Source of the DNA: Catenulisporales bacterium
Lineage (GTDB): Bacteria > Actinomycetota > Actinomycetes > Streptomycetales > Catenulisporaceae
Direction: 5' to 3'
DNA length: 64,000 nt
NCBI GenBank assembly: GCA_019510485.1
Contig: JAEKKI010000188.1
Location: forward strand, 1-64,000
The notes beneath the pieces were generated by a model, which was not told the DNA's origin, did not search any database, and saw only the letters and a program-made list of their open reading frames with translations. Below, piece after piece: positions 1-64,000 of this stretch; position 1 is the stretch's first letter, and every line of letters begins with the position of its first letter. The translations under genes were made by a program, and so were the position numbers.

Positions 1-3000
1 GGATTCGCGGTCGGCGAGGCCACCAGGTCGTAGTCGTCCACGAACACGTACACGTCCTTGCCGGTCCGCCAGCTCCGCGTCCGCAGCTGCTCGGTGGTCA
101 CGTCCGGCCCCGGCAGCCGGTCCCGCAGCGCCTCGGCCAGCTGCGTCATCATCGACAACGCCGGCGGCCCGGCTACGGCGTACCCGGCGCTGTACTTCTC
201 CGGCACCACGCCCATCAGGCTCCTGCGGTAGTCGACGACCATGAACCGCGCCTCCAGCCGCCCGGCGTCGACCGCCTCCACCAGCTCGGTCGCGACCAGT
301 CGCAGAAAGTTCGACTTGCCGGACTCTGCCTCCCCGAACACCACGAAGTGCGGCTCGGCCCCGAAGTCCACGGTCACCGGCGTCAGCCCGATCTCCTCGA
401 TCCCGACCAGCGCGCCGGCGGCCGGCTGTTCCCGGCGTCGCTGCTGCGGAACGCGGGTCAGCATGTCGGCGTACTCGACCTTCGCGGGCAGCATGCGTAC
501 CCGCGGCGCCGGCGTCCCCGGCCACGCCTTCGCGATCGCCGCCGCCAACTCCTCGGCCGGCACGTCGACCAGGGCGCCGAGGGTATGCGCCTTCTGCCGC
601 GTCACGCCGCGCCCCGGCACGCCCTGCGGTACCTCCGCCGCCGTGCGCCGATCCATCTCCGACTCCATCGGATCGCCCAGCCGCAGCTCCAGCCGCGTCG
701 CCATGGCGTCCTTCAACTGCGCCCGCACGTCCGCCCACCGGCCCGTGGACGCCAGCAGGTGCACTCCGAATCCGAGGCCGCGCCGGGCGATGTCGACGAC
801 GTCCTGCTCCAGCGGCTCGAACTCGCTCCGGAACGCCGACCAGCCGTCGATGACCAGGAACACGTGGCTCTCGTCGTATGACGACGCCGACGCCTGCCCC
901 GCGGCCTCCCGCCGGTCCAGGATCCCGACCGCCTCGGCCACGATGCGCCGGACCAGGTCGGGGTTCGACCGCGCGGCCACGGCCGACACATGCGGCAGCG
1001 TGGCGAGCGGCCCCAGGGTGCCGCCGCCGAGGTCCACCACCAGGAACCGGATCTCGCGCGGCGTGTGGGTCAGCGCCAGGGCGAACATCAAGGTCTGCAA
1101 CACCGTCGACTTCCCGGCGCGCGGCCCGCCGGCCACCAGCACATGGCCGCCGGCGCCGGACAGGTCCAGCATCTGCGGATCCTGACGCTGCTCGGCGGGT
1201 TTGTCGACGATTCCGACCGGTACCGCCAGCCGGCCGGTCCCGGGCCAGCGCGTCGCCGACAGCCCGCGATCTTCGGTGACCGCGATCCCGGGCAGCAGGT
1301 CGTCGAGGGTCGGCGACTCCTCCAGCGGCGGCAGCCAGACCCGGTGGGCGGGCGGCCCGAAGCCGGACAGGCGGTCCACGATCACGTCGAGCACTGAAGC
1401 CGAGGACTTCCGATACGCAGCGGCGGCGTCCAACGCGACCAGCGAGGTGCTGTCGCTGAGGTCTGGTTCGGCCGGATCGCCATACAGCGTCAGGACCGGC
1501 GCCTGATGTAGCGCGGTGAACCGCACCGGCCGGCGATGCTGTGCGCTGCGCGCCGCCGGCACCGCCAAGGCTTTGGCCCGTCCGTAGGCCCCGGACACGT
1601 AGGCGGCCTTGAACCGTGTCATCGACTCGCTGTCGTACTTCAGATAGCCGGAGCCGGGCACGCTGGGCAGGTTGTGGGCATCGGCGACGCCTAGCACCGC
1701 CCGCGATTCGGCTGCTGAGAAGGTCTTCAGCCCGAGCCGGTACGACAAGTAGGTGTCCAGGCCCCGCAGCCGCCCTTCCTCCAGCCGCTGCGACGCCAGC
1801 AGCAGGTGCACGCCGAGCGAGCGCCCGATGCGCCCGATCTGCAGGAACGTGTCGATGAACTCCGGCCGCGCGGTGAGCATCTCGGAGAACTCGTCGACGA
1901 CCACCAGCAGCGAGGGCAGCGCGGCCAGGTCGGGCCCGGCGGCGCGGGCCTTCTCGTAGTCGTGGACGTTCTTCACGTTGCCGGCCCGCTTCAGCAGCTC
2001 CTGCCGCCGGTTCAGCTCGCCGGTCAACGCGTCGCGCATCCGGTCCACCAGCGTCAGATCGTCGGCGAGGTTGGTGATCACCGCGGCCACATGCGGCAGC
2101 CCGGCCAGCCCCGCGAACGTCGCGCCGCCCTTGAAGTCGGCGAGGATGAAGTTCACCTGCTCGCTGGAATGGGTCAGCGCCAGCGCCGCGACCAGGCTGC
2201 GCAGCAGCTCCGACTTGCCGGAGCCGGTCGCCCCCACGCACAGGCCGTGCGGGCCCATGCCGCCGAGCGCCGCCTCCTTCAGGTCCAGCACCACCGGCTG
2301 GCCGTCCTCGCCCACCCCGATCGGCACCCGCAGCCGGTCGTTCGGGGCCGAGGCGCTGCGCTGCCACAGGCTCGGCGGGTCGATCTCGGCGGCGTCGCCG
2401 AGGCCCAGCAGGTCGGTGAACTCCAGGGCCGACAGCAGCGGCTCGTCCCCGCCGCCGGCTGCCGGACGCAACGGGGCCAGTTGCCGGGCCAGGCCTTCGA
2501 CCTGCGCCGTTCTCAGCGTGTCGATCCGGATCGGGAACGGGTGCTCGTCCGGGCCGCCGCGGCCGTCCGGGACTTCGAGGGTCGCCGTCCGGTTCTCCGC
2601 GATGCGCAGCGCCATCTGGTGCCGCTTGGGGCGTGGACGGGCATGGGACTCCGCGGCGAGTTCAAGGACTGTCATCCCGAGCAGGCCGTCGTCGGACAGC
2701 CACGGGCGGGACGTCGGGTCCTGCGATCGTGCCGTCGCAGTGTCGACGATCACGATCACGTGCGGGCGGTCGATCAGCGTGATTCCCGCGGTGAAGCGCG
2801 GACGCTCCGCCAAGAGCGGCTCCAGACCTTCCGCGGCATCCGCAGGATCGTCGAAGATCATGCGCTTCGGCCCGGCGGCGTCCTGCGCGCTTGGGTGCTG
2901 CGTGTGCGGCAGCCACTTGAGCCAGTCCCAGCGCGGGATCCGATCGCCGTCGGCGATGACGCAAATGCGCAGGTCGTCGGGGGAGTGGAAGGTGACAAGC

Positions 3001-3692
3001 TGCGCCACCAGTGCCCGCAGCGCCGCCGGCGCCGGCTCGCCTCCGGCGATGAGCCGGGTCATCGAGCGGAGCGAGATGGCGACCGGCTGGTCCGGCAGGG
3101 TGCTGCGGACGGCGAGCAGGCGGCGCAGGGCGTCGGCGCACATCGGCTCCAGCTCCGACATCGGCGCGGTGTCCGGCGGCACCAGCTGTGTGGCCAGCCG
3201 TGCCTGACCACGCCCGATCCGCACGGCCAGGAAATCCGGGTCCGCCGGACGCCGCTCCCAGAGCCGCTCGCGCAAGGCGACCAGGCTCCAGAGCCGGTCC
3301 GGGTCGGGATTGGCGTAGCAGGCCGCCTCCTTCTGCGCCCGGGCCGCGGCGACCACCTCCGCCCGCGCCTGCGCCAGGTGCCGCAGGTAATCCCTCCGGG
3401 CGTCGGCGACCTTCCCTTTGCCGCCGTTGCGCTGCCGGACCGCCGTCACCGCGCCGAACACCAGGCTGGAGGCGAAGGTCAGGGCGCCGACCACCATCAT
3501 CAAGGCGTTGGCGCCGGGGACGAAGAAGAACACGACTGATCCCAGACCCGCGACCATCGGCAGCAGGTTCAGGGTCCAGTGCCCCTCGCCGCCGCCGCGC
3601 GGGAGCTCCGGCGGCGGTTGCAGGACCACCGAGCCGGTCGGTGCTTGCGGAGCCGGCCGACGCGGTGCGCGCTTGACAGGGGTCGTGCTCAT
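1..3692 (-). CDS. eccC: Type VII secretion FtsK/SpoIIIE-type ATPase EccC (C-terminus beyond window)
   Basis: EccC is the membrane motor ATPase of type VII (ESX) secretion and recruits WXG100-type substrates. About 1230 codons are visible. A Pro-rich N-terminus and two hydrophobic segments (near residues 45-85) are followed by three FtsK-like ATPase modules in one frame. The first has a canonical Walker A, GATGSGKS, at about residue 487 (2211-2234). The second has GGPRAGKST near residue 861. The third has GEAESGKS near residue 1126. Family members have about 1300 residues, so only the last few dozen are lost at the edge. The ATG at 3692 has no Shine-Dalgarno but has TACTCT six bases upstream, so a leaderless transcript is likely. 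It is divergent from eccD. Confidence 0.93.
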   Translation of the reverse strand, partial: MSTTPVKRAPRRPAPQAPTGSVVLQPPPELPRGGGEGHWTLNLLPMVAGLGSVVFFFVPGANALMMVVGALTFASSLVFGAVTAVRQRNGGKGKVADARRDYLRHLAQARAEVVAAARAQKEAACYANPDPDRLWSLVALRERLWERRPADPDFLAVRIGRGQARLATQLVPPDTAPMSELEPMCADALRRLLAVRSTLPDQPVAISLRSMTRLIAGGEPAPAALRALVAQLVTFHSPDDLRICVIADGDRIPRWDWLKWLPHTQHPSAQDAAGPKRMIFDDPADAAEGLEPLLAERPRFTAGITLIDRPHVIVIVDTATARSQDPTSRPWLSDDGLLGMTVLELAAESHARPRPKRHQMALRIAENRTATLEVPDGRGGPDEHPFPIRIDTLRTAQVEGLARQLAPLRPAAGGGDEPLLSALEFTDLLGLGDAAEIDPPSLWQRSASAPNDRLRVPIGVGEDGQPVVLDLKEAALGGMGPHGLCVGATGSGKSELLRSLVAALALTHSSEQVNFILADFKGGATFAGLAGLPHVAAVITNLADDLTLVDRMRDALTGELNRRQELLKRAGNVKNVHDYEKARAAGPDLAALPSLLVVVDEFSEMLTARPEFIDTFLQIGRIGRSLGVHLLLASQRLEEGRLRGLDTYLSYRLGLKTFSAAESRAVLGVADAHNLPSVPGSGYLKYDSESMTRFKAAYVSGAYGRAKALAVPAARSAQHRRPVRFTALHQAPVLTLYGDPAEPDLSDSTSLVALDAAAAYRKSSASVLDVIVDRLSGFGPPAHRVWLPPLEESPTLDDLLPGIAVTEDRGLSATRWPGTGRLAVPVGIVDKPAEQRQDPQMLDLSGAGGHVLVAGGPRAGKSTVLQTLMFALALTHTPREIRFLVVDLGGGTLGPLATLPHVSAVAARSNPDLVRRIVAEAVGILDRREAAGQASASSYDESHVFLVIDGWSAFRSEFEPLEQDVVDIARRGLGFGVHLLASTGRWADVRAQLKDAMATRLELRLGDPMESEMDRRTAAEVPQGVPGRGVTRQKAHTLGALVDVPAEELAAAIAKAWPGTPAPRVRMLPAKVEYADMLTRVPQQRRREQPAAGALVGIEEIGLTPVTVDFGAEPHFVVFGEAESGKSNFLRLVATELVEAVDAGRLEARFMVVDYRRSLMGVVPEKYSAGYAVAGPPALSMMTQLAEALRDRLPGPDVTTEQLRTRSWRTGKDVYVFVDDYDLVASPTAN

Positions 3693-3735
3693 CCGTGAAG
3701 AGTATTCGGAGTGACCGGCTGGCTACCATAACGGC
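3693..3735. promoter_or_regulatory. Divergent leaderless promoters of eccC and eccD
   Basis: Only 43 bp separate the two start codons. On the minus strand TACTCT (3699-3704) lies 6 nt before the eccC ATG. On the plus strand TACCAT (3724-3729) lies 6 nt before the eccD ATG. Both fit an actinobacterial -10 element whose transcription start coincides with the start codon. Neither start has a ribosome binding site. The assignment is inferred from spacing. Confidence 0.6.
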
Positions 3736-6237
3736 ATGACTGCAGGTTCCGGGGCCGCTCGGCCCGGCGCGGCGAGCGGGCATTGCCGGGTGACGGTCGT
3801 CGCGCCGACTCGCCGTGTCGATGTGGCGCTGCCTGAGGATGTGCCGCTGGCTGAACTGTTGCCGGAGCTGCTGCGCTTGATCGGGGATCCGGTCCCGGCT
3901 CTGGTCGGCGGCGGCAGCGCGGCGGTGAACGGTTATGTGCTTACGGGCGCCGACGGCGCGGCCTTGGATACCTCTGCGGCGTTGGCCGAGCAGGGTGTCC
4001 TTGACGGCGGTGTACTGCGTTTGCGGCCGGCTGACGACGTGCCGGAGGCGGCGGTCCACGACGATATCGCCGACGCCGTCGCCGAAGCGGTCCTGGCAGG
4101 GGGCACGCAGTGGAGCACGACGGCTTTGCGTGCGATGGCGCTGACGGTCGTGGGTGTCGCGGCGACGCTCGGCGCGGTGGTGCTGTGGTCCTCTGGGACG
4201 GGGACGTTCCATGGTTGGCGGGGCGTGATCGCCGGGGCTATCTCGGTGCTGCTGTTCGGGTTGGCGGTGTGGCGGGCTCGGTATGACCTGACGGCTGTCG
4301 GGCGGGGGAGTTACTACGGGTACGAAGATCCCGAACGGTCGTCGGCTGCTGTGCGGCTCGGGAACGCCATGCGGGGGAGTGGTTCTCGCTACGCGCCGAC
4401 GTCGAGTGTCGGTCCGCCGCGCGGCCGTGGCGTCGAATCGCACTACAGTCCTGATCTCGGGCCCTACTACAGTGCCGATCGCGATCCGGCTCGCAGCTTC
4501 GATTCGCGCCGCCTTCAGGACGACGGACCGGGCTACGGCTATCAAGATTATGATCCGCGTGCGGAGTTTCGCGATCCAGGTCATGGTTTCGAGTCTCGCC
4601 GCGGTCATGGCGATGCGCCGGAATACGGCTACCAGGATCATGACCTGCGCTACGGCACCGAGTACCGCGATCCAGGGCTGAGCGTCGAATCGCACCGCGG
4701 TCCTGGTGACGCGCCGGACTATGGCTATCGCGATCCTGACCTGCGTTACGGCGCCGAGTATCGCGATCCAGATTTCGGTTTCGAGTCTGGCCGTGATCTT
4801 GGCGATGCGCCGGGCTACGGCTATCGCGATGGCGATCCGCGCTATGGCGCCGAGTATCGCGGTCCAGGGCTGGGTGTCGATTCTCGCCGCGATGCCGGCG
4901 GTGCGCCAGGCTACGGCTATCGTGATTCGCGCTACGGTCCCGAGGTCCGCGATCCAAGTCTCGGCTTCGAATCTCGCCGGGGTCCTGGCGGCGTGGCGGG
5001 CGACGCCTACCGCCACGGTGACCCGCGCTTCCACCCCCGCCTCGGCCGCCGCCGCTTCTGGCGAGGCCGATCTGCCCACGCCTTTCCTCCGGATCCTGAC
5101 TTCGCCGCCCCGGCCGCAACGTTCGACCTGACCTCCTTCAACGCGGACCAGACTCCGGGCTCGCGCAGCTCCGCCCCCCGCACCGTCGGGGCCACCACGC
5201 TCGCGCACGCCACCGCCAACGTCCGCACCGGTGGCCTCGGCGGTCTCGCCGCCTGGCCCACCGTCGCCGAGGCGATGGCGTGGGCGAACGGCGCGCACCA
5301 CGAGCGTGACTACACGGCCGCGTCGGTGCTGGCCGCGTCGTCGCTCCCTTACGCCTTCATCGCCGGCATCGGCGTGTTGTCCTCCGATCCCGCCGCCGGC
5401 CACGGTCTGGGCCGCGTCCACTTCACCGCCGGAGCCATCGCGGTCCTGATCGTGGCGCTCGCCGCCATCATCGGCCTCGGCCGCCGGACCGCCGTCCCGG
5501 TGGCGGGCGTGACCGTCGGCCTGGTCGCCACCCTGACCGGCGTCGGTCTGCAGCTCACCAAGGCCAGCCCGGCCGCCGGGATCGCCGTCGTCGTCGCCGT
5601 ATGCGCCTTGGCCGTCGAACTGCTCCCGTTCGCAGCCCTGGTCGCGGCCCGCTTCGTCGTCGAACCACCGACCTCCGGCGTCGAACCCGGCGACTTCGAC
5701 GGCTCCCCGGTCAACAACTACGCGGTCGGCCTGCGCGTCGCCCGAACCCTGGACACGCTCACCGGTCTGACCGCCGGCCTCGGAACACTGCTCGTGCTCT
5801 GCGTCGCGCTGCTCGTGGTGCCCATCAGCGCGCTGCAGACGGCACCACAGGGCCCGCACACCGTGTGGGAGCAGGCGCTGGCGTTCCTCGCCTCCGCCGT
5901 GATGCTGTGCCGCGCCCGGCTGTTCCGCGAGCGTGCGCAGGTCCTCGCGACAGCCGTCAGCGGCCTGATCGGCCTGGTCGTGGCATTCGGAGCGATGGCC
6001 TGGAACGCCGAACCCGACGTCCGCGCCCTGTGGCTCGCCCCGCTGCTGATCATGCTGGCGCTGCTGGCCCTCGCCCTGACCTCGATCCGCCCGCGCCGCG
6101 GCACCTCGGAGCCGATCCTGCCCCCGCGCTGGTCGCGCACGATCGACCTGGTCGAGGGCGCGGTGTTCCTTGCTGTGCTGCCGGTGCTGATGGCGGTGCT
6201 CGGGGTCTATGGTCAGGTGCGGAATCTCAAGGGCTGA
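3736..6237 (+). CDS. eccD: Type VII secretion integral membrane protein EccD with a large repeat-containing insert
   Basis: EccD is the multi-spanning channel component of the type VII secretion core. Residues about 17-97 form the expected N-terminal ubiquitin-like (YukD) domain. Two membrane segments follow (about residues 132-151 and 162-178), and the remaining hydrophobic segments start near residue 520. The protein has 833 residues against roughly 450-510 for usual EccD. The excess is a polar insert between the second and third membrane segments. It holds six Tyr/Arg/Asp/Gly-rich tandem units and then a Pro/Phe-rich stretch. The ATG start is preceded by a leaderless-type TACCAT. The gene is divergent from eccC and ends tail-to-tail with the HNH gene. 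Confidence 0.88.
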   Translation: MTAGSGAARPGAASGHCRVTVVAPTRRVDVALPEDVPLAELLPELLRLIGDPVPALVGGGSAAVNGYVLTGADGAALDTSAALAEQGVLDGGVLRLRPADDVPEAAVHDDIADAVAEAVLAGGTQWSTTALRAMALTVVGVAATLGAVVLWSSGTGTFHGWRGVIAGAISVLLFGLAVWRARYDLTAVGRGSYYGYEDPERSSAAVRLGNAMRGSGSRYAPTSSVGPPRGRGVESHYSPDLGPYYSADRDPARSFDSRRLQDDGPGYGYQDYDPRAEFRDPGHGFESRRGHGDAPEYGYQDHDLRYGTEYRDPGLSVESHRGPGDAPDYGYRDPDLRYGAEYRDPDFGFESGRDLGDAPGYGYRDGDPRYGAEYRGPGLGVDSRRDAGGAPGYGYRDSRYGPEVRDPSLGFESRRGPGGVAGDAYRHGDPRFHPRLGRRRFWRGRSAHAFPPDPDFAAPAATFDLTSFNADQTPGSRSSAPRTVGATTLAHATANVRTGGLGGLAAWPTVAEAMAWANGAHHERDYTAASVLAASSLPYAFIAGIGVLSSDPAAGHGLGRVHFTAGAIAVLIVALAAIIGLGRRTAVPVAGVTVGLVATLTGVGLQLTKASPAAGIAVVVAVCALAVELLPFAALVAARFVVEPPTSGVEPGDFDGSPVNNYAVGLRVARTLDTLTGLTAGLGTLLVLCVALLVVPISALQTAPQGPHTVWEQALAFLASAVMLCRARLFRERAQVLATAVSGLIGLVVAFGAMAWNAEPDVRALWLAPLLIMLALLALALTSIRPRRGTSEPILPPRWSRTIDLVEGAVFLAVLPVLMAVLGVYGQVRNLKG
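4498..5046 (+). repeat. Six tandem 27-32-residue repeats inside eccD
   Basis: The units begin at about residues 255, 285, 317, 349, 381 and 411. Each starts F/V-E/D-S-R-R and contains a YGYRD-type core followed by RYGAEYRDP. At DNA level they are imperfect 81-96 bp repeats that have diverged mainly at third positions and a few charged residues. The repeats are rich in Tyr, Arg, Asp and Gly, which suggests a disordered, possibly phase-separating or protein-binding loop. Confidence 0.85.
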
Positions 6238-6263
6238 TGTCCAGCGCTGCTGGAACGCCCAGG

Positions 6264-7589
6264 TCACCGGACACCGCCTTCCGACTCACCCGGCCGCCAC
6301 GGGCTCGGCCCCGGATACCAGGCCGGCGTGTCTACGTACCAGGGCTGCCGTGGCTCCTGGAACCGCCGCTGCTCGTTATGCGCCCTGATCTCCGCTTCCT
6401 GCCACCCGAACTGCCGCTGCCAGAGCTCGTCATGCAGCGCCCGATGATGACGCCGACACAGCAGCCGCATCTGATCGACGTCGGTATGTCCACCCGCCGC
6501 CCACGGGACGTCGTGATGCGCATCGCACTCATGCGGCGGCCGGTCGCAGCCCGGGGTCGTACACCCGCCGTCCCGCACCGCCAGCGCCTCGTACTGGGCC
6601 CGGGTCGCGAGCCGACGCTTGCGTCCCTGCCACAGCACTTCGCCCTCCCCATCCACCAGCACGGCTCGCAGCGCCGCCTCGCACCGCAACATGTGGGCCT
6701 CAGCCGCAGACACCGGCCGACCACGCCCGGTCCTGGCCGCCGGCGCTCCCGGCAGACCCTGCGCGGTGTCGGCGCGTATGACGATGGTCATCGTCGTGGG
6801 CCCGTTGTGACGCTGCGGAAGCTCACCGGAGCGCAGCCGATCCTCGGCCAGCCGGACCAGGGCGTCAGCCCGGGCCTTGGCGATGCCGTCCCACTTCTGG
6901 CTCTTGCCGGCCTCCGACTGCTCCTCGGCGAGTGAGTCGAGAACGGTCAGCAGCGCGTCGCCGCCGGTGGTGGACAGGAATCCACCCGGGACGTAGCCGT
7001 CGAGCGCAGGCGTCATGTGGAACCCGCGCTTCTCCTCGGCGGCGCGCGCACGTGCGAGAACGGTCGTCGGCGCGATTCGATGCGCGGCGTCCTCGGCGTG
7101 TCGCCGCAGACTCTCCGCACCCTCGGCCTTCGCCTTGGCTATCAAAGCCTCGCGTACCTCGTCGACCACCGACTCCGGACGATGAGACAGGGTCGCGACC
7201 GCCTCAGCGATCATCCTGGCCTGCGGCGCGGAGATGTCGCCGGTACGCAAAGCCTCCTCAGTCGGCGGATCCTTACGCAGCGCCTTCGCAGTGGCGATCA
7301 GTCGCCCAGCCTCGCCACGCGTCCGCCCCACCTTGACGATCAGAGCTTTACGAGCGGCATCCGCAGCACGCCAGTTCAGCTCTTCCTCAGTGGTCTCCGG
7401 AGTCTGCACCGGATCACCGCGATCATGCCAAGTACGCACACACCGAATCAGCACCGCCTCCGCAGCCCGACTGACCTGCTCAGCAGCCCGCGCCAACGCC
7501 AAACTGCCATCGGTATCGAACGCGAGCGGGTCCAACGCGGCGAGCTCGGCCGCGGCGTCCCGGAGGCTGCGCAGTGGATCGACGCCCAT
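6264..7589 (-). CDS. DUF222 / 13E12-type HNH endonuclease domain protein
   Basis: This 441-residue protein has the DUF222 N-terminal helical region found in the mycobacterial 13E12 repeat family. The C-terminal HNH nuclease motif contains CTTPGCDRPP, the H-H pair of the ECDAHHDVPW segment, and LLCRRHHRALH. The family is widespread in actinobacteria and its function is unclear; nuclease activity is inferred from the motif. The ATG at 7589 is chosen because AAAGGA lies about 8 nt upstream; an upstream in-frame ATG at 7673 lacks a ribosome binding site. It lies between mycosin and eccD, which is not a usual position in such loci. Confidence 0.88.
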   Translation of the reverse strand: MGVDPLRSLRDAAAELAALDPLAFDTDGSLALARAAEQVSRAAEAVLIRCVRTWHDRGDPVQTPETTEEELNWRAADAARKALIVKVGRTRGEAGRLIATAKALRKDPPTEEALRTGDISAPQARMIAEAVATLSHRPESVVDEVREALIAKAKAEGAESLRRHAEDAAHRIAPTTVLARARAAEEKRGFHMTPALDGYVPGGFLSTTGGDALLTVLDSLAEEQSEAGKSQKWDGIAKARADALVRLAEDRLRSGELPQRHNGPTTMTIVIRADTAQGLPGAPAARTGRGRPVSAAEAHMLRCEAALRAVLVDGEGEVLWQGRKRRLATRAQYEALAVRDGGCTTPGCDRPPHECDAHHDVPWAAGGHTDVDQMRLLCRRHHRALHDELWQRQFGWQEAEIRAHNEQRRFQEPRQPWYVDTPAWYPGPSPWRPGESEGGVR

Positions 7590-7692
7590 GGTCGTGTCCT
7601 TTCGACGTGTTTCCCCGCACGCCTGTTCTGACACGATCAACGGTAGATGGGGCATCTGACAGAAATCCGGCAAACCAACGCCGCGTCGGCTA

Positions 7693-8661
7693 TCAAGCCC
7701 TACGCCGCCTCCGCATCGTCAGCCCAATAGCCGCGACACCTCCCACGACCATGCCCGCACCGAGCACCCACCACCACACGCTGGCTTCCTTACGCTGCTC
7801 CCGCGTCCCCGTGCCACCCGGATGTGCACTACGCACCAAGGCCGCAGCCGCGGAAACATAAGCTGTAGCCTCCGATGTCCCGTCGGAGTATCCGACGCGC
7901 CCCCGATTGTCATCCCGCAGAATATGGACCCCAGGCGCCACCAACGCCACATCAGGTCCAGTATTAGAACGCTCCCAAACGTTGCCAGAGCTATCGATTG
8001 CTCCCACGCCGACAACCCCAGGCCATGCTGCCGGATAGTACTGCTGTGAGGTTCCATCGTTGCCGACGGCTGCAACGACAACCACATCGCGGTCCAGCGC
8101 ATCTTGAATTGCGTGATGAATTTTCGGGTTATCTTGGTCGAGCGTGAATGCAAGATTGATGACGCGACAGTCGTGCGTGATGGCATATTCTAACGCAGGC
8201 GCGGTATCGAACACCCACTTCGCGCTCGTTCCTTTATCGGAGGCGCGCAGGGGAACGATAGTGGCCGCTGGAGCTAGGCCCAGCGTTCCCATGCCGCTTA
8301 CAGACCCGGATCCGGCGATCAGAGACGCTTCTCCAGTCCCGTGCCCGTAGCTATCGATGTCAATAAAACCATTGTCGATGTTCTCGCCGGTCGTATCTGA
8401 GAAATCGGCTCCTGCGCTCAGGCTATTCACGAGATCGGCGTTTGGCTGCACTCCTGTGTCGACGACTGCGACCCTGATGCCAGCACCTCGGGTGAGCTGC
8501 CATACCTTTTCGACGTCCAAGAATCGGAGAGCCCATTGACTTTCAGATGAAGCGCTCGAAAGGCCTCCAGAAGTGAGCGCAAGCGCCACGACTAGGCCTG
8601 ATCGAACCAGTCTGGAGTGAGAATTCCATCTGGTGGCGCGGCAATTGTGTCCGGTAGCCAT
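7693..8661 (-). CDS. mycP: Mycosin-type subtilisin protease (type VII secretion MycP)
   Basis: Mycosins are membrane-anchored subtilisin-family (S8) proteases that belong to type VII secretion loci. A signal sequence covers about residues 17-39. The catalytic triad is visible as D68 (VAVVDTG), H107 (YGHGTGE) and S263 (SDGTSEATA), with the oxyanion Asn near N201. A C-terminal membrane segment (about 296-316) is followed by an Arg-rich end. At 322 residues it is short: the stretch between the catalytic Ser helix and the membrane anchor is only about 15 residues, where most mycosins have several more helices. The ATG overlaps the preceding gene by 70 nt. Base composition is clearly lower in GC than the neighbours. 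Confidence 0.85.
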   Translation of the reverse strand: MATGHNCRATRWNSHSRLVRSGLVVALALTSGGLSSASSESQWALRFLDVEKVWQLTRGAGIRVAVVDTGVQPNADLVNSLSAGADFSDTTGENIDNGFIDIDSYGHGTGEASLIAGSGSVSGMGTLGLAPAATIVPLRASDKGTSAKWVFDTAPALEYAITHDCRVINLAFTLDQDNPKIHHAIQDALDRDVVVVAAVGNDGTSQQYYPAAWPGVVGVGAIDSSGNVWERSNTGPDVALVAPGVHILRDDNRGRVGYSDGTSEATAYVSAAAALVRSAHPGGTGTREQRKEASVWWWVLGAGMVVGGVAAIGLTMRRRRRA

Positions 8662-9420
8662 TCGCTCTTTCGCTCTTTGAGGTAGGCCGGGCGTGGGTTG
8701 TGATTGTCTTGCTCTCGGTGAATTGTGCCTACGCTGCCGACCGGTGGCAACATTGTGGGATTAGTGGCATCCGAATGTTCGATGAAGTTATGGGGTGTGC
8801 CGCCCGAGACGCGAGGAGCTGACTCGATCGGGATAGGGTCGCGGCTTTCGAAACCTTTCGGGTGGAGGGTGCTGTAGTCGCGCGCTGGGATTCGCCTGCT
8901 GGTTCTCGATGTGGTCGGCGCATTGCGGTGTTGAAGTTTGGTGCTCGATTCCGGGTCAACTTCGAAGCTGTATTTGATCCGAGGAGGGTTAACCTCTTGT
9001 GGATTCTCGTATTCCCATGCGACGCTACTGGCCTCGCGCTCTGGGGCGCCGGAGTCGCGTAGAGCTTCGAGTTGCATATTTCTGCTTGGCGCGCCGGCGA
9101 GTTCGCCAGATCTAGGAAATAATTGATGTTGATTGGGATGGTATTGGGTCTTCAGGAGTATTTCAGAGGGCGCGAATGATTTGGACTCGTCGAATGGGTA
9201 CCGTTCCACCCTCGTTGGAGTCGCACGGTGATTCACCAGAGCGATCGCGTTGGCCGGTTCTACACTAGACTCTACGTGTTCGAATGTTGATCGCGAGGTC
9301 CGTGGCTGGCGATTTTCCACTGTGGAATTTGCGGCTAATGATTGTTGATAAATTGCAAGAGGTGAATTCGCATGCATGACCTGTTGCGACCCCGATGCGG
9401 GTTCGAATCCCTCACCTCGC
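7860..9420. other. Low-GC segment inside the type VII locus
   Basis: Hand counts of 60-base lines give about 43 percent GC at 9121-9180 and 9301-9360 and 57-58 percent at 8401-8460 and 9181-9240. The sequence right of 9420 returns to 62-70 percent, close to the rest of the window. The segment covers most of mycP and the C-terminal half of the PPE-like gene. It suggests recent acquisition or relaxed selection on fast-evolving substrate and protease genes. Confidence 0.7.
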
Positions 9421-9935
9421 GCGATTCCGATAGCTGCAAGTTGCCCCCGCGTCTCCACGTACTGCGCAGCGATCCCATTGACCACCTGAACCGCCTGCTC
9501 ACGCGCAGCCTGATAAGCGGCATCCTTCCGCGCCAACTCCAACGCCTCCATCGGCGTCGCAGGGCGCACGATCGTGTCGGTGACCGCAGGCTCGGTGACG
9601 TCCGGCACGTTCATCATCTGATGTTGTTGCTCAGCGACGACCTGAGCGCAGCGGCTGACGGCGGTTGCCGCTCCCAGCGCGCTTTCATGAAACTCCCGCG
9701 CCTCAGCCACAGCACGGCCAAGCGAGGCTGCCGCCTGCTCAGCCGCCGGCCCCTTCCACCAGTTGGGAAGATCCGCCTGAGCACGGGAAAGCAGGTCAGC
9801 GACCTCGCCGACATGCTCCGCCAGGTTGCGAAAAGCCCGGGGCATGGCCTCCATCGCACCCACCTGCGGAGACGCCGCCAAAGACCGCAACTCGTCCACA
9901 GTGAGCCCGCCGTACTTGAACTGGGATTCAGTCAC
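8592..9935 (-). CDS. WXG100/PPE-like type VII secretion substrate with long disordered tail
   Basis: The first ~170 residues are helical and Ala-rich and carry a W-K-G turn (W60-K61-G62, NWWKGPAAEQ). This resembles the helix-turn-helix of WXG100/PPE-like secreted proteins. The remaining ~275 residues are polar, Pro/Ser/Arg-rich and look disordered; I recognise no domain there. The GTG start at 9935 overlaps the stop of the upstream gene by 4 nt (GTGA), so the two genes are translationally coupled. The high-GC N-terminal half changes sharply to low GC near codon 172, beside a tRNA T-arm-like sequence. Function as a secreted effector is inferred from the fold and the neighbours. Confidence 0.7.
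   Translation of the reverse strand: MTESQFKYGGLTVDELRSLAASPQVGAMEAMPRAFRNLAEHVGEVADLLSRAQADLPNWWKGPAAEQAAASLGRAVAEAREFHESALGAATAVSRCAQVVAEQQHQMMNVPDVTEPAVTDTIVRPATPMEALELARKDAAYQAAREQAVQVVNGIAAQYVETRGQLAAIGIARGEGFEPASGSQQVMHANSPLAIYQQSLAANSTVENRQPRTSRSTFEHVESSVEPANAIALVNHRATPTRVERYPFDESKSFAPSEILLKTQYHPNQHQLFPRSGELAGAPSRNMQLEALRDSGAPEREASSVAWEYENPQEVNPPRIKYSFEVDPESSTKLQHRNAPTTSRTSRRIPARDYSTLHPKGFESRDPIPIESAPRVSGGTPHNFIEHSDATNPTMLPPVGSVGTIHREQDNHNPRPAYLKERKSEWLPDTIAAPPDGILTPDWFDQA
9397..9420 (+). other. tRNA T-arm-like sequence at a composition junction
   Basis: The bases GCGGGTTCGAATCCCTC (9397-9413) match a tRNA T-arm with one mismatch in the stem. They are followed by ACCTCGC, which could be the 3' side of an acceptor stem. 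No D-arm or anticodon arm at the right spacing is present; the only matching GCGAGGT is at 9293-9299, too far upstream. It is not a functional tRNA. It may be a remnant of a tRNA 3' end, such as an attachment site, or a coincidence within coding sequence. Confidence 0.35.
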
Positions 9936-10336
9936 GACGCCGCCGAAACCGCGCCTGGTCCCGAATCCGCCCCCGCCCGCATCGCCGCCACAGCGATCGC
10001 CTCATCAGCCGCGGAGTACGTCTCCCGCGTCCGTTCCGCGTACGCCGTCATCGCTGCGATCATCCCGTGAATTCGCTGGTACCAGTCCTGAAGGTGTCTG
10101 ACTACGTCGGCGTGGGTGTCGCCGAGCGGGTCGGCTTCGTCCAACAGTCCATATACATACGACGCGGCATCGCCTTTAGCCGTGCGCCACGCCGCGGGGC
10201 CGCTGTGCAGGCGGGGATCGACGTTCGGCCAGGTGTGCGCATGGGCGGTGGCGAGAGTGATCTCCAAGTCCGCGAGGGAGCGGCGTAGAGCCGAGAGGTG
10301 GTCCAGGCAGACATGGAAGTCGTAGCTGCTGGTCAT
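9932..10336 (-). CDS. Small helical ESX-like protein with YxxxD signal
   Basis: This 134-residue, mostly helical protein ends with a YSAAD motif, matching the YxxxD/E type VII export signal, and a short Ala/Gly tail. Helical pairs of about 100 residues with such a signal are typical of WXG100-type substrates. A clear WXG triplet is not present, although Trp residues sit near the middle. The start at 10336 is chosen for the strong GGAGGAG 8-9 nt upstream. Its stop overlaps the GTG of the PPE-like gene, which suggests a substrate-partner pair made from one mRNA. Confidence 0.6.
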   Translation of the reverse strand: MTSSYDFHVCLDHLSALRRSLADLEITLATAHAHTWPNVDPRLHSGPAAWRTAKGDAASYVYGLLDEADPLGDTHADVVRHLQDWYQRIHGMIAAMTAYAERTRETYSAADEAIAVAAMRAGADSGPGAVSAAS

Positions 10337-10518
10337 GGAGTGGGCTCCTCCCCGTTGGGACTGCGATAGGACGGTGATGGAAGTACAGCGGCAGGGACAC
10401 GCGTGCCAGCGCACCGCCCGCGAAGTGATACCGTGAACAGTCGGCCGCGAGCTGACGTAGATCCCCGTGGAGTCGACCGGGGGCGCTCAGCGACCACAAT
10501 CTTACGAGGAGTGACCAC

Positions 10519-10788
10519 GTGTCTTTGGACGCAGCCACCAAGAAGAAGATCATTGAGGACTACGGCACCGGGTCGAACGACACGGGCTCCCCGGAGGTGC
10601 AGATCGCTCTGTTGACGCACCGCATCAACGAGCTCACCGAGCACCTGAAGTTCCACAAGCACGACCACCACAGCCGGCGCGGCCTGCTGCTGCTGGTCGG
10701 CCAGCGGCGACGGCTGCAGGGCTACCTGCAGCGGACCGACATCGTGCGGTACCGCGCGCTGATCGAGAAGCTGGGCCTGCGCCGCTAG
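10519..10788 (+). CDS. rpsO: 30S ribosomal protein S15
   Basis: The 89-residue product matches S15 along its full length, including the conserved [11 protein letters not shown] and the H-S-RRGLL region. S15 binds 16S rRNA early in assembly of the 30S platform. The GTG start follows a GAGGAG ribosome binding site by 8 nt. As in Streptomyces, it is followed by pnp with a large hairpin between the two. Confidence 0.98.
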
Positions 10789-10941
10789 TCGGCCGCGTCC
10801 CCCGACAACCGCACAGGGCGGCGATCAGCCAGGCATCGGCCGCGGCCAAAGCCGGCAGCCGAAACCGGCAGCGGAAAACCGCAACCACCCCAGGTCAGCG
10901 GCAAACCACTCGCCACCCGCGCCGCCCCCGCACCCGACGCT

Positions 10942-10980
10942 CGACAGGAGCGGTCCGTTCGTCACGGACCGCTCCTGTCG
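10942..10980 (+). terminator. Large perfect hairpin between rpsO and pnp
   Basis: A 16-bp perfect stem (10942-10957 with 10965-10980) closes a 7-nt loop. No T-tract follows. In Streptomyces an intergenic rpsO-pnp hairpin is cut by RNase III, so this may be a processing site and partial terminator rather than a simple terminator. Confidence 0.8.
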
Positions 10981-11089
10981 CGTACCCGCTCCGCACACGC
11001 CGGGCCCAAGCTGCCGACTTTTCCGGTTAGAGTGGGTACGGAGAACCGCAAGAAGATTTTGGGAACTGAAGAGGCACAGCGAGCGCGGC

Positions 11090-11240
11090 CTTGCGCTGAA
11101 GTGGCCGGTTGGGCGCCGATCTTCGGTAGTGGCCCTCGGGACGGCGAAACTGCCCCGGGGGCTTCGATCGAAGACCGGGCCGCCACACGGCGGCGCAGGT
11201 CACCGGCAAGCCGCGTCCTCTTCAGCTCACCGCACACGAA
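11090..11240 (+). ncRNA. Structured 5' leader of pnp (Actino-pnp RNA motif candidate)
   Basis: The 466 bp between rpsO and pnp carry no gene. The part next to pnp is rich in complementary blocks, including a self-complementary CTTCGATCGAAG (11162-11173) and GCCGCC/GGCGGC. Rfam describes an Actino-pnp motif in actinobacterial pnp leaders, thought to regulate PNPase. Position and composition fit it, but I assigned the boundaries by eye. A possible -10 (TAGAGT, 11028-11033) lies upstream. Confidence 0.55.
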
Positions 11241-11254
11241 CTGAGGAGTACCTC

Positions 11255-13477
11255 TTGTCCGAGGGTGTTTTCACCACTGAGGCCGTGATCGACAATGGCC
11301 CCTTCGGCACGCGCACCGTTCGCTTCGAGACCGGCCGCCTGGCGCGGCAGGCCGCGGGGTCGGTCGTGGCGTATCTGGACGACGAGACGATGATCTTGTC
11401 CGCGACCACCGCCTCCAAGTCGCCGAAGGAGTCGCTCGACTTCTTCCCGCTGACGGTGGACGTCGAGGAGCGCATGTACAGCGTGGGCCGGATCCCCGGC
11501 TCCTTCTTCCGGCGCGAGGGCCGGCCCAGCGAGGACGCGATCCTCACCTGCCGCCTCATCGACCGGCCGCTGCGCCCCTCCTTCGCCAAGGGCCTGCGCA
11601 ACGAGGTGCAGGTCGTCTGCACCATCATGGCGCTGAACCCGGACCACCTGTACGACGTCGTGGCCATCAACGCCGCGTCGGCGTCCACGCAGCTGGCCGG
11701 GCTGCCCTTCTCCGGCCCGATCGGCGGCGTGCGCGTCGCCCTGATCCAGGACCGCTGGGTCGCCTTCCCCACCCACACCGACCTGGAGGAGGCCGTGTTC
11801 GACATGGTCGTCGCCGGCCGGGTGCTGGATGACGGCGACGTGGCGATCATGATGGTCGAGGCCGAGGCCACCGGCGAGACCGTGGCCCTGGTCGCCGGCG
11901 GCGCCACCGCCCCGACCGAGGAGGTCGTGGCCGACGGCCTGGAGGCCGCCAAGCCCTTCATCAAGGCGCTGTGCGTCGCCCAGCAGGAGCTGGCCGCGCA
12001 GGCCGCCAAGGAGACCGCGGAGTTCCCGCGCTTCCTGGACTACCAGGACGACGTCCTGGAGGCGGTGTCCGCGACCGCCAAGACCGAGCTGGCCAACGCG
12101 CTCACCATCGCCGGCAAGCAGGAGCGCGAGGAGGAGCTCGACCGGGTCAAGGCGCTGGTCGTGGAGAAGCTCGCGCAGCAGTTCGAGGGCCGCGAGAAGG
12201 AGATCGGCGGGGCCTTCCGGGCGCTGACCAAGAAGCTGGTGCGCGAGCGCATCATCCGCGACCAGGTCCGCATCGACGGCCGCGGCGTGCGCGACATCCG
12301 TCCGCTGTCCGCCGAGGTCGAGGTCGTCCCGCGGGTGCACGGCTCGGCGCTGTTCGAGCGCGGCGAGACCCAGATCCTGGGCATCACCACGCTGAACATG
12401 CTCCGCATGGAGCAGCAGCTGGACACGCTGAACCCCGAGACGCGCAAGCGCTACATGCACAACTACAACTTCCCGCCGTACTCCACCGGCGAGACCGGCC
12501 GGGTGGGCTCGCCCAAGCGCCGGGAGATCGGCCACGGCGCTCTCGCCGAGCGCGCCCTGATCCCGGTCCTGCCCAAGCGCGAGGAGTTCCCCTACGCGAT
12601 CCGGCAGGTCTCCGAGGCGCTGGGCTCCAACGGCTCCACCTCGATGGGCTCGGTCTGCGCCTCGACCATGTCGCTGCTGAACGCCGGCGTGCCGCTGAAG
12701 GCGCCGGTGGCCGGCATCGCGATGGGCCTGGTCTCCGCGGAGGTCGACGGCAAGACCGAGTACGTGGCGCTGACCGACATCCTCGGGGCCGAGGACGCCT
12801 ACGGCGACATGGACTTCAAGGTCGCCGGCACCAAGGAGTTCGTCACCGCGCTGCAGCTGGACACCAAGCTCGACGGGATCCCGGCCTCGGTGCTGGCCGC
12901 CGCGCTGAAGCAGGCCAAGGACGCCCGGCTGCACATCCTGGACGTCATGATGGAGGCCATCGACGTCCCGGACGAGATGAGCGAGTTCGCCCCGCGCATC
13001 ATCACGGTGAAGATCCCGGTGGACAAGATCGGCGAGGTCATCGGCCCGAAGGGCAAGATGATCAACCAGATCCAGGAGGACACCGGCGCCGAGATCACCA
13101 TCGAGGACGACGGCACCATCTACATCGGCGCCGCCAACGGCTCGGCGGCCGAGGCCGCGCGGACCACGATCAACCAGATCGCGAACCCGCAGATGCCCGA
13201 GGTCGGGGAGCGCTACCTGGGGACCGTGGTGAAGACCACGACCTTCGGCGCGTTCGTCTCGCTGATGCCCGGCCGCGACGGCCTGCTGCACGTCTCCCAG
13301 CTCAAGAAGCTGGCCGGCGGCAAGCGGGTGGAGAACGTCGAGGACGTGGTCAAGGTCGGCGACAAGCTCCAGGTGGAGATCGCCGAGATCGACTCGCGCG
13401 GCAAGCTCTCGCTGATCCCGGTCCTGCCGGAGGGCGAGGGCGAGGAGGCCGCCAAGGCCGAGGCGAAGGCCGAGTAA
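11255..13477 (+). CDS. pnp: Polyribonucleotide nucleotidyltransferase (PNPase)
   Basis: PNPase is the phosphorolytic 3'-5' exoribonuclease that also polymerises tails in actinobacteria. The 740-residue protein has two RNase PH domains separated by a helical domain. A KH domain follows with the GxxG loop in [13 protein letters not shown], and then an S1 domain (near residues 650-720). The TTG at 11255 is chosen over an in-frame ATG at 11129 because GAGGAG lies 6 nt upstream and homologous proteins start at this point. The 42 extra codons would fall in the structured leader. The M16 peptidase gene begins 5 nt after its stop. Confidence 0.97.
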
Positions 13478-13482
13478 CAGCC

Positions 13483-14822
13483 TTGTACCCGGTTGAGACC
13501 CTGATCGCCGGGCAGAACGGCAACGGCACGATCCGCCGTACCGTCCTGCCCGGCGGTCTGCGCGTGGTGACGCAGACCATGCCCTCGGTGCGCTCGGTGA
13601 CCTTCGGCATCTGGACCGGGATCGGCTCGCGCGACGAGCACCCGGAGGAGTCCGGGGCCACCCACTACCTGGAGCACCTGCTCTTCAAGGGCACGGCGAA
13701 GCGCTCGGCGCTGGAGATCTCCGCGGCCCTGGACGCCGTCGGCGGGGAGATGAACGCCTTCACCGCCAAGGAGTACACGTGCTACTACGCGCGGGTGCTC
13801 GACGCCGACCTGCCGCTGGCCATCGACGTGATCTGCGACCTGGTCACCTCGGCGCTGATCCGGCCCGAGGACGTGGAGTCCGAGCGCAACGTCATCCTGG
13901 AAGAGATGGCGATGACCGAGGACGAGCCGTCCGACCTGATCCACGACGAGTTCGCCCTGGCGCTGCTGGGCGACTCGCCGCTGGGCCGGCCGATCCTGGG
14001 CACGGCGGAGTCCGTCAACGCCCTGACGCGGGAGGCGATCGCCGAGTACTACCACTCCCACTACACCGACGACCACCTCGTGGTCTCGGCGGCCGGCAAC
14101 CTCGACCACGACGTGGTGGTGGCCCTGGTGGACCAGGCCTTCGCCGCCGCGCGCGGTCACCGGGACCCGGACCGGCAGCCGGTCGTGCCGCGCATCGGCG
14201 GCGACTGCGGTGCTGCGCACTCCGACCTGCGCCTGGTGTCCAAGCCGACCGAGCAGACGCACGTCGTGCTGGGCATGCCCGGATGCCGGGCGTGGCCCGC
14301 ACCGACCGCCGCCGCTACCCGCTGGGCATCCTGTCCACGATCCTCGGCGGCGGAATGTCCTCCCGGCTGTTCCAGGAAGTTCGCGAGAAGCGCGGCCTGG
14401 CCTACTCGGTCTACAGCTTCTCCACGCACCACGCCGACTGCGGCGCGTTCGGCGTCTACGCCGGCTGCCAGCCGGAGAACTTCACCGAGGTGCTGAAGAT
14501 CTGCCGCGACGAGATCACCAAGGTCGCCGACGGCGGCGTGACCGAGGAGGAGCTGCGCCGCGGCATCGGCCAGGTGCGCGGCTCCACGGTGCTGTCGCTG
14601 GAGGACACCGGGTCGCAGATGACGCGGATAGGGAAGAACGAACTGGTCTATGGCGAGCACCTCACCATCGAGGAGCTGCTGGGGCGGGTGGAGTCGGTGA
14701 CGATCGAGGACGTGAAGCAGGTCGCCGAGGACTTCCTCCGGCACCCGCAGGCGATCGCGGTCATCGGCGACTACGAGGATGCCTCGTCGTTCGAGGGAGT
14801 CTTGGAAGGGGCGACGGCGTGA
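13483..14822 (+). pseudogene. M16-family zinc metalloprotease, frameshifted
   Basis: The gene encodes an insulinase/mitochondrial-processing-peptidase-like protease, which in streptomycetes sits between pnp and dapB. The N-terminal half contains the inverted zinc motif HxxEH (HYLEH) and the downstream Glu region EEMAMTEDEPSD. After codon ~264 the frame is lost and reaches a stop at 14496. The normal C-terminal M16 half (PLGILSTILGGGMSSRLFQE onwards) continues in another frame to 14822. The break coincides with an 8-nt near-duplication, ATGCCCGG/ATGCCGGG, at 14275-14290; deleting one copy restores the frame. The TTG start at 13483 is uncertain. It is either a real pseudogene or a sequence error. 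Confidence 0.85.
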
Positions 14823-15601
14823 CCGCGGCGCTGGGGTCGAGTGTCGTGAAGGTCGCGGTCTTCGGCGCCGCCGGCCGGATGGGGCAGGCCGTGTGCCGGG
14901 CCGTCGAGGACACGCCGGGGCTGGAACTGGTCGCGCGCGTGGACGTCGACGACGATCCGCGGCTGATCGTGGAGGCCGGCGCCCAGGTGGCGGTGGACTT
15001 CACCCATCCCGGGGCGACCCTGCGGAACATCGAGTTCTGCGTCCGGCACGGGATCGACGTCGTCGTCGGCACCTCCGGCTTCGACGAGGCCCGGCAGGAG
15101 CAGGTCCGCGCGCTGCTGGCGGGCAGCGGTGTCCGGGTCCTGATCGCCCCGAACTTCTCGATCGGCGGCGTGCTGATGATGCGCTTCGCCGCCGTCGCCG
15201 CGCCGTACTTCGAGAGCGTGGAGATCGTCGAGCTGCACCACCCGGACAAGGTCGACGCGCCGTCCGGCACCGCCACCCGGACCGCGGAGCTGATCGCCGA
15301 GGCCCGGGCGGCCGCGGGCAGCGCGCCCATGCCGGACGCCACGCTGCGTACATCAGAATCTCCGGGCCTGGACGGCGCTCGCGGCGCGACCGTCGAGAGC
15401 ATCCCGGTGCACTCCGTACGGCTGCGCGGCCTGGTCGCCCACCAGGAGGTGCTGCTCGGCTCGGTCGGCGAGACCTTGACCATCCGGCACGACTCGCTGG
15501 ACCGCGCCTCGTTCATGCCGGGCGTCGTGCTCGCCTGCAAGAAGCTGGCGACACGGCCGGCCGGGCTGACCGTCGGCCTCGACGCGCTGCTCGACCTGTA
15601 G
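14819..15601 (+). CDS. dapB: 4-hydroxy-tetrahydrodipicolinate reductase
   Basis: DapB catalyses the NAD(P)H-dependent second step of the diaminopimelate/lysine pathway. The 260-residue protein has the nucleotide-binding GAAGRMG near its start. The catalytic/substrate signature HHPDKVDAPSGT is near the middle. The GTG at 14819 overlaps the M16 stop by 4 nt (GTGA); another GTG at 14846 would give a shorter N-terminus and cannot be excluded. The pathway partner dapA lies about 12 kb downstream. Confidence 0.97.
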   Translation: MTAALGSSVVKVAVFGAAGRMGQAVCRAVEDTPGLELVARVDVDDDPRLIVEAGAQVAVDFTHPGATLRNIEFCVRHGIDVVVGTSGFDEARQEQVRALLAGSGVRVLIAPNFSIGGVLMMRFAAVAAPYFESVEIVELHHPDKVDAPSGTATRTAELIAEARAAAGSAPMPDATLRTSESPGLDGARGATVESIPVHSVRLRGLVAHQEVLLGSVGETLTIRHDSLDRASFMPGVVLACKKLATRPAGLTVGLDALLDL

Positions 15602-15624
15602 CCGGATCCGGTAGGCCACGAGCA

Positions 15625-16068
15625 ATGCGCAACCGCACCACCGCCCTGGTCCTGGTCGTCATCCTGTGCTTCTACCTGCTGCTGGCCGTCCAGCGCGGGG
15701 TGTGGCTGGTGGCGACCGGCGAGCCGGTGCTGGTGTTGTTCGGTATCGGCGTCCTGATGCTGCCGGTCGTCGGGGCCTGGTTCGTGGTCACCGAGGTACG
15801 CATCGGCAACGCCTCCTCGCGCCTCGGGGCCCGGCTGGCGGCCGAGGGCCGGTGGCCCACCGAGGAGATCCCGACGCGGCCGTCGGGGCGGCCGGACCTG
15901 AAGGCGGCCGACGAGATCTTCGCCAAGCGCCGGGCCGAGGTCGAGGCCGATCCCGAGGACTGGCGCGGCTGGTATCGGCTGTCGCTGGCGTACAACGACG
16001 CCCGCGATCGTCCGCGGGCGCGTAAGGCGTTGCGTAAGGCCATTGAGCTGGACCGGCAGCACGGCTGA
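15625..16068 (+). CDS. Small two-helix membrane protein with TPR-like C-terminus
   Basis: The 147-residue protein has two hydrophobic helices (about residues 7-25 and 32-52), then a cytosolic part. That part ends in a single TPR-like unit (DWRGWYRLSLAYNDARDRPRARKALRKAI, split here by eye: helix-turn-helix with Trp/Tyr/Ala spacing). Similar small proteins follow dapB in streptomycetes. Its role is unknown. It is 23 nt downstream of dapB and likely co-transcribed with it. Confidence 0.8.
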   Translation: MRNRTTALVLVVILCFYLLLAVQRGVWLVATGEPVLVLFGIGVLMLPVVGAWFVVTEVRIGNASSRLGARLAAEGRWPTEEIPTRPSGRPDLKAADEIFAKRRAEVEADPEDWRGWYRLSLAYNDARDRPRARKALRKAIELDRQHG

Positions 16069-16101
16069 CCGGATTCGGCCGGGTCGGCCACGCCGATCCG
16101 G
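16069..16101 (+). terminator. Hairpin after the dapB-TPR unit
   Basis: CCGGATTCGGC (16069-16079) pairs with GCCGATCCGG (16092-16101) with one bulged base. It begins right after the stop codon and lies between two convergent genes. No T-tract is present. Confidence 0.5.
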
Positions 16102-16127
16102 CCCCTGATCGGTGCCCGCTCACCGCG

Positions 16128-16532
16128 TTAGACGATCGCCGTGGCCTCCACCTCGATCAGCGCCTCCGGCAGGAACAGCCGCGAGACCTCGACCGTGGTG
16201 CTCGTCGGCGGCGGGCCGTCCTGGAAGTACTCGCCGCGGATATCGCCGTATTCGCGGATTCGCGAGATGTCGGTCAGGAACGTCCGCAGGTTGACGACGT
16301 TCGCGAAGGTGGCGCCGTGCGCGGCCAGCACCTTGCCGATCAGCTCCATGACCCGGCGGGACTGCGCGCGCATGTCGTCGCCGCCGACGATCTGGTGGTC
16401 GTCGCCCCAGGCCACCTGGCCGGACAGGATCAGCAGCGTCCGCTCGCCGAGCGGGACCACGGCGACGTTGGAGAAGGCCTTGTGCGGCGAGCTGGGCACG
16501 CCCGCGGGGTTGTCGAGGGTGAAAGCGTTCAT
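16128..16532 (-). CDS. RidA/YjgF family protein
   Basis: RidA-family enzymes hydrolyse reactive enamine/imine intermediates from PLP-enzyme reactions. The 134 residues cover the family domain, with the conserved RTFLTDI segment and an E-V-E-ATAIV C-terminus. The Arg that binds substrate in RidA may correspond to R in NLRTFL, which keeps catalysis plausible. It is divergent from a LysR regulator. The start has TAGCGT 6 nt upstream and no ribosome binding site, which suggests a leaderless mRNA. Confidence 0.88.
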   Translation of the reverse strand: MNAFTLDNPAGVPSSPHKAFSNVAVVPLGERTLLILSGQVAWGDDHQIVGGDDMRAQSRRVMELIGKVLAAHGATFANVVNLRTFLTDISRIREYGDIRGEYFQDGPPPTSTTVEVSRLFLPEALIEVEATAIV

Positions 16533-16538
16533 GGTCCG

Positions 16539-16544
16539 ACGCTA
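16539..16544 (-). promoter_or_regulatory. Leaderless-type -10 of the RidA gene
   Basis: TAGCGT lies 6 nt before the ATG at 16532 on the minus strand. No ribosome binding site precedes the start. Confidence 0.5.
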
Positions 16545-16579
16545 TTTTCGGGACCGGAGATGCGACCAGCGAATAGTCG

Positions 16580-16594
16580 GCATGGTTTCCATGC
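16580..16594. promoter_or_regulatory. Palindrome, candidate LysR operator
   Basis: GCATGGTTTCCATGC is a perfect 6-bp inverted repeat with a 3-nt centre and fits the T-N11-A type of LysR site. An overlapping weaker inverted repeat, ATGC-N7-GCAT, occupies 16591-16605. Both lie in the 81-bp gap between the divergent ridA-like and lysR-like genes. Confidence 0.5.
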
Positions 16595-16613
16595 GCCATT
16601 AGCATGGCAGGCC

Positions 16614-17492
16614 ATGGACACCGCGTTGCTCGAAGTCTTCCTGGAGGTCGCGCGGCGCGAATCGTTCACCGCGGCGGCCGGCGCGCTCGGCTATACGCAG
16701 TCGGCGATATCCCGTCAGATAGCCACCTTGGAGTCGGCGGTCGGCGCGCCGCTGTTCGATCGGCTCCCACGGGGCGTACGGCTCACCGCGGAGGGTCGGG
16801 CCCTCCGCCCACACGCGACGGCCGTCGTAGGCCGCCTGCGGGCCGCTGTGGCCGATATACGGGCCGTTGGGACGCTGGGCGGCGGGCGACTGCGGCTCGG
16901 CGCGATCCCGACGGCTGACACGGCTCTGATGCCCGAGGCGATCGCGGCGTTCCGCCGGGCGCATCCGGCGGTGGCCGTCACGCTCGCCGAGGGGCTCACG
17001 AAGGACTTGGTCGCGGCGGTGCGCGCCGGAGACCTGGATCTGGCGGTCATCGGGACCGCGAGAGCGGAGCCGGTCTTCGACGGGGTCCGGCTGCGTCGGT
17101 TGATGGCTGATCCCTTGGCCGTGGCGCTGCCGCGCGGGCATCGCCTCGCTGACCGGGAGGTGCTCCGGCTGGCGGACCTGGAAGACGAGAACTGGATCGC
17201 CGGGCAGCCCCGGCCCGAGGACACGCTGATCGCCGGAGTGCGAGGCGGGGAGTTCCGGCCGCGCATCGACTACGTGGTGTTGGAATGGGCTGCGAAGCAG
17301 AGTTTCGTGGCCGCGGGGCTGGGGATCACGCTCATCCCCTCGCTGGCCGCCGCGTCGGTGCGGCCGGATCTCGTGGTCGTGGCGCTGGATCCGGCCGAGG
17401 CGGCGCCGCGGTCGGTGTTCGCGGCCACGCCGGAGGGCGTCGCGGACAGCACAGCCGTGGCGGCGTTCCTGGAGTCGCTGGGGAGCCGCTGA
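16614..17492 (+). CDS. LysR family transcriptional regulator
   Basis: The 292-residue protein has an N-terminal winged helix-turn-helix (about residues 3-61, with the typical AISRQIATLE segment). A LysR substrate-binding domain (about 88-290) follows. The ATG at 16614 aligns with the family start. The divergent arrangement with the RidA gene and the palindrome between them suggest that it controls RidA and itself. The effector is not predictable. Confidence 0.93.
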   Translation: MDTALLEVFLEVARRESFTAAAGALGYTQSAISRQIATLESAVGAPLFDRLPRGVRLTAEGRALRPHATAVVGRLRAAVADIRAVGTLGGGRLRLGAIPTADTALMPEAIAAFRRAHPAVAVTLAEGLTKDLVAAVRAGDLDLAVIGTARAEPVFDGVRLRRLMADPLAVALPRGHRLADREVLRLADLEDENWIAGQPRPEDTLIAGVRGGEFRPRIDYVVLEWAAKQSFVAAGLGITLIPSLAAASVRPDLVVVALDPAEAAPRSVFAATPEGVADSTAVAAFLESLGSR

Positions 17493-17557
17493 CGGCGGCC
17501 CGCTGACAGGTCCGAAACCCGCCGGTGGCGAACCCGCGAGCGGCGGAGCATGGAGGC

Positions 17558-18256
17558 ATGCACACCGTCCCTGGTATCAAGGTCCTGTATTTCGGCACCC
17601 CGGTCGTCCTCATCACCACGCGCAACGAGGACGGCTCACCCAACATCGCGCCCATGTCCTCGGCGTGGTGGCTGAACGGCAATGCCGTGCTCGGACTGGG
17701 CGACTCCTCGCAGACCGCCGCCAACATCGCCCGCGAGGGCGAGTGCGTCCTGAACCTGCCGTCCTCGGACATGGTCGGCTACGTCGACCGGGTCGCCATG
17801 ACCACCGGCCGCCGGGACATGCCGGAGTACAAGTCCGAGATGGGCTATCGCTTCGTGCCGGACAAGTTCGGGCTGGCCGGACTCACCGAGCAGGCCGCGG
17901 AACTGGTTTCCCCGCCCCGGATCCTGGAGTGCCCGATCCAGATGGAGTGCCGGCTCACCGCGGCGCATCCGGTCGGCGGCGAGGGCGGCCTCACGGCGTT
18001 CGAGGTCGAGGTGCTGCGGACCCATGTCGAGGAGCGGCTCGTCATCCCCGGGACGCACTACATCGATCCGGAGGCGTGGGATCCGCTGATCATGAAGTTC
18101 TGCGAGTTCTTCGGCGGCGGTCGGCCGGTGCACGCTTCGCGGCTGGCGGCCGGCTGGGAGATGCCGCACCGGCTGGGGACGTCCGCGCTGGATGAAGACG
18201 GACCGGAAGAGCTGGAAGACGCCGAACCGGTGCTCAGTGGGTCAGCGTCAGCTTGA
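17558..18256 (+). CDS. Flavin reductase-like FMN-binding protein
   Basis: The 232-residue protein resembles the flavin-reductase-like/flavoredoxin family with a split-barrel FMN domain. Conserved features include NIAPMSSAWWLNGN and the ECVLNLPS segment. These proteins reduce free flavin or bind FMN as an oxidoreductase. The ATG at 17558 has GCGGAG about 9 nt upstream; a GTG at 17525 is the alternative. Its 3' end overlaps the convergent PEGA-like gene by 23 nt. The LysR gene 65 nt upstream on the same strand may belong to the same unit. Confidence 0.8.
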   Translation: MHTVPGIKVLYFGTPVVLITTRNEDGSPNIAPMSSAWWLNGNAVLGLGDSSQTAANIAREGECVLNLPSSDMVGYVDRVAMTTGRRDMPEYKSEMGYRFVPDKFGLAGLTEQAAELVSPPRILECPIQMECRLTAAHPVGGEGGLTAFEVEVLRTHVEERLVIPGTHYIDPEAWDPLIMKFCEFFGGGRPVHASRLAAGWEMPHRLGTSALDEDGPEELEDAEPVLSGSASA

Positions 18257-18539
18257 TCGCCAGACCCGGCAGCAGCAGCCCGAACGCCGTGAACGCCAGC
18301 GGACCGTGCGCGCCGAAATGCAGCCGCCGGGTCCCGCCCTCGCGGACGTCGACGGTGACCCGCTTGGAATACATGCCATCCAGGGACAGCTCGACCAGGT
18401 GCTCGCCGGGCTCCACGGTGAACTCGGCGCGGCTGTTGTGCGCCAGCCGGCCGACCGCGACGCCGTCGATCCACACCTTGTACGGACGCGGCCACAACTG
18501 GAAACCGCTGCGGCGGGTCAGGGTTATCGTCCCGGACAT
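18234..18539 (-). CDS. Small PEGA-like membrane-associated protein
   Basis: The 101-residue product has a beta-rich N-terminal part resembling a PEGA-type fold (VWIDGVAVGRL, EPGEHLVELSLDG). A hydrophobic C-terminal segment (about residues 78-98) is probably a membrane anchor. The ATG at 18539 is preferred to one at 18572; a weak GCAGGT lies upstream. Function unknown. Its tail overlaps that of the flavin-reductase-like gene. Confidence 0.6.
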   Translation of the reverse strand: MSGTITLTRRSGFQLWPRPYKVWIDGVAVGRLAHNSRAEFTVEPGEHLVELSLDGMYSKRVTVDVREGGTRRLHFGAHGPLAFTAFGLLLPGLAIKLTLTH

Positions 18540-18598
18540 GGCAACCTGCTTAATTCGGACAGCTTCGGACACTTTGGGGTGTTCAGGAGCTTAAGCCC

Positions 18599-18631
18599 GC
18601 GGGGCGGCACCGGAATCCGGTGCCGCCCCGC
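18599..18631 (-). terminator. Terminator of the conservon operon
   Basis: A 15-bp perfect GC-rich stem (18599-18613 with 18617-18631) has a 3-nt loop and lies just downstream of cvnD on the minus strand. No T-tract. Confidence 0.8.
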
Positions 18632-18652
18632 CGTTGCGTGATCGTTGCCTAC

Positions 18653-19261
18653 CTAGGATGCCGCCGCCGCTGCGAAGCGTGACATGGCGTGCTCGACCAG
18701 GCGGATCAGCGTCAGCTTGGTCGACTCCCGGCTGCGGGCGTCGCAGGTGACCACCGGCACGTCCGGCGGAATGGACAGCGCCTCGCGCACGTCGGACACC
18801 TCGTGGGTGAGCATGCCGTCGAAGCAGTTCACGCCGACGATGTAGGGCAGCCCGGCGTCCTCGAAGTAGTCGATGGCCGAGAAGCAGTCCGCCAGCCGGC
18901 GGGTGTCCACCAGCACCACCGCGCCGATGGCGCCGCGGCACAGGTCGTCCCACATGAACCAGAAGCGGTTCTGGCCCGGGGTGCCGAACAGGTACAGGAT
19001 CAGCTCGCGGTCCAGCGACACCCGCCCGAAGTCCATCGCCACGGTGGTGGTGACCTTGCCGGGCACGATGCTCAGGTCGTCCACGCCCTCGGACGCCGCG
19101 GTCATCACGGCCTCGGTGGTCAGCGGGGCGATTTCCGAGACCGCGCCGACGAAGGTCGTCTTGCCCACGCCGAAACCGCCGGCGACCACGATCTTCACCG
19201 ACGTCGTCGGGCCCGCCGTCGGCTGCTGCGCGGGCGCCTCGGCGTAAGGGGAGTAGTTCAT
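18653..19261 (-). CDS. cvnD: Conservon GTPase CvnD
   Basis: This 202-residue small Ras-like/MglA-type GTPase is the last gene of a conservon. The P-loop GGFGVGKTT is near residue 28, and the switch-II-like FGTPGQNRF is near residue 91. The specificity loop is probably the VNCFD segment, a degenerate NKxD. Conservon GTPases are thought to relay signals from the membrane kinase-like CvnA through the roadblock protein. The ATG at 19261 has a strong AAAGGAGG upstream. It follows cvnC by 15 nt. Confidence 0.95.
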   Translation of the reverse strand: MNYSPYAEAPAQQPTAGPTTSVKIVVAGGFGVGKTTFVGAVSEIAPLTTEAVMTAASEGVDDLSIVPGKVTTTVAMDFGRVSLDRELILYLFGTPGQNRFWFMWDDLCRGAIGAVVLVDTRRLADCFSAIDYFEDAGLPYIVGVNCFDGMLTHEVSDVREALSIPPDVPVVTCDARSRESTKLTLIRLVEHAMSRFAAAAAS

Positions 19262-19276
19262 TGCGCGGCCTCCTTT

Positions 19277-19633
19277 CTACAGATTGCGGAGCCCGATGAG
19301 GACTCGTTCGAGGAGCGCGAGGTTGGGCTGGCCGTTGTCGGTCTCGCCGGGCTGCTGGATGGCCACCAGGCCGGCGTCGGACATGTCGCCCAACAGCACC
19401 CTGACCACCCCCAGCGGCATCCGCATCAGCGCCGCCACCTCGGCCACCGACTTCAGCTCGACACATAGCTCGCAGATGCGCTGGTGCTCCGGCTCGCGGC
19501 CGGGGATCCGCGCTCGTCCGTTGTCCGTCGTCGATACCAACGCCTCGATCGGCAATTGGTAACGGGCCCGGGTGCGGCCTCGGGTCAGGGCGTAAGGGCG
19601 GACGAGGGGCGAGGAATCATGCGCGCTGGTCAC
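19277..19633 (-). CDS. cvnC: DUF742 protein CvnC
   Basis: The 118-residue protein is of the DUF742 type, with the family core RPYALTRGRT near the N-terminus. The C-terminal winged-helix-like region is recognisable from AALMRMPLGVVRVLLGDM. This places it as CvnC of the conservon; a DNA-binding-like helix is present but its function is unproven. The GTG at 19633 is chosen because AGGAG lies 9 nt upstream and the family core starts shortly after. The cvnB stop is 58 nt upstream. Confidence 0.93.
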   Translation of the reverse strand: MTSAHDSSPLVRPYALTRGRTRARYQLPIEALVSTTDNGRARIPGREPEHQRICELCVELKSVAEVAALMRMPLGVVRVLLGDMSDAGLVAIQQPGETDNGQPNLALLERVLIGLRNL

Positions 19634-19691
19634 GGCCGCGTGCTCCTGTCGCTCGTCACGGAAGGGGGGAAGGGGGTCACCGCACGTCCTC

Positions 19692-20120
19692 TCAGCGCGG
19701 CAGGGACGACTGGAGCTCGGCACGCAGCGCCGGCGTCAGGACGTCGCCGGCGCGCTCCACGAGCAGGGCCATCTCGTAGCCGATCAGACCCATGTCGCAG
19801 TCCGAGGAGGCGAGCACGGCCAGGGCCGAGCCGTCGGAGATGGCCATCACGAACAGGAAACCGCGGACCATCTCCACGACGGTCTGCGTCACGGCGCCGC
19901 CCTCGAAGATCCGGGCCGCGCCGGAGGTCAGCGAGGACAGCCCGCTGGCCACCGCGGCCAGCTGGTCGGCGCGGTCGCGCGGGAAGCCGTCGGACACCGC
20001 CAGCAGCAGGCCGTCGGAGGAGACCACCACCGTGTGCGCCACGCCGGGGACGCGGTCCACGAAGTTGGTGATCAGCCAGTTGAGATTCCGGGCGGCTTGG
20101 GTGAGGTTGGGGTCGTTCAC
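19692..20120 (-). CDS. cvnB: Roadblock/LC7 domain protein CvnB
   Basis: The 142-residue protein is a single roadblock/LC7 domain, with [20 protein letters not shown] at the start and [18 protein letters not shown] in the core. Roadblock proteins act as regulators of small GTPases and here probably link CvnA and CvnD. The GTG start overlaps the cvnA stop by 4 nt (GTGA), as usual in conservons. Confidence 0.95.
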
Positions 20121-23100
20121 GGTTGCTCAGTCCTGCTTTCCTGGCTCGGGGCACCGAAGGCGGCCGGGCCGTCGGACTCGGTGGGGTTGCGGGCGGAATC
20201 GGTCTGCTGCGGGTCGCCGGGACCGCCGGCGGCGTCGCGGCCTTGGCGCAGCCCCTGGTGGAAGCTGGCCAGCCGGCTGCGCACGGCCTCGGCCGAGCGG
20301 GCCGGGATCGGCGGGGTGGCGGCCTTGGCGGCCCCGACGCCGTCGGCCGAGCCCGGGACCAGGTTGGAGCGCGGGACCCGCTTGGGCAGGCCCTTGGGCG
20401 TCAGGCCCGCGGCCACCGGCTTCTTGACCACCTCGGCGGCCTTCCACCCCTCGTCGCCCGGGGACTGCCAGCTCTGGTCGTCGTTCATGGGCTCCTTGCG
20501 TTCCTCGTGCGGCGGTGCGGCGGGGGCCGGGGCCTCCGGTGCGGCGGTCTGCTCCGGACCGGCGCCCGGCGGGATGCCGGCGGCGGTGGACGGAGCCGGA
20601 GGCGCCGGCTCGGCGACCGCCGGCGGCGCGAAGGCCTCAGGCGCCGGCGGGACCGGCTGTGCGGGCGGGGGCGGCGGCGCGATCGGCTCCGCGGGCGCGG
20701 GCGCCGGGACCGACTCGATCCGCGGCCCGGGGACGGTGGGCCGCACCGGCTCGACCGGGATGGCCGCGGCTTCCAGCGCGCTCTGCGGCGCCGCGGAGCC
20801 CTGGGCGCGGACCCGGAACCACTCGGACTCGATCGCGTTGAAGATGGCCGTGTCCCCGGCGCTGGAGTCCATCGGCACCGACTCGATCGGCGCGGTCAGG
20901 GGATCGGTCTCGAAGTCGATCCCGGAACCGGCCAGCGGATCGCCGATCGGCGGGGCGAAGGATCCGACGGGGGTGTGGAAGCCGGAGTCGGTGAGCGGGT
21001 CGCCGGTCGGGGGCGGGAGCTGGTCGGCGGGATCGCCGAAGCCCGTGTTCTGGTTCGGGTCGGCGCCGAAGGACGGGGCTTCGTTCGCCGGGGCGGCGAA
21101 CTGGTCGTTGCCGGCGGCTGACGGATGCTGACCGAACGAAGGCGCTTCGTTCGCCGGAGCGGCGTACGGGTTGGCGCCGAAGGACGGCGCTTCGTTCGCC
21201 GGAGCGGCGTACGGGTTGGCGCCGAAGGACGGGGCTTCGTTCGCCGGAGCGGCGTACGGATTCGCGCCGAACGAAGGTGCTTGGTTCGGCGGGGCGGCGA
21301 ACTGCTCATCGCCCTGACCGGCGATACCGGCGGCAGGGTGGCTGCCGAAGGAAGGCGCCTCGTTCGCCGGAGCACTCGCGCCGCGCCCGAAGCCGGCGTC
21401 CAGATGCCCGCCGAACGGCGTCATCCGCACCTCGCCCGGGTCGGCGAACGGGTCACCGGCGGCGAGCTCGGCGCCGAGGTCGTTGTTCAGGCCGCTGGCG
21501 GCCAGGGGGTCCTGGGCGAAGGGCGCGCCGGACGGCGGCGGCAGCAGCAGGTCGTCCGGTTCGTCGCGGGTTTCGCGGTAGGCCGCGAACTCGCCGGTCT
21601 GCTCGTACTCCGGGATGTTCGGGAGCAGGTCGTCGAAGCTGGAGTTGAAGTTCATGCCGCTTTGCGGAGGTGGCGCGGGAGCCGCCGGCGGCGCGGCCGG
21701 AGCCTCGCCGACGTGGAAGTTCAGCTGCATGTCGTCGCCGCCGGCGCTGATGCGGAACTGGCCGGTGTCCTCCGACCCGCCGGGCGCCTGCGGGCGGTTG
21801 CCCGCGCTCGGGCGGAAATCGTAGGTCGCCGAGTTGCCCAGCGCCTCGGCCAGACGGCCGTCGAGCTCCGGTTCCGGCACGGCGAAGTCCGGGCGCTCGA
21901 AAGTGCCGCTGCTCCCCGGGTCCGCCGGATCGCCGTCCCGGATCACCGGGACCACGCCGGTCGACATCGCCTCGGTCTCGGCCAGCAGATCGGCCAGCTC
22001 CGGCGGGGTGGCGCCGGAGCCGCGGTACGGCGGCGCCGCCGAGCCCACGTCCTCCCAGCCGTCGCCGCTGTCGCCAAGACCGCCCGAGCCGCCCACAGAG
22101 CCCGTGGGCACCCGCTCCCCGCCGAACGGCGACTGGGGCGACTGCGGACCCTGCGGCATCTGCGGAGCCCCGGACAGCGGCTGCCGCGCCGGCGGCAGCT
22201 GCGGCGCACCGCCGGGCAGCTCCCGCTGCTCGGCGCGCACGGCGCCGGCGGGCCGGCGCGGCAGCCCGGTCGCCGTCACCGCCGGCTGCTGCCCGGTGTC
22301 GCCGCTCAGCTCGCCGAGCGGGTTGCGGCCGCCGCCGACCGCCGGGGCGTCGGACAGGTTGCCGGCCAGCAAGGCCGCCGGCACCAGCACCAGGGCCGTG
22401 ATACCGCCGGTCGCCGAGCGGCGCAGCCGCACCTGGATGCCGTGCCGGGTGGCCAGCCGCCCGACCACGAACAGGCCCATGCGGCGGGAGATCGCCACGT
22501 CCACCACCGGCGGGTTCGCCAGGCGCTCGTTGGCGTCGTCCAGCTCCTCCGGGGTCATGCCGATCCCGGAGTCCTCGATCTCCAGCATCACGCCGCCGGT
22601 GTTCAGCAGGTTGCCGGTGACCGAGACCTTCGTCTCCGGCGCGGAGAACGACGAGGCGTTCTCCAGCAGCTCGGCGACCAGGTGCACGACGTCGTTCACG
22701 GCCCGGCCGGCGACCTCCACCGTCGGCAGGTCCCGCAGCGTCACCCGCTCGTACTGCTCCACCTCGGAGGCCGCGGCGCGCAGCACGTCGATCAGCGGCA
22801 CCGGCTGCGACCACCGGCGCCCGGGCTCCTCGCCCGCGAGCACCAGCAGGTTCTCACCGTTGCGGCGCATACGGGTCGCCAGGTGGTCCAGCTTGAACAG
22901 CGAGGCGAGCTGGTCCGGGTCCTGCTCGGCGTTCTCCAGCTCGTCGATCAGCCGCAGCTGGCGCTGCACCAGCGACTGCGAGCGGCGCGAGAGGTTGGTG
23001 AACATCGCGTTGACGTTGTTCCGCAGCATGGCCTGCTCGGTGGCCAGCCGCACCGCCTCGCGGTGCACCTCGTCGAAGGCCCGGGCCACCTGGCCCACCT

Positions 23101-24532
23101 CGTCGGTGCTGGTCAGCGCGATCGGGGTGATCGGCTCGATCGGTTCGCTGCCGTCGGCGTCGCGCAGCCGGCGCACCATCTCCGGCAGCCGGTTGCCGGC
23201 GATCTCCAACGCGGTGTCCTGCAGCATGCGCAGCGGGCGCACCAGCGAGCGCGCGATCAGCGCGGTGGCGATCGACACCACGAGCAGCACGCCGATGATG
23301 ACGCCGATGTTGAGGTACATGGTGTTGCGTGCGTTGTCGGCGAGCTCGTTGGCCCGCTTCACCAGGGCGTCGGCCTGCGCCGCGCGCACCCTCTGGTACT
23401 TGTTCAGCAGTTCGTCGTACTGGGTGTAGACGGTGCCGGGCGCCAGTTGCTCGCCGGTGCTGTTGCCGTTGACCAGCTGGTCCCCGATGGTCGTCAGGAA
23501 CTGGTTGGCCCCGGTGTAGGAGTTGCCGACGTCGACGACGTCGCTGAGCATCTGCTGCATCGCCGGCGAGGCGATCGTCTTGAACTCGCTGCGGGTGGAC
23601 GCCAGGTCCGAGACCATGCCCTGGAGCTTCGCGGCGTTGTCCTTGGCCTGGTTCTGGATGAAGCTCTCGGCCAGGACCGTGAGGAATCCGCGCTCCCGGG
23701 AGGCGGTCTCGGTCATCTTCGCCAGGTCGTTCAGGGCCCGGGCGTCGTTGATCAGCTGCTGGTCGCCGGCGTCGGAGGCGACGAACTCGTACAGCGAGCC
23801 CATGCTGTCCATGAGCTTGTTGTACTGGTCGAACACGCTCAGCGGGTCGGAGGTCGCGCCGTTCGCCGTGCCGCGCAGGGCCTCCAGGCCCGTCATGTTC
23901 GCCCGGGCGTCGGCGATCGCGGCCAGCGTGTCCTTCGGGTAGGAGCCGTCGATCTTGGCCAGCACCGGCGCCATCGCGGCCTGTGCCCGGTCGGTGGCGT
24001 GGAGCAGATCCTCCTTGCCGTGGGTCAGGTTGCTGAGCGTGGCGTTGTCGACGGGCCGCTTGTCGCGGAAGGCCATCGTCTCGATGCTCGTGTCGCGCTC
24101 GTTGTGCAGCGCGTCGATCAGGTTCGACAGCGGGTGCTCGGCCGCGGCCATGGTCTTGGCGTGGTCGTAGGTCTGCACGTTGCCGACCTGCTGCACGATG
24201 CGGGCCGTGGCGCCGACGATGGTGGCCACCAGCGGCACGATGACCAGCACCACCAGCCGGGTCCGGACCCGCCAGTTGCGCGGGGCGAAGCGGTTGGCCG
24301 GGCCGCTGGGCGGCGGAGGCGGCGGCGGGGGGATCCGGCCGCCGGACTCGGTGCGCGGGTCCTCGGAGGTCGGCAGCGGGCGCTGTCCGGGCAGTACGGA
24401 GTCCCGGGGCCCCCGGGGAGCGGGGCGGCCGGCGGCCGCGTCGGATATGGATCCGCCGGGCGGCGTCCCGTCCGCACCGCGCTCCGGGAAGGGAGCCGGC
24501 GGACGGCGCGGGGTCACGGGTCGTGTCTGCAC
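20117..24532 (-). CDS. cvnA: Conservon sensor histidine-kinase-like protein CvnA with NIT domain and long Pro-rich tail
   Basis: This 1471-residue membrane protein has a Pro-rich cytosolic N-terminus and a membrane helix near residues 92-112. A ~290-residue extracytoplasmic helical domain of the nitrate/nitrite-sensing (NIT) type follows, then a second membrane helix (about 405-427) and a HAMP-like linker. The kinase-like core has an HATPase domain with an N-box ([10 protein letters not shown]), G1 (EDSGIGM) and G2 ([13 protein letters not shown]). The helix that should carry the phosphorylatable His contains [10 protein letters not shown]. From about residue 725 the tail is low-complexity and Pro/Ala/Gly-rich, with 15-residue repeats. 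The GTG start at 24532 has GAGGG upstream. Signalling to CvnB-D is inferred from the conservon context. Confidence 0.93.
21144..21323 (-). repeat. 45-bp tandem repeats in the cvnA tail
   Basis: Four near-identical 45-bp units start at 21144, 21189, 21234 and 21279 and encode a 15-residue unit ([15 protein letters not shown], read on the minus strand). More diverged copies of the EAPSFG core lie on both sides. The near-identity of neighbouring copies points to recent slippage or recombination. Confidence 0.9.
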
Positions 24533-24784
24533 TGGCCCTCACAGCTTTCTTTGCGACCGGGCCTCGTCTGCTGGCGGCGGGTCGGGCGCCGGGGCGGGCT
24601 CTCGGTCTCTAGGTTTCAAGCAACGCATTCCAGCACAGAGAAGCGAGCGTGACGGCTCCGCGCATATGCGTATTCTTACTCGTCCGCGTGTGCTAGTGGA
24701 TCTCGACGGCGCCGACGGATCTCGCGGCCCTATGTATTACGATGCGCCGACCGGCTTCATCGAAACCTCCCAGGGGGCAGCGCA

Positions 24785-25879
24785 GTGCGAACAGCCAAAC
24801 CTCGAGCGCGTTCGCGGCGGACGTCGGCGATCGTGCTGAGCGCGGTGCTCGCGGTGTCCGCGCTCGCCGCCTCGGCGTGCTCATCGAGTTCGTCGTCGGC
24901 GGGCGCCAAGGCCGCCACGCACGGCCCGCTGGAGCAGACCCGTCTGCGCATCGGCATCCCCAAGGGCGAGATCGGCGCGCTGCCGGTCTACGCCGGCGTC
25001 GACAAGGGCTATTTCAAGGCCCAGGGCATCGACGTCGCCGTGGACGACAACTACCCCTCCTACCAGGACGCGCTCAAGGCGCTGGGCGACGGCAAGATCG
25101 ACCTGGTCTACGACGACTACGTGCACGCCATCCTGGCCCAGGCCAAGGGCGACTACCGGCTGCAGCTGGTCGCCGAGGGCTACAGCGCCGGCGACGGCAG
25201 CGTGCAGGTGCTCAGCAAGCCCACCGAGAGCTCCAACGAGGCCCAGCTCCGCACGGTGTTCGGCGCCCAGAACAGCTTCCTGGTCCCGACGGCCGGCAGC
25301 GGCGACGAGAACACCGCCTACACGGTCCCCACGGTCATGCTGATGACGCGGCTGCCGGACATCGCCAACAGCCTCAAGATGAAGAAGGGCAACGCGCCGG
25401 CGCACCTGAAGCCGATAACGGTCGGCGCGATCGGCGAGACGCTGGCCGCCACCCCGGACCCGAACCTGGCCGCGGTGGAGCCCGAGCCCTTCTTCAGCTT
25501 CACGACGTCCAACGACCGGGTCGTCAAGCTGATGGACCTGACCCGCGGGTCGACCAAGGCGATGCCGATGGGCGGCTACTTCGCCAAGCAGGACTTCGCG
25601 GTGACCGACACCAACCTGTTCAAGGCGTTCACCGCCGGATTGAACCAGGGCAAGGCCGCGGCCGGCCAGCGGGCCGGGGCGATGGCCGAGTTCCAGGCGC
25701 ACTACGGTTCGCTGGCCACCGCCACGGTCGCCTCCAGCATCTCCTTCGGCACCTTCCCGACGACCGTCAGCGTCGACCGGCTGAACCGGGTGCTGACCCT
25801 GATGAAGTCGGTGGACCTGGCGCCGGTCTACAACCTCGACACGATGATGCCGCCGGACGCGATCCGCGGGAACAATTGA
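24785..25879 (+). CDS. Orphan ABC solute-binding lipoprotein (NMT1/SsuA-like)
   Basis: The 364-residue protein has a lipoprotein signal peptide with a Cys at about residue 32 (LAASAC) and a Ser-rich linker. A periplasmic-binding fold of the NMT1/SsuA/nitrate-taurine group follows, with GALPVYAGVDKGYFKAQGID as in that family. Such proteins bind sulfonates, nitrate or pyrimidine precursors. No ABC permease or ATPase is adjacent, so it is an orphan. The GTG start is 252 bp from the divergent cvnA start, an arrangement that suggests a link to the NIT-type sensor. The intervening 252 bp hold no gene I recognise. Confidence 0.85.
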   Translation: MRTAKPRARSRRTSAIVLSAVLAVSALAASACSSSSSSAGAKAATHGPLEQTRLRIGIPKGEIGALPVYAGVDKGYFKAQGIDVAVDDNYPSYQDALKALGDGKIDLVYDDYVHAILAQAKGDYRLQLVAEGYSAGDGSVQVLSKPTESSNEAQLRTVFGAQNSFLVPTAGSGDENTAYTVPTVMLMTRLPDIANSLKMKKGNAPAHLKPITVGAIGETLAATPDPNLAAVEPEPFFSFTTSNDRVVKLMDLTRGSTKAMPMGGYFAKQDFAVTDTNLFKAFTAGLNQGKAAAGQRAGAMAEFQAHYGSLATATVASSISFGTFPTTVSVDRLNRVLTLMKSVDLAPVYNLDTMMPPDAIRGNN

Positions 25880-25903
25880 CGCGGTCCGCATACCGTCCGC
25901 GTC
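25878..25903 (+). terminator. Weak hairpin after the binding-protein gene
   Basis: GACGCGG (25878-25884) pairs with CCGCGTC (25897-25903) around a 12-nt loop, beginning in the stop codon. It is short and has no T-tract. Confidence 0.4.
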
Positions 25904-25938
25904 GGAACGGTCACCGCTTCCGGGGTGCTCGGGGCCGG

Positions 25939-25944
25939 TAGGCT
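25939..25944 (+). promoter_or_regulatory. Leaderless-type -10 of thyX
   Basis: TAGGCT lies 6 nt before the GTG at 25951, with no ribosome binding site between them. Confidence 0.55.
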
Positions 25945-25950
25945 CGGACG

Positions 25951-26679
25951 GTGAGTGATGCGATGGAGAGCGTGCGGTTCCGGTCCGACGTGACCGTGGA
26001 GTTGGTGAAGGCCTCGGCCTCGGACAACGACGTGCTGTGGGCGGCCCGGGTGTCGACCAAGGGCGAGCAGTCGCTCGAAGCCGCCGGCGCCGATCCGACC
26101 CGCTCGGCCGGCTTCATCAACTACCTCATGCGCGACCGCCACGGCTCGCCGTTCGAGCACTCGACGATGACCTTCCTGGTGTCCGCGCCGATCTTCGTCT
26201 TCCGCGAGTTCATGCGCCACCGGGTCTGGTCCTACAACGAGGAGAGCGGCCGCTACCGCAAGCTGGAGCCGGTGTTCTACGTCCCGGGCCCGGAGCGCAA
26301 GCTGGTCCAGGAGGGCAAGCCGGGCAAGTACGTGTTCGTCTCCGGCACCGCTGAGCAGCACAAGATCGTCGAGGAGACCGTCCGCCGCTCCTGCGAGGCT
26401 TCCTACGCCGCCTATCTGGAGATGCTCGACGCCGGGGTCGCGCGCGAGGTGGCGCGGACCGTGCTGCCGGTGGGCATCTACTCCTCGATGTACGCCACCT
26501 GCAACGCCCGCGCGCTGATGCACTTCCTGTCGTTGCGCACCAAGCGTGAGGACGCGACGTTCCCGTCGTTCCCGCAGCGCGAGATCGAGATGGTGGCCGA
26601 GAAGATGGAGGCGCACCTCGCCGAGCTGATGCCGCTGACGTACGCGGCGTGGCAGGCCAACGGCCGCGTCGCACCGTAG
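25951..26679 (+). CDS. thyX: Flavin-dependent thymidylate synthase ThyX
   Basis: ThyX makes dTMP from dUMP using FAD and methylene-tetrahydrofolate. The 242-residue protein contains the diagnostic RHR-x7-S motif as RHRVWSYNEES, followed by GRYRKL. The ARALMHFLSLR segment near the C-terminus is also typical. It is in the same order with dapA and rnj as in Streptomyces. The GTG start is preceded by TAGGCT at leaderless spacing. Confidence 0.97.
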   Translation: MSDAMESVRFRSDVTVELVKASASDNDVLWAARVSTKGEQSLEAAGADPTRSAGFINYLMRDRHGSPFEHSTMTFLVSAPIFVFREFMRHRVWSYNEESGRYRKLEPVFYVPGPERKLVQEGKPGKYVFVSGTAEQHKIVEETVRRSCEASYAAYLEMLDAGVAREVARTVLPVGIYSSMYATCNARALMHFLSLRTKREDATFPSFPQREIEMVAEKMEAHLAELMPLTYAAWQANGRVAP

Positions 26680-26776
26680 TAAGGGGATTGCGCCGGGTAG
26701 TCCTAAAGAGTGAAAAACGACTGCGGCCCCGAGTCCGACCCGTAACGCGGGTCCCCGGCATCTGTTAGGCACGGCG

Positions 26777-26818
26777 GACCCCGTCCCCACCGGACCCCCG
26801 AGCGGTGGAGACGGGGTC
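26777..26818 (+). terminator. Terminator downstream of thyX
   Basis: A 16-bp stem with one mismatch (26777-26792 with 26803-26818) has a 10-nt loop. No T-tract. It separates thyX from dapA. Confidence 0.75.
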
Positions 26819-26900
26819 TGTCCATGCGAGTCCGTCTATTCAGCTGCGCTGTGCGAATCGCGTAAGCGATGCCAGATATTCGATCACCGGTGCGGGCCGG

Positions 26901-26906
26901 TACCGT
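26901..26906 (+). promoter_or_regulatory. Leaderless-type -10 of dapA
   Basis: TACCGT lies 7 nt before the ATG at 26914, without a ribosome binding site. Confidence 0.5.
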
Positions 26907-26913
26907 TGGGTCC

Positions 26914-27834
26914 ATGGCTCAGACCACCACCCCGGATTCCGCTGCCTGGAGCGCGGGCGCTCCCTTCGGGCGCATGATCACCGCGATGATCACTCCGTTC
27001 GCCGCCGACGGCTCGCTGGACCTGGACGGTGCGCGCGAACTGGCCGGATACCTGGTGGACGCCGGGAACGACGCGCTCGTGATCTCCGGGACCACCGGGG
27101 AGTCGCCGACGACCTCCGACGACGAGCAGGCCGCGCTGCTGGCCGCGGTGGTGGACCAGGTCGGATCCCGGGCGTCGGTGATCGCCGGAGTCGGCACCAA
27201 CGACACCGCGCACACGCAGAAGCTGGCCCGGCAGGCCGAGGCCGCCGGCGCCGACGGGCTCCTGGTGGTGACCCCCTACTACAGCAGGCCCACCCAAGAG
27301 GGCCTGTTCCGGCACTTCACCGCGGTCGCCGACGCCACCGCGCTGCCGGTGATGCTTTATGACATCCCGCACCGGGCCGCCGTCCCGATCGAGGTCTCGA
27401 CCCTGCTGCGGCTGGCCGGGCACCCGCGGATCGTGGCCGTGAAGGACGCCAAGGGCGACCTGACCGCCGGGGCCACGGTGATCGCGCAGACCGATCTGGC
27501 CTACTATTCAGGGGATGACCCGCTGACGCTGCCCTGGCTGTCCGTCGGCGGCGTCGGTGTGGTGAGCATGTCGGGGCACCTCGCGACGCCCCGGATCCGC
27601 GCGATGATCGCCGCGTACGTGTCCGGCGACGTGGCCGAGGCCGTCCGCCTGCACCAGGAACTGCTGCCGGTGCACGCCGGCGTGTGCAGCATGCCAGGTG
27701 TGATCTCCCTCAAGGCGGCAATGAACATGCTGGGACTGCCGGGCGGCCCGGTGCGGCTGCCCCTGGTCGCCGCGACCAGCGAGCAGGAAGCCGAGCTCAA
27801 GACGTTTTTCGCCGCAGGCGGCGTGAAGATCTAG
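26914..27834 (+). CDS. dapA: 4-hydroxy-tetrahydrodipicolinate synthase
   Basis: DapA condenses aspartate semialdehyde and pyruvate, the first committed step toward diaminopimelate and lysine. The 306-residue TIM barrel shows the GTTGESPT substrate loop, the catalytic Tyr in VVTPYYSRP and the Schiff-base Lys in IVAVKDAKGDL. The ATG at 26914 is preferred over an upstream in-frame ATG at 26869 because homologues start here and a -10 element sits just ahead. rnj starts 43 nt after its stop. Confidence 0.97.
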   Translation: MAQTTTPDSAAWSAGAPFGRMITAMITPFAADGSLDLDGARELAGYLVDAGNDALVISGTTGESPTTSDDEQAALLAAVVDQVGSRASVIAGVGTNDTAHTQKLARQAEAAGADGLLVVTPYYSRPTQEGLFRHFTAVADATALPVMLYDIPHRAAVPIEVSTLLRLAGHPRIVAVKDAKGDLTAGATVIAQTDLAYYSGDDPLTLPWLSVGGVGVVSMSGHLATPRIRAMIAAYVSGDVAEAVRLHQELLPVHAGVCSMPGVISLKAAMNMLGLPGGPVRLPLVAATSEQEAELKTFFAAGGVKI

Positions 27835-27877
27835 CTAGGAGCGGACCAGCGGTCCGCGGAACACAAAGGAAAACTGC

Positions 27878-29563
27878 ATGAGCCATCCGCATCCGGAACT
27901 CTCCGGACCCCCTCCGCTGCCGCGAGGCGCGTTGCGTGTGACCCCGCTCGGCGGGCTCGGAGAGATCGGTCGCAACATGACCGTCTTCGAGTACGGCGGC
28001 AAACTGCTCATCGTCGACTGCGGCGTCCTCTTCCCCGAGGAGGCCCAGCCGGGCGTGGACCTGATCCTGCCCGACTTCAGCTCGATCCGGGACCGGCTGG
28101 GCGATGTGGTCGGGGTGGTGCTCACGCACGCCCACGAGGACCACATCGGCGGGGTGCCGTATCTGCTCAAGGAGTCCGGCGACATCCCGCTGATCGGCAG
28201 CAAGCTGACATTGGCGCTGGTCGAGGCCAAGCTCGCCGAGCACCGCATCCGGCCGTACTCGCTGCAGGTCGTCGAGGGCGACGTGGAGCAGATCGGCCCC
28301 TTCGAGTGCCGCTTCGTGGCGGTGAACCACTCGATCCCCGACGCCATGGCCGTGGCCATCAAGACGCCGGCCGGAACCGTGTTCCACACCGGCGACTTCA
28401 AGATGGACCAGCTGCCGCTGGACGACCGGCTCACCGACCTGGCCACCATCGCCGAGCTCGGCAAGGCCGGCATCGACCTGCTGCTGTCGGACTCCACCAA
28501 CGCCGAGGTGCCCGGCTTCGTGACCTCGGAGCGGGAGATCACGCCGGTGCTGGACCGGGTGTTCGGCCGGGCGAAGGGCCGCATCATCGTGGCCTCATTC
28601 GCCTCGCACGTGCACCGGGTGCAGCAGGTCTGCGACGTGGCCGCCGCGCACGGCCGCAAGGTCGCGCTCGTCGGCCGCTCCATGGTGCGCAACATGGCGG
28701 TGGCGCGGGACCTGGGCTACCTGAAGGTGCCGGCGGACCTGATCATCGATCTCAAGGAGATAGACGATCTGCCGGACGCCGAGGTGGTGCTGATGTGCAC
28801 CGGCTCGCAGGGCGAGCCGATGGCCGCGCTGTCCCGCATGGCCAACCGCGACCACCAGGTGCGCATCACCGGCGACGACACCGTGATCCTGGCGTCCTCG
28901 CTGATCCCGGGCAACGAGAACGCGGTGAACCGCGTGATCAACGGGCTGACCCGGTGGGGCGCCAGGGTCGTGCACAAGGGCAACGCCATGGTGCACGTAT
29001 CCGGACACGCCGCCGCCGGCGAGCTGCTGTACTTCTTCAACCTGGCCAAGCCGCGCAACATCATGCCGGTGCACGGCGAGTGGCGGCACCTGCGCGCCGC
29101 CGCGGACCTGGCGATGAAGACCGGGGTGCCGGCCGACCGGGTGGTGATCGCCGAGGACGGCGTCACCGTCGACCTGATCGACGGCGTCGCGCGCATCACC
29201 GGCAAGGTCGACGCCGGCTACGTCTACGTCGACGGCTCCTCGGTCGGCTCGGTGACCGAGGCTTCGCTGAAGGACCGGCGGATCCTGGGCGAGGAGGGCT
29301 TCGTGTCGGTGTTCGTCGCGGTGTCGGCCGACACCGGGACCATCGTCACCGGCCCGGTGATCACCGCCCGCGGCTTCGGTCTGGACGACCAGACGCTGGA
29401 GCAGGCCAAACCGCTGATCCTGGACGCGCTGGCCACCGCAGCCGCCGAGGGCATCGGCGACACCCACCAGCTCCAGCAGCTGGTGCGGCGCGCGGTGGGC
29501 CGCTGGGTGTCCAACACCACCCGGCGCCGGCCGATGATCCTGCCGGTGGTCGTCGAGGTCTGA
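27878..29563 (+). CDS. rnj: Ribonuclease J
   Basis: RNase J is a metallo-beta-lactamase/beta-CASP ribonuclease with endo- and 5'-3' exonuclease activity. The 561-residue protein has the zinc motif HAHEDH (LTHAHEDHIGG), the FHTGDFK segment, the beta-CASP region and the conserved MPVHGEWRHL motif. The ATG has AAAGGA about 8 nt upstream. It is probably co-transcribed with dapA, as in streptomycetes. Together with pnp it gives this region two central RNA-decay enzymes. Confidence 0.97.
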   Translation: MSHPHPELSGPPPLPRGALRVTPLGGLGEIGRNMTVFEYGGKLLIVDCGVLFPEEAQPGVDLILPDFSSIRDRLGDVVGVVLTHAHEDHIGGVPYLLKESGDIPLIGSKLTLALVEAKLAEHRIRPYSLQVVEGDVEQIGPFECRFVAVNHSIPDAMAVAIKTPAGTVFHTGDFKMDQLPLDDRLTDLATIAELGKAGIDLLLSDSTNAEVPGFVTSEREITPVLDRVFGRAKGRIIVASFASHVHRVQQVCDVAAAHGRKVALVGRSMVRNMAVARDLGYLKVPADLIIDLKEIDDLPDAEVVLMCTGSQGEPMAALSRMANRDHQVRITGDDTVILASSLIPGNENAVNRVINGLTRWGARVVHKGNAMVHVSGHAAAGELLYFFNLAKPRNIMPVHGEWRHLRAAADLAMKTGVPADRVVIAEDGVTVDLIDGVARITGKVDAGYVYVDGSSVGSVTEASLKDRRILGEEGFVSVFVAVSADTGTIVTGPVITARGFGLDDQTLEQAKPLILDALATAAAEGIGDTHQLQQLVRRAVGRWVSNTTRRRPMILPVVVEV

Positions 29564-29582
29564 GGCGTCGGGGCCAGAACCG

Positions 29583-29627
29583 CTGCGGGCCATCCTTTCG
29601 GCGCTCGGTCGAAAGGATGGCCCGCAG
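29583..29627 (+). terminator. Strong terminator after rnj
   Basis: An 18-bp perfect stem (29583-29600 with 29610-29627) has a 9-nt loop, just after the rnj stop. Confidence 0.85.
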
Positions 29628-29862
29628 GCGTTCCGGCGGACTGTAATGGATTCCGGAAGGACGGCGGCCTCCGTGGGGCGAAGCCGCCGCTTCCGACGGG
29701 GGAACCCGGCAGCATCCGCGGGGGGTGCGGGCGGGTTTCGGTGGGGCCTCCTTCCCGCCTTGGGAAGGGATGGGGGCGAACGGGGGTGGCCGGACCGGGC
29801 CGATCCGCGAACACGCGGAACGGCACGGCCCGGCCAGGCGTTTTCCGGCGCCGAACGCGCGC
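29628..29862. other. Non-coding G-rich spacer
   Basis: Between the rnj terminator and the ArsR-type gene I see no gene or RNA. An open frame at 29646-29906 is Arg/Gly-rich, lacks a ribosome binding site and looks like composition noise. Several G-tracts are present. Confidence 0.5.
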
Positions 29863-30858
29863 CTACCGGCGGTTCGCCGCCAACAGATCCGAGCCCAGCC
29901 CGGTGAGCCGGTGCCGCACGCTGCGCCCGGTGCGCTCGGTGACGATGAGCCCGGCCGAGCGCAGCGCCGCGGCGTGGGCCGAGGCGGTCGGCGCCTTCAC
30001 CCCGAGCCGGGTGGCGAGCTCGCCGGTCGTCGGATCGTCGTCGACGGCGCGCAGCGCGGCGGCGCGGGCCCGGCCGATGAGCGCGGCCAGTCCGTCGTCG
30101 GCGGGGTCCCCGGTGCCCAGGGCGTCGGCCGCGTCCAGGTCGGAGACCGGATAGGCCATGACCGAGTGCCGGCCGGGCGCGATCAGCGAGCCGACATAGT
30201 GCCCGAACACCGACGGGGAGAAGGTCACACCCTCGCCGCGCAGGTCATAGCGCCAATCCGGGACCTTCGACACCCCCAGCGTCAGCTCGTCGGTCTTCCA
30301 GCTGAGCTTCGGGTGCAGGTCGTTCAGCATCGCCCCGGGCCCGTCCTGGACCATCTGCCGGGCCCGGCGGCCGATGTCGGCGTCCAGCGTGCGGCGGATG
30401 TCCGGCCAGTCCTCGGCCAGGCAGGCCCGGTACAGCGCCTGCATCGCGTCGGTCAGCGCCGGGATCAGCCGCTCGCCGCGGTCGCGCAGGATGTCGTAGA
30501 CCCGGGAGGGGCGGCGCTCCCAGGTGTCGAAGACCTTGAAGTCCAGGGCCAGATCGGCGTCGCGGACGGCGCGCAGCGCGTCCAGCTCCTCCTGCACCGT
30601 GTGGTGGGTGCGGCCGCCGGCCGGGATGTCCGGGACCAGGAAGGCCGGGGCATAGCCCTGGATCGCGCTGAGCAGCTCCACCACCGGCCGGGAGCGCTCC
30701 GGGATGTGCCGCCGAGCGCCGGTCAGCCAGCGCCGGTGCGCCGGCCGGATGGAGCGGGTCGATCCCAGCTGGTCCAGACCGCGGATCAGGTTCAGCAGCG
30801 GTGAGGTCTCGAAGCGGATGCGGCTCATGTCCTCGCCGCTCATCGGTATGCCGACCAC
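29863..30858 (-). CDS. ArsR-type winged-helix regulator with long N-terminal domain
   Basis: The 331-residue protein has a C-terminal winged helix (about residues 255-325, TTGELATRLGVKAPTASAHA) of the ArsR type. The ~240-residue N-terminal domain is of the kind seen in many actinobacterial DUF5937-like regulators; I assign that family only loosely. Ligand and targets are unknown. The GTG at 30858 has a GGGGGG-rich ribosome binding region; ATGs at 30843 and 30828 are possible alternatives. No obvious partner gene is adjacent. Confidence 0.82.
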   Translation of the reverse strand: MVGIPMSGEDMSRIRFETSPLLNLIRGLDQLGSTRSIRPAHRRWLTGARRHIPERSRPVVELLSAIQGYAPAFLVPDIPAGGRTHHTVQEELDALRAVRDADLALDFKVFDTWERRPSRVYDILRDRGERLIPALTDAMQALYRACLAEDWPDIRRTLDADIGRRARQMVQDGPGAMLNDLHPKLSWKTDELTLGVSKVPDWRYDLRGEGVTFSPSVFGHYVGSLIAPGRHSVMAYPVSDLDAADALGTGDPADDGLAALIGRARAAALRAVDDDPTTGELATRLGVKAPTASAHAAALRSAGLIVTERTGRSVRHRLTGLGSDLLAANRR

Positions 30859-30919
30859 ATCCCACCCCCCCCGGAACGCTTCGCTGGCTCAGCGAACTGT
30901 CATGGTTCCGCATGATACG

Positions 30920-30957
30920 CCGCAGGCCCCCGACCCTGACGGGTCGGGGGCCTGCGG
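30920..30957 (-). terminator. Terminator of the small gene at 30989-31330
   Basis: A 17-bp perfect stem (30920-30936 with 30941-30957) has a TGAC tetraloop and lies downstream of the minus-strand gene. It also shields the ArsR-type gene from read-through. Confidence 0.8.
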
Positions 30958-30988
30958 TTCGCGCGTTTGTGCGAGGGTGCTCTGCCGC

Positions 30989-31330
30989 TCAGGCAGCGGT
31001 CTCGGCGAGCTCGCCGACACCGGCCGCCAGCTTCGCCGACAGCGCCTTCCAGGCCGGGGCCTTGTCGCCGAACCGGTTGGCGAGCTCGGCCACCTCGGCG
31101 TCGACCTTGGCGCGGTCCGCGCCCTCGATGGCGGACAGGATTCCGAACAGCTCCTCGGAGTCCACCTTCAGGTGCAGGTTCTTGCCGTCGCTGTTGGCGA
31201 AGTAGCAGAAGCCCCCGCCCAGCGGCGTGAACCGCTTCATGTCACCGAAGACACGCCCACCGCCGGCACCGCCGGCACCGGCACGCACGGATGCGCGCGC
31301 TGTCTTGCTTTCCTTCTTGGCAGCGGCCAC
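30989..31330 (-). CDS. Small unknown actinobacterial protein
   Basis: I do not recognise a named family. The 113-residue product has a Lys/Ala/Gly-rich basic N-terminus (AAAKKESKTARASVRAG). A compact part with GGGFCYFANSDGKNLHLK and a helical Ala-rich C-terminus follow. The GTG at 31330 is supported by GAGGAGGG 5 nt upstream; a longer frame to 31366 has no such site. The gene is divergent from ftsK across 241 bp. The clean ribosome binding site and strong terminator support a real gene. Confidence 0.72.
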   Translation of the reverse strand: MAAAKKESKTARASVRAGAGGAGGGRVFGDMKRFTPLGGGFCYFANSDGKNLHLKVDSEELFGILSAIEGADRAKVDAEVAELANRFGDKAPAWKALSAKLAAGVGELAETAA

Positions 31331-31558
31331 GACGGCCCTCCTCGATAGCCCCGGCGCGCCGGTCACGGCGCGGACGAATCAGCTTGGTCATTAGGAACGA
31401 CCCGCACGTCCTGGGCGCGTACACCGAGTGCACGCCGCTCAGACACGGGGCCGACCGCACTACTTTAGCCTGAATGGCGCGCTAGACGGGAATCGGCGGT
31501 GAATCGCGCTCGCCCGCCGACTTGTGTGTGGCAGGCGGTACCGATGGGGCATCACGGG

Positions 31559-31564
31559 TAGCCT
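31559..31564 (+). promoter_or_regulatory. Leaderless-type -10 of ftsK
   Basis: TAGCCT lies 7 nt before the ATG at 31572, with no ribosome binding site. Confidence 0.55.
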
Positions 31565-31571
31565 GGTCATC

Positions 31572-34229
31572 ATGGCCACCCGTACGCCCTCCAAGAACAG
31601 CAAGGCAACGGCAGCCACACCCGCGTCCAAGGCCGGCGGGGCCGGTTCGGCCGGCACCGCCAAGAAGGGGCGCGGCAAGGCGGCCGCGTCCGGATCGTCG
31701 TCGTCAGCAGCCAAGGCGTCTGCCGGCAAGGCCGCGTCGAAGAGCCCGCGCTCGCGGTCGGCCCGCCAGCCCGGTCCGCTGGAGAAGGGCATCGGCAAGC
31801 TGGCCTCCGGCTCGCGCCGGGCGACGGTGGCCGGTGCCGGACGCGCCACCCGCGGGGCGAAGTCGCTGCATCCGGACCACCGCCGGGACGGCGTCGGGTT
31901 CGCGCTGATCGGCCTGGGGATAGTGATGGCCGCCGCGCTGTGGCATGGCTTCCCGGGCGCGGTGCCGCAGGCGATCGTGTCGATCGTGGCCGGCGCCTTC
32001 GGCCGGGTCGGGGCGTTCACGCCGCTGCTGGTGTTCGGGCTCGCGGTGCGCGTCATCCGGCGGCCGGAGGAGGCCGCCGACACCAACCGGATGTCGATCG
32101 GCTGGAGCGCTTTCACCGTCGCCGCGGTCGGATTGATCCACATCGCCGGCCACCTGCCGCATCCCTCCGACGGCGCCACGGCGATGCGCAACGCCGGCGG
32201 CTGGATCGGGTACACCGTCTCGGCTCCGCTGGTGCAGACCTTGTCGTCGTTCGTGGCCGTGCCGCTGTTGATCCTGCTGCTGCTGTTCGGCGTCCTGGTG
32301 ATCACCGCCACGCCGGTGTACCGGATCCCGGAGCGGATCCGCGCCGGGCGCGGGCACGCCGGCGGGTTCCTGCACTGGATGATCTTCGGTGAGCGGGAGG
32401 AGGCCGACGCGCTCGCCGAGGAGACCGACGACCCCTACGGGATACTGGCCGACGAGGACGATCCGTCCGACAACGACGCGCGGAACCAGCGGTTGCAGCA
32501 GGCGGTCGAGAACGAGCCGACCATCTTCATCCCGCTGCTGGACGGGGCCGGGGCCGGCGGGCACGACGACGCCGCCCCGGAGACGGCGCCGGTCGACGAC
32601 GACGGGACGCTGGTGGCGATCCCGGTGGCGGTTCCGCGCAGCCGGAAGTCCGGTTCGGCCGGCGCCGCCAAGAAGTCGGCGGCCGCCTCCAAGGATCCCA
32701 AGGACGCCGTCCAGGCGGCCATGGACCTCTACGCCGCCAACGCCGACCCGGACTCGAACTACCAGCTGCCGCCGCCGGACATGCTGGGCGTCGGGGCGCC
32801 GCCGAAGACCCGCTCCAAGGCGAACGACACCGTCGTGGCCGCGCTGGTCGAGGTGTTCAAACAGTTCAATGTGGACGCCAGGGTCGTCGGGTTCACCCGC
32901 GGCCCGACGGTCACCCGCTACGAGGTCGAGCTCGGTCCCGCGGTGAAGGTCGAGCGGATCACCGCGCTGTCGAAGAACATCTCCTACGCGGTGGCCTCGG
33001 CGGACGTGCGGATCCTGTCCCCGATCCCCGGTAAGTCGGCGATCGGCATCGAGATCCCGAACACCGACCGGGAGAACGTCTCGCTCGGCGACGTGCTGCG
33101 CTCGGTGGAGGCCACCGGTGAGGCGCACCCGATGTTCGTCGGGCTGGGCAAGGACGTCGAGGGCCGGCACATCGTGGCCAACCTGACCCGGATGCCGCAT
33201 CTGCTGGTGGCCGGCGCCACCGGCGCGGGCAAGTCCACCTGCATCAACACCCTGATCGTCTCGATCCTGCTCCGGGCCACCCCGGACCAGGTGCGGCTGA
33301 TCCTGGTGGACCCCAAGCGGGTCGAGCTGACCAGCTACGAGGGCATCCCGCACCTGATCACGCCGATCATCACCAACCCGAAGAAGGCGGCCGAGGCGCT
33401 GCAGTGGGTGGTGCGGGAGATGGACCTGCGCTACGACGACCTGGCCGCCTCCGGCTTCCGGCACGTCGACGACTTCAACGCCGCGGTGCGGGCCGGCAAG
33501 CTCAAGCCGCCGCCGGGCTCGGAGCGGGTCTACCAGCCCTATCCCTACCTGTTGGTGATCGTCGACGAGCTCGCGGACCTGATGATGGTGGCGCCGCGCG
33601 ACGTCGAGGACTCGATCGTGCGCATCACCCAGCTGGCCCGGGCGGCCGGCATCCACCTGGTGCTGGCCACCCAGCGGCCGTCGGTGGACGTGGTGACCGG
33701 GCTGATCAAGGCGAACGTGCCCTCCCGGCTGGCGTTCGCCACCTCCTCGCTGGCCGACTCCCGGGTCATCCTGGACCAGCCGGGCGCCGAGAAGCTGGTC
33801 GGCCAGGGCGACGCGCTGTTCCTGCCGATGGGCGCCTCCAAGGCGCAGCGGTTGCAGGGCGCGTACGTGTCCGAGAAGGAGATCGCCGCGATCGTCACGT
33901 TCTGCACCGACCAGCTCAAGCCCGCCTACCGCGAGGACGTGACCGGCGTGGCGGCGTCGAAGAAGGCGGTCGAGGAGGAGATCGGCGACGACCTGGACCT
34001 GCTGCTGCAGGCCGCCGAGCTGGTGGTGTCCACGCAGTTCGGCTCCACGTCGATGCTCCAGCGCAAGCTGCGTGTCGGCTTCGCCAAGGCCGGCCGGCTG
34101 ATGGACCTGCTGGAGACCCGCAACGTGGTCGGGCCGTCGGAGGGGGCCAAGGCGCGGGACGTGCTGATCCGGCCGGACGACCTGGAGGGCGTGCTGGACT
34201 CGATCCGCGCGGAGGCCGGGGCGGCATAG
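31572..34229 (+). CDS. ftsK: DNA translocase FtsK/SpoIIIE
   Basis: FtsK/SpoIIIE pumps chromosomal DNA through closing septa during division or sporulation. The 885-residue protein has a basic Ala/Lys/Ser-rich N-terminus, about four membrane helices (about residues 105-260) and an acidic/Ala-rich linker. The RecA-like motor has Walker A GATGAGKST and Walker B LLVIVDELADLMM. A C-terminal winged-helix gamma domain recognises polar DNA sequences (TSMLQRKLRVGFAKAGRLMD). The ATG at 31572 is chosen because TAGCCT lies 7 nt upstream. The spacer to the divergent small gene is 241 bp. Confidence 0.96.
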   Translation: MATRTPSKNSKATAATPASKAGGAGSAGTAKKGRGKAAASGSSSSAAKASAGKAASKSPRSRSARQPGPLEKGIGKLASGSRRATVAGAGRATRGAKSLHPDHRRDGVGFALIGLGIVMAAALWHGFPGAVPQAIVSIVAGAFGRVGAFTPLLVFGLAVRVIRRPEEAADTNRMSIGWSAFTVAAVGLIHIAGHLPHPSDGATAMRNAGGWIGYTVSAPLVQTLSSFVAVPLLILLLLFGVLVITATPVYRIPERIRAGRGHAGGFLHWMIFGEREEADALAEETDDPYGILADEDDPSDNDARNQRLQQAVENEPTIFIPLLDGAGAGGHDDAAPETAPVDDDGTLVAIPVAVPRSRKSGSAGAAKKSAAASKDPKDAVQAAMDLYAANADPDSNYQLPPPDMLGVGAPPKTRSKANDTVVAALVEVFKQFNVDARVVGFTRGPTVTRYEVELGPAVKVERITALSKNISYAVASADVRILSPIPGKSAIGIEIPNTDRENVSLGDVLRSVEATGEAHPMFVGLGKDVEGRHIVANLTRMPHLLVAGATGAGKSTCINTLIVSILLRATPDQVRLILVDPKRVELTSYEGIPHLITPIITNPKKAAEALQWVVREMDLRYDDLAASGFRHVDDFNAAVRAGKLKPPPGSERVYQPYPYLLVIVDELADLMMVAPRDVEDSIVRITQLARAAGIHLVLATQRPSVDVVTGLIKANVPSRLAFATSSLADSRVILDQPGAEKLVGQGDALFLPMGASKAQRLQGAYVSEKEIAAIVTFCTDQLKPAYREDVTGVAASKKAVEEEIGDDLDLLLQAAELVVSTQFGSTSMLQRKLRVGFAKAGRLMDLLETRNVVGPSEGAKARDVLIRPDDLEGVLDSIRAEAGAA

Positions 34230-34270
34230 TCCGCTGAGGACGGCGGGGGCGTGCCGGGGAGCGATCGACC

Positions 34271-34282
34271 CTTGTCGACAAG
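34271..34282. promoter_or_regulatory. Palindrome upstream of the rodZ-like gene
   Basis: CTTGTCGACAAG is a perfect 12-bp palindrome. It is flanked by ATCGA and TCGAT, which extend the symmetry with a 2-nt bulge. It lies in the 214-bp gap between ftsK and the rodZ-like gene, where I see no other feature. No regulator is assigned. Confidence 0.4.
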
Positions 34283-34443
34283 TCGATGGCAATCGGCGCC
34301 GATCCCCTATCAATACGACATACGGGCGAATCCATAGGTCAGATCGCCTCAATCCACCTGATCCAGGGCATAGCCGACAGTGTGAGGGTGCGCGGCGGGA
34401 GATCCGGCGGGCTTGCGGGTGAGGTGAATCGAGGCGGTGTCGC

Positions 34444-35535
34444 ATGGGCGGTCAGCGGGCTGAGGACGAGCGGGACGGCGTGGGCGTCGGGCTCGATGAG
34501 GCGGACGCACCGCGCGGCGAACGGTTCGCCGGGGCCCAGGTCGGCGGCGTCGGTACGCGAACTGCGGCGCGCGCCGGCGATGATGCGGCGGAGGCGGGGG
34601 ATGCGGCGGACGCCTCGCCGGCGGCCGACATGACCGATTCCCAGATGCTCGGGCACCGGTTGTTCCTGGCGCGGCAGCGTGCGGGGCTGTCGGTCGAGGA
34701 TGTCACGGCGTGCACACGGATCCGGCCCGGCATGGTGCGGGAGATCGAGGCCGGCGACTTCGGGCATTGCGGCGGCGATGTCTATGCGCGCGGGCACGTG
34801 CGGGCGATCGCGAAGTGCATCGGCATCGATCCGGAGCCGTTGCTGGCCGAGCATCCGCCGGTGGTGCCGATGGAGCTGCCGACGCGCTCGCGGGCGGTGA
34901 CGCGCTCGGAGCCGGCCGCGGCCCCGGCGACGCTGCCCCCGTCCACCGCCGTACCCACCAGCGCCGCGCGCGACAACGCCGCCCGCTTCGCCGCGCGCGT
35001 GCCGAGCCGCGTGATCCGCCCCGCGGCCGAGGGCTCGGTGCGCCCGCAGCGGCCTAGCCGCAAGGACGACCCCGGCAAGATCGAGCGCCAGCCCAAGTCG
35101 GCGAACTGGACCGTCGCGATGCTGGTGGCGCTGCTCGGGCTGGTGGTGTTCGCGGGTGTGCAGCTGGTCGGCGGCGACGGCGACAAGTCGGCCGCGGCAG
35201 CCGCCGTTCCACCCCCGGCCCCGCCGAAGCCGGTGGCCGTGAAGCCCGCGGCGCCGGTGGTCCCGCCCCCGCCGACGGACGTCGAGGTGAAGATCGCCGC
35301 GGTAGGCGCCGACAGCTGGCTGGACGTCACCGCCCCCGACGGCCACGTCCTGTTCAACAACCTCCTGCGGGCCGGGAGCACTCAGAGCTTCCGGGACGCC
35401 AAGCAGCTCGGCGTCACCGTCGGCAACGCCTCGGCGGTGCGCTTGAACCTGAACGGCAAGGACCTCGGCGCAGTCGGGGGCGACGGCCAGGTGGTGCACG
35501 TGACGCTGAAGCCCACCGGGGTGGCGACCGGCTGA
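34444..35535 (+). CDS. RodZ-like helix-turn-helix membrane protein (DUF4115)
   Basis: The 363-residue protein has an N-terminal HTH_25/XRE-like domain (about residues 68-130, with LGHRLFLARQRAGLSVEDV). A Pro/Arg-rich linker, one membrane helix (about 219-239), a Pro-rich stretch and a C-terminal DUF4115 domain follow. This is the RodZ layout; RodZ links MreB to the membrane in rod-shaped bacteria. Streptomycetes have the same gene between ftsK and rimO. The first ~60 residues are Asp/Ala/Gly-rich, and a later start near MTDSQMLGHR (34630) is possible. Confidence 0.85.
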   Translation: MGGQRAEDERDGVGVGLDEADAPRGERFAGAQVGGVGTRTAARAGDDAAEAGDAADASPAADMTDSQMLGHRLFLARQRAGLSVEDVTACTRIRPGMVREIEAGDFGHCGGDVYARGHVRAIAKCIGIDPEPLLAEHPPVVPMELPTRSRAVTRSEPAAAPATLPPSTAVPTSAARDNAARFAARVPSRVIRPAAEGSVRPQRPSRKDDPGKIERQPKSANWTVAMLVALLGLVVFAGVQLVGGDGDKSAAAAAVPPPAPPKPVAVKPAAPVVPPPPTDVEVKIAAVGADSWLDVTAPDGHVLFNNLLRAGSTQSFRDAKQLGVTVGNASAVRLNLNGKDLGAVGGDGQVVHVTLKPTGVATG

Positions 35536-35543
35536 GATCCCAA

Positions 35544-35585
35544 AGCATTGAGGGCGGCGACTCGACGGTCGCCGCCCTCAATGCT
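35544..35585. terminator. Bidirectional terminator between the rodZ-like gene and marR
   Basis: An 18-bp perfect stem (35544-35561 with 35568-35585) has a 6-nt loop and lies between the convergent rodZ-like and MarR genes. Confidence 0.85.
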
Positions 35586-35587
35586 CG

Positions 35588-36019
35588 TTAACCCTCTTCG
35601 TCCGCCGCGGCCTTCTCCAGCAGCTCCGCCACCACCGCGAGTTCCTCAGCGTTCAGCTTCGCCAGTCCCGGCGCCGGCTCGGCCAGGATCTGCAGCGCGG
35701 TCTGCGCGACGGCCTGGCCCTGCTCGGTGAGCTCGACCACCTTCGCGCGCCGGTCGTCCGGCGCCACGTTGCGGGTGACCAGGCCCCGCTGTTCCAGATC
35801 GTCGATCACGATCGTGGTGTACGGCTTGTCCCAGCCCAGCCGGGCCGCCAGCTCGCTCATCCGCAGCGGGCCGTGCACGAGGCGGCGCAGGGCGCGGGTC
35901 CGGGTGAAGCTGACGCCGGTCGCCTCCGTGACCGCGGTGCGCACGTCGCGCTGGTTCAGGACCAGCTTCTGCATCGCGGCGTGGGCACGGTAGGCGTCGG
36001 CGGAGTAGGACTGTGTCAT
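35588..36019 (-). CDS. MarR family regulator
   Basis: The 143-residue protein is a MarR-type winged helix, with MSELAARLGWDKPYTTIVIDDLEQRGLV and the wing DDRRAKVVELTEQG (quoted as short segments). MarR proteins repress efflux genes and release on ligand binding. The ATG at 36019 overlaps the stop of the MFS transporter by 4 nt, so pump and regulator form one transcript. Repeated elements ahead of the MFS gene are its likely operators. Confidence 0.92.
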   Translation of the reverse strand: MTQSYSADAYRAHAAMQKLVLNQRDVRTAVTEATGVSFTRTRALRRLVHGPLRMSELAARLGWDKPYTTIVIDDLEQRGLVTRNVAPDDRRAKVVELTEQGQAVAQTALQILAEPAPGLAKLNAEELAVVAELLEKAAADEEG

Positions 36020-37470
36020 CGCAGTACTGGGATCCCGGGTTCGGTCGTCGGCTCGGGCTCGGTGAGCCGGGCGGCGGTGCGCGCCGCCGTGGCGGCGGCC
36101 CGCTTTCCGGTCGTGAGCATACCGAGCACGAGCACTGCCAGGCCGCAGCCGACGAGGATCCACCAGCCGGCGTGGCTGGCGGCCGGCAGGCCGGTGCGGG
36201 CCGGGCCGGTGGCGCGGGCCACCACCACCGAGCCGATGACCGCCACGCCCAGGGTCTGGCCGACCTGGCGGCTGGTGGAGGCCACGGCCGCGGCCACCCC
36301 GGCCTGCGCCCGCGGCATCCCGGACACCGCCGTGTTGGTGATCGGCGGGTTCAGCGCGCCGAAGGCCAGTCCCAGGACCGTGTACGCGGCCAGCAGCAGC
36401 GCCACCGGCGTGGTCGGCGACAGGCCGGTCAGCATCAGCGCGCTGACGCTGAACAGCACGCCGGCCAGGATCAGCGGTGCCCGCGGGCCGTGGTTGGCCA
36501 CATACCGTCCCGACCGCGGCCCGCCGAGCATGCTGGCCACCGCGATCGGCAGCGTCAGCAGACCGGCCTTCAGGGCGCTGTATCCGAGCGCCTCCTGGAG
36601 ATACAGGGTGTTCATGAACAGGAACCCGGACAGCGCCAGGAACCCGGATATCGCCATCAGCGTCGCGCCGGCGAACGGCAGGCTCCCGAAGAACCGGGGA
36701 TCGATCAGCGGCTGCTCGCGCCGCATCTCGTAGCGCACGAAGCCGGCCGCCGAGGCGAGGGCCACCGTGAACACCGCGAACGTGCGCGCCGACAGCCAGC
36801 CCGCGTGCGGCGCCTCGATGATCGCGTAGGTGACGCCGGCCAGGAACACGATGCCCAGGACCTGCCCGACCGGGTCGAAGCGCCGGGCGGTCGGCGCCTT
36901 GGACTCCGGCACGAACAGCCGGGTCAGCACGACCGCGGCCAGGCCGATCGGGACGTTCAGCCAGAAGATCGCGCGCCAGCCGGCGGCGCCCAGCAGCAGC
37001 CCGCCGACCACCGGCCCGACCGCCATGCTCACCCCGGCCGCCGCCGACCACAGGCCGATGGCCTTGGCCCGGTCCTTGGCCTCGGTGAACACGTTGGTGA
37101 TGATCGACATGGCGACCGGGTTCATCATGGCGCCGCCGACGCCTTGCAGCACCCGGGAGGCGGCCAGGACCCCGAGGTTCGGCGCGATCGCGCACAGCGC
37201 GGACCCGGCGGTGAACACCGAGAGCCCGGTCATGAACACCTGGCGCCGGCCGAACCGGTCGCCGAGCGAGCCGGCCAGGATCAGCAGGGACGCGAGGGTC
37301 AACGTGTAGGCGTCGACGGTCCACTGCAGTCCGGAGATCGGCGTCTTCAGGTCACGCTGGATCGACGGGAGGGCGACGTTGACGGCGGTGTTGTCGAGGC
37401 CGACCAAGAACAAGCTCAGGCAGCAGATGGTGAGGATCAGGTAACGGCGGTGATTCGTGCTCTCGGGCAC
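36016..37470 (-). CDS. MFS transporter, DHA2 (14-helix) drug efflux type
   Basis: This 484-residue membrane protein has the DHA2 pattern: [14 protein letters not shown] in helix 1, the loop [13 protein letters not shown] and motif C near [12 protein letters not shown]. It probably exports a toxic compound by proton antiport; the substrate is not predictable. The GTG at 37470 has GGGAGGAAC upstream. It is co-transcribed with the MarR regulator and divergent from rimO, with a shared ~95-bp promoter region. Confidence 0.92.
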
Positions 37471-37486
37471 GGTTCCTCCCGAAGAA

Positions 37487-37530
37487 AGTTGTGTCTACGT
37501 AACCATTGTAAGCACACAACTGTTGTGTCT
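37487..37530. promoter_or_regulatory. Candidate MarR operator region
   Basis: AGTTGTGT (37487-37494) and ACACAACT (37514-37521) form a perfect 8-bp inverted repeat. GTTGTGTCT occurs twice as a direct repeat (37488-37496 and 37522-37530). The region sits between the divergent MFS and rimO starts, where it could block both promoters. Confidence 0.55.
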
Positions 37531-37551
37531 GTCTAACTATTCCGCGCACGG

Positions 37552-37557
37552 TAGCCT
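37552..37557 (+). promoter_or_regulatory. Leaderless-type -10 of rimO
   Basis: TAGCCT lies 7 nt before the ATG at 37565. Confidence 0.55.
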
Positions 37558-37564
37558 GGTGGCC

Positions 37565-39133
37565 ATGTCCGGCTCCGTGTCCCCAGCGACTTCCACCACG
37601 CCAGAACGCCGTACCGTGGCCCTGGTGACCCTGGGCTGCGCCCGCAACGACGTGGACTCCGAGGAGCTGGCCGGGCGCCTGGCCGCCGACGGCTGGGATC
37701 TGGTCGAGGACCCGAACGGCGCGGACATCGCGGTGGTGAACACCTGCGGGTTCGTCGAGGCGGCGAAGAAGGACTCGATCGACACGCTGATCGCGGCGGC
37801 CGACGCCAAGGCCGACGGCACAGCGGGGTCGAAAGGCCCGAAGGCGGTCGTCGCCGTCGGTTGCCTGGCCGAGCGCTACGGCAAGCAGCTCGCCGACGCG
37901 CTGCCGGAGGCCGACGCGGTCCTGGGCTTCGACGACTACCAGGACATCAGCGCCCGGCTGACGTCGATCCTGCACGGCGAGCGGCCGATCTCCCACGTGC
38001 CGCGCGACCGGCGCACGCTGCTGCCGCTGAGCCCGGTGGAGCGGCAGGCGGCTCAGGGCGCTGTGGCCGTACCGGGGCACGGGGACGCCGGCGATGACGC
38101 CGCCGCGGCCGTCACCACCGCCGAGCACCCCGACGACCCCACCCTGTCCCCGGTCGCCCCGCCGACCCGCCGGGTCCTGCGCCGCCGGCTGGACACCGGC
38201 CCCTCGGCCCCGCTGAAGCTGGCCTCCGGCTGCGACCGCCGCTGCTCGTTCTGCGCGATCCCCGCCTTCCGCGGCTCCTACCTGTCCCGCCGCCCGCACG
38301 ACATCCTCGACGAGGCCCGCTGGCTGGCCGGGCAGGGTGTGCGCGAGCTGGTGCTGGTCTCGGAGAACTCCACCTCCTACGGCAAGGACCTCGGCGACAT
38401 CAAGCTGCTGGAGACGCTGCTGCCGGAGCTGGCCGCCGTCGACGGCGTGGACTGGCTGCGGGTCAGCTACCTGCAGCCCGCTGAGATGCGTCCGACGCTG
38501 ATCGACGTGATGGCCGGCACCGAGGGCGTCGTCCCGTACTTCGACCTCTCCTTCCAGCACTCGGCGCCCGGCGTGCTGCGCCGCATGCGCCGCTTCGGCG
38601 GCACCGAGCCGTTCCTGGAGTTGCTGGAGACCATCCGCACCCGCGTCCCGCACGCCGGCGTGCGCTCCAACTTCATCGTCGGCTTCCCCGGCGAGACCGA
38701 GGCCGACTTCGAGGAGCTGGAAACTTTCCTGTCCCGGGCCGGTCTGGACGCCATCGGCGTGTTCGGATACTCCGACGAGGACGGCACCGAGGCCGCCGGC
38801 TACGACGACAAGCTCGACGAGGACCAGATCGCCGAGCGCGTCGCGCGGCTGACCGACCTGGCCGAGGAGCTGACCGCGCAGCGTGCCGAGGACCGCCTCG
38901 GCGAGCGGATCGACGTGCTCGTGGAGTCCGTGGCGCACGACGGCGTGGCCGAGGGCCGCGCGGCGTTCCAGGGCCCGGAGGTCGACGGCTCGGTGCTGCT
39001 GGTCCCGGCGCTGGAGCCCGGCGGCCCGGCGGTGGAGCTGGTACCGGGCGCGATCGTGTCCGCGAAGGTGGTGGGCAGTGAAGGGGTCGATCTCCATGCC
39101 GTGGCGATCACTCCCCTAAGCTTGGTCGGGTGA
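37565..39133 (+). CDS. rimO: Ribosomal protein S12 methylthiotransferase RimO
   Basis: RimO is a radical-SAM enzyme that methylthiolates an Asp of ribosomal protein S12. The 522-residue protein has the N-terminal MTTase cysteines ([21 protein letters not shown]) and the radical-SAM cluster [10 protein letters not shown]-terminal TRAM domain follows. An Ala/Asp/Pro-rich insert (about residues 155-215) between the first two domains makes it longer than the usual ~450-490. The GTG of pgsA overlaps its stop by 4 nt. Confidence 0.95.
39117..39122 (+). promoter_or_regulatory. Leaderless-type -10 of pgsA inside the rimO end
   Basis: TAAGCT lies 7 nt before the GTG at 39130, within the last codons of rimO. 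pgsA may therefore be expressed both by coupling to rimO and from its own leaderless transcript. Confidence 0.45.
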
Positions 39134-39732
39134 AATCCGCCCCCCCGGACCCGCTGACGCAGGAGGCTTCCCCAGCGGGTCTGTGGAACATGGCCAACAT
39201 CCTCACGATGGTGCGGCTGCTGCTGGTGCCGGTGTTCGGCGCGCTGCTGGCGCACGACAGCGGCCGCTCGACCGCGTGGCGCTCGGTGGCCTGCGCGGTG
39301 TTCGTGGTCGCCAACATCACCGACACCCTGGACGGCAAGGTCGCCCGGGCCCGCAACCTGGTCACCGACTTCGGCAAGATCGCCGACCCCATCGCCGACA
39401 AAGCCCTGATGGGCACCGCGCTGGTCCTCCTCAGTGCGCTCGACGAGCTGAACTGGTGGGTCACGATCGTGATCCTGGTTCGCGAGCTGGGGATCACACT
39501 GCTGCGGTTCTGGGTGCTCAAGTACGGCGTGATCGCGGCCAGCCAGGGCGGGAAGCTGAAGACCTTCCTGCAGGGCTTCGCGATCCTGTTCTATCTGCTG
39601 CCGATCTCGGCGGACTGGTGGCACTGGGTCAGTGTTCTGACGATGGCCGCGGCGCTGGTGCTGACCATCGTGACCGGAGCGGACTATGTGGCTCGGGCGA
39701 TGAGGCTGCGGTGGAGCGGGACGAAGAAGTAG
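39130..39732 (+). CDS. pgsA: CDP-diacylglycerol-glycerol-3-phosphate 3-phosphatidyltransferase
   Basis: PgsA makes phosphatidylglycerol phosphate for membrane lipids. The 200-residue membrane protein contains the CDP-alcohol phosphatidyltransferase signature (DGKVARARN followed by G-x3-D-x3-D in [11 protein letters not shown]) and several hydrophobic helices. It is coupled to rimO by a GTGA overlap. Its own end overlaps the start of cinA by 22 nt. Confidence 0.95.
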
Positions 39733-40217
39733 GCGCGGGCGCCGGGCGGATCGCCGAGGCGGCGCGGGACCTGGTCCAGCGCGCGACCGCGGCCGGCCGC
39801 ACGCTCGCCGTCGCCGAATCCCTGACCGGCGGGCTGGTGGCGGCCTCGATCACCGCCGTCCCCGGGGCCTCGGCGGTCTTCCGCGGCTCGGTCACCGCCT
39901 ACGCCACCGCCGCCAAGGCCTCGATCCTCGGCGTGGACGCCGGCCTGCTGGCCCGCGCGGGTGCGGTGGACGCCGAGGTGGCCCGCCAGATGGCGGCCGG
40001 CGTGCGGCGGCTGTTCGGCGCCGACATCGGCCTGGCGACCACCGGCGTGGCCGGGCCGACCGAGCAGGACGGCAAGCCCGTCGGCCTGGTCTACGTGGCC
40101 TGCTTCTTCGGTGATGCCGCGCCGGTGGCCGTGGAACTGCGCCTGGACGGCGACCGCGAGGCCATCCGCACCGAGACGGTGTTCCAGACTCTCGCGCTCG
40201 CGCTCTCAACCTTCTGA
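39711..40217 (+). CDS. cinA: CinA C-terminal domain / nicotinamide-nucleotide amidohydrolase
   Basis: The 168-residue protein is the stand-alone CinA C-terminal (PncC) domain, with AESLTGGLVAASITAVPGAS and the TGVAGPTEQDGKPVG segment. This domain deamidates nicotinamide mononucleotide in pyridine-nucleotide recycling. The GTG at 39711 is chosen because GATGAGG lies 5 nt upstream; this start lies inside pgsA. The rimO-pgsA-cinA order is common in actinobacteria. Confidence 0.93.
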   Translation: MERDEEVGAGAGRIAEAARDLVQRATAAGRTLAVAESLTGGLVAASITAVPGASAVFRGSVTAYATAAKASILGVDAGLLARAGAVDAEVARQMAAGVRRLFGADIGLATTGVAGPTEQDGKPVGLVYVACFFGDAAPVAVELRLDGDREAIRTETVFQTLALALSTF

Positions 40218-40225
40218 CGCTGAAT

Positions 40226-40256
40226 CCCGTTCATCTAGGCAGGCGCCTAGAACGGG
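40226..40256. promoter_or_regulatory. Long palindrome overlapping the ribosome binding site of the SigE-family gene
   Basis: TCTAGGC (40234-40240) pairs with GCCTAGA (40245-40251) around a 4-nt centre. CCCGTT (40226-40231) and AACGGG (40251-40256) extend the symmetry with a small bulge. Its right edge enters the GGGGAGG ribosome binding site. It could be a DNA operator, or an RNA hairpin that limits translation. Confidence 0.55.
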
Positions 40257-40264
40257 GAGGGACA

Positions 40265-40822
40265 TTGGCACGGCAGGCGGAGGAGGACATCAGCTTCGAC
40301 GAGTTCGTGGCCGCGCGGGCCCGCAGTCTGTTCCGCACGGCCTACCTGCTCGTGCACCACCGCGAGACCGCCGAGGATCTGGTGCAGTCGGCACTGGAGC
40401 GCGCGTATCCGCGCTGGCGGCGGATCCAGCGGACCGGCGCGCCGGAGGCCTACATCCGGCGCGTCATCATCAACCTGGCCAACGACATGTGGCGCTCCGG
40501 GCGGGGCGTGCAGTGGCAGGAACTCGACGAGGACCACCTGCCCCGGCTGGTGCCGCAGGCAGCGGCCGACCCGGCGGAACGGGTCGCCACCCGCGACGCC
40601 TTGATGCGGGCCCTGCGGTCGCTGCCCTTCGGCATGCGCGCGGCGCTGGTGCTGCGGCACTGGGAGGGCCTGAGCGAGCGCGAGACCGCCGAGGTGCTCG
40701 GGGTCTCGCTCGGCACGGTGAAATCCCAGACCAACCGGGGTCTGGAACGGTTGCGGGCCGCGGTCGGCGCGCCGCCGGCGTCGGCCCTGGCCGGGTCTGT
40801 TTCTGGAAAGGGGGCGTTGTGA
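40265..40822 (+). CDS. SigE-family ECF RNA polymerase sigma factor
   Basis: This 185-residue protein is a SigE-family ECF sigma factor, a group common in actinobacteria. Region 2 is at about residues 12-80 (LFRTAYLLVHHRETAEDLVQ), and region 4 at about 110-165 (ALVLRHWEGLSERETAEVLG and GTVKSQTNRGLERL). The TTG at 40265 follows GGGAGG by 5-6 nt. Its stop overlaps the GTG of the next gene, a likely regulator of its activity. A palindrome covers its ribosome binding site. Confidence 0.93.
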   Translation: MARQAEEDISFDEFVAARARSLFRTAYLLVHHRETAEDLVQSALERAYPRWRRIQRTGAPEAYIRRVIINLANDMWRSGRGVQWQELDEDHLPRLVPQAAADPAERVATRDALMRALRSLPFGMRAALVLRHWEGLSERETAEVLGVSLGTVKSQTNRGLERLRAAVGAPPASALAGSVSGKGAL

Positions 40823-41607
40823 ACGACGACGACGACTTCCTCCCGCACTTCGATCTCGAAAGCGAGTTGTACACGGCGATGGCTGAGGAAACGGATGGGC
40901 TCGGGTCGCCCGAGCTGGATATGGACCGCGTCCACGGGGCCGGGCGGCGACGGCGGATGGTGCTCGTCGGTTCCGGGGCGGCGGTGGCGGTGATCGGGGT
41001 GGCGGCGGTCGCGGTGGCGGTCGGCGGGTCTGGAGGATCCTCGAATACCGGGACCGGCGGGACGCAGATGGCTGCCGGGAACGCGTCCTCGTCGAGCGCG
41101 ACCTCGACGTCCACGCCGAGCGGCGCGATGGGGGCGACGCCTTCGTCTTCCGGGCCGGCCACGAGCCTGCCGGCCGTCCCGAGCAGCAGCGCCGGCGCGG
41201 GACCGTCCGGGCACTGTGACAGCATCCCGAACAAGATTCCCGTGCCGCCCGGATCCTCGTCGATGTCCGCGAGTTCACGCCCGTCGCCACCGGCGTCGTC
41301 GTGGTCGTCGCCGTCGGCACCGCCGCCGTCGTGGCCACCGTCGTCGTGGTCGTCGCCGCCGGCGCCGCCGCCGTCGTGGCCACCGTCGTCGTGGTCGTCG
41401 CCGCCGGCACCGCCGCCGTCGTGGCCACCGGCGTCGTCGTGGTCGTCGCCGTCGCTACCGCCCCCGTCGACGGCCACGACCGGTGGCGGCGCCTGCCCCG
41501 TCGTCGTGCCGTCGCCGCCCTACTCAAGCAGCCTGAGCACGTCGTCTAGCCGCTCCGCGCCGAGCTTGCCGCCCCCGCCGGGGTCGTCGTCGTCATCGTC
41601 CCGCTGA
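40819..41607 (+). CDS. Membrane protein partner of the SigE-family sigma factor (possible anti-sigma), with repeat-rich C-terminus
   Basis: This frame gives 262 residues: an acidic N-terminus (NDDDDFLPHFDLE), one membrane helix (about residues 49-70), a Ser/Thr-rich linker and a long low-complexity end. It overlaps the sigma gene by 4 nt (GTGA), as anti-sigma genes often do; I recognise no anti-sigma domain. From about 41250 the best codon statistics shift to another frame, which encodes RILVDVREFTPVATG and a Val/Ala-rich stretch ending at 41549. The 45-bp minisatellite may have caused a frameshift. The end overlaps the convergent PAP2 gene by 62 nt, which is unusual here and supports that doubt. 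The C-terminus is therefore uncertain. Confidence 0.6.
   Translation: MNDDDDFLPHFDLESELYTAMAEETDGLGSPELDMDRVHGAGRRRRMVLVGSGAAVAVIGVAAVAVAVGGSGGSSNTGTGGTQMAAGNASSSSATSTSTPSGAMGATPSSSGPATSLPAVPSSSAGAGPSGHCDSIPNKIPVPPGSSSMSASSRPSPPASSWSSPSAPPPSWPPSSWSSPPAPPPSWPPSSWSSPPAPPPSWPPASSWSSPSLPPPSTATTGGGACPVVVPSPPYSSSLSTSSSRSAPSLPPPPGSSSSSSR
41295..41470 (+). repeat. 45-bp minisatellite in the SigE-partner gene
   Basis: Units starting at 41295, 41340, 41385 and 41433 (the last with a 3-nt insert) share GTCGTCGTGGTCGTCGCC followed by GCCGTCGTGGCCACC. They encode SSWSSPPAPPPSWPP-like units in the sigma-partner frame and Val/Ala units in another. All six frames stay open because every codon is of the GNC/NCG type. 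Confidence 0.88.
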
Positions 41608-42352
41608 CCCGCGCCACGACGAACAGCGCGGCGCCACAGAGCGCGTACGAGCCCAGTACGTCCGACAGCCAGTGGTAGTTCATCCACACCAGCGAGAAGC
41701 CCACCGCCAGGGCGAGCGACGTCATGGCGGCCGCGATGGCCCGGCGTGCGTGGCGGCCGGTGAAGACCGACGCCAGGATCAGCGCGGACGTGCCGTATCC
41801 GATCATCGTGTTGCCGGTGTGGCCGGACGGGAAGTAGCCCAGCCTGTCGGTCAGGGCCTGGCCGGCCATGCCGGGGCCGGGCCGGTCGCCGATGGCTTTG
41901 AGGAGCAGCACCAGCCCGAGCGCCGCGAAGCCGATCGCGGCGGCGGCCAGGGGACGCCAGTTGCGGCGCACCGCCGCGCAGATCAAGGACACGACGGTCA
42001 TCGCCGCCATCGGCAGCTGGATCTGCACCGGCACGCCGGGCACGGTCACGCCGCCGCCGAGGTCGGCGACGCTCTTGATGAGCGGCCAGCGGTGGGCACC
42101 GTCCACGTCGGAGCGTGCCGTGTTCTGCACGTGGTCCCGGACCCGGACATCGAAGGAGGTCAGGAACGTCGGGCGGGCCAGGACCAGGGCCCAGAGCACC
42201 AGGAAGACGCCGAGCAGCGCCAGCGGGACCCAGACGTCCGGCCGGCGCAGCGCGCGTCGCCAGCCGGAAGCCGGTTCCCCGAGCGGGGAGCCGGGACCGG
42301 CGGCGGTGTCCGATGCCATGCGCGTGTCAGTCATCAAGGGAAACTGTTCCAC
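41546..42352 (-). CDS. PAP2-family phosphatase, membrane
   Basis: The 268-residue protein is a multi-helix PAP2/phosphatidic-acid-phosphatase-type enzyme. All three motifs are visible: K-x5-RPGPG (KAIGDRPGPG), PSGHT and S-x5-YHWLSD. Such enzymes hydrolyse lipid phosphates such as undecaprenyl pyrophosphate. The GTG at 42352 and an ATG at 42334 are both possible. TAGCCG lies 7 nt before the GTG, a near match to the leaderless pattern. It is divergent from the SDR gene. Confidence 0.88.
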   Translation of the reverse strand: MEQFPLMTDTRMASDTAAGPGSPLGEPASGWRRALRRPDVWVPLALLGVFLVLWALVLARPTFLTSFDVRVRDHVQNTARSDVDGAHRWPLIKSVADLGGGVTVPGVPVQIQLPMAAMTVVSLICAAVRRNWRPLAAAAIGFAALGLVLLLKAIGDRPGPGMAGQALTDRLGYFPSGHTGNTMIGYGTSALILASVFTGRHARRAIAAAMTSLALAVGFSLVWMNYHWLSDVLGSYALCGAALFVVARVSGTMTTTTPAGAASSARSG

Positions 42353-42363
42353 AGCCGACCGGC

Positions 42364-42369
42364 TAGCGT
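42364..42369 (+). promoter_or_regulatory. Leaderless-type -10 of the SDR gene
   Basis: TAGCGT lies 6 nt before the ATG at 42376. The divergent PAP2 start is only 24 bp away. Confidence 0.5.
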
Positions 42370-42375
42370 GACCAT

Positions 42376-43116
42376 ATGGATTCCCGTGTCACGATCATCA
42401 CCGGCGGCGGCCGCGGTATCGGCCGCGCCACGGTGCTGCGCCTGGCCCGCGATGGGCATGACATCGCCTTCAGCTACCTCAGCGACGCGGCGGCCGCCGA
42501 GGCCACCGCCGACGAGGTGCGCGAGCTCGGCCGGCGCTGTGTAGCGGTCAAGATGGACACGGCCGACGAGGCGGACGTCGAGCGGCTCTTCGACACCGCT
42601 CTGGCCGAACTCGGCGGCCTGACCGGCCTGGTGAACAACGCCGGGATCACCGGTCCGCTGACCAGACTTGTCGACGCCGACGTGGCGGACATCCGCCGGG
42701 TCGTGGACGTGAACGTGGTCGGCTATCTGCTGTGCTGCCGCCGGGCGGCCAAGGAGATGAGCCGGCGTGGCGGCGGGGCGATCGTGAACGTCTCGTCCGG
42801 CGCGGCCACGCGGGGCTCCCCGAACGAGTACGTGCACTACGCCGGCGCCAAAGCGGCCGTCGACTCGATCACGGTCGGCCTGGCCCAGGAGCTGGGTTCG
42901 GAGGGGATTCGCGTGAACTCGGTCCAGGCCGGCGTCACCCGCACCCGCATCCACGCCGACATGGGCGATCCGGATCGTGCCGAGAAACGCGGCGCGCTGG
43001 TGCCGCTCGGTCGGCCCGCCGAGCCCGAGGAGATCGCCGCGGCCATCGCCTGGCTGCTGAGCGACGAGGCGAGTTTCACCACCGGTGCGGTGCTGCGGGT
43101 CGCCGGCGGGAACTGA
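42376..43116 (+). CDS. Short-chain dehydrogenase/reductase
   Basis: The 246-residue classical SDR has the NAD(P) motif GGGRGIG, the NNAG motif, a catalytic Ser in NVSSG and the active-site YAGAK (Y-x3-K). The substrate cannot be told. It is a single-gene unit next to a divergent PAP2 gene. It ends directly against the convergent response regulator, with no terminator space between. Confidence 0.9.
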   Translation: MDSRVTIITGGGRGIGRATVLRLARDGHDIAFSYLSDAAAAEATADEVRELGRRCVAVKMDTADEADVERLFDTALAELGGLTGLVNNAGITGPLTRLVDADVADIRRVVDVNVVGYLLCCRRAAKEMSRRGGGAIVNVSSGAATRGSPNEYVHYAGAKAAVDSITVGLAQELGSEGIRVNSVQAGVTRTRIHADMGDPDRAEKRGALVPLGRPAEPEEIAAAIAWLLSDEASFTTGAVLRVAGGN

Positions 43117-43782
43117 TCAACCGCGAGGTCCCCGCACCACCCCGCCCTCATAGGCGCGGATCACCAGCTGGGCCCGGTCCCGCGCGCCGAGCTTGGCCAG
43201 CAGCGCCGACATGTGCGTCTTCACCGTCGACATCGACACGAACAGCTCGGCGGCGATCTCCGAGTTCGACAGCCCGCGGGCGACCAGGGCCAGCACCTCG
43301 CGTTCGCGCGCGGTCAGGCCGGCCAAAGAGGTCGTGTCCGCCGACCCGCCAGGGGCCTTGCGCCCGCGGACGAACTCGGTGATCAGCCGGCGGGTCGCGG
43401 CCGGGGTCAGCAGCGCCTCGCCGCTCCGGATCACCTCGATCGCCTTGACCAGGTCGGCCGGCGGCGAGTCCTTCAGCAGGAAGCCGCTGGCGCCGGCGAG
43501 CAAGCCCTCGTACACGTACTCGTCGAGGTCGAAGGTGGTGAGGATCAGGACCCGGACGCCGTCGGCGGCGGCCGTGATCCGCCGGGTGGCCTCGATGCCG
43601 TCCAGCACCGGCATCCGCACGTCCATCAGCACCAGGTCCGGCCGCAGCTCGGCGGCCAGCCGCACGGCCTGCGCGCCGTCCCCGGCCTCGCCGACCACCT
43701 CGCAGCCGTCGTAGCCGTTGACCAGCGCGCGCAGCGAGGCGCGCAGGAGCGCTTGGTCGTCGGCGATCAGGATGCGGCTCAT
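43117..43782 (-). CDS. NarL/LuxR-type response regulator
   Basis: The 221-residue protein has a receiver domain (acidic D-D pair in LIADDQ, the phosphoacceptor Asp in LVLMDVRMP, the Lys in FLLKDSPP). A C-terminal LuxR/NarL helix-turn-helix follows (LTAREREVLALVARGLSNSEIA). It is the output half of a two-component system; its ATG overlaps the kinase stop by 4 nt. The likely target is the adjacent ABC transporter, as is common for this arrangement. Confidence 0.96.
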   Translation of the reverse strand: MSRILIADDQALLRASLRALVNGYDGCEVVGEAGDGAQAVRLAAELRPDLVLMDVRMPVLDGIEATRRITAAADGVRVLILTTFDLDEYVYEGLLAGASGFLLKDSPPADLVKAIEVIRSGEALLTPAATRRLITEFVRGRKAPGGSADTTSLAGLTAREREVLALVARGLSNSEIAAELFVSMSTVKTHMSALLAKLGARDRAQLVIRAYEGGVVRGPRG

Positions 43783-44981
43783 GCCGGGAACCCCGCGTGC
43801 ACGACGTACCCGCCGTCGTCCGACCGCCCGGCTTCGAGCGTGCCGCCGAACAGCGCCGCGCGCTCGGCCATCCCGCGCAGGCCGTGGCCGGGCGGACCCG
43901 GCGGCCGGGACGGCAGGCCGTCGGGCGGCGGCGGATTGGCGATCGTGACCGTCACCTCGTGCGGCTCGAAGCGCAACAACACCGAGCCGGACGTGGTCTG
44001 CGCGTGTCGCAGGATGTTGGTGAGCGACTCCTGCACGATCCGGTACACCGCCAACCCCACCGCGGTCGGCAGCGGACGGGGCTCGCCCTCCTCCCGCAGG
44101 CTGATCCGCAGACCGGCCTGCGCGGTCTGGGAGATCAGGGTGCCGATGTCGAGGAGGTCCGGGACCGGCGCGAGGTCCGACGGCGTCTCCGACGCCAGTG
44201 GCGATGCCGACCGCAGCACTCCCAACAGCTGCCGCATGTCCACCATCGCCGTCCGCCCCGTCTCCTCGATCGCCGCCAGCGTCGCGCGCATCTGCGGCGC
44301 CTGGTGCTCCCGGAACACGGCGACGCCGGCCTGCACCGTGATCAGGCTCAGCGCGTGCGCCACCACGTCGTGCAGCTCGCGTGCGATCCGCAGCCGCTCC
44401 TCGGCCAGCCGCGAGGTCACCTCGGCCTCGATCTTGCCGGCCTCCTCGGCGGCCATCGCTTCGTGGTGCAGCCGCTGCTGCCGCACCGCGTAGCCGGCGA
44501 GGGCCGGCGCGAAGGCCACCGCGCAGGCGCTGAGCAGCGCCGTCGAGGGCGGCGTGTGCAGTTGCACCAGTACCGCCAGGGCGACCGCCAGCACGCCGCC
44601 GGAGGCCAGGGCCGTGACGCGGGCGGGCCGGGTGTCGGCCACCGAGTAGAGCGCGAACATCATCGCGAAGGGCTGATAGGAGTTGTAGGGCGCCGGAGAC
44701 AGCGCCAGCGTCACCGTCCCGGCGGTCAGCAGTAGGAAGACGGTCAGCGGGTAGCGACGCCGGGCGAAGAACGCCACGGAGAGGGCGACGGCGAGCAGCG
44801 ACAGGCCCACGTTCTCGGGGAGTGGACCGGGGGAGCGCGACGAGCCGAACGGGACCAGGAACAGCAGCGCCACCAAGCCGTCCATCGCGACCCGCTGCCA
44901 CGGGCGCAGGCCTCCCGCGAACGGGACGCGGCGCCGGCGTCCGGACGGCGGCGGAGTGGGAATCGCCGCGGTGTCGGCCAT
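43779..44981 (-). CDS. Sensor histidine kinase (NarL-partner, HisKA_3 type)
   Basis: The 400-residue protein has about five N-terminal membrane helices (to about residue 165). A HisKA_3 dimerisation helix follows with the phosphoacceptor His in ERLRIARELHDVVAHALS, then an HATPase_c domain ending HGLRGMAERAALFGG. Actinobacterial kinases of this form often pair with ABC exporters of the neighbouring type. The start at 44981 is preceded by TACCTT at 6 nt, again leaderless-like. Confidence 0.96.
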   Translation of the reverse strand: MADTAAIPTPPPSGRRRRVPFAGGLRPWQRVAMDGLVALLFLVPFGSSRSPGPLPENVGLSLLAVALSVAFFARRRYPLTVFLLLTAGTVTLALSPAPYNSYQPFAMMFALYSVADTRPARVTALASGGVLAVALAVLVQLHTPPSTALLSACAVAFAPALAGYAVRQQRLHHEAMAAEEAGKIEAEVTSRLAEERLRIARELHDVVAHALSLITVQAGVAVFREHQAPQMRATLAAIEETGRTAMVDMRQLLGVLRSASPLASETPSDLAPVPDLLDIGTLISQTAQAGLRISLREEGEPRPLPTAVGLAVYRIVQESLTNILRHAQTTSGSVLLRFEPHEVTVTIANPPPPDGLPSRPPGPPGHGLRGMAERAALFGGTLEAGRSDDGGYVVHAGFPA

Positions 44982-44987
44982 GAGCCG

Positions 44988-44993
44988 AAGGTA
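44988..44993 (-). promoter_or_regulatory. Leaderless-type -10 of the sensor kinase gene
   Basis: On the minus strand TACCTT lies 6 nt before the ATG at 44981. Confidence 0.5.
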
Positions 44994-45107
44994 AGCCCGG
45001 CGGTCGAGAGCGATCAACCCGCGGCCGGAAAACCATACCCGGGTAGGAGGAGCCGGACCGGTCTCGGCTCCGATGCGCGCTCCCCGGGCTCCTGCCAGCG
45101 TGGAGGC

Positions 45108-46658
45108 GTGATCGAGATCGAGAACTTCAGCAAGCGCTACGGGGACCGGTACGCCGTCCGGGACCTGACGTTCGCCGTCCATCCCGGGCGCGTCACCGGC
45201 TTCCTGGGCCCCAACGGCGCCGGCAAATCGACCACCATGCGCGCCGTCCTCGGCCTGGACCTGCCGACCGCCGGCCGGATCAGGGTCGACGGCCGGCCCT
45301 ACCCCGCGCTGGACCGTCCGCTGACCCACGTCGGCGCGCTGCTCGACGCCGGCGGCGTGCACCCCGGCCGCAGCGCGCGACAGCACCTGCGGGCGGTGGC
45401 CGCCGCCGGCAAGCTGCCCGAGCGGCGGGTCGAGGAGGTACTGGCCCGGGTCGGCCTGACCGAGGCGGCCGGGCGCCGGGTCGGCGGCTTCAGCCTGGGC
45501 ATGCGCCAGCGCCTGGGCATCGCCGCGGCGCTGCTCGGCGATCCGGGGATCCTGCTGTTCGACGAGCCGGTCAACGGCCTGGACCCGGAGGGGATCCGCT
45601 GGATCAGGGACCTCATGAAGGCGCTGGCCGCCGAGGGCCGCACGGTGTTCGTCTCCAGCCACCTGATGTCGGAGATGGAGCACACCGCCGACCATCTGAT
45701 CGTGATCGGCCGTGGCCGGCTGATCGCGGACATCGCCACCGCCGAGCTGATCGAGCGCTCGGCGGGCGGCTTCCTGAAGGTGCGCACCGACGAGCCGGGC
45801 AAGCTGATCACGCTGCTGGCCGAGGCCGGCGCACAGGTGACGCCGGAGGGCCGCGACACGCTGCGGGTGGTCGGCCTCGACCGCGGTCGAATTCCGAGGA
45901 GCGCAGACGTGATCAAGTCCGAGTGGATCAAGCTGTGGAGCGTGCGCTCCACTTGGTGGGCGCTGTATGTGGCGGCGGCTGCGATGATCGGGATCGCCGC
46001 GACCTACTCGCTGGTCGTCAAACCGCCGGAAGCCACCCCGGCGGACGCGTTGCAGGGCGCGGCGTTCGGCCAGCTGGCGTTCGGCGTCCTGGGCGTGCTG
46101 GTGGTGTCGACGGAGTACAGCACCGGCCTGATCCGGACGACCTTCGCCACCGTGCCGCGGCGGCGCTCGGTCATCGCGGCCAAGAGCGGGCTGTTGTTCG
46201 CGGTGCTGCTACTGGTCGGACAGGCGGCGGCGTTCGCGGCGTTCTTCACCGCGCAGGTCCTGTTGGGACACCGCGGCGTGCACTTCTCCCTGGGCGACGA
46301 CGGCATGCTGGTCTCGGTGCTGGGCGCCGGGTGCTACATCACCTTCATCGGCATGTTCGGGTTCTGTCTCGGGGCGCTGCTGCAGAAGACCACAGCCGCG
46401 ATCGCCACGTTCTTCGGGATCGTGTTCGTGGGGATGGGCATCGTCCCGAACCTGCTGCCGGACCGGTTCCGGGACGATGTCACGCGGCTGACCTTCCTCA
46501 AGATCGGCGAGGTGATGTCGAATCCGGCGCGGCCGCTGAAGCCCGGCGCTCCCGGCGAGCAGTTGAGCACCGGCGCGGCGTGGGGCGTGTGCGCGCTGTA
46601 CCTGGCGATCGCGGTGGTGGTCCCGTTGCTGGTCGTCACGCGGCGGGACACCACCTGA
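45108..46658 (+). CDS. ABC exporter: ATPase and permease fused in one polypeptide
   Basis: This 516-residue protein starts with an ABC ATPase: Walker A GPNGAGKST, signature FSLGMRQRLG, Walker B ILLFDEP and the H-loop SSHLMSE. At residue 268 it passes directly into an ABC-2-type permease (VIKSEWIKLWSVRSTWWALY and about six membrane helices). The ATPase is shortened at its C-terminus. Just before the permease part, GAGGAG and an in-frame GTG (45909) look like an intact permease start. So two neighbouring genes were probably joined by an in-frame deletion, and the permease may still be made separately. It is divergent from the kinase gene. Confidence 0.9.
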   Translation: MIEIENFSKRYGDRYAVRDLTFAVHPGRVTGFLGPNGAGKSTTMRAVLGLDLPTAGRIRVDGRPYPALDRPLTHVGALLDAGGVHPGRSARQHLRAVAAAGKLPERRVEEVLARVGLTEAAGRRVGGFSLGMRQRLGIAAALLGDPGILLFDEPVNGLDPEGIRWIRDLMKALAAEGRTVFVSSHLMSEMEHTADHLIVIGRGRLIADIATAELIERSAGGFLKVRTDEPGKLITLLAEAGAQVTPEGRDTLRVVGLDRGRIPRSADVIKSEWIKLWSVRSTWWALYVAAAAMIGIAATYSLVVKPPEATPADALQGAAFGQLAFGVLGVLVVSTEYSTGLIRTTFATVPRRRSVIAAKSGLLFAVLLLVGQAAAFAAFFTAQVLLGHRGVHFSLGDDGMLVSVLGAGCYITFIGMFGFCLGALLQKTTAAIATFFGIVFVGMGIVPNLLPDRFRDDVTRLTFLKIGEVMSNPARPLKPGAPGEQLSTGAAWGVCALYLAIAVVVPLLVVTRRDTT

Positions 46659-46664
46659 GAGCCC

Positions 46665-48176
46665 TTATAGGGGTACGGCACCGGGCGCGTTCGGGTCGAT
46701 CTTCGGCGCGCCCGACCGGTACAGCAGGAAACACGCGACCATACCGACCACGAAGAACGCGGCCGACCAACGGTATGCGGCGGCGTAGCTGTGCAGATTC
46801 GCCTGTGCCGTCACCAGCGCCGAGGCCTGCTTGCCCTTGGCGTAGTTCGCGGCGGCGGTGGCCGCCAGGCTCGACAGCAGCGCGGTGCCGATGGAGCCGC
46901 CGACCTGCTGGCAGGTGTTCACCATCGCCGAGGCCACGCCCGCGTCGTCCTCGTGCACGCCGTAGGTGGCCATCGCCATCGCCGGGGCGAAGATCAGGCC
47001 CATGCCGAAGCCCAGGACCAGCAGCGGCGGCAGGACGTGCGCGGCATAGGAGCTGTGCAGGTCCAGGCTCGTCATCCAGAGCATTCCGATCGCGCCGAGC
47101 GCCATCCCCAGCGGCACCAACGGTTTCGGTCCGACTCTGGGCAGCAGCGTGATGGTGGCCACCTGCGCCGCCACCATCAGCGCGGCGACCATCGGCAGGA
47201 ACGCCAGGCCGGTCTTGACCGGCGAGTACCGCAGGATCAGCTGCATGTAGTAGGTCAGGAACAGGAAGACGCCGAACATGCCGGCACCGGTGATGAACAT
47301 GCCGAGGAACGACGCGCCGCGGTTGCGTTCGCCGGGCACGCGCAGCGGCAGCAGCGGATGCTCGGCGCGGGTCTGCCACCAGCCGAAGAAGGCCAGCAGG
47401 ATCATGCCGATGATCAGGCTCACCCAGCACTGCGGCGAACTCCAGCTCTTCTGCTCGGCCCGTGAGAAGCCGAACACCAGCAGGAACAATCCAGTACAGG
47501 CCAAAGCGGTGCCGGGCAGGTCCAGGGCGGGCCGGCCCTCGGGCCGGTGGTTCGGCACGAACATCCGGGCCCCGACCAGCGCCACCGCGGCGATCGCCAG
47601 GTTCACGAACAGGGTCCAGCGCCAGTTCAGATACTCCGTGAGCAGGCCGCCGAGCAGCAGGCCGACCGCGCCGCCGGCGCCGGCCACCGCCCCGTACACG
47701 GCGAAGGCCCGGTTGCGCTCGGCCGGTTGCGTGAAGGTGGTGGTCAGCGCCGACAGCGCGGCCGGGGCCAGCAGCGCGCCGAACAGTCCCTGCAACGCGC
47801 GGCCGGCGATCAGCACGCCGACGTTCGGCGCGATGCCGGCCAGCGCCGAGGCCACCCCGAACCCGGCCAGGCCGCCGATCAGCGCGGTCCGCCGCCCGAA
47901 CAGGTCGGCGAAGCGGCCGCCGACCAGCAGCAGCGAGCCGAACGCCAGCGCGTAGGCGGTGACGATCCACTGCCGCGATCCGTTGGTGAAGCCGAGGTCC
48001 GCCTGCGCCGAGGGCAGGGCGATGGTCACGATCGTCGCGTCGAGCACCACCATCAGCTGGGCGAGGCTGACCACGGCGAGGATCATCCACTCGTGGGGAA
48101 CACGCGGTCCGTATTCGGCGTCTTGCAGACCCTGCCGCTCGGCCGTCGCCGGGGTCGCGCTCTCTGCCCGGGCCAT
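46665..48176 (-). CDS. MFS transporter, DHA2 drug efflux type
   Basis: The 503-residue, 14-helix MFS protein has DHA2 motifs (LDATIVTIALPSAQ, GGRFADLFGRRTALI, and the GAVGLLLGGLLTEYLNWRW region). It is probably a proton-driven exporter of unknown substrate. The ATG at 48176 is chosen because GAAGGGA lies upstream; a longer frame to 48212 exists. It ends 6 bp from the convergent ABC gene. The 254-bp gap to gabT contains the gabT terminator and nothing else I recognise. Confidence 0.9.
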   Translation of the reverse strand: MARAESATPATAERQGLQDAEYGPRVPHEWMILAVVSLAQLMVVLDATIVTIALPSAQADLGFTNGSRQWIVTAYALAFGSLLLVGGRFADLFGRRTALIGGLAGFGVASALAGIAPNVGVLIAGRALQGLFGALLAPAALSALTTTFTQPAERNRAFAVYGAVAGAGGAVGLLLGGLLTEYLNWRWTLFVNLAIAAVALVGARMFVPNHRPEGRPALDLPGTALACTGLFLLVFGFSRAEQKSWSSPQCWVSLIIGMILLAFFGWWQTRAEHPLLPLRVPGERNRGASFLGMFITGAGMFGVFLFLTYYMQLILRYSPVKTGLAFLPMVAALMVAAQVATITLLPRVGPKPLVPLGMALGAIGMLWMTSLDLHSSYAAHVLPPLLVLGFGMGLIFAPAMAMATYGVHEDDAGVASAMVNTCQQVGGSIGTALLSSLAATAAANYAKGKQASALVTAQANLHSYAAAYRWSAAFFVVGMVACFLLYRSGAPKIDPNAPGAVPL

Positions 48177-48374
48177 CTCGGTCCCTTCCTGGGCGACAAG
48201 ATCGGTGATCACGATGCTGGGTCCGGACGTGTCGCCCCGCGACCGGAAGCGTTGGGCGTGCCCGGATCATGAGCGGCTAAACGATGTCGTCTGCGAAAAG
48301 CGGGCTGAGCTGGACTCCTTGGAGGAGAGCCACGCGGCTATCGGCGGCCAGACCAATATCGCGGCCGTAACGCC

Positions 48375-48406
48375 GCGGACCACCCGGCGCTCGCCGGGTG
48401 GTCCGC
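48375..48406 (-). terminator. Terminator of gabT
   Basis: A 14-bp perfect GC-rich stem (48375-48388 with 48393-48406) with a 4-nt loop lies downstream of gabT on the minus strand. Confidence 0.8.
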
Positions 48407-48430
48407 TTGGAGAAGCCTCACGGTGTCGCG

Positions 48431-49762
48431 TCACACCGCCGCGAAAGCCCCCTCGATCACCGTCAACCCGTCGTCCAGCAGCTCCTCACTGATCACCAGC
48501 GACGGCAGGAACCGCAGCACGTTGCCGAACGTCCCACACGTCAGGATCACCACCCCCGCCGCGTGGCACCGCTTCGCCACCGCGGCGGCGAGCTCGGCGT
48601 CCGGCTCCTTCGTGCCCGGCTTGACCAGCTCGACGGCGATCATCGCGCCGCGGCCGCGGACCTCGCCGATGCGGACGTCGGCGGCGGCCAGCTTGACCAG
48701 GCGCTCCTTCATGACCGCCTCGATCCTGCGTGCCCGGGCGGCCAGGTCCTGCTCCTTCATGGTCTGGATGGCGCCGAGCGCGCCTTCGCAGGCCACCGGG
48801 TTGCCGCCGTAGGTGCCGCCGAGTCCCCCGGGCAGGGCCGCGTCCATGATCTCGGCGCGACCGGTGACCGCGGCCAGCGGCAGCCCGCCGGCGATGCCCT
48901 TGGCCGTGGTGATCAGGTCCGGGACCACGCCCTCGTGGTCGCAGGCGAACCAGTCGCCGGTGCGGCAGAAGCCGGACTGGATCTCGTCGGCGATGAACAC
49001 GATGCCCTTTTCCCGGCACCAGTCGGCCAAGCCCGGCAGGAAGCCGTCCGGCGGGACGATGAAGCCGCCCTCGCCCTGGATCGGCTCGATCAGGACCGCG
49101 GCCACGTTGTGCGCGCCGACCTGCTTCTCGATCAGGGTCTTGGTCTGTGCCAGGGCCTCGGCGGCGGCGTTCTCCGGACCGGTGGGCCAGCGGAAGGGGT
49201 ACGCCATCGGCACCCGGTAGACCTCGGGGGCGAACGGGCCGAAGCCGTCCTTGTAGGGGACTACCTTGGCGGTCAGCGCCATCGTCAGGTTGGTGCGGCC
49301 GTGGTAGCCGTGGTCGAACACCACGACGGCCTGGCGCTTGGTGTGGGCGCGGGCGATCTTGACCGCGTTCTCCACCGCCTCGGCGCCGGAGTTGAACAGC
49401 GCCGAGCGCTTCTCGTGGTCGCCCGGGGTGAGCTCGGCCAGCGCCTCGCAGACCGCGATGTACGACTCGTACGGCGTCACCATGAAGCACGTGTGGGTGA
49501 ACTTCGCCAGCTGCTCGGAGGCGTTGCGGACCACGTTGACGTCGGCGTGCCCGACCGAGGCCACGGCGATGCCGGTGCCGAAGTCCAGCAGCTGGTTGCC
49601 GTCGGCGTCCAGCAGGATCGCGCCGTCGGCGTCGGTGATGAACACCGGCAGCGTCGTGGAGATGCCACGCGCGACCACCTTGTTGCGGCGCTCGAACAGC
49701 TCGCGGGACTTCGGGCCGGGGATCTCGGTGACGAGACGCCGTTCCTGCTTGAGCTCGGTCAT
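48431..49762 (-). CDS. gabT: 4-aminobutyrate-2-oxoglutarate transaminase
   Basis: The 443-residue class-III PLP aminotransferase matches GabT along its length. It has SGAEAVENAVKIAR, the PLP-contact Asp in DEIQSGFCRTG and the Schiff-base Lys in TTAKGIAGGLPLA. GabT converts GABA to succinate semialdehyde. The ATG at 49762 is preceded by a strong AGGAGG 4-5 nt away. An NAD-dependent aldehyde dehydrogenase 11.6 kb away could use its product, but the two are not in one operon. Confidence 0.93.
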   Translation of the reverse strand: MTELKQERRLVTEIPGPKSRELFERRNKVVARGISTTLPVFITDADGAILLDADGNQLLDFGTGIAVASVGHADVNVVRNASEQLAKFTHTCFMVTPYESYIAVCEALAELTPGDHEKRSALFNSGAEAVENAVKIARAHTKRQAVVVFDHGYHGRTNLTMALTAKVVPYKDGFGPFAPEVYRVPMAYPFRWPTGPENAAAEALAQTKTLIEKQVGAHNVAAVLIEPIQGEGGFIVPPDGFLPGLADWCREKGIVFIADEIQSGFCRTGDWFACDHEGVVPDLITTAKGIAGGLPLAAVTGRAEIMDAALPGGLGGTYGGNPVACEGALGAIQTMKEQDLAARARRIEAVMKERLVKLAAADVRIGEVRGRGAMIAVELVKPGTKEPDAELAAAVAKRCHAAGVVILTCGTFGNVLRFLPSLVISEELLDDGLTVIEGAFAAV

Positions 49763-49901
49763 GGTGCCTCCTACGGCGGGCCGGTCGCGGGGTTCCCTCG
49801 CAGCCTAAGCGCGCCGTGACCGGCCGGCACCGGACGCGATGGCGGGTCCGATCGCGGCGTTGAGCCGAATTGGCGAGTGAGCTCTCTTTCGCCGACTCGT
49901 A

Positions 49902-49918
49902 GTTCTGATACACAGAAC
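49902..49918. promoter_or_regulatory. Palindrome at the start of the VirD4-like gene
   Basis: GTTCTG (49902-49907) and CAGAAC (49913-49918) form an inverted repeat with a 5-nt centre, 2 nt before the GTG start. It could be an operator or a hairpin. No ribosome binding site is present. Confidence 0.45.
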
Positions 49919-49920
49919 GT

Positions 49921-51924
49921 GTGACGACTGAAGGCCAGGGCCCCGCTCCCCTCCCGCCCGGCTGGTACGCCGACCCCGCCGGCCACCCGCAGCTGCGCTA
50001 CTGGACCGGCTCGAAATGGACCGAGCGCACCCGCCCCGACGTGACCGCCTGGGTGCACGGGCCGCGCCTGGTGGACGTGCCGGGGGTCTTCGCCTACGGC
50101 CGCGACCCGAAGCAGGCGGCCGCCGCCCGGGTCAGCCGCGAGGCGCGGCAGCGGGCCCTGCGCTACCTGCTCTACGCGCCGCTGGCGGCAGTGATCCTGG
50201 CGGTGCCGGCTTCGGTGATCCTGACCGCGATCGGCCTGCACGGCGTGCTGCTGTGGATCGTGTTCCTGATCGGAGTGCTGGCCGCCTGCGGCTGGGCCGG
50301 CGGCTGGATCCCGGTGGGACGCACGCTCTGGGAACAGTACGGCGACCGTCTGAGCGCTCTGAAGGGACTCACCGGTGCGTCCCGCAGGCGCCAGGCCGCC
50401 CCCGAGCCGAAGCCGGACCTGTGGGAGGACCTGCGGCAGGCCGGGCACGTCGCCGCCGCCACCAAGTTGGACGCCGCCGCCGACCACGGCGACCTCACCG
50501 ACGTCGACTACGTCCGGGTGACCCGGGTGATCCGCCAGGCCCGTGGCGACGAGGACCGGCTGGCCACCGTCGCCGCCGAGATCGAGGACGCCGGCCCGCA
50601 CGCCTGGCTGCACACCTCCGGCCAGCGCGACCTGCCGGCCCGGATCGGCGAGCACGACCTGATGACCGGCCAGGTGCGCCTGGGCATCGCCTCGGCCAGC
50701 GCGAAGAACCCGGCCACGCACGCCGGCCAGACCTTCGCCCTGGACGCCGAGGTCCTGCGCACCTCGCTGCTGGTGATAGGGCCGCCCGGAAGCGGCAAGA
50801 CGCGCAGCTTCGCGCGTCCCATCGTGGAGCTCCTGGGCCTGCAGACGCTGACCAACATGGCCTCGGTGGTGGTCATCGACCCGCGCGGCGACTACGCGCT
50901 GCCCGGCTTCTTCGACGTCGACATCGACCCGGTCGACCCGGACTCGCAGTGGGGCTTCGACTTGTACGGCGGCGCGCGCAACCCGGCCGAGGCCGCCGAC
51001 CGGCTGGCCGGTGCGCTGCTGCCGCCCGGGGTGGAGGCCGAGGCCGACGCCGCCGCGCACAACGCCCTGGACGCCGCGCTGAGCTGGTTCCGCGAGCGCG
51101 AGGGCCGCTACCCCACGCTCAGGGAGCTGATCGCCGAACTGGAGCAGGGCGGTCCGCGGCTGCTGGTGGAGAGGCTGCGGCTGCTGGACCGGCCCGCCCT
51201 GATCGAGCTGTTCGACGGCCACGGCGGCAAGAAGTTCTCGATGCGCGAGATCGACAAGCCGCTGCGGGTGCGCATCGCGCTGCCGGAGGGCGCCCACCCG
51301 CAGGCCGCGCGGATCCTGGCCCGGCTGGCGGTGTCGCAGTTCGTGCAGACCGTCTCGGCCCCGGACGTCGACCGCTCGATCTTCAAGGGCCTGGTGGTCG
51401 ACGACGCCGGCCGCTTCGTGGACGAGTACGTGGTGCAGGGCCTGCAACGGGCGCGCGCGGCCAACGCCGGCCTGATCCTGCTGGCGCAGTCGATGCGGGA
51501 GTTCCCCGAGGACCTGCGGGCCACCGTCTTCGCCAACACCGGCTGCAAGGCCGTCTTCGCCGGGATCGATCCGCAGGACGCCGCCTACATCGCCGATTTC
51601 TGGGGCAAGCAATGGGTTCCGGAGACGACGGTGACCACCGGCCAGGAGAACACCACCCGCACCGGCACCATCACCGGGCCGCCGGAGCGGAGGCGCAGCG
51701 TGCAGTCGATGGGGCGCAACGCCAAGCGGCCCGGGCAGCTGCTGGCGCTCACCGGCGGCTCGTCGGTGGCCCAGCAGCGCTCTGTCTCGACCCGGCCGGT
51801 GGAGCGCTACGTCTGGTCGCCGTCGGAGATCATCAACGAGATCCCGACCGGGCACGCGCTGGTCTCGCTGGCCACCGCCGACGGATTCCGCACGCCGCCG
51901 GTCCTGGTCGATCTGCGGGGGTGA
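49921..51924 (+). CDS. DUF2510-containing VirD4/TraG-like coupling ATPase
   Basis: The 667-residue protein begins with a DUF2510 domain (about residues 11-38, PPGWYADPAG and LRYWTGSKWTERTRP), then two membrane helices (about 82-105 and 110-130). A VirD4/TraG-type RecA-like ATPase follows, with Walker A GPPGSGKT near residue 290 and Walker B LVVDDAG near 490. Coupling ATPases deliver DNA or protein to secretion channels, but no relaxase or channel gene is next to it. Its role is therefore unknown. Stand-alone copies are known to me as conserved actinobacterial proteins without function. The start is a GTG near a palindrome. Confidence 0.85.
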   Translation: MTTEGQGPAPLPPGWYADPAGHPQLRYWTGSKWTERTRPDVTAWVHGPRLVDVPGVFAYGRDPKQAAAARVSREARQRALRYLLYAPLAAVILAVPASVILTAIGLHGVLLWIVFLIGVLAACGWAGGWIPVGRTLWEQYGDRLSALKGLTGASRRRQAAPEPKPDLWEDLRQAGHVAAATKLDAAADHGDLTDVDYVRVTRVIRQARGDEDRLATVAAEIEDAGPHAWLHTSGQRDLPARIGEHDLMTGQVRLGIASASAKNPATHAGQTFALDAEVLRTSLLVIGPPGSGKTRSFARPIVELLGLQTLTNMASVVVIDPRGDYALPGFFDVDIDPVDPDSQWGFDLYGGARNPAEAADRLAGALLPPGVEAEADAAAHNALDAALSWFREREGRYPTLRELIAELEQGGPRLLVERLRLLDRPALIELFDGHGGKKFSMREIDKPLRVRIALPEGAHPQAARILARLAVSQFVQTVSAPDVDRSIFKGLVVDDAGRFVDEYVVQGLQRARAANAGLILLAQSMREFPEDLRATVFANTGCKAVFAGIDPQDAAYIADFWGKQWVPETTVTTGQENTTRTGTITGPPERRRSVQSMGRNAKRPGQLLALTGGSSVAQQRSVSTRPVERYVWSPSEIINEIPTGHALVSLATADGFRTPPVLVDLRG

Positions 51925-52025
51925 CCGGCGGCCTGCCCGGATGATCGGCGACTCGGAGTGAGCGCACCCTGCCGTGTCAGTGCTCGATTTCAGTTTTGTA
52001 ACCTCATTGTGATGAAGTTCCTATG

Positions 52026-52045
52026 AGTCGACCGGGGGGTCGACT
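52026..52045 (+). promoter_or_regulatory. 5' leader hairpin of the cell-wall-binding protein gene
   Basis: AGTCGACC (52026-52033) and GGTCGACT (52038-52045) form a perfect 8-bp stem with a GGGG centre, 26 nt before the ATG. It could act on mRNA stability or as an operator. No regulator is assigned. Confidence 0.5.
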
Positions 52046-52071
52046 GGATACCGAATGATGGGGACTTCGCT

Positions 52072-53655
52072 ATGAGCAAGAACCGTCCGCTCGCCATCTC
52101 CGCCCTCGTGGCCTCCGCCGTCGCCGCCGGCGGCGTCGCGGCCGCCCCGGCGATGGCCGCCGACAGTGGTGACTCGGCAAGCACCAACACGGTGGGAACG
52201 AACGCCGCGCCGCAGCTGGGCCGGATCGGCGGCGTCGACCGGTACGCCACCGCGATCGGGGCCTCGAAGGCCGACTTCCCGGTCGACGGCTCGGCCCAGG
52301 GCGTGGTGATCGCGCGCGGCGACATCTACGTCGACGCCCTCGCCGGCACGCCGCTGGCCGCCAAGACCGGCTCCTCGCTGCTGCTGACGGACTCCAAGCA
52401 GCTCACCCCCGGCGTCGCCGACGAGATCAAGCGCCTGCTGGGCACCGGCACGGCCGCCAAGGCCAAGACGATCACCATCCTCGGCGGCGAGGTCGCCGTC
52501 ACCCCGGCGGTCGAGACCCAGCTCAAGGCCCTGGGATACACCGTCAAGCGGATCGGCGGCTTCGACCGCTTCGCCACGGCCCTGGACATCGCCGGGACCA
52601 CCAAGGCCAAGAACGCGATCGTGGCCACCGGCATGAACTTCGCCGACGCGCTGTCGGCGGGGCCGCTGGCGGCTGCTTCGCAGGACGCCGCGATCGTGCT
52701 GTCCAACGACTCCATCGTCACGGACGCCGCGACCGCCGCGTTCATCAAGGGCGCCGGCACCGTGACCTCGGTCGGCATGCCCGCCGTGAACGCGGTGGAC
52801 AAGCTCGGTGTCAAGGACGCCGAACTGGCGGGCGTGGACCGTTATCAGACCGCCGCGGCGGTCGCGACCCAGTCGATCCTGAAGGACAGCAAGACCGCGG
52901 TCGTCGCCGGCGGTCTGATCTTCTCGGACCCGCTGGTAGGCGGCGTCTACGCGGCTCACAACCACGGCGCGCTGCTGCTCACCAACCCGTCTTACCTGTC
53001 GCCGAGCACCGCCGCCGCGCTCGTCGGTTTCACCACCCCGCTCCGGCAGGTCACGATCTTCGGCGGGCTCCAGGCCGTTTCGCAGGGCGTGCAGAACACC
53101 ATCAGCAGTGTGCTGAACGGTGGTTACAGCCTCTACATCGGTCAGCTCAAGGACGCCGTCGCCAAGGCGCAGACGGCCGTTGACGCGGCGCAGCAGGCGT
53201 ACGACGCCGCGGTCGCCGCTCCCGGCACGGCCCTGGCCGCCTTCGACACGGCTGTCCAGAAATCCACCGACAAGGCGGTGACCGACGCCGAGCAGGCCCT
53301 GTTCGACGCCGCGAAGGTCTCGACCGACGCCAAGGTGCAGGCCGCTTACGACGCCTACGCCAAGGCGCTGGCGGCCAACCCGGGCCCGGCGATCGGGACC
53401 GCGCTGGCGAATGCCCGCTGGAGCCTGGAGTCGGCGATCACCGCCACGACCGACACCGCCGTGAAGCAGGCCGTCACCACCCTCGACGCCAAGGTCGCGG
53501 CGACCACGGACCCGGCGGTCACGGCCGCCGAGGCCGCGGTGACCAAGGCCGTGCAGGACAACCCGTCCGCGGTGAAGGCCGCCACCGACAAACTGGCCGC
53601 CGCGCAGGCCGCGCTCGCCCAGGCGCAGAAGGCGCTCGCCGACGCGCTGGCCTGA
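52072..53655 (+). CDS. Secreted cell-wall-binding repeat 2 (CWB2) protein with helical C-terminus
   Basis: The 527-residue protein has a Sec signal peptide (about residues 1-29, ending APAMAA). Three CWB2 modules (about residues 48-340) begin RIGGVDRYATA, RIGGFDRFATA and LAGVDRYQTA. CWB2 modules anchor proteins non-covalently to the cell wall. The last ~170 residues are Ala/Lys/Asp-rich and helical, with heptad-like spacing consistent with a coiled coil. I recognise no enzyme domain, so a structural or adhesive wall protein is likely. A 5' leader hairpin and a strong terminator frame it. Confidence 0.9.
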   Translation: MSKNRPLAISALVASAVAAGGVAAAPAMAADSGDSASTNTVGTNAAPQLGRIGGVDRYATAIGASKADFPVDGSAQGVVIARGDIYVDALAGTPLAAKTGSSLLLTDSKQLTPGVADEIKRLLGTGTAAKAKTITILGGEVAVTPAVETQLKALGYTVKRIGGFDRFATALDIAGTTKAKNAIVATGMNFADALSAGPLAAASQDAAIVLSNDSIVTDAATAAFIKGAGTVTSVGMPAVNAVDKLGVKDAELAGVDRYQTAAAVATQSILKDSKTAVVAGGLIFSDPLVGGVYAAHNHGALLLTNPSYLSPSTAAALVGFTTPLRQVTIFGGLQAVSQGVQNTISSVLNGGYSLYIGQLKDAVAKAQTAVDAAQQAYDAAVAAPGTALAAFDTAVQKSTDKAVTDAEQALFDAAKVSTDAKVQAAYDAYAKALAANPGPAIGTALANARWSLESAITATTDTAVKQAVTTLDAKVAATTDPAVTAAEAAVTKAVQDNPSAVKAATDKLAAAQAALAQAQKALADALA

Positions 53656-53717
53656 GCCTTCGCGCACCTTCGCGCGCCACAGCTTTCCCGCCCCCGACAC
53701 CCCCGGGGGCGGGGAAC

Positions 53718-53767
53718 GCCGGGGCCCGGTTCCGCCCATCACGCGGAACCGGGCCCCGGCCCTTTCT
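53718..53767 (+). terminator. Strong terminator of the CWB2 gene
   Basis: An 18-bp perfect stem (53718-53735 with 53743-53760) with a 7-nt loop is followed by CCTTTCTT. It can also stop the convergent G1 peptidase transcript. Confidence 0.9.
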
Positions 53768-53797
53768 TGGAGCTCTCAGTGCTCGATCAGGCCTCGA

Positions 53798-54529
53798 TCA
53801 GCTGTGCTTCCACGCGACGCTGAAGGTCCCGCCGGAGATCGAGCTCGGCACCGCCTTGGTGGTGCTGCCGCCGGCCATCGTGATCTTGTCGGGGGAGAAG
53901 TTCGCCAGCGGGGAGCCGTTCGCGGTCGAGCTGCTGAAGCGAGCGGTGCCGAAGTTCGCCAGCGGCAGTACGCCGCTGCTGCTGGACGGCGCCTCGGCGA
54001 TCACCTCGGCCGAGGCCAGGGCCGGGTTGTTGAGCGTGGCGTTGATGGTGTGCGACCAGCCCTTGGTCTGGTCGGACAGGACCAGGGTGAAGCCGCCGCC
54101 GCCCTTGTAGGTGACCGAGGCGTGGAAGACGTCGCCGGGGGAGACCGGGTTCGAGAAGTTGACCGGGTACTTGGGATACATCTCGTACCAGGACGAGTAC
54201 ACCGCCCGGCCGCCGGAGCAGTCGGCCTCGGAGCCGGTCTGCTCCACGGAGTTGCTGCCGTCGCCGTCCAGGCCGACCCAGAACGAGGAGTACGTGGTCT
54301 GCGATCCGCAGCTCACGGCCGGCTGGGTCCAGGTGGCGCTGACGGAGGTGAACTGTCTGCCGGTCGCGGCGTAGCCGGACCAGTTGGACGAGGTGCTGTG
54401 GAACGTGTGCGAGATACCTTGCGCGGTGCCGTTGAACACGGCGGCCGATGCCGGGGACGAGAGGGAGGCCGCGGATATCGCTCCGGTCAGGGCGAACGCG
54501 GCCGAGGTCCAACGGCGGGCAGAAGACAT
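53798..54529 (-). CDS. Secreted G1-family glutamic acid peptidase
   Basis: The 243-residue secreted protein has a signal peptide (cleavage near A29-A30) and the G1 (eqolisin) fold. The core NWSGYAATG is followed by the catalytic Gln (VEQTG, Q97) and catalytic Glu (AEVIAEAP, E179). G1 enzymes are acid-active endopeptidases, which suits growth in acidic soil. The ATG has GGAGA 7 nt upstream. It is monocistronic and convergent with the CWB2 gene; both products leave the cell. Confidence 0.9.
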   Translation of the reverse strand: MSSARRWTSAAFALTGAISAASLSSPASAAVFNGTAQGISHTFHSTSSNWSGYAATGRQFTSVSATWTQPAVSCGSQTTYSSFWVGLDGDGSNSVEQTGSEADCSGGRAVYSSWYEMYPKYPVNFSNPVSPGDVFHASVTYKGGGGFTLVLSDQTKGWSHTINATLNNPALASAEVIAEAPSSSSGVLPLANFGTARFSSSTANGSPLANFSPDKITMAGGSTTKAVPSSISGGTFSVAWKHS

Positions 54530-54660
54530 CCTGTGTCTCCAATCTCTGTGGGGTGAGACGGAGACTAGAAAACGACTTAGGGGATGTCTGCCCTAGAAAA
54601 GGTAAAATCCTGATCCGCTCCGGATACGCCATGTTTCGCCGCCGACGCACCGGGTTTCCG

Positions 54661-54694
54661 GCGCGTCCCGGTTCCCCCTCGAACCGGGACGCGC
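54661..54694 (-). terminator. Terminator of tetR
   Basis: A 14-bp perfect stem (54661-54674 with 54681-54694) with a 6-nt loop lies directly downstream of the TetR stop. The rest of the ~166-bp gap to the G1 gene shows no gene. Confidence 0.8.
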
Positions 54695-54695
54695 C

Positions 54696-55439
54696 TCAGG
54701 CCCGCCGCGAGTGCGAGGCCAGTCCGCGCAGCATCAGGTCCAGCCCGAACTCGAAGCGGCCGTCCGGGCCGCCGCTCTCGAACATCGGCTCGGCCAGCGC
54801 CACCAGGTTCGGGTAGGTCTCGATCGGCAGGCCCTTGATGAAGCCCTTCATCTGCTCCGCCCACTTCTCGACATCCTCCATCGAGGCGTCGCCATGTGCG
54901 GAGTACCGGATGTCCTCCTCGAAGACGCTGGCCACCACGTACAGCGAGACCACGTCCCCGGCCCAAGCGGCCACCTTGTCCGGCAGGTCGCCGGCCCGCA
55001 CCAGCCCCATGAAGCCCTCGATGATGAGCAGCCCGTTCGGGCCCATCGGCACCCGGCCCAGCATGGCGCGCGCCAGGCCCGGATGGGCTTGGAAGATCCG
55101 CCGCGTCCCGCGCATGACGTCGCGCAGCTGCTCCACCCAGTTCTCCGGATCGGGCTCGGGGAACTCGAGCGTGCCGAAGACCCGGTCGATGGCCAGCTTC
55201 AGGAGTTCGTCCTTGCTGGCCACGTGCGCGTACAGGGATGCCGCCCCGGTGCCGAGCTCGGTGGCGACGCGGCGCATGGACAGTCCGTCGTAGCCCTCGG
55301 TCTCCAGGATGTGGAGCGCCGCGTTGACGATCGCCTCCGTGCTCAGCGGGGTGCGCGCCGGCGCCTTGGGTTTGCGGGTGCGCTCCCACGGGGGCACCGG
55401 GACGTCCGGGATCTCGTGCGAGGCGGCTGCCTTGGCCAT
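54696..55439 (-). CDS. TetR family regulator
   Basis: The 247-residue protein has a TetR helix-turn-helix (about residues 34-80, with GYDGLSMRRVATELGTGAASLY). A C-terminal TetR_C-type ligand domain follows, of the group with long Pro-rich N-termini. The ATG at 55439 is supported by GGGAGG about 10 nt upstream. It is divergent from an MFS efflux gene and lies 23 bp from a remarkable array of palindromes, so it is the likely repressor of the pump and itself. Confidence 0.93.
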   Translation of the reverse strand: MAKAAASHEIPDVPVPPWERTRKPKAPARTPLSTEAIVNAALHILETEGYDGLSMRRVATELGTGAASLYAHVASKDELLKLAIDRVFGTLEFPEPDPENWVEQLRDVMRGTRRIFQAHPGLARAMLGRVPMGPNGLLIIEGFMGLVRAGDLPDKVAAWAGDVVSLYVVASVFEEDIRYSAHGDASMEDVEKWAEQMKGFIKGLPIETYPNLVALAEPMFESGGPDGRFEFGLDLMLRGLASHSRRA

Positions 55440-55462
55440 CGTGGTGGCCTCCCTTCCTTTAC

Positions 55463-55567
55463 CGAACACTGTACGCCTGTCGAACGACGTTCGTGAAGTC
55501 GAACGGCGTTTGACACGAACGGCGTTCGGATGTAGAACGGTGTTCGTAGAACATCGAACGCTGTTCG
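55463..55567. promoter_or_regulatory. Array of six TetR-type operator palindromes
   Basis: Six 13-bp elements match CGAACGNNGTTCG: starts at 55463 (weaker, CGAACACTGTACG), 55481, 55500, 55516, 55534 and 55555. Successive starts are 18, 19, 16, 18 and 21 bp apart, near two helical turns, so bound proteins could line up along one face. A seventh copy lies at the MFS promoter. The sites cover the tetR promoter region. Confidence 0.8.
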
Positions 55568-55642
55568 TGGCGATGAGTTCGCGTACCGGTGCTCGTCAGA
55601 CCGGTGGCAGTCACGCCGCGAAGCCGAGGTTCGCGATATAGC

Positions 55643-55691
55643 TTGACATCGCGAACACGAGATATATCGTAACTCTTGCGAACGCCGTTCG
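55643..55691 (+). promoter_or_regulatory. MFS efflux promoter with overlapping seventh operator
   Basis: TTGACA (55643-55648) and TATCGT (55665-55670) are spaced 16 nt apart, a good -35/-10 pair. CGAACGCCGTTCG (55679-55691) lies just downstream, around the expected transcription start. Binding there would block initiation. CGATATA and TATATCG (55634-55640 and 55663-55669) form a further inverted repeat around the promoter. Confidence 0.7.
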
Positions 55692-55738
55692 GGCCGCCGA
55701 ACCCCGTTCCACACCACACTTCACCGGAGGGGATCACC

Positions 55739-57250
55739 TTGACCGCCACACTCGACAACGACAGCCAGACCTTCGACCCACGGCGCGGCGCGCCGCCAGA
55801 CGCCGGCGACGGCGAGTCCAAAGCCAAGGCCGGACTCGGCAAGGCCGTGATCCTCGCGCTGTTCGCGATCATCGGCGCCGACATCATGGACCTGCTGGAC
55901 GCCACGATCATGAACATCTCCGGCCCGGTCCTGCAGCGCGACCTCGGCGCCTCCAGCTCCGCGCTGCAGTGGATCGTCGCCGGTTACACCCTGACCTTCG
56001 CGGTGATGCTGACCACCGGCGGCCGCCTCGGCGACGTCTTCGGCCGCCGGCGGATGTTCCTGGTCGGCATCACCGGCTTCCTGGTCGGCTCGATCGTGTG
56101 CTCGCTGGCACAGACCTCCGGGGAGCTGATCGGCGCGCGCATCCTGCAGGGTGCCTTCGCCGCGGTCATGATCCCGCAGGGTCTGGGCATGCTGCGGGCG
56201 ATGGTCCCGGCCGAGCAGATGAACGCGGTGTTCGGCATCTTCGGCCCGATGATGGGCCTGGCCGCCACCTTCGGCCCGATCCTGGGCGGCTGGCTGGTCG
56301 GCGCCGACCTGTTCGGGCTGAGCTGGCGTGCCATCTTCCTGGTCAACGTGCCGGTCGGGATCGTGGCGCTGTTCGCCGGTGTCAGGGTGCTTCCCGCCGA
56401 CGACCACATCGACGCGGCGAACAAGCCCAAGCTCGACATCGTCGGCATGCTGGTGGCCACCTCCGGCATCATGATGCTGGTCTACCCGCTGGTCCAGGGC
56501 CGCGAGGCCGGCTGGCCGGCCTGGATGTTCGCGCTGATGGCCGCCGCGCTGCCCACCTTCGGGGTCTTCGCCTGGCACCAGCGCCGCCGCAACGCCGCCG
56601 GCCGCGATCCGTTCGTGGTGCCGTCCGTGTTCCGCAAGCGCTCCTTCAACAGCGGCATCGCGGTGCTGTTCGCCTTCGGCGCGGCGATGGGCGGGGTGTT
56701 CTTCGTCTACACCCTCTTCCTGCAGGTCGGTCTGCACTACAGCGCCCTGCACGCGGGCCTGACGATGCTGCCCTGGTCGGTCGGCATCATGGTCTCCATG
56801 GGCGCCGGCCAGGCCCTGATGCCGAAGATCGGCGCGCGTCGCACCCTGCAGTCCGGCATGGTGGTCATGGCGGTCGGCACGGCGATCGCCGCGCTCCTGG
56901 TGAACGCCTACGGCAGCACCACGACCAGCTGGACGCTGATCGCCCCGCTGCTGGTGTCCGGCCTGGGCATGGGCCTGATCTTCGGCCCGATCTTCGGCAC
57001 GGTCCTGGGCGACCTGGACGACGCCGAGGTGGGCTCGGCCTCGGGCCTGCTGAACGCGGTCCAGCAGCTGTCCGGCGCCTTCGGCGTCGCGGCCCTGGGC
57101 ACGGTGTTCTTCGACAAGGCCGGCACGATGATGACCAGCGTCCCGGCCGCCGCCACCCTGGTCTTCGTGATCAGCGTCGCGGTGCTGGTGCTGGCCTGGG
57201 CGGTGGCCTTCTCGATGTCGAAGCACACCAAGGAGGCCGAGGGGCACTGA
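55739..57250 (+). CDS. MFS transporter, DHA2 drug efflux type, TetR-controlled
   Basis: The 503-residue, 14-helix MFS protein has LLDATIMNISGPVLQ in helix 1 and the loop GGRLGDVFGRRRMF. It probably exports an antibiotic or other toxic compound, which is the likely TetR ligand. The TTG at 55739 is chosen because GGAGGGG lies 7 nt upstream; a longer frame would start inside the operator. The only neighbour on its strand is the operator-rich promoter region. A terminator lies within the convergent downstream gene. Confidence 0.92.
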   Translation: MTATLDNDSQTFDPRRGAPPDAGDGESKAKAGLGKAVILALFAIIGADIMDLLDATIMNISGPVLQRDLGASSSALQWIVAGYTLTFAVMLTTGGRLGDVFGRRRMFLVGITGFLVGSIVCSLAQTSGELIGARILQGAFAAVMIPQGLGMLRAMVPAEQMNAVFGIFGPMMGLAATFGPILGGWLVGADLFGLSWRAIFLVNVPVGIVALFAGVRVLPADDHIDAANKPKLDIVGMLVATSGIMMLVYPLVQGREAGWPAWMFALMAAALPTFGVFAWHQRRRNAAGRDPFVVPSVFRKRSFNSGIAVLFAFGAAMGGVFFVYTLFLQVGLHYSALHAGLTMLPWSVGIMVSMGAGQALMPKIGARRTLQSGMVVMAVGTAIAALLVNAYGSTTTSWTLIAPLLVSGLGMGLIFGPIFGTVLGDLDDAEVGSASGLLNAVQQLSGAFGVAALGTVFFDKAGTMMTSVPAAATLVFVISVAVLVLAWAVAFSMSKHTKEAEGH

Positions 57251-57260
57251 GCGGCGCCGG

Positions 57261-58382
57261 TCAGTCCGGCGGATCCCCTCCCAGGAGTCCGAGGAAGGCT
57301 TGTCCTTCCTCGGACTCCGCCCATTCCGCGTGGCCCAGGAACCAGTCGCGGTAGGCGATCTCGGCGTTCTTCTCGCTGCCGCCGGGGACGACCGAGAGGA
57401 AGTAGTCGATCTCTGAGAGCTCGTATTCGGCGTGGGCGAGGGGGAACAGCAGGGGGAGGGCATAGAACTCGGCGCCACTGATCGGTCGGACCGCTGTGTA
57501 AGCATGCAGAAAAGACCGGAGCTGGCGCGTCGGAACGCCGGCCGGGCCGCCGGCCCGCAGCGCGACCCAGTCGACGGCGAACCGTTCGACCGCGATGGCC
57601 AGATCGTAGGCGGCGGTGGTGCGGTCGGCCAGGCCGAAGTCCAGGACCGACGTGATGGCCAGATCGTAGCCGTCGTCGGTCCACAGCAGATTGGTGCCGT
57701 GCCAGTCGTTGTGCGTCCACAGCGGCTGGAGATGGTCGCGCAGCGGCGCCAGCCGTCGATGGAACGGGAGCATGAGCCGCTCGACGTCGGAACGCCAATC
57801 GCGGGCGGCGAGGAAGTCGGCGAGTTGCGGCCGTTCCCCGGCGATCCCCTCGATGGCGGCGATTGGATCCGCCGCGCCGAAGAGCGAGAAGCCCGATTTC
57901 AGCGGCCGCCAAGGCCGGGGCGGGGCGTCGTGATCGGTGGCGGCGATGTGGAGACGGCCCAGCAACGCGCCGGCTTCGCCCGCATGAAAGCTCGGGTTGT
58001 AGGGCGTCCAGGAGAATACGTGCTGGTACATGTCGTCGCCGACTCCCAGTTCCTGAACCTCGTACACGAAGTCGCCGTGCGTACCGGCGGTCCATGCCTG
58101 CGGCACCGGGATTCCGCGCTCACGCAGATGGTCCATGAATCCGTGCTCTTCGGCCAGCGCCTCCGGCGTCCGCAGCGTGTGCGGCAGCCGCTTCACGATC
58201 AGCCGGCGGCCGTCAGCGGTCCGGATCCGCGCCGTCGTCGACAGCGGCCGCGGACTGCGCCACTCGATATCGGCGATCTCCTCGCCGAACACCGCTTCGA
58301 CCTCGTCCGCGGTCAGGCTCGGCCAGTCGCGGCGCACGACCGACTCCGCGCCCATGCCGAACACGAGGTCGTCGTCGCTCAC
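57261..58382 (-). CDS. Aminoglycoside-phosphotransferase-fold protein
   Basis: The 373-residue protein has the APH/choline-kinase fold: the Lys in RLIVKRLPH, the catalytic HNDWHGTN loop and the metal-binding Asp in LDFGLAD. Family members phosphorylate small molecules such as antibiotics, homoserine or choline; the substrate is unknown. The GTG at 58382 overlaps the stop of the CodB-like permease by 4 nt, so the two are coupled. This suggests that the phosphotransferase acts on whatever the permease imports. Confidence 0.85.
   Translation of the reverse strand: MSDDDLVFGMGAESVVRRDWPSLTADEVEAVFGEEIADIEWRSPRPLSTTARIRTADGRRLIVKRLPHTLRTPEALAEEHGFMDHLRERGIPVPQAWTAGTHGDFVYEVQELGVGDDMYQHVFSWTPYNPSFHAGEAGALLGRLHIAATDHDAPPRPWRPLKSGFSLFGAADPIAAIEGIAGERPQLADFLAARDWRSDVERLMLPFHRRLAPLRDHLQPLWTHNDWHGTNLLWTDDGYDLAITSVLDFGLADRTTAAYDLAIAVERFAVDWVALRAGGPAGVPTRQLRSFLHAYTAVRPISGAEFYALPLLFPLAHAEYELSEIDYFLSVVPGGSEKNAEIAYRDWFLGHAEWAESEEGQAFLGLLGGDPPD
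57284..57318 (+). terminator. Terminator of the MFS gene, inside the APH-fold gene end
   Basis: A 15-bp perfect stem (57284-57298 with 57304-57318) with a 5-nt loop lies 34 nt after the MFS stop. It sits inside the last codons of the convergent APH-fold gene, encoding part of EESEEGQAFLGLL. It serves as a terminator embedded in coding sequence. Confidence 0.6.
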
Positions 58383-59716
58383 GTCAGTCGCTTCCGATCC
58401 CAGACCACGATGCCCCAGGTAACCAGCGCCGCCGCCGCGAACGAATACAGCGAAGCCGAAGCCCACCACCCCGGATGCACGCCGACCCAGTCCTGGACAC
58501 GCGTCCAGCCGTGCGCCCACCAGCTCACCGAGCCAGGATTGAGCACCTGATACACCACGAACCCGATCGCCCACGGCACCAGCATCACCGGCCGCGCCGG
58601 CGAGCGCTCGGACAGGTCCCACCGGCCGCTCTTCCCCCGCCCCAGGAAGTAGTCCACGCCCACCACCGCCGCCAGCGGAACGAACACCGAGCCGATCAGC
58701 CCGAGGAAGTTCGAGAAGCCGCCGAGGTCGTGCACGAACAGCGCGATCACGGTCACCAGCGCGCCGACCCCGCCGGACAGGATCCGCCGGTCCACCCGCG
58801 GCAGCAGGTTCTGGATCGACATCGCGGTGGAGTAGACGTTCGCGAACGACTGGTCGGACTCGCGCAGCACCAGCACCAGGAAGAAGAGCCAGCCGGCGGT
58901 GACGCCGAGCATGGTGTGGAACACGTCGCCGTCCGGCCCGGCCTGGAGCAGCGCCACGATGCCGATGGCGTAGGTCCAGAACTGCGTGATGCTGTAGCCC
59001 AGCACGGCCGCGCCGCCGGCCTGGCGGGTGCTGCGGGCGTGCCGCATGTAGTCCGCCGCCATCGGCAGGAACGAGACCGACAGCGCGAGCGCGGCATCCA
59101 CCGCCGGGAAGAAGCCGCTCCAGGAGGTGCCGCTCTGATGCGGGACCGGGTTCCGCAGCAGCTGCACCGTGAAGTAGAGCATGGAGATGCCGACCAGGAC
59201 GGTCACGTACTTGCGCAGGATCCGCAGGATCGACAGCGGCCAGATCGCCATCGTCGTGCACAGCGCCCCGGCCGCCACCACGACGAGCGGACGGGGTATC
59301 CGCCCGGTCAGCGCGTCGACGCCCTGGACGATGACGGTCAGCTCGTACACGCCCCAGCCGATCAGCTGGAAGACGTTGGCCAGGCTCGGCAGCCAGGACA
59401 GGCGGGTGCCGAACAGCCCGCGCAGCACCGCCATCGCCGGGGCGCCGGTGCGGGTGCCGACCACGCCGGCCAGCGCGGTCATCACCATGCCGGCCACCGT
59501 GCCCAGCGCGATCGCCAGCAGCGAGGCCGGGATCGGCAGCGGGGAGTAGCCGGTGGGCAGCAGGACCACCGAGGCACTGGAGAACCCGATCAGGCTCACG
59601 CCGAGGTTCGCCCAGAACGCGGCCTGATCGCTGAAGGTGAGGCTGCGGGGCGCCTCGGTGGTGAGGCGCAGCGGCGCCTCGGCGGGGGCGGCGGTGGCCG
59701 GTGCGGTGGTCGTCAT
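58379..59716 (-). CDS. NCS1-family purine/cytosine permease (CodB-like)
   Basis: The 445-residue protein has about 12 membrane helices and NCS1 features (FSDQAAFWANLGVSLIGF near the first helix, GTRTGAPAMAVLRGLFG). Such permeases import nucleobases, hydantoins or related compounds. The ATG at 59716 is chosen over an upstream ATG at 59764. Translational coupling to the APH-fold gene and the divergent PucR regulator make this a small catabolic or salvage unit. Cytosine as substrate is only a guess. Confidence 0.85.
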   Translation of the reverse strand: MTTTAPATAAPAEAPLRLTTEAPRSLTFSDQAAFWANLGVSLIGFSSASVVLLPTGYSPLPIPASLLAIALGTVAGMVMTALAGVVGTRTGAPAMAVLRGLFGTRLSWLPSLANVFQLIGWGVYELTVIVQGVDALTGRIPRPLVVVAAGALCTTMAIWPLSILRILRKYVTVLVGISMLYFTVQLLRNPVPHQSGTSWSGFFPAVDAALALSVSFLPMAADYMRHARSTRQAGGAAVLGYSITQFWTYAIGIVALLQAGPDGDVFHTMLGVTAGWLFFLVLVLRESDQSFANVYSTAMSIQNLLPRVDRRILSGGVGALVTVIALFVHDLGGFSNFLGLIGSVFVPLAAVVGVDYFLGRGKSGRWDLSERSPARPVMLVPWAIGFVVYQVLNPGSVSWWAHGWTRVQDWVGVHPGWWASASLYSFAAAALVTWGIVVWDRKRLT

Positions 59717-59813
59717 GGCGTGCCCATCGTACGGTTCGGGCGCACCGCCGTTCGAACTGCTCACAGGGTGATCACGGGCTCATCTGCCCGGACGGCGGGG
59801 CCGGTGCGCGCCG

Positions 59814-59819
59814 TAGGCT
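59814..59819 (+). promoter_or_regulatory. Leaderless-type -10 of the PucR gene
   Basis: TAGGCT lies 6 nt before the GTG at 59826. Confidence 0.55.
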
Positions 59820-59825
59820 GGATCC

Positions 59826-61286
59826 GTGCCCCCGACGATCGCCTCCCTGCTCGCCGACCGCCCCCTGGGCCTGCGCCTGCTCACCTCCGAGGGCCCGGCC
59901 GGCGACACCGCGCGCGAGGTCCGCTGGGTGCACACCACCGAGCTCAACGACCCGGCGCCGTTCCTGGAGGGCGGCGAGCTGCTGCTGACCACGGGGCTGC
60001 GGCTCGGCGACCCGGACTTCGACCTGGAGGCGTTCCTGTCCGGGCTGGTGCGCGCCGGGGTCGCGGGCCTGGGCTTCGGCGTCGGGCTGAACAACGCCAC
60101 GGTGCCCGAGTCCTTCGTCACCGCTGCCGAGGCGCACGGCCTGCCGGTGCTGGAGGTGCCCAAGGCCACGCCGTTCATCGCCATCGCCAAGTCGGTCTCC
60201 AAGGCGCTGGCCGCCGAGGAATACCGCGCCATCACCGAGGGCTACCGGACGCAGCAGGAACTGGTGAAGTCGGCGCTGGCCCACGAACCGCAGCGCTCGC
60301 TGGTGCGCTCCCTCGTGCGCGGCCTGGGTCCCGGAGCATGGGCGGTGCTGTCCGCCGCCGACGGCTCGGTGCTGCACAGCGCCGGACCGTTGCCGCCGGG
60401 CGTGGAGCTGGTGCCGGAGTTCGCGCGGCTGCGCGGCGGCTCGCTGCCCAGCAGCGCGTCGATCCTGACCGACTCCGGACACGTCGAAGTCCACGCGCTC
60501 GGCATCGGCAAGCGCGTCATGGGCTTCCTGGCCGTCGGCCTGCTCGGCCGCACCACCGGCCCGGACACCACCGGCCGCCAGATCCTGGCGGTCGCGCTGA
60601 CGCTGCTGACCCTCGGCGTCGAGCAGCCGACGAAGGACGTGACCGTCGCCGAGCTGACACTGCGCCGCACGGTGGTGCGCCTGCTTCTGGCCGGCCATGT
60701 CGACGCCGCCTGGGAGGCCGCGGGGGAGCTGCGGGTGCCGCTGCCGCCGGAACCGGTGCGGGTGATGCGCGCCTCGGCCCGCGATGAAGACGGAGCAGCG
60801 CCGGACCGGATGTTCGCGCTCGAAGAGGAGGGCGAGCGGCTCCTGGTCGCCCCGGCCGACTACGAGGGATTCACCGGCGGCGTGTCCGACGCGGTCGGCT
60901 ACGCCGACTTCGGCCGCGCCTACCGCCAGGCCGGCGAGGCACTGGCGACGGCCCGGAAGACCGGTAAGTCGCCGGTGTACTTCGCAGAGTCCGGATCCGG
61001 GCTCGCCACGCTGTTCACGGACCAGGCGGTGCGAGACTTCGCGGCGGGCGTGCTGCGGCCGTTCCTGGACACGGATCGGTCCACCCTGCTGCCGACGCTA
61101 CGGGCCTGGCTGGCGCACAACGGCCAGTGGGACGCCGCGGCCGCGGAGCTCGGCGTACACCGGCATACGGTGCGGGCGCGGATCGCGCGGGCGGGGGAGT
61201 TGCTCGGCAAGGACCTCACCGCCGCCGATTCGGCGGACGCGCGGATGGAACTGTGGCTCGCGTTGCGGGTGCGGGACGGGGAGTAG
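59826..61286 (+). CDS. PucR-type transcriptional regulator
   Basis: The 486-residue protein has an N-terminal PucR sensory domain (about residues 4-120, with ELNDPAPFLEGGELLLTTGL). A middle GGDEF-like CdaR domain and a C-terminal HTH_30 helix-turn-helix (WDAAAAELGVHRHTVRARI) follow. PucR proteins activate purine, hydantoin or GABA-type catabolic genes. It is divergent from the CodB-like permease and upstream of an aldehyde dehydrogenase, and probably controls one or both. Confidence 0.93.
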   Translation: MPPTIASLLADRPLGLRLLTSEGPAGDTAREVRWVHTTELNDPAPFLEGGELLLTTGLRLGDPDFDLEAFLSGLVRAGVAGLGFGVGLNNATVPESFVTAAEAHGLPVLEVPKATPFIAIAKSVSKALAAEEYRAITEGYRTQQELVKSALAHEPQRSLVRSLVRGLGPGAWAVLSAADGSVLHSAGPLPPGVELVPEFARLRGGSLPSSASILTDSGHVEVHALGIGKRVMGFLAVGLLGRTTGPDTTGRQILAVALTLLTLGVEQPTKDVTVAELTLRRTVVRLLLAGHVDAAWEAAGELRVPLPPEPVRVMRASARDEDGAAPDRMFALEEEGERLLVAPADYEGFTGGVSDAVGYADFGRAYRQAGEALATARKTGKSPVYFAESGSGLATLFTDQAVRDFAAGVLRPFLDTDRSTLLPTLRAWLAHNGQWDAAAAELGVHRHTVRARIARAGELLGKDLTAADSADARMELWLALRVRDGE

Positions 61287-61387
61287 GAACCAGCTCGACC
61301 CGGGCGGCCGACGAAGCTGGCCCGAACGGCGCAGCCCTCGCACCCGACTGGCCACCGCGTACATCAGCGCCCTTCGCGCTCCGCGCC

Positions 61388-61393
61388 TACTCT
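61388..61393 (+). promoter_or_regulatory. Leaderless-type -10 of the aldehyde dehydrogenase gene
   Basis: TACTCT lies 7 nt before the ATG at 61401. Confidence 0.5.
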
Positions 61394-61400
61394 GAGTCCT

Positions 61401-62846
61401 ATGACTGAGCAGGCAACGCCGTTCTGGATCGCGGGCAAGCAGGCCACCGGCACCGACAGCTTCGAGGTGACCTCGCCGTTCGACGGCCGGGTCGTCGGCA
61501 CGGTCTCGGTGCCCACCGACGAGCAGGTGGAGCAGGCGGTGGCGGCCGCCGCCGCGGTCGCGAAGGAGACCGCGGACCAGCCCGCCCACGTCCGCGCGGC
61601 CGCCCTGGACCACCTCTCGCGCCGCATCGCCGAGCGCGCCGAGGAGATCGCCGAGCTCATCACCGCCGAGAACGGCAAGCCCCTGAAATGGGCCAAGGCC
61701 GAGGTCGGCCGGGCGGTCTCGGTGTTCCGCTGGGCCGCTGAGGAGGCCCGGCGCTTCGGCGGGGAGCTCCAGCGGCTGGACACCGACGCCAACGCCGTCG
61801 GCCGCACGGCCGTCGTCCGCCGCTTCGCGCGCGGGCCGGTGCTCGGCATCGCGCCGTTCAACTTCCCGCTGAACCTGGTCGCGCACAAGGTGGCGCCGGC
61901 CATCGCGGTCGGCGCGCCGATCATCGTCAAGCCGGCCCCGGCCACGCCGCTGACCGCGCTGCTGCTCGGCGAGCTGCTGGCCGAGACCGACCTGCCGGCC
62001 GGCTCCTGGTCGGTGCTGCCGGTCCCGAACGAGCGCATGGCCGCGCTCACCGCCGACCCGCGGCTGCCGGTGGTCAGCTTCACCGGCTCCGGGCCGGTCG
62101 GGGCGATGATCCAGGAAGCCGTGCCGCACAAGCACGTCACCCTGGAGCTCGGCGGCAACGCGGCGGCCGTGGTGATGGCCGACTACGCCTCGGACGCCGA
62201 CCTGGACTGGGCCGCACAGCGCATCGCGACGTTCTCGAACTACCAGGCCGGCCAGTCCTGCATCTCGGTGCAGCGGGTGTTCGCCGACCGCGCGGTGTAC
62301 GACCGGCTCGTGGCGAAGGTGGTCGACGCGGTCAAGGCCCAGAAGACCGGCGACCCGGCCGATCCGAGCACTGACGTCGGCCCGATGATCAGCGTCGCCG
62401 CCGCCGAGCGGGTCGAAGCCTGGGTGGAGGAGGCCGTGGGCGCCGGGGCCACGCTGCTCACCGGCGGCGGCCGTGACGGCGCCGACTACGAGCCCACCGT
62501 CGTCGCGGGCGCCCCGGCGCACGCCAAGATCGTCGCCGAGGAGGTGTTCGGCCCGGTGCTGGTGCTGCACGCCTTCGACGGCGTGGACGAGGCGGTCCGG
62601 CTGGTCAACGACTCGGAGTTCGGCCTGCAGGCTGGTATCTTCACCCACGACCTGCGCACCGCGTTCCGAGCGCACCGGGACTTCGAGGTCGGCGGCGTGA
62701 TCGTCGGGGATGTCCCCAGTTTCCGCGCCGACCAGATGCCCTATGGTGGCGTGAAGGGCTCCGGCGTGGGCCGCGAGGGCGTCAAGTACGCCATGGAGGA
62801 CTACACCTATGAGCGGGTACTGGTGCTGACCGGGATCGATCTGTAG
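61401..62846 (+). CDS. NAD(P)-dependent aldehyde dehydrogenase
   Basis: The 481-residue protein is a classical ALDH, with the NAD-binding FNFPLNLVAHKVAPA region, the general-base Glu in VTLELGGN and the nucleophilic Cys in AGQSCISVQR. It resembles enzymes for succinate-semialdehyde and other short aldehydes; the exact substrate is uncertain. It follows the PucR regulator by 114 nt but has its own leaderless-type promoter. A T-rich terminator follows. Confidence 0.9.
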   Translation: MTEQATPFWIAGKQATGTDSFEVTSPFDGRVVGTVSVPTDEQVEQAVAAAAAVAKETADQPAHVRAAALDHLSRRIAERAEEIAELITAENGKPLKWAKAEVGRAVSVFRWAAEEARRFGGELQRLDTDANAVGRTAVVRRFARGPVLGIAPFNFPLNLVAHKVAPAIAVGAPIIVKPAPATPLTALLLGELLAETDLPAGSWSVLPVPNERMAALTADPRLPVVSFTGSGPVGAMIQEAVPHKHVTLELGGNAAAVVMADYASDADLDWAAQRIATFSNYQAGQSCISVQRVFADRAVYDRLVAKVVDAVKAQKTGDPADPSTDVGPMISVAAAERVEAWVEEAVGAGATLLTGGGRDGADYEPTVVAGAPAHAKIVAEEVFGPVLVLHAFDGVDEAVRLVNDSEFGLQAGIFTHDLRTAFRAHRDFEVGGVIVGDVPSFRADQMPYGGVKGSGVGREGVKYAMEDYTYERVLVLTGIDL

Positions 62847-62875
62847 ATTCCGGACAGCAGACCGGCGCACGCTCA

Positions 62876-62916
62876 GCCCCCTGATCCGCTTCCCTCAACC
62901 GGATCAGGGGGCCTTT
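62876..62916 (+). terminator. Terminator of the aldehyde dehydrogenase gene
   Basis: A 12-bp perfect stem (62876-62887 with 62901-62912) with a 13-nt loop is followed by CTTTC. It is between convergent genes. Confidence 0.75.
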
Positions 62917-62925
62917 CGCGCCGTC

Positions 62926-63846
62926 TCATCGGCTCTGCGCGTCGGCTTGGACCCCCTCCCGGTAGGACGGGTGCCGCGGCTTCCAGCTCAGTTCGTCCTT
63001 CGCCTTGGCGTTGCTGATGATGTAGCGGCCGGTGACGAACGCGTTCAGATAGGGGAGCGGCTTGATCATCCAGGCCGGGACGGTGCGCGGCGTCTTGGTG
63101 TGGAAGGCCTTGGCGATCTCCAGCGCCACGTTCGCGAACGACGTCGGGGTGTCGTCCACGATGTTGTAGGCCTGTCCGGCCCGGCCGTGTTCCAGGGCGG
63201 CCACCGTGGCGCTCGCCGCGTCGGCCAGGTGGATGAAGCTGTTGGTCCCGGCCTTGACCAGGGGCAGCTTGCCGGCCTGGAGGTACTCCACGTAGGCGTC
63301 GGTGGCTGGACCGCCGTAGAACAGGCCGTAGCGCAGCGCGATCCCGTCGATCCCCGGCTGGGAGAAGGCGATCTTCTCGTTGCGCAGCATCGCCGCGCCG
63401 TGTTCGGCGAACGACTTGCGCGGGGACGGTCCGAAGTACGCGGCCTCGGTGATCGGCCCGGGGCCGAGATCACCGAATCCGTAGCCGAAGATCATCGACT
63501 GGGTCAGGAACCGGGTCGCGCCGACCGCTTTGGCCACTTCCATCAGGTTCTCGGTGCCGACGGTGCGCAGGAGGTTCGTGCCGCGCATGTCCTTGTTGCG
63601 CATAGGCGCCTTCTTCAGCGCTGTCAGCTGGCTGATCACCGCGTCGAAGTGCCGGCCCGCGACGGCGGCGAGCAGCTGCTGCCGGTTCATGACGTCGGCG
63701 ACGATCGCGGCGGCGCCCATGGCCTCGATCGTGCGGACGCCGTCCTGCGTCCGGGTGATGCCGACGACCTCGTGACCGGCGTCGATCAGGGCCGGGGTGA
63801 GGACGCGGCCGAAGACGCCGCTGGCACCGGCGAGGAGGATACGCAT
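62926..63846 (-). CDS. NAD-dependent epimerase/dehydratase family (extended SDR) protein
   Basis: The 306-residue protein has an N-terminal nucleotide motif GASGVFG and the extended-SDR layout, including a conserved NIVDD segment. The usual active-site Y-x3-K is not clear, so it may be an atypical member acting as an oxidoreductase or sensor. The ATG has AAGGAGC upstream. An ECF41-type promoter lies ~60 nt upstream, and a putative ECF41 sigma gene begins the next reading frame to the right. ECF41 genes are known to sit with epimerases of this type. Confidence 0.85.
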   Translation of the reverse strand: MRILLAGASGVFGRVLTPALIDAGHEVVGITRTQDGVRTIEAMGAAAIVADVMNRQQLLAAVAGRHFDAVISQLTALKKAPMRNKDMRGTNLLRTVGTENLMEVAKAVGATRFLTQSMIFGYGFGDLGPGPITEAAYFGPSPRKSFAEHGAAMLRNEKIAFSQPGIDGIALRYGLFYGGPATDAYVEYLQAGKLPLVKAGTNSFIHLADAASATVAALEHGRAGQAYNIVDDTPTSFANVALEIAKAFHTKTPRTVPAWMIKPLPYLNAFVTGRYIISNAKAKDELSWKPRHPSYREGVQADAQSR

Positions 63847-63902
63847 GATGTGCTCCTTATGGTCTGCTTCGCTGGGGTATCTCCGCGCGTTCTGACCACA
63901 AG

Positions 63903-63929
63903 GACGGGGTCGTACCGGGTTCTGTGACT
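63903..63929 (-). promoter_or_regulatory. ECF41-type promoter of the epimerase gene
   Basis: On the minus strand AGTCACA (63923-63929) is followed by 16 nt and CGTC (63903-63906). This is one base from the ECF41 consensus I remember, TGTCACA-n16-CGTC. It lies 57 nt before the epimerase ATG. The match in both boxes and in spacing makes it a good candidate. Confidence 0.7.
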
Positions 63930-63948
63930 CCTTTCTGTGTGACCTACG

Positions 63949-64000
63949 TCACATCTCCAGGGCCCGCACGCCGGCCAGCTTCGCCGGGTTGGCCATGCCG
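63949..64000 (-). CDS. C-terminal end of a putative ECF41 (SigJ-like) sigma factor gene
   Basis: Only the last 16 codons and the TGA are visible, reading GMANPAKLAGVRALEM. The NPxKLA-type ending is typical of the SnoaL-like C-terminal extension of ECF41/SigJ sigma factors. The identification is weak by itself. It is supported by the neighbouring epimerase and its ECF41-type promoter. The rest lies beyond the window. Confidence 0.5.
   Translation of the reverse strand, partial: GMANPAKLAGVRALEM

Follow-up and report, generated by a model that had tools for sequence, protein, structure and literature searches.

Sigma factors of the ECF41 group are widespread and work without an anti-sigma factor, and we know of no signal that induces them. 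Their signature promoter is TGTCACA-n16-CGTC, their partners and targets are carboxymuconolactone decarboxylases, oxidoreductases and epimerases, and the group is marked by a WLPEP motif in the linker that joins region 2 to region 4 (Wecke et al. 2012, PMC3426412).

We analysed a window of 64,000 nucleotides from a Catenulisporales bacterium (contig C324:1-64000), which ends inside a gene of this kind. Its gene order and sequence make the locus an ECF41 module with the arrangement >ECF41> >epimerase>. Such a module with its promoter is ordinary, known since 2012. What stands out most here is a Crp-type palindrome, absent from the initial annotation, and what deserves further attention is the fixed presence of such a box at ECF41 promoters of actinobacteria. 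The features of the locus are these:

62926..63846, minus strand: gene for an epimerase / NAD(P)-binding SDR-type protein of 306 aa (PF01370), the ECF41 target (COE) gene
63853..63858, minus strand: ribosome-binding site AAGGAG of the epimerase gene, read from the sequence and kept in 10/10 Catenulispora loci
63903..63906, minus strand: -10 element CGTC of the ECF41 promoter, identical in 9/9 congeners
63922-63907, minus strand: 16-nt spacer of the ECF41 promoter, read from the sequence
63923..63929, minus strand: -35 element AGTCACA, which is TGTCACA in 9/9 congeners
63938..63953, no strand assigned: Crp/GlxR-type palindrome TGTGACGTAGGTCACA, a perfect TGTGAN6TCACA, 8 nt upstream of the -35 element and overlapping the sigma stop codon
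63949..64000, minus strand: 3' end of an ECF41/SigJ-type sigma gene, which runs past the window to a GTG at contig position 64805

The 306-residue protein matches the Pfam Epimerase family PF01370 at 8.4e-20, and an orthologue with 78-83% identity occupies the same place downstream of the sigma gene in all nine Catenulispora congeners. Ten Catenulispora genomes keep the whole set of sigma gene, epimerase, promoter and Crp-type box. Outside this phylum, five loci of Ktedonobacteria (Chloroflexota; L061, L066, L068, L091, L106) carry an ECF41 gene together with a distant relative of the epimerase (27-30% identity) on the opposite strand. The pairing of ECF41 and epimerase, as far as these gene neighbourhoods indicate, is one that recurs beyond actinobacteria.

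The gene cut by the edge of the window ends in ...GMANPAKLAGVRALEM* with the stop at 63949, and continues on the rest of the contig, which reaches 69,948 nt. The initial annotation had read this ending as that of a SigJ/ECF41 protein, and the continued gene bears it out: the profile models TIGR02957 SigX4 and NF007214 SigJ match at 2.7e-80 and 2.1e-76, and the solved SigJ structure 5xe7 matches at 3.4e-37, with residues 5-256 of the surviving part alignable. Sigma region 4 is present (PF08281, 3.3e-14), as is the WLPEP linker, in the form GPWLPEPVLT. Past region 4 lies a SnoaL-like C-terminal extension of about 140 residues, longer than the ~100 aa taken as the minimum for the group, that aligns to the end of 5xe7; in an intact congener the Pfam SnoaL_2 model scored 0.09, under its cut-off. 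The same congener, the one intact protein scanned, was over the SigX4 cut-off and matched the sigma region 2 model PF04542 at 3.5e-16. Among named genomes, sigma proteins at 81-90% identity belong to Catenulispora species and metagenome-assembled genomes.

As for the start of the sigma gene, no ECF41 promoter was seen ahead of the gene itself. Seven nt before its GTG (region C324:64805-64825, L007:4805-4825) stands TAATAGGCT in nine of ten Catenulispora genomes and TAATACGCT in the tenth, which suggests a leaderless transcript made by the housekeeping sigma factor. The sigma gene is thus probably leaderless, with a predicted housekeeping -10 element.

As assembled, the sigma gene is broken: it opens at the GTG (contig position 64805) with VDQDLPTWDDTRAAEVFNQHR, then lacks 85 nt that the nine congeners have, and drops out of frame. 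Downstream, the reading frame picks up at GSDYAKVEDPKAFL and is open through to the stop at 63949. With this deletion and frameshift, region 2 is missing from the gene as assembled (Sigma70_r2 gives no match), whereas translation shows the gene intact in 9/9 congeners. A gene in this state would give no working sigma factor, provided that the assembly is correct. A rescuing start codon was considered and rejected: the downstream frame offers none before residue 43 of the surviving part, and that one leaves a piece of 219 aa without region 2.

The initial annotation had placed an ECF41 sigma gene beside the epimerase, expecting sigma regions 2 and 4 and a SnoaL-like domain to the right of 64000, and taking a gene without sigma regions there as evidence against it. 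Family, promoter and context stand, and the unit is kept in ten Catenulispora genomes; region 4 (PF08281) and the SnoaL-like extension of about 140 residues are there as well. Region 2 is gone and the gene is out of frame, so this part of the claim fails for the sequence as assembled.

The deletion itself may be only an artefact of assembly or binning, with an intact sigma gene in the living organism. The assembly is a 5.53-Mb draft of 326 contigs, 77% complete, and the ends of contigs C251 (L010:3480-4027) and C260 (L011:3761-4308) overlap by 548 nt at 98% identity, which may reflect strain variation or a repeat splitting the assembly. No further break was found in the sigma gene besides the 85-nt deletion. 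dN/dS comes to 0.054/0.377 when this sigma gene is set against its nearest relative, and to 0.040/0.291 for two intact relatives; relaxed selection was thus not seen in the remainder of the broken gene. Since this remainder evolves like an intact gene, there is no sign of decay over a long time, and the loss is either recent or an assembly error. On the other side, the neighbouring genes on the contig are intact, the missing segment was not found elsewhere in the assembly (only paralogues at <=48% identity), and the -35 element of the epimerase promoter is also changed, in this genome alone. Given the near-duplicate contig ends, we weigh a recent inactivation and a faulty draft equally. If the loss is real, the broken sigma gene and the off-consensus -35 would form a small example of a module early in decay.

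In terms of the box, TGTGACGTAGGTCACA is the only perfect TGTGAN6TCACA in the 64-kb window and one of eight in the whole genome. It fits exactly both the GlxR consensus TGTGANNTANNTCACA (PMC4254451) and the Crp motif GTG(N)6GNCAC of S. coelicolor (PMC10033298). In the ten orthologous Catenulispora promoters, 8-10 of 10 arm positions are kept at exactly offset -24, where the mean arm match is 9.1/10, compared with 0-5.1 at 44 other offsets.

The same position recurs at other actinobacterial ECF41 promoters. When loci were retrieved by the sigma protein alone, 29 of the 31 GTG(N)6GNCAC boxes found between -60 and -12 relative to a putative ECF41 -35 fell at -23 to -25, a count that includes three Catenulispora orthologues and in which some boxes are counted once per divergent promoter. 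A de novo comparison of 25 non-redundant sigma-gene promoters, other than the Catenulispora focal locus, revealed two conserved blocks, TGTGAC in columns -25 to -20 and CAC in columns around -13 to -11; the genera include Streptomyces, Nocardia, Actinomadura, Nonomuraea, Actinoallomurus and Micromonospora. Finally, in 297 genomes of the class, scanned separately and allowing a gap of 0-30, 15 of 20 boxes stood at a gap of 9 or 10 (binomial 1.6e-14 assuming independent matches, although related genomes are not independent).

At six loci (L051, L055, L060, L070, L074, L087; around positions 2670-2790 of the fetched loci) one box stands midway between two divergent ECF41 promoters, with a 24-25 bp offset to both. 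No Crp-type box was present at the ECF41 promoters examined from Mycobacterium (one promoter, L092), Herbidospora and Williamsia, so the box is common and not universal.

A second layout of ECF41 promoters, without the box (L092:2822-2834, L063:2833-2834, L081/L082/L088:2751-2764), has divergent -35 elements nearly back to back, e.g. TGTGACATGTCACA in Herbidospora. One of these contigs, titled Kitasatospora arboriphila NRRL B-24581 (L081), is ~94-96% identical over kilobases to Williamsia muralis (L082, L088); it is a mislabelled or contaminated record, or the result of a recent transfer.

The genome encodes a Crp/GlxR orthologue of 224 aa (contig C217, L114:1060-1734), matching 3h3u at 6.4e-81 and 4byy at 2.4e-75, which we take to be the solved Crp of M. 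tuberculosis and the GlxR of C. glutamicum, respectively. We infer that Crp would bind the box and co-control many actinobacterial ECF41 promoters. The predicted start site lies 6-9 nt past CGTC, which puts the box centre near -50. Classical Crp activation occurs from class I and class II positions, and -50 falls between them. With the box at neither, activation is not assured and the sign of the effect is unpredictable.

The box could instead be bound by another dimeric regulator, of the Crp/Fnr family or unrelated to it. The genome holds several more matches to the Crp-type HTH domain model, and the Crp/Fnr family shares half-sites of this shape. We nevertheless regard such a binder as unlikely, given the exact fit to the consensus of GlxR, whose orthologue is encoded here, and the fact that no regulator gene consistently adjoins the focal locus.

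Somewhat harder to sustain is the idea that the box consists of extra ECF41 -35 copies, inverted and direct GTCACA units that serve sigma region 4 or are a relic of a divergent promoter. Its arms do hold GTCAC, the core of TGTCACA, and the surroundings of the box often include divergent ECF41 promoters. Against this, in the 25 promoters the left arm almost never retains the base that corresponds to the first T of the -35, itself nearly invariant (A in 1/25), while the right arm mostly reads CCAC, a match to the Crp consensus and not to a -35; these two features disfavour the reading. The box also stands ahead of the epimerase, where there is no divergent gene. A Crp/GlxR-family operator is the reading we prefer.

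Next, we turn to the promoter to which the box is fixed. AGTCACA-n16-CGTC (63903-63929, minus strand) lies 56 nt ahead of the epimerase ATG. The initial annotation had seen it as one base off the ECF41 consensus with the exact 16-nt spacing, and had named carboxymuconolactone decarboxylase, oxidoreductase or epimerase genes as ECF41 partners; the first agrees with the TGTCACA-n16-CGTC printed in PMC3426412, and the second is right as well, the same partners being named there. In the window there is one match to this consensus with <=1 mismatch, and 1.05 are expected by chance per simulated 64 kb, so the motif match by itself proves nothing and evidence from outside is needed. This comes from the congeners, all nine of which have a perfect TGTCACA-n16-CGTCCTTG in the gap between sigma gene and epimerase; perfect and locked in position beside an ECF41 gene, these mark a real ECF41 target promoter. 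The window, with its one expected match, leaves room for a chance resemblance and transcription of the epimerase from elsewhere, which the perfect, position-locked copies next to the ECF41 gene in nine congeners rule out for practical purposes.

The A at the first -35 base is found in this genome alone, against T in nine congeners, and with this departure from consensus the epimerase promoter may be weak. Two other ECF41 promoters examined (L065, L078) have CGTCACA as their -35, so the first base tolerates some change. AGTCACA may still be functional, possibly through an intact ECF41 paralogue on contig C52.

The ECF41 promoter of this paralogue (region L008:2353-2404) is perfect, and 9 nt upstream of it stands a perfect Crp-type palindrome, another of the eight in the genome. 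Directly ahead of this promoter are a YCII/DGPF-type gene and a sigma gene resembling ECF42. Perfect TGTCACA-n16-CGTC sites number four in the genome, and only the C52 site was found ahead of an ECF41 gene. A wider ECF41 regulon in this genome was considered and set aside: no sigma gene was seen adjoining the sites on C77 and C251, and C260 has a contig end nearly identical to that of C251.

Putting these observations together, we propose the following model. In the relatives, an ECF41 sigma factor, restrained by its own SnoaL-like C-terminal extension and expressed from a leaderless housekeeping-type promoter, would turn on the epimerase from TGTCACA-n16-CGTC. A Crp/GlxR-family dimer, on the box centred ~50 bp upstream of the predicted start, would modulate the same epimerase promoter and so connect a sigma switch made of one protein with cAMP or carbon status. 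Many actinobacteria would have ECF41 promoters arranged in this way, often in divergent pairs with a single box in the middle. In the present genome, the sigma gene appears broken by the 85-nt deletion in region 2, whether the inactivation is real and very recent or the assembly is at fault. We consider this whole explanation, a Crp-modulated ECF41 module shared in many actinobacteria whose sigma gene is broken here as assembled, reasonably probable. The bolder proposition, that many actinobacterial ECF41 promoters are composite, with a Crp-type dimer site at a constant 24-25 bp ahead of the -35, often shared by two divergent promoters, and cAMP/Crp as an obligatory co-regulator, is one that we advance tentatively and that may well prove too strong.

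If true, the Crp box would be a second input for the ECF41 sigma group. A position-locked box would link ECF41 promoters to cAMP and carbon status in a concrete manner that is cheap to test, and it might help account for the scant ECF41 phenotype in standard laboratory conditions. A full-text literature search, with the S. coelicolor Crp ChIP study outside its reach, returned no reports joining ECF41 with Crp; a fixed Crp-type box as companion of actinobacterial ECF41 promoters is apparently undescribed.

In comparison with known systems, the locus resembles the ECF41 modules of Wecke et al. 2012 (PMC3426412) in the sigma gene adjoining an epimerase, the TGTCACA-n16-CGTC promoter, the WLPEP linker, the long C-terminal extension and the lack of an anti-sigma gene. 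It differs from them in the deletion of region 2 in this assembly, in a -35 that is one base off, and in a Crp-type box at a fixed distance, which is not in the consensus printed in PMC3426412. The surviving part of the sigma protein can be aligned to M. tuberculosis SigJ (5xe7), which is intact, whereas region 2 is missing here. Lastly, the box matches the operators of C. glutamicum GlxR (PMC4254451) and S. coelicolor Crp (PMC10033298), with a Crp orthologue encoded in the genome, and unlike those operators it is locked to an ECF41 promoter.
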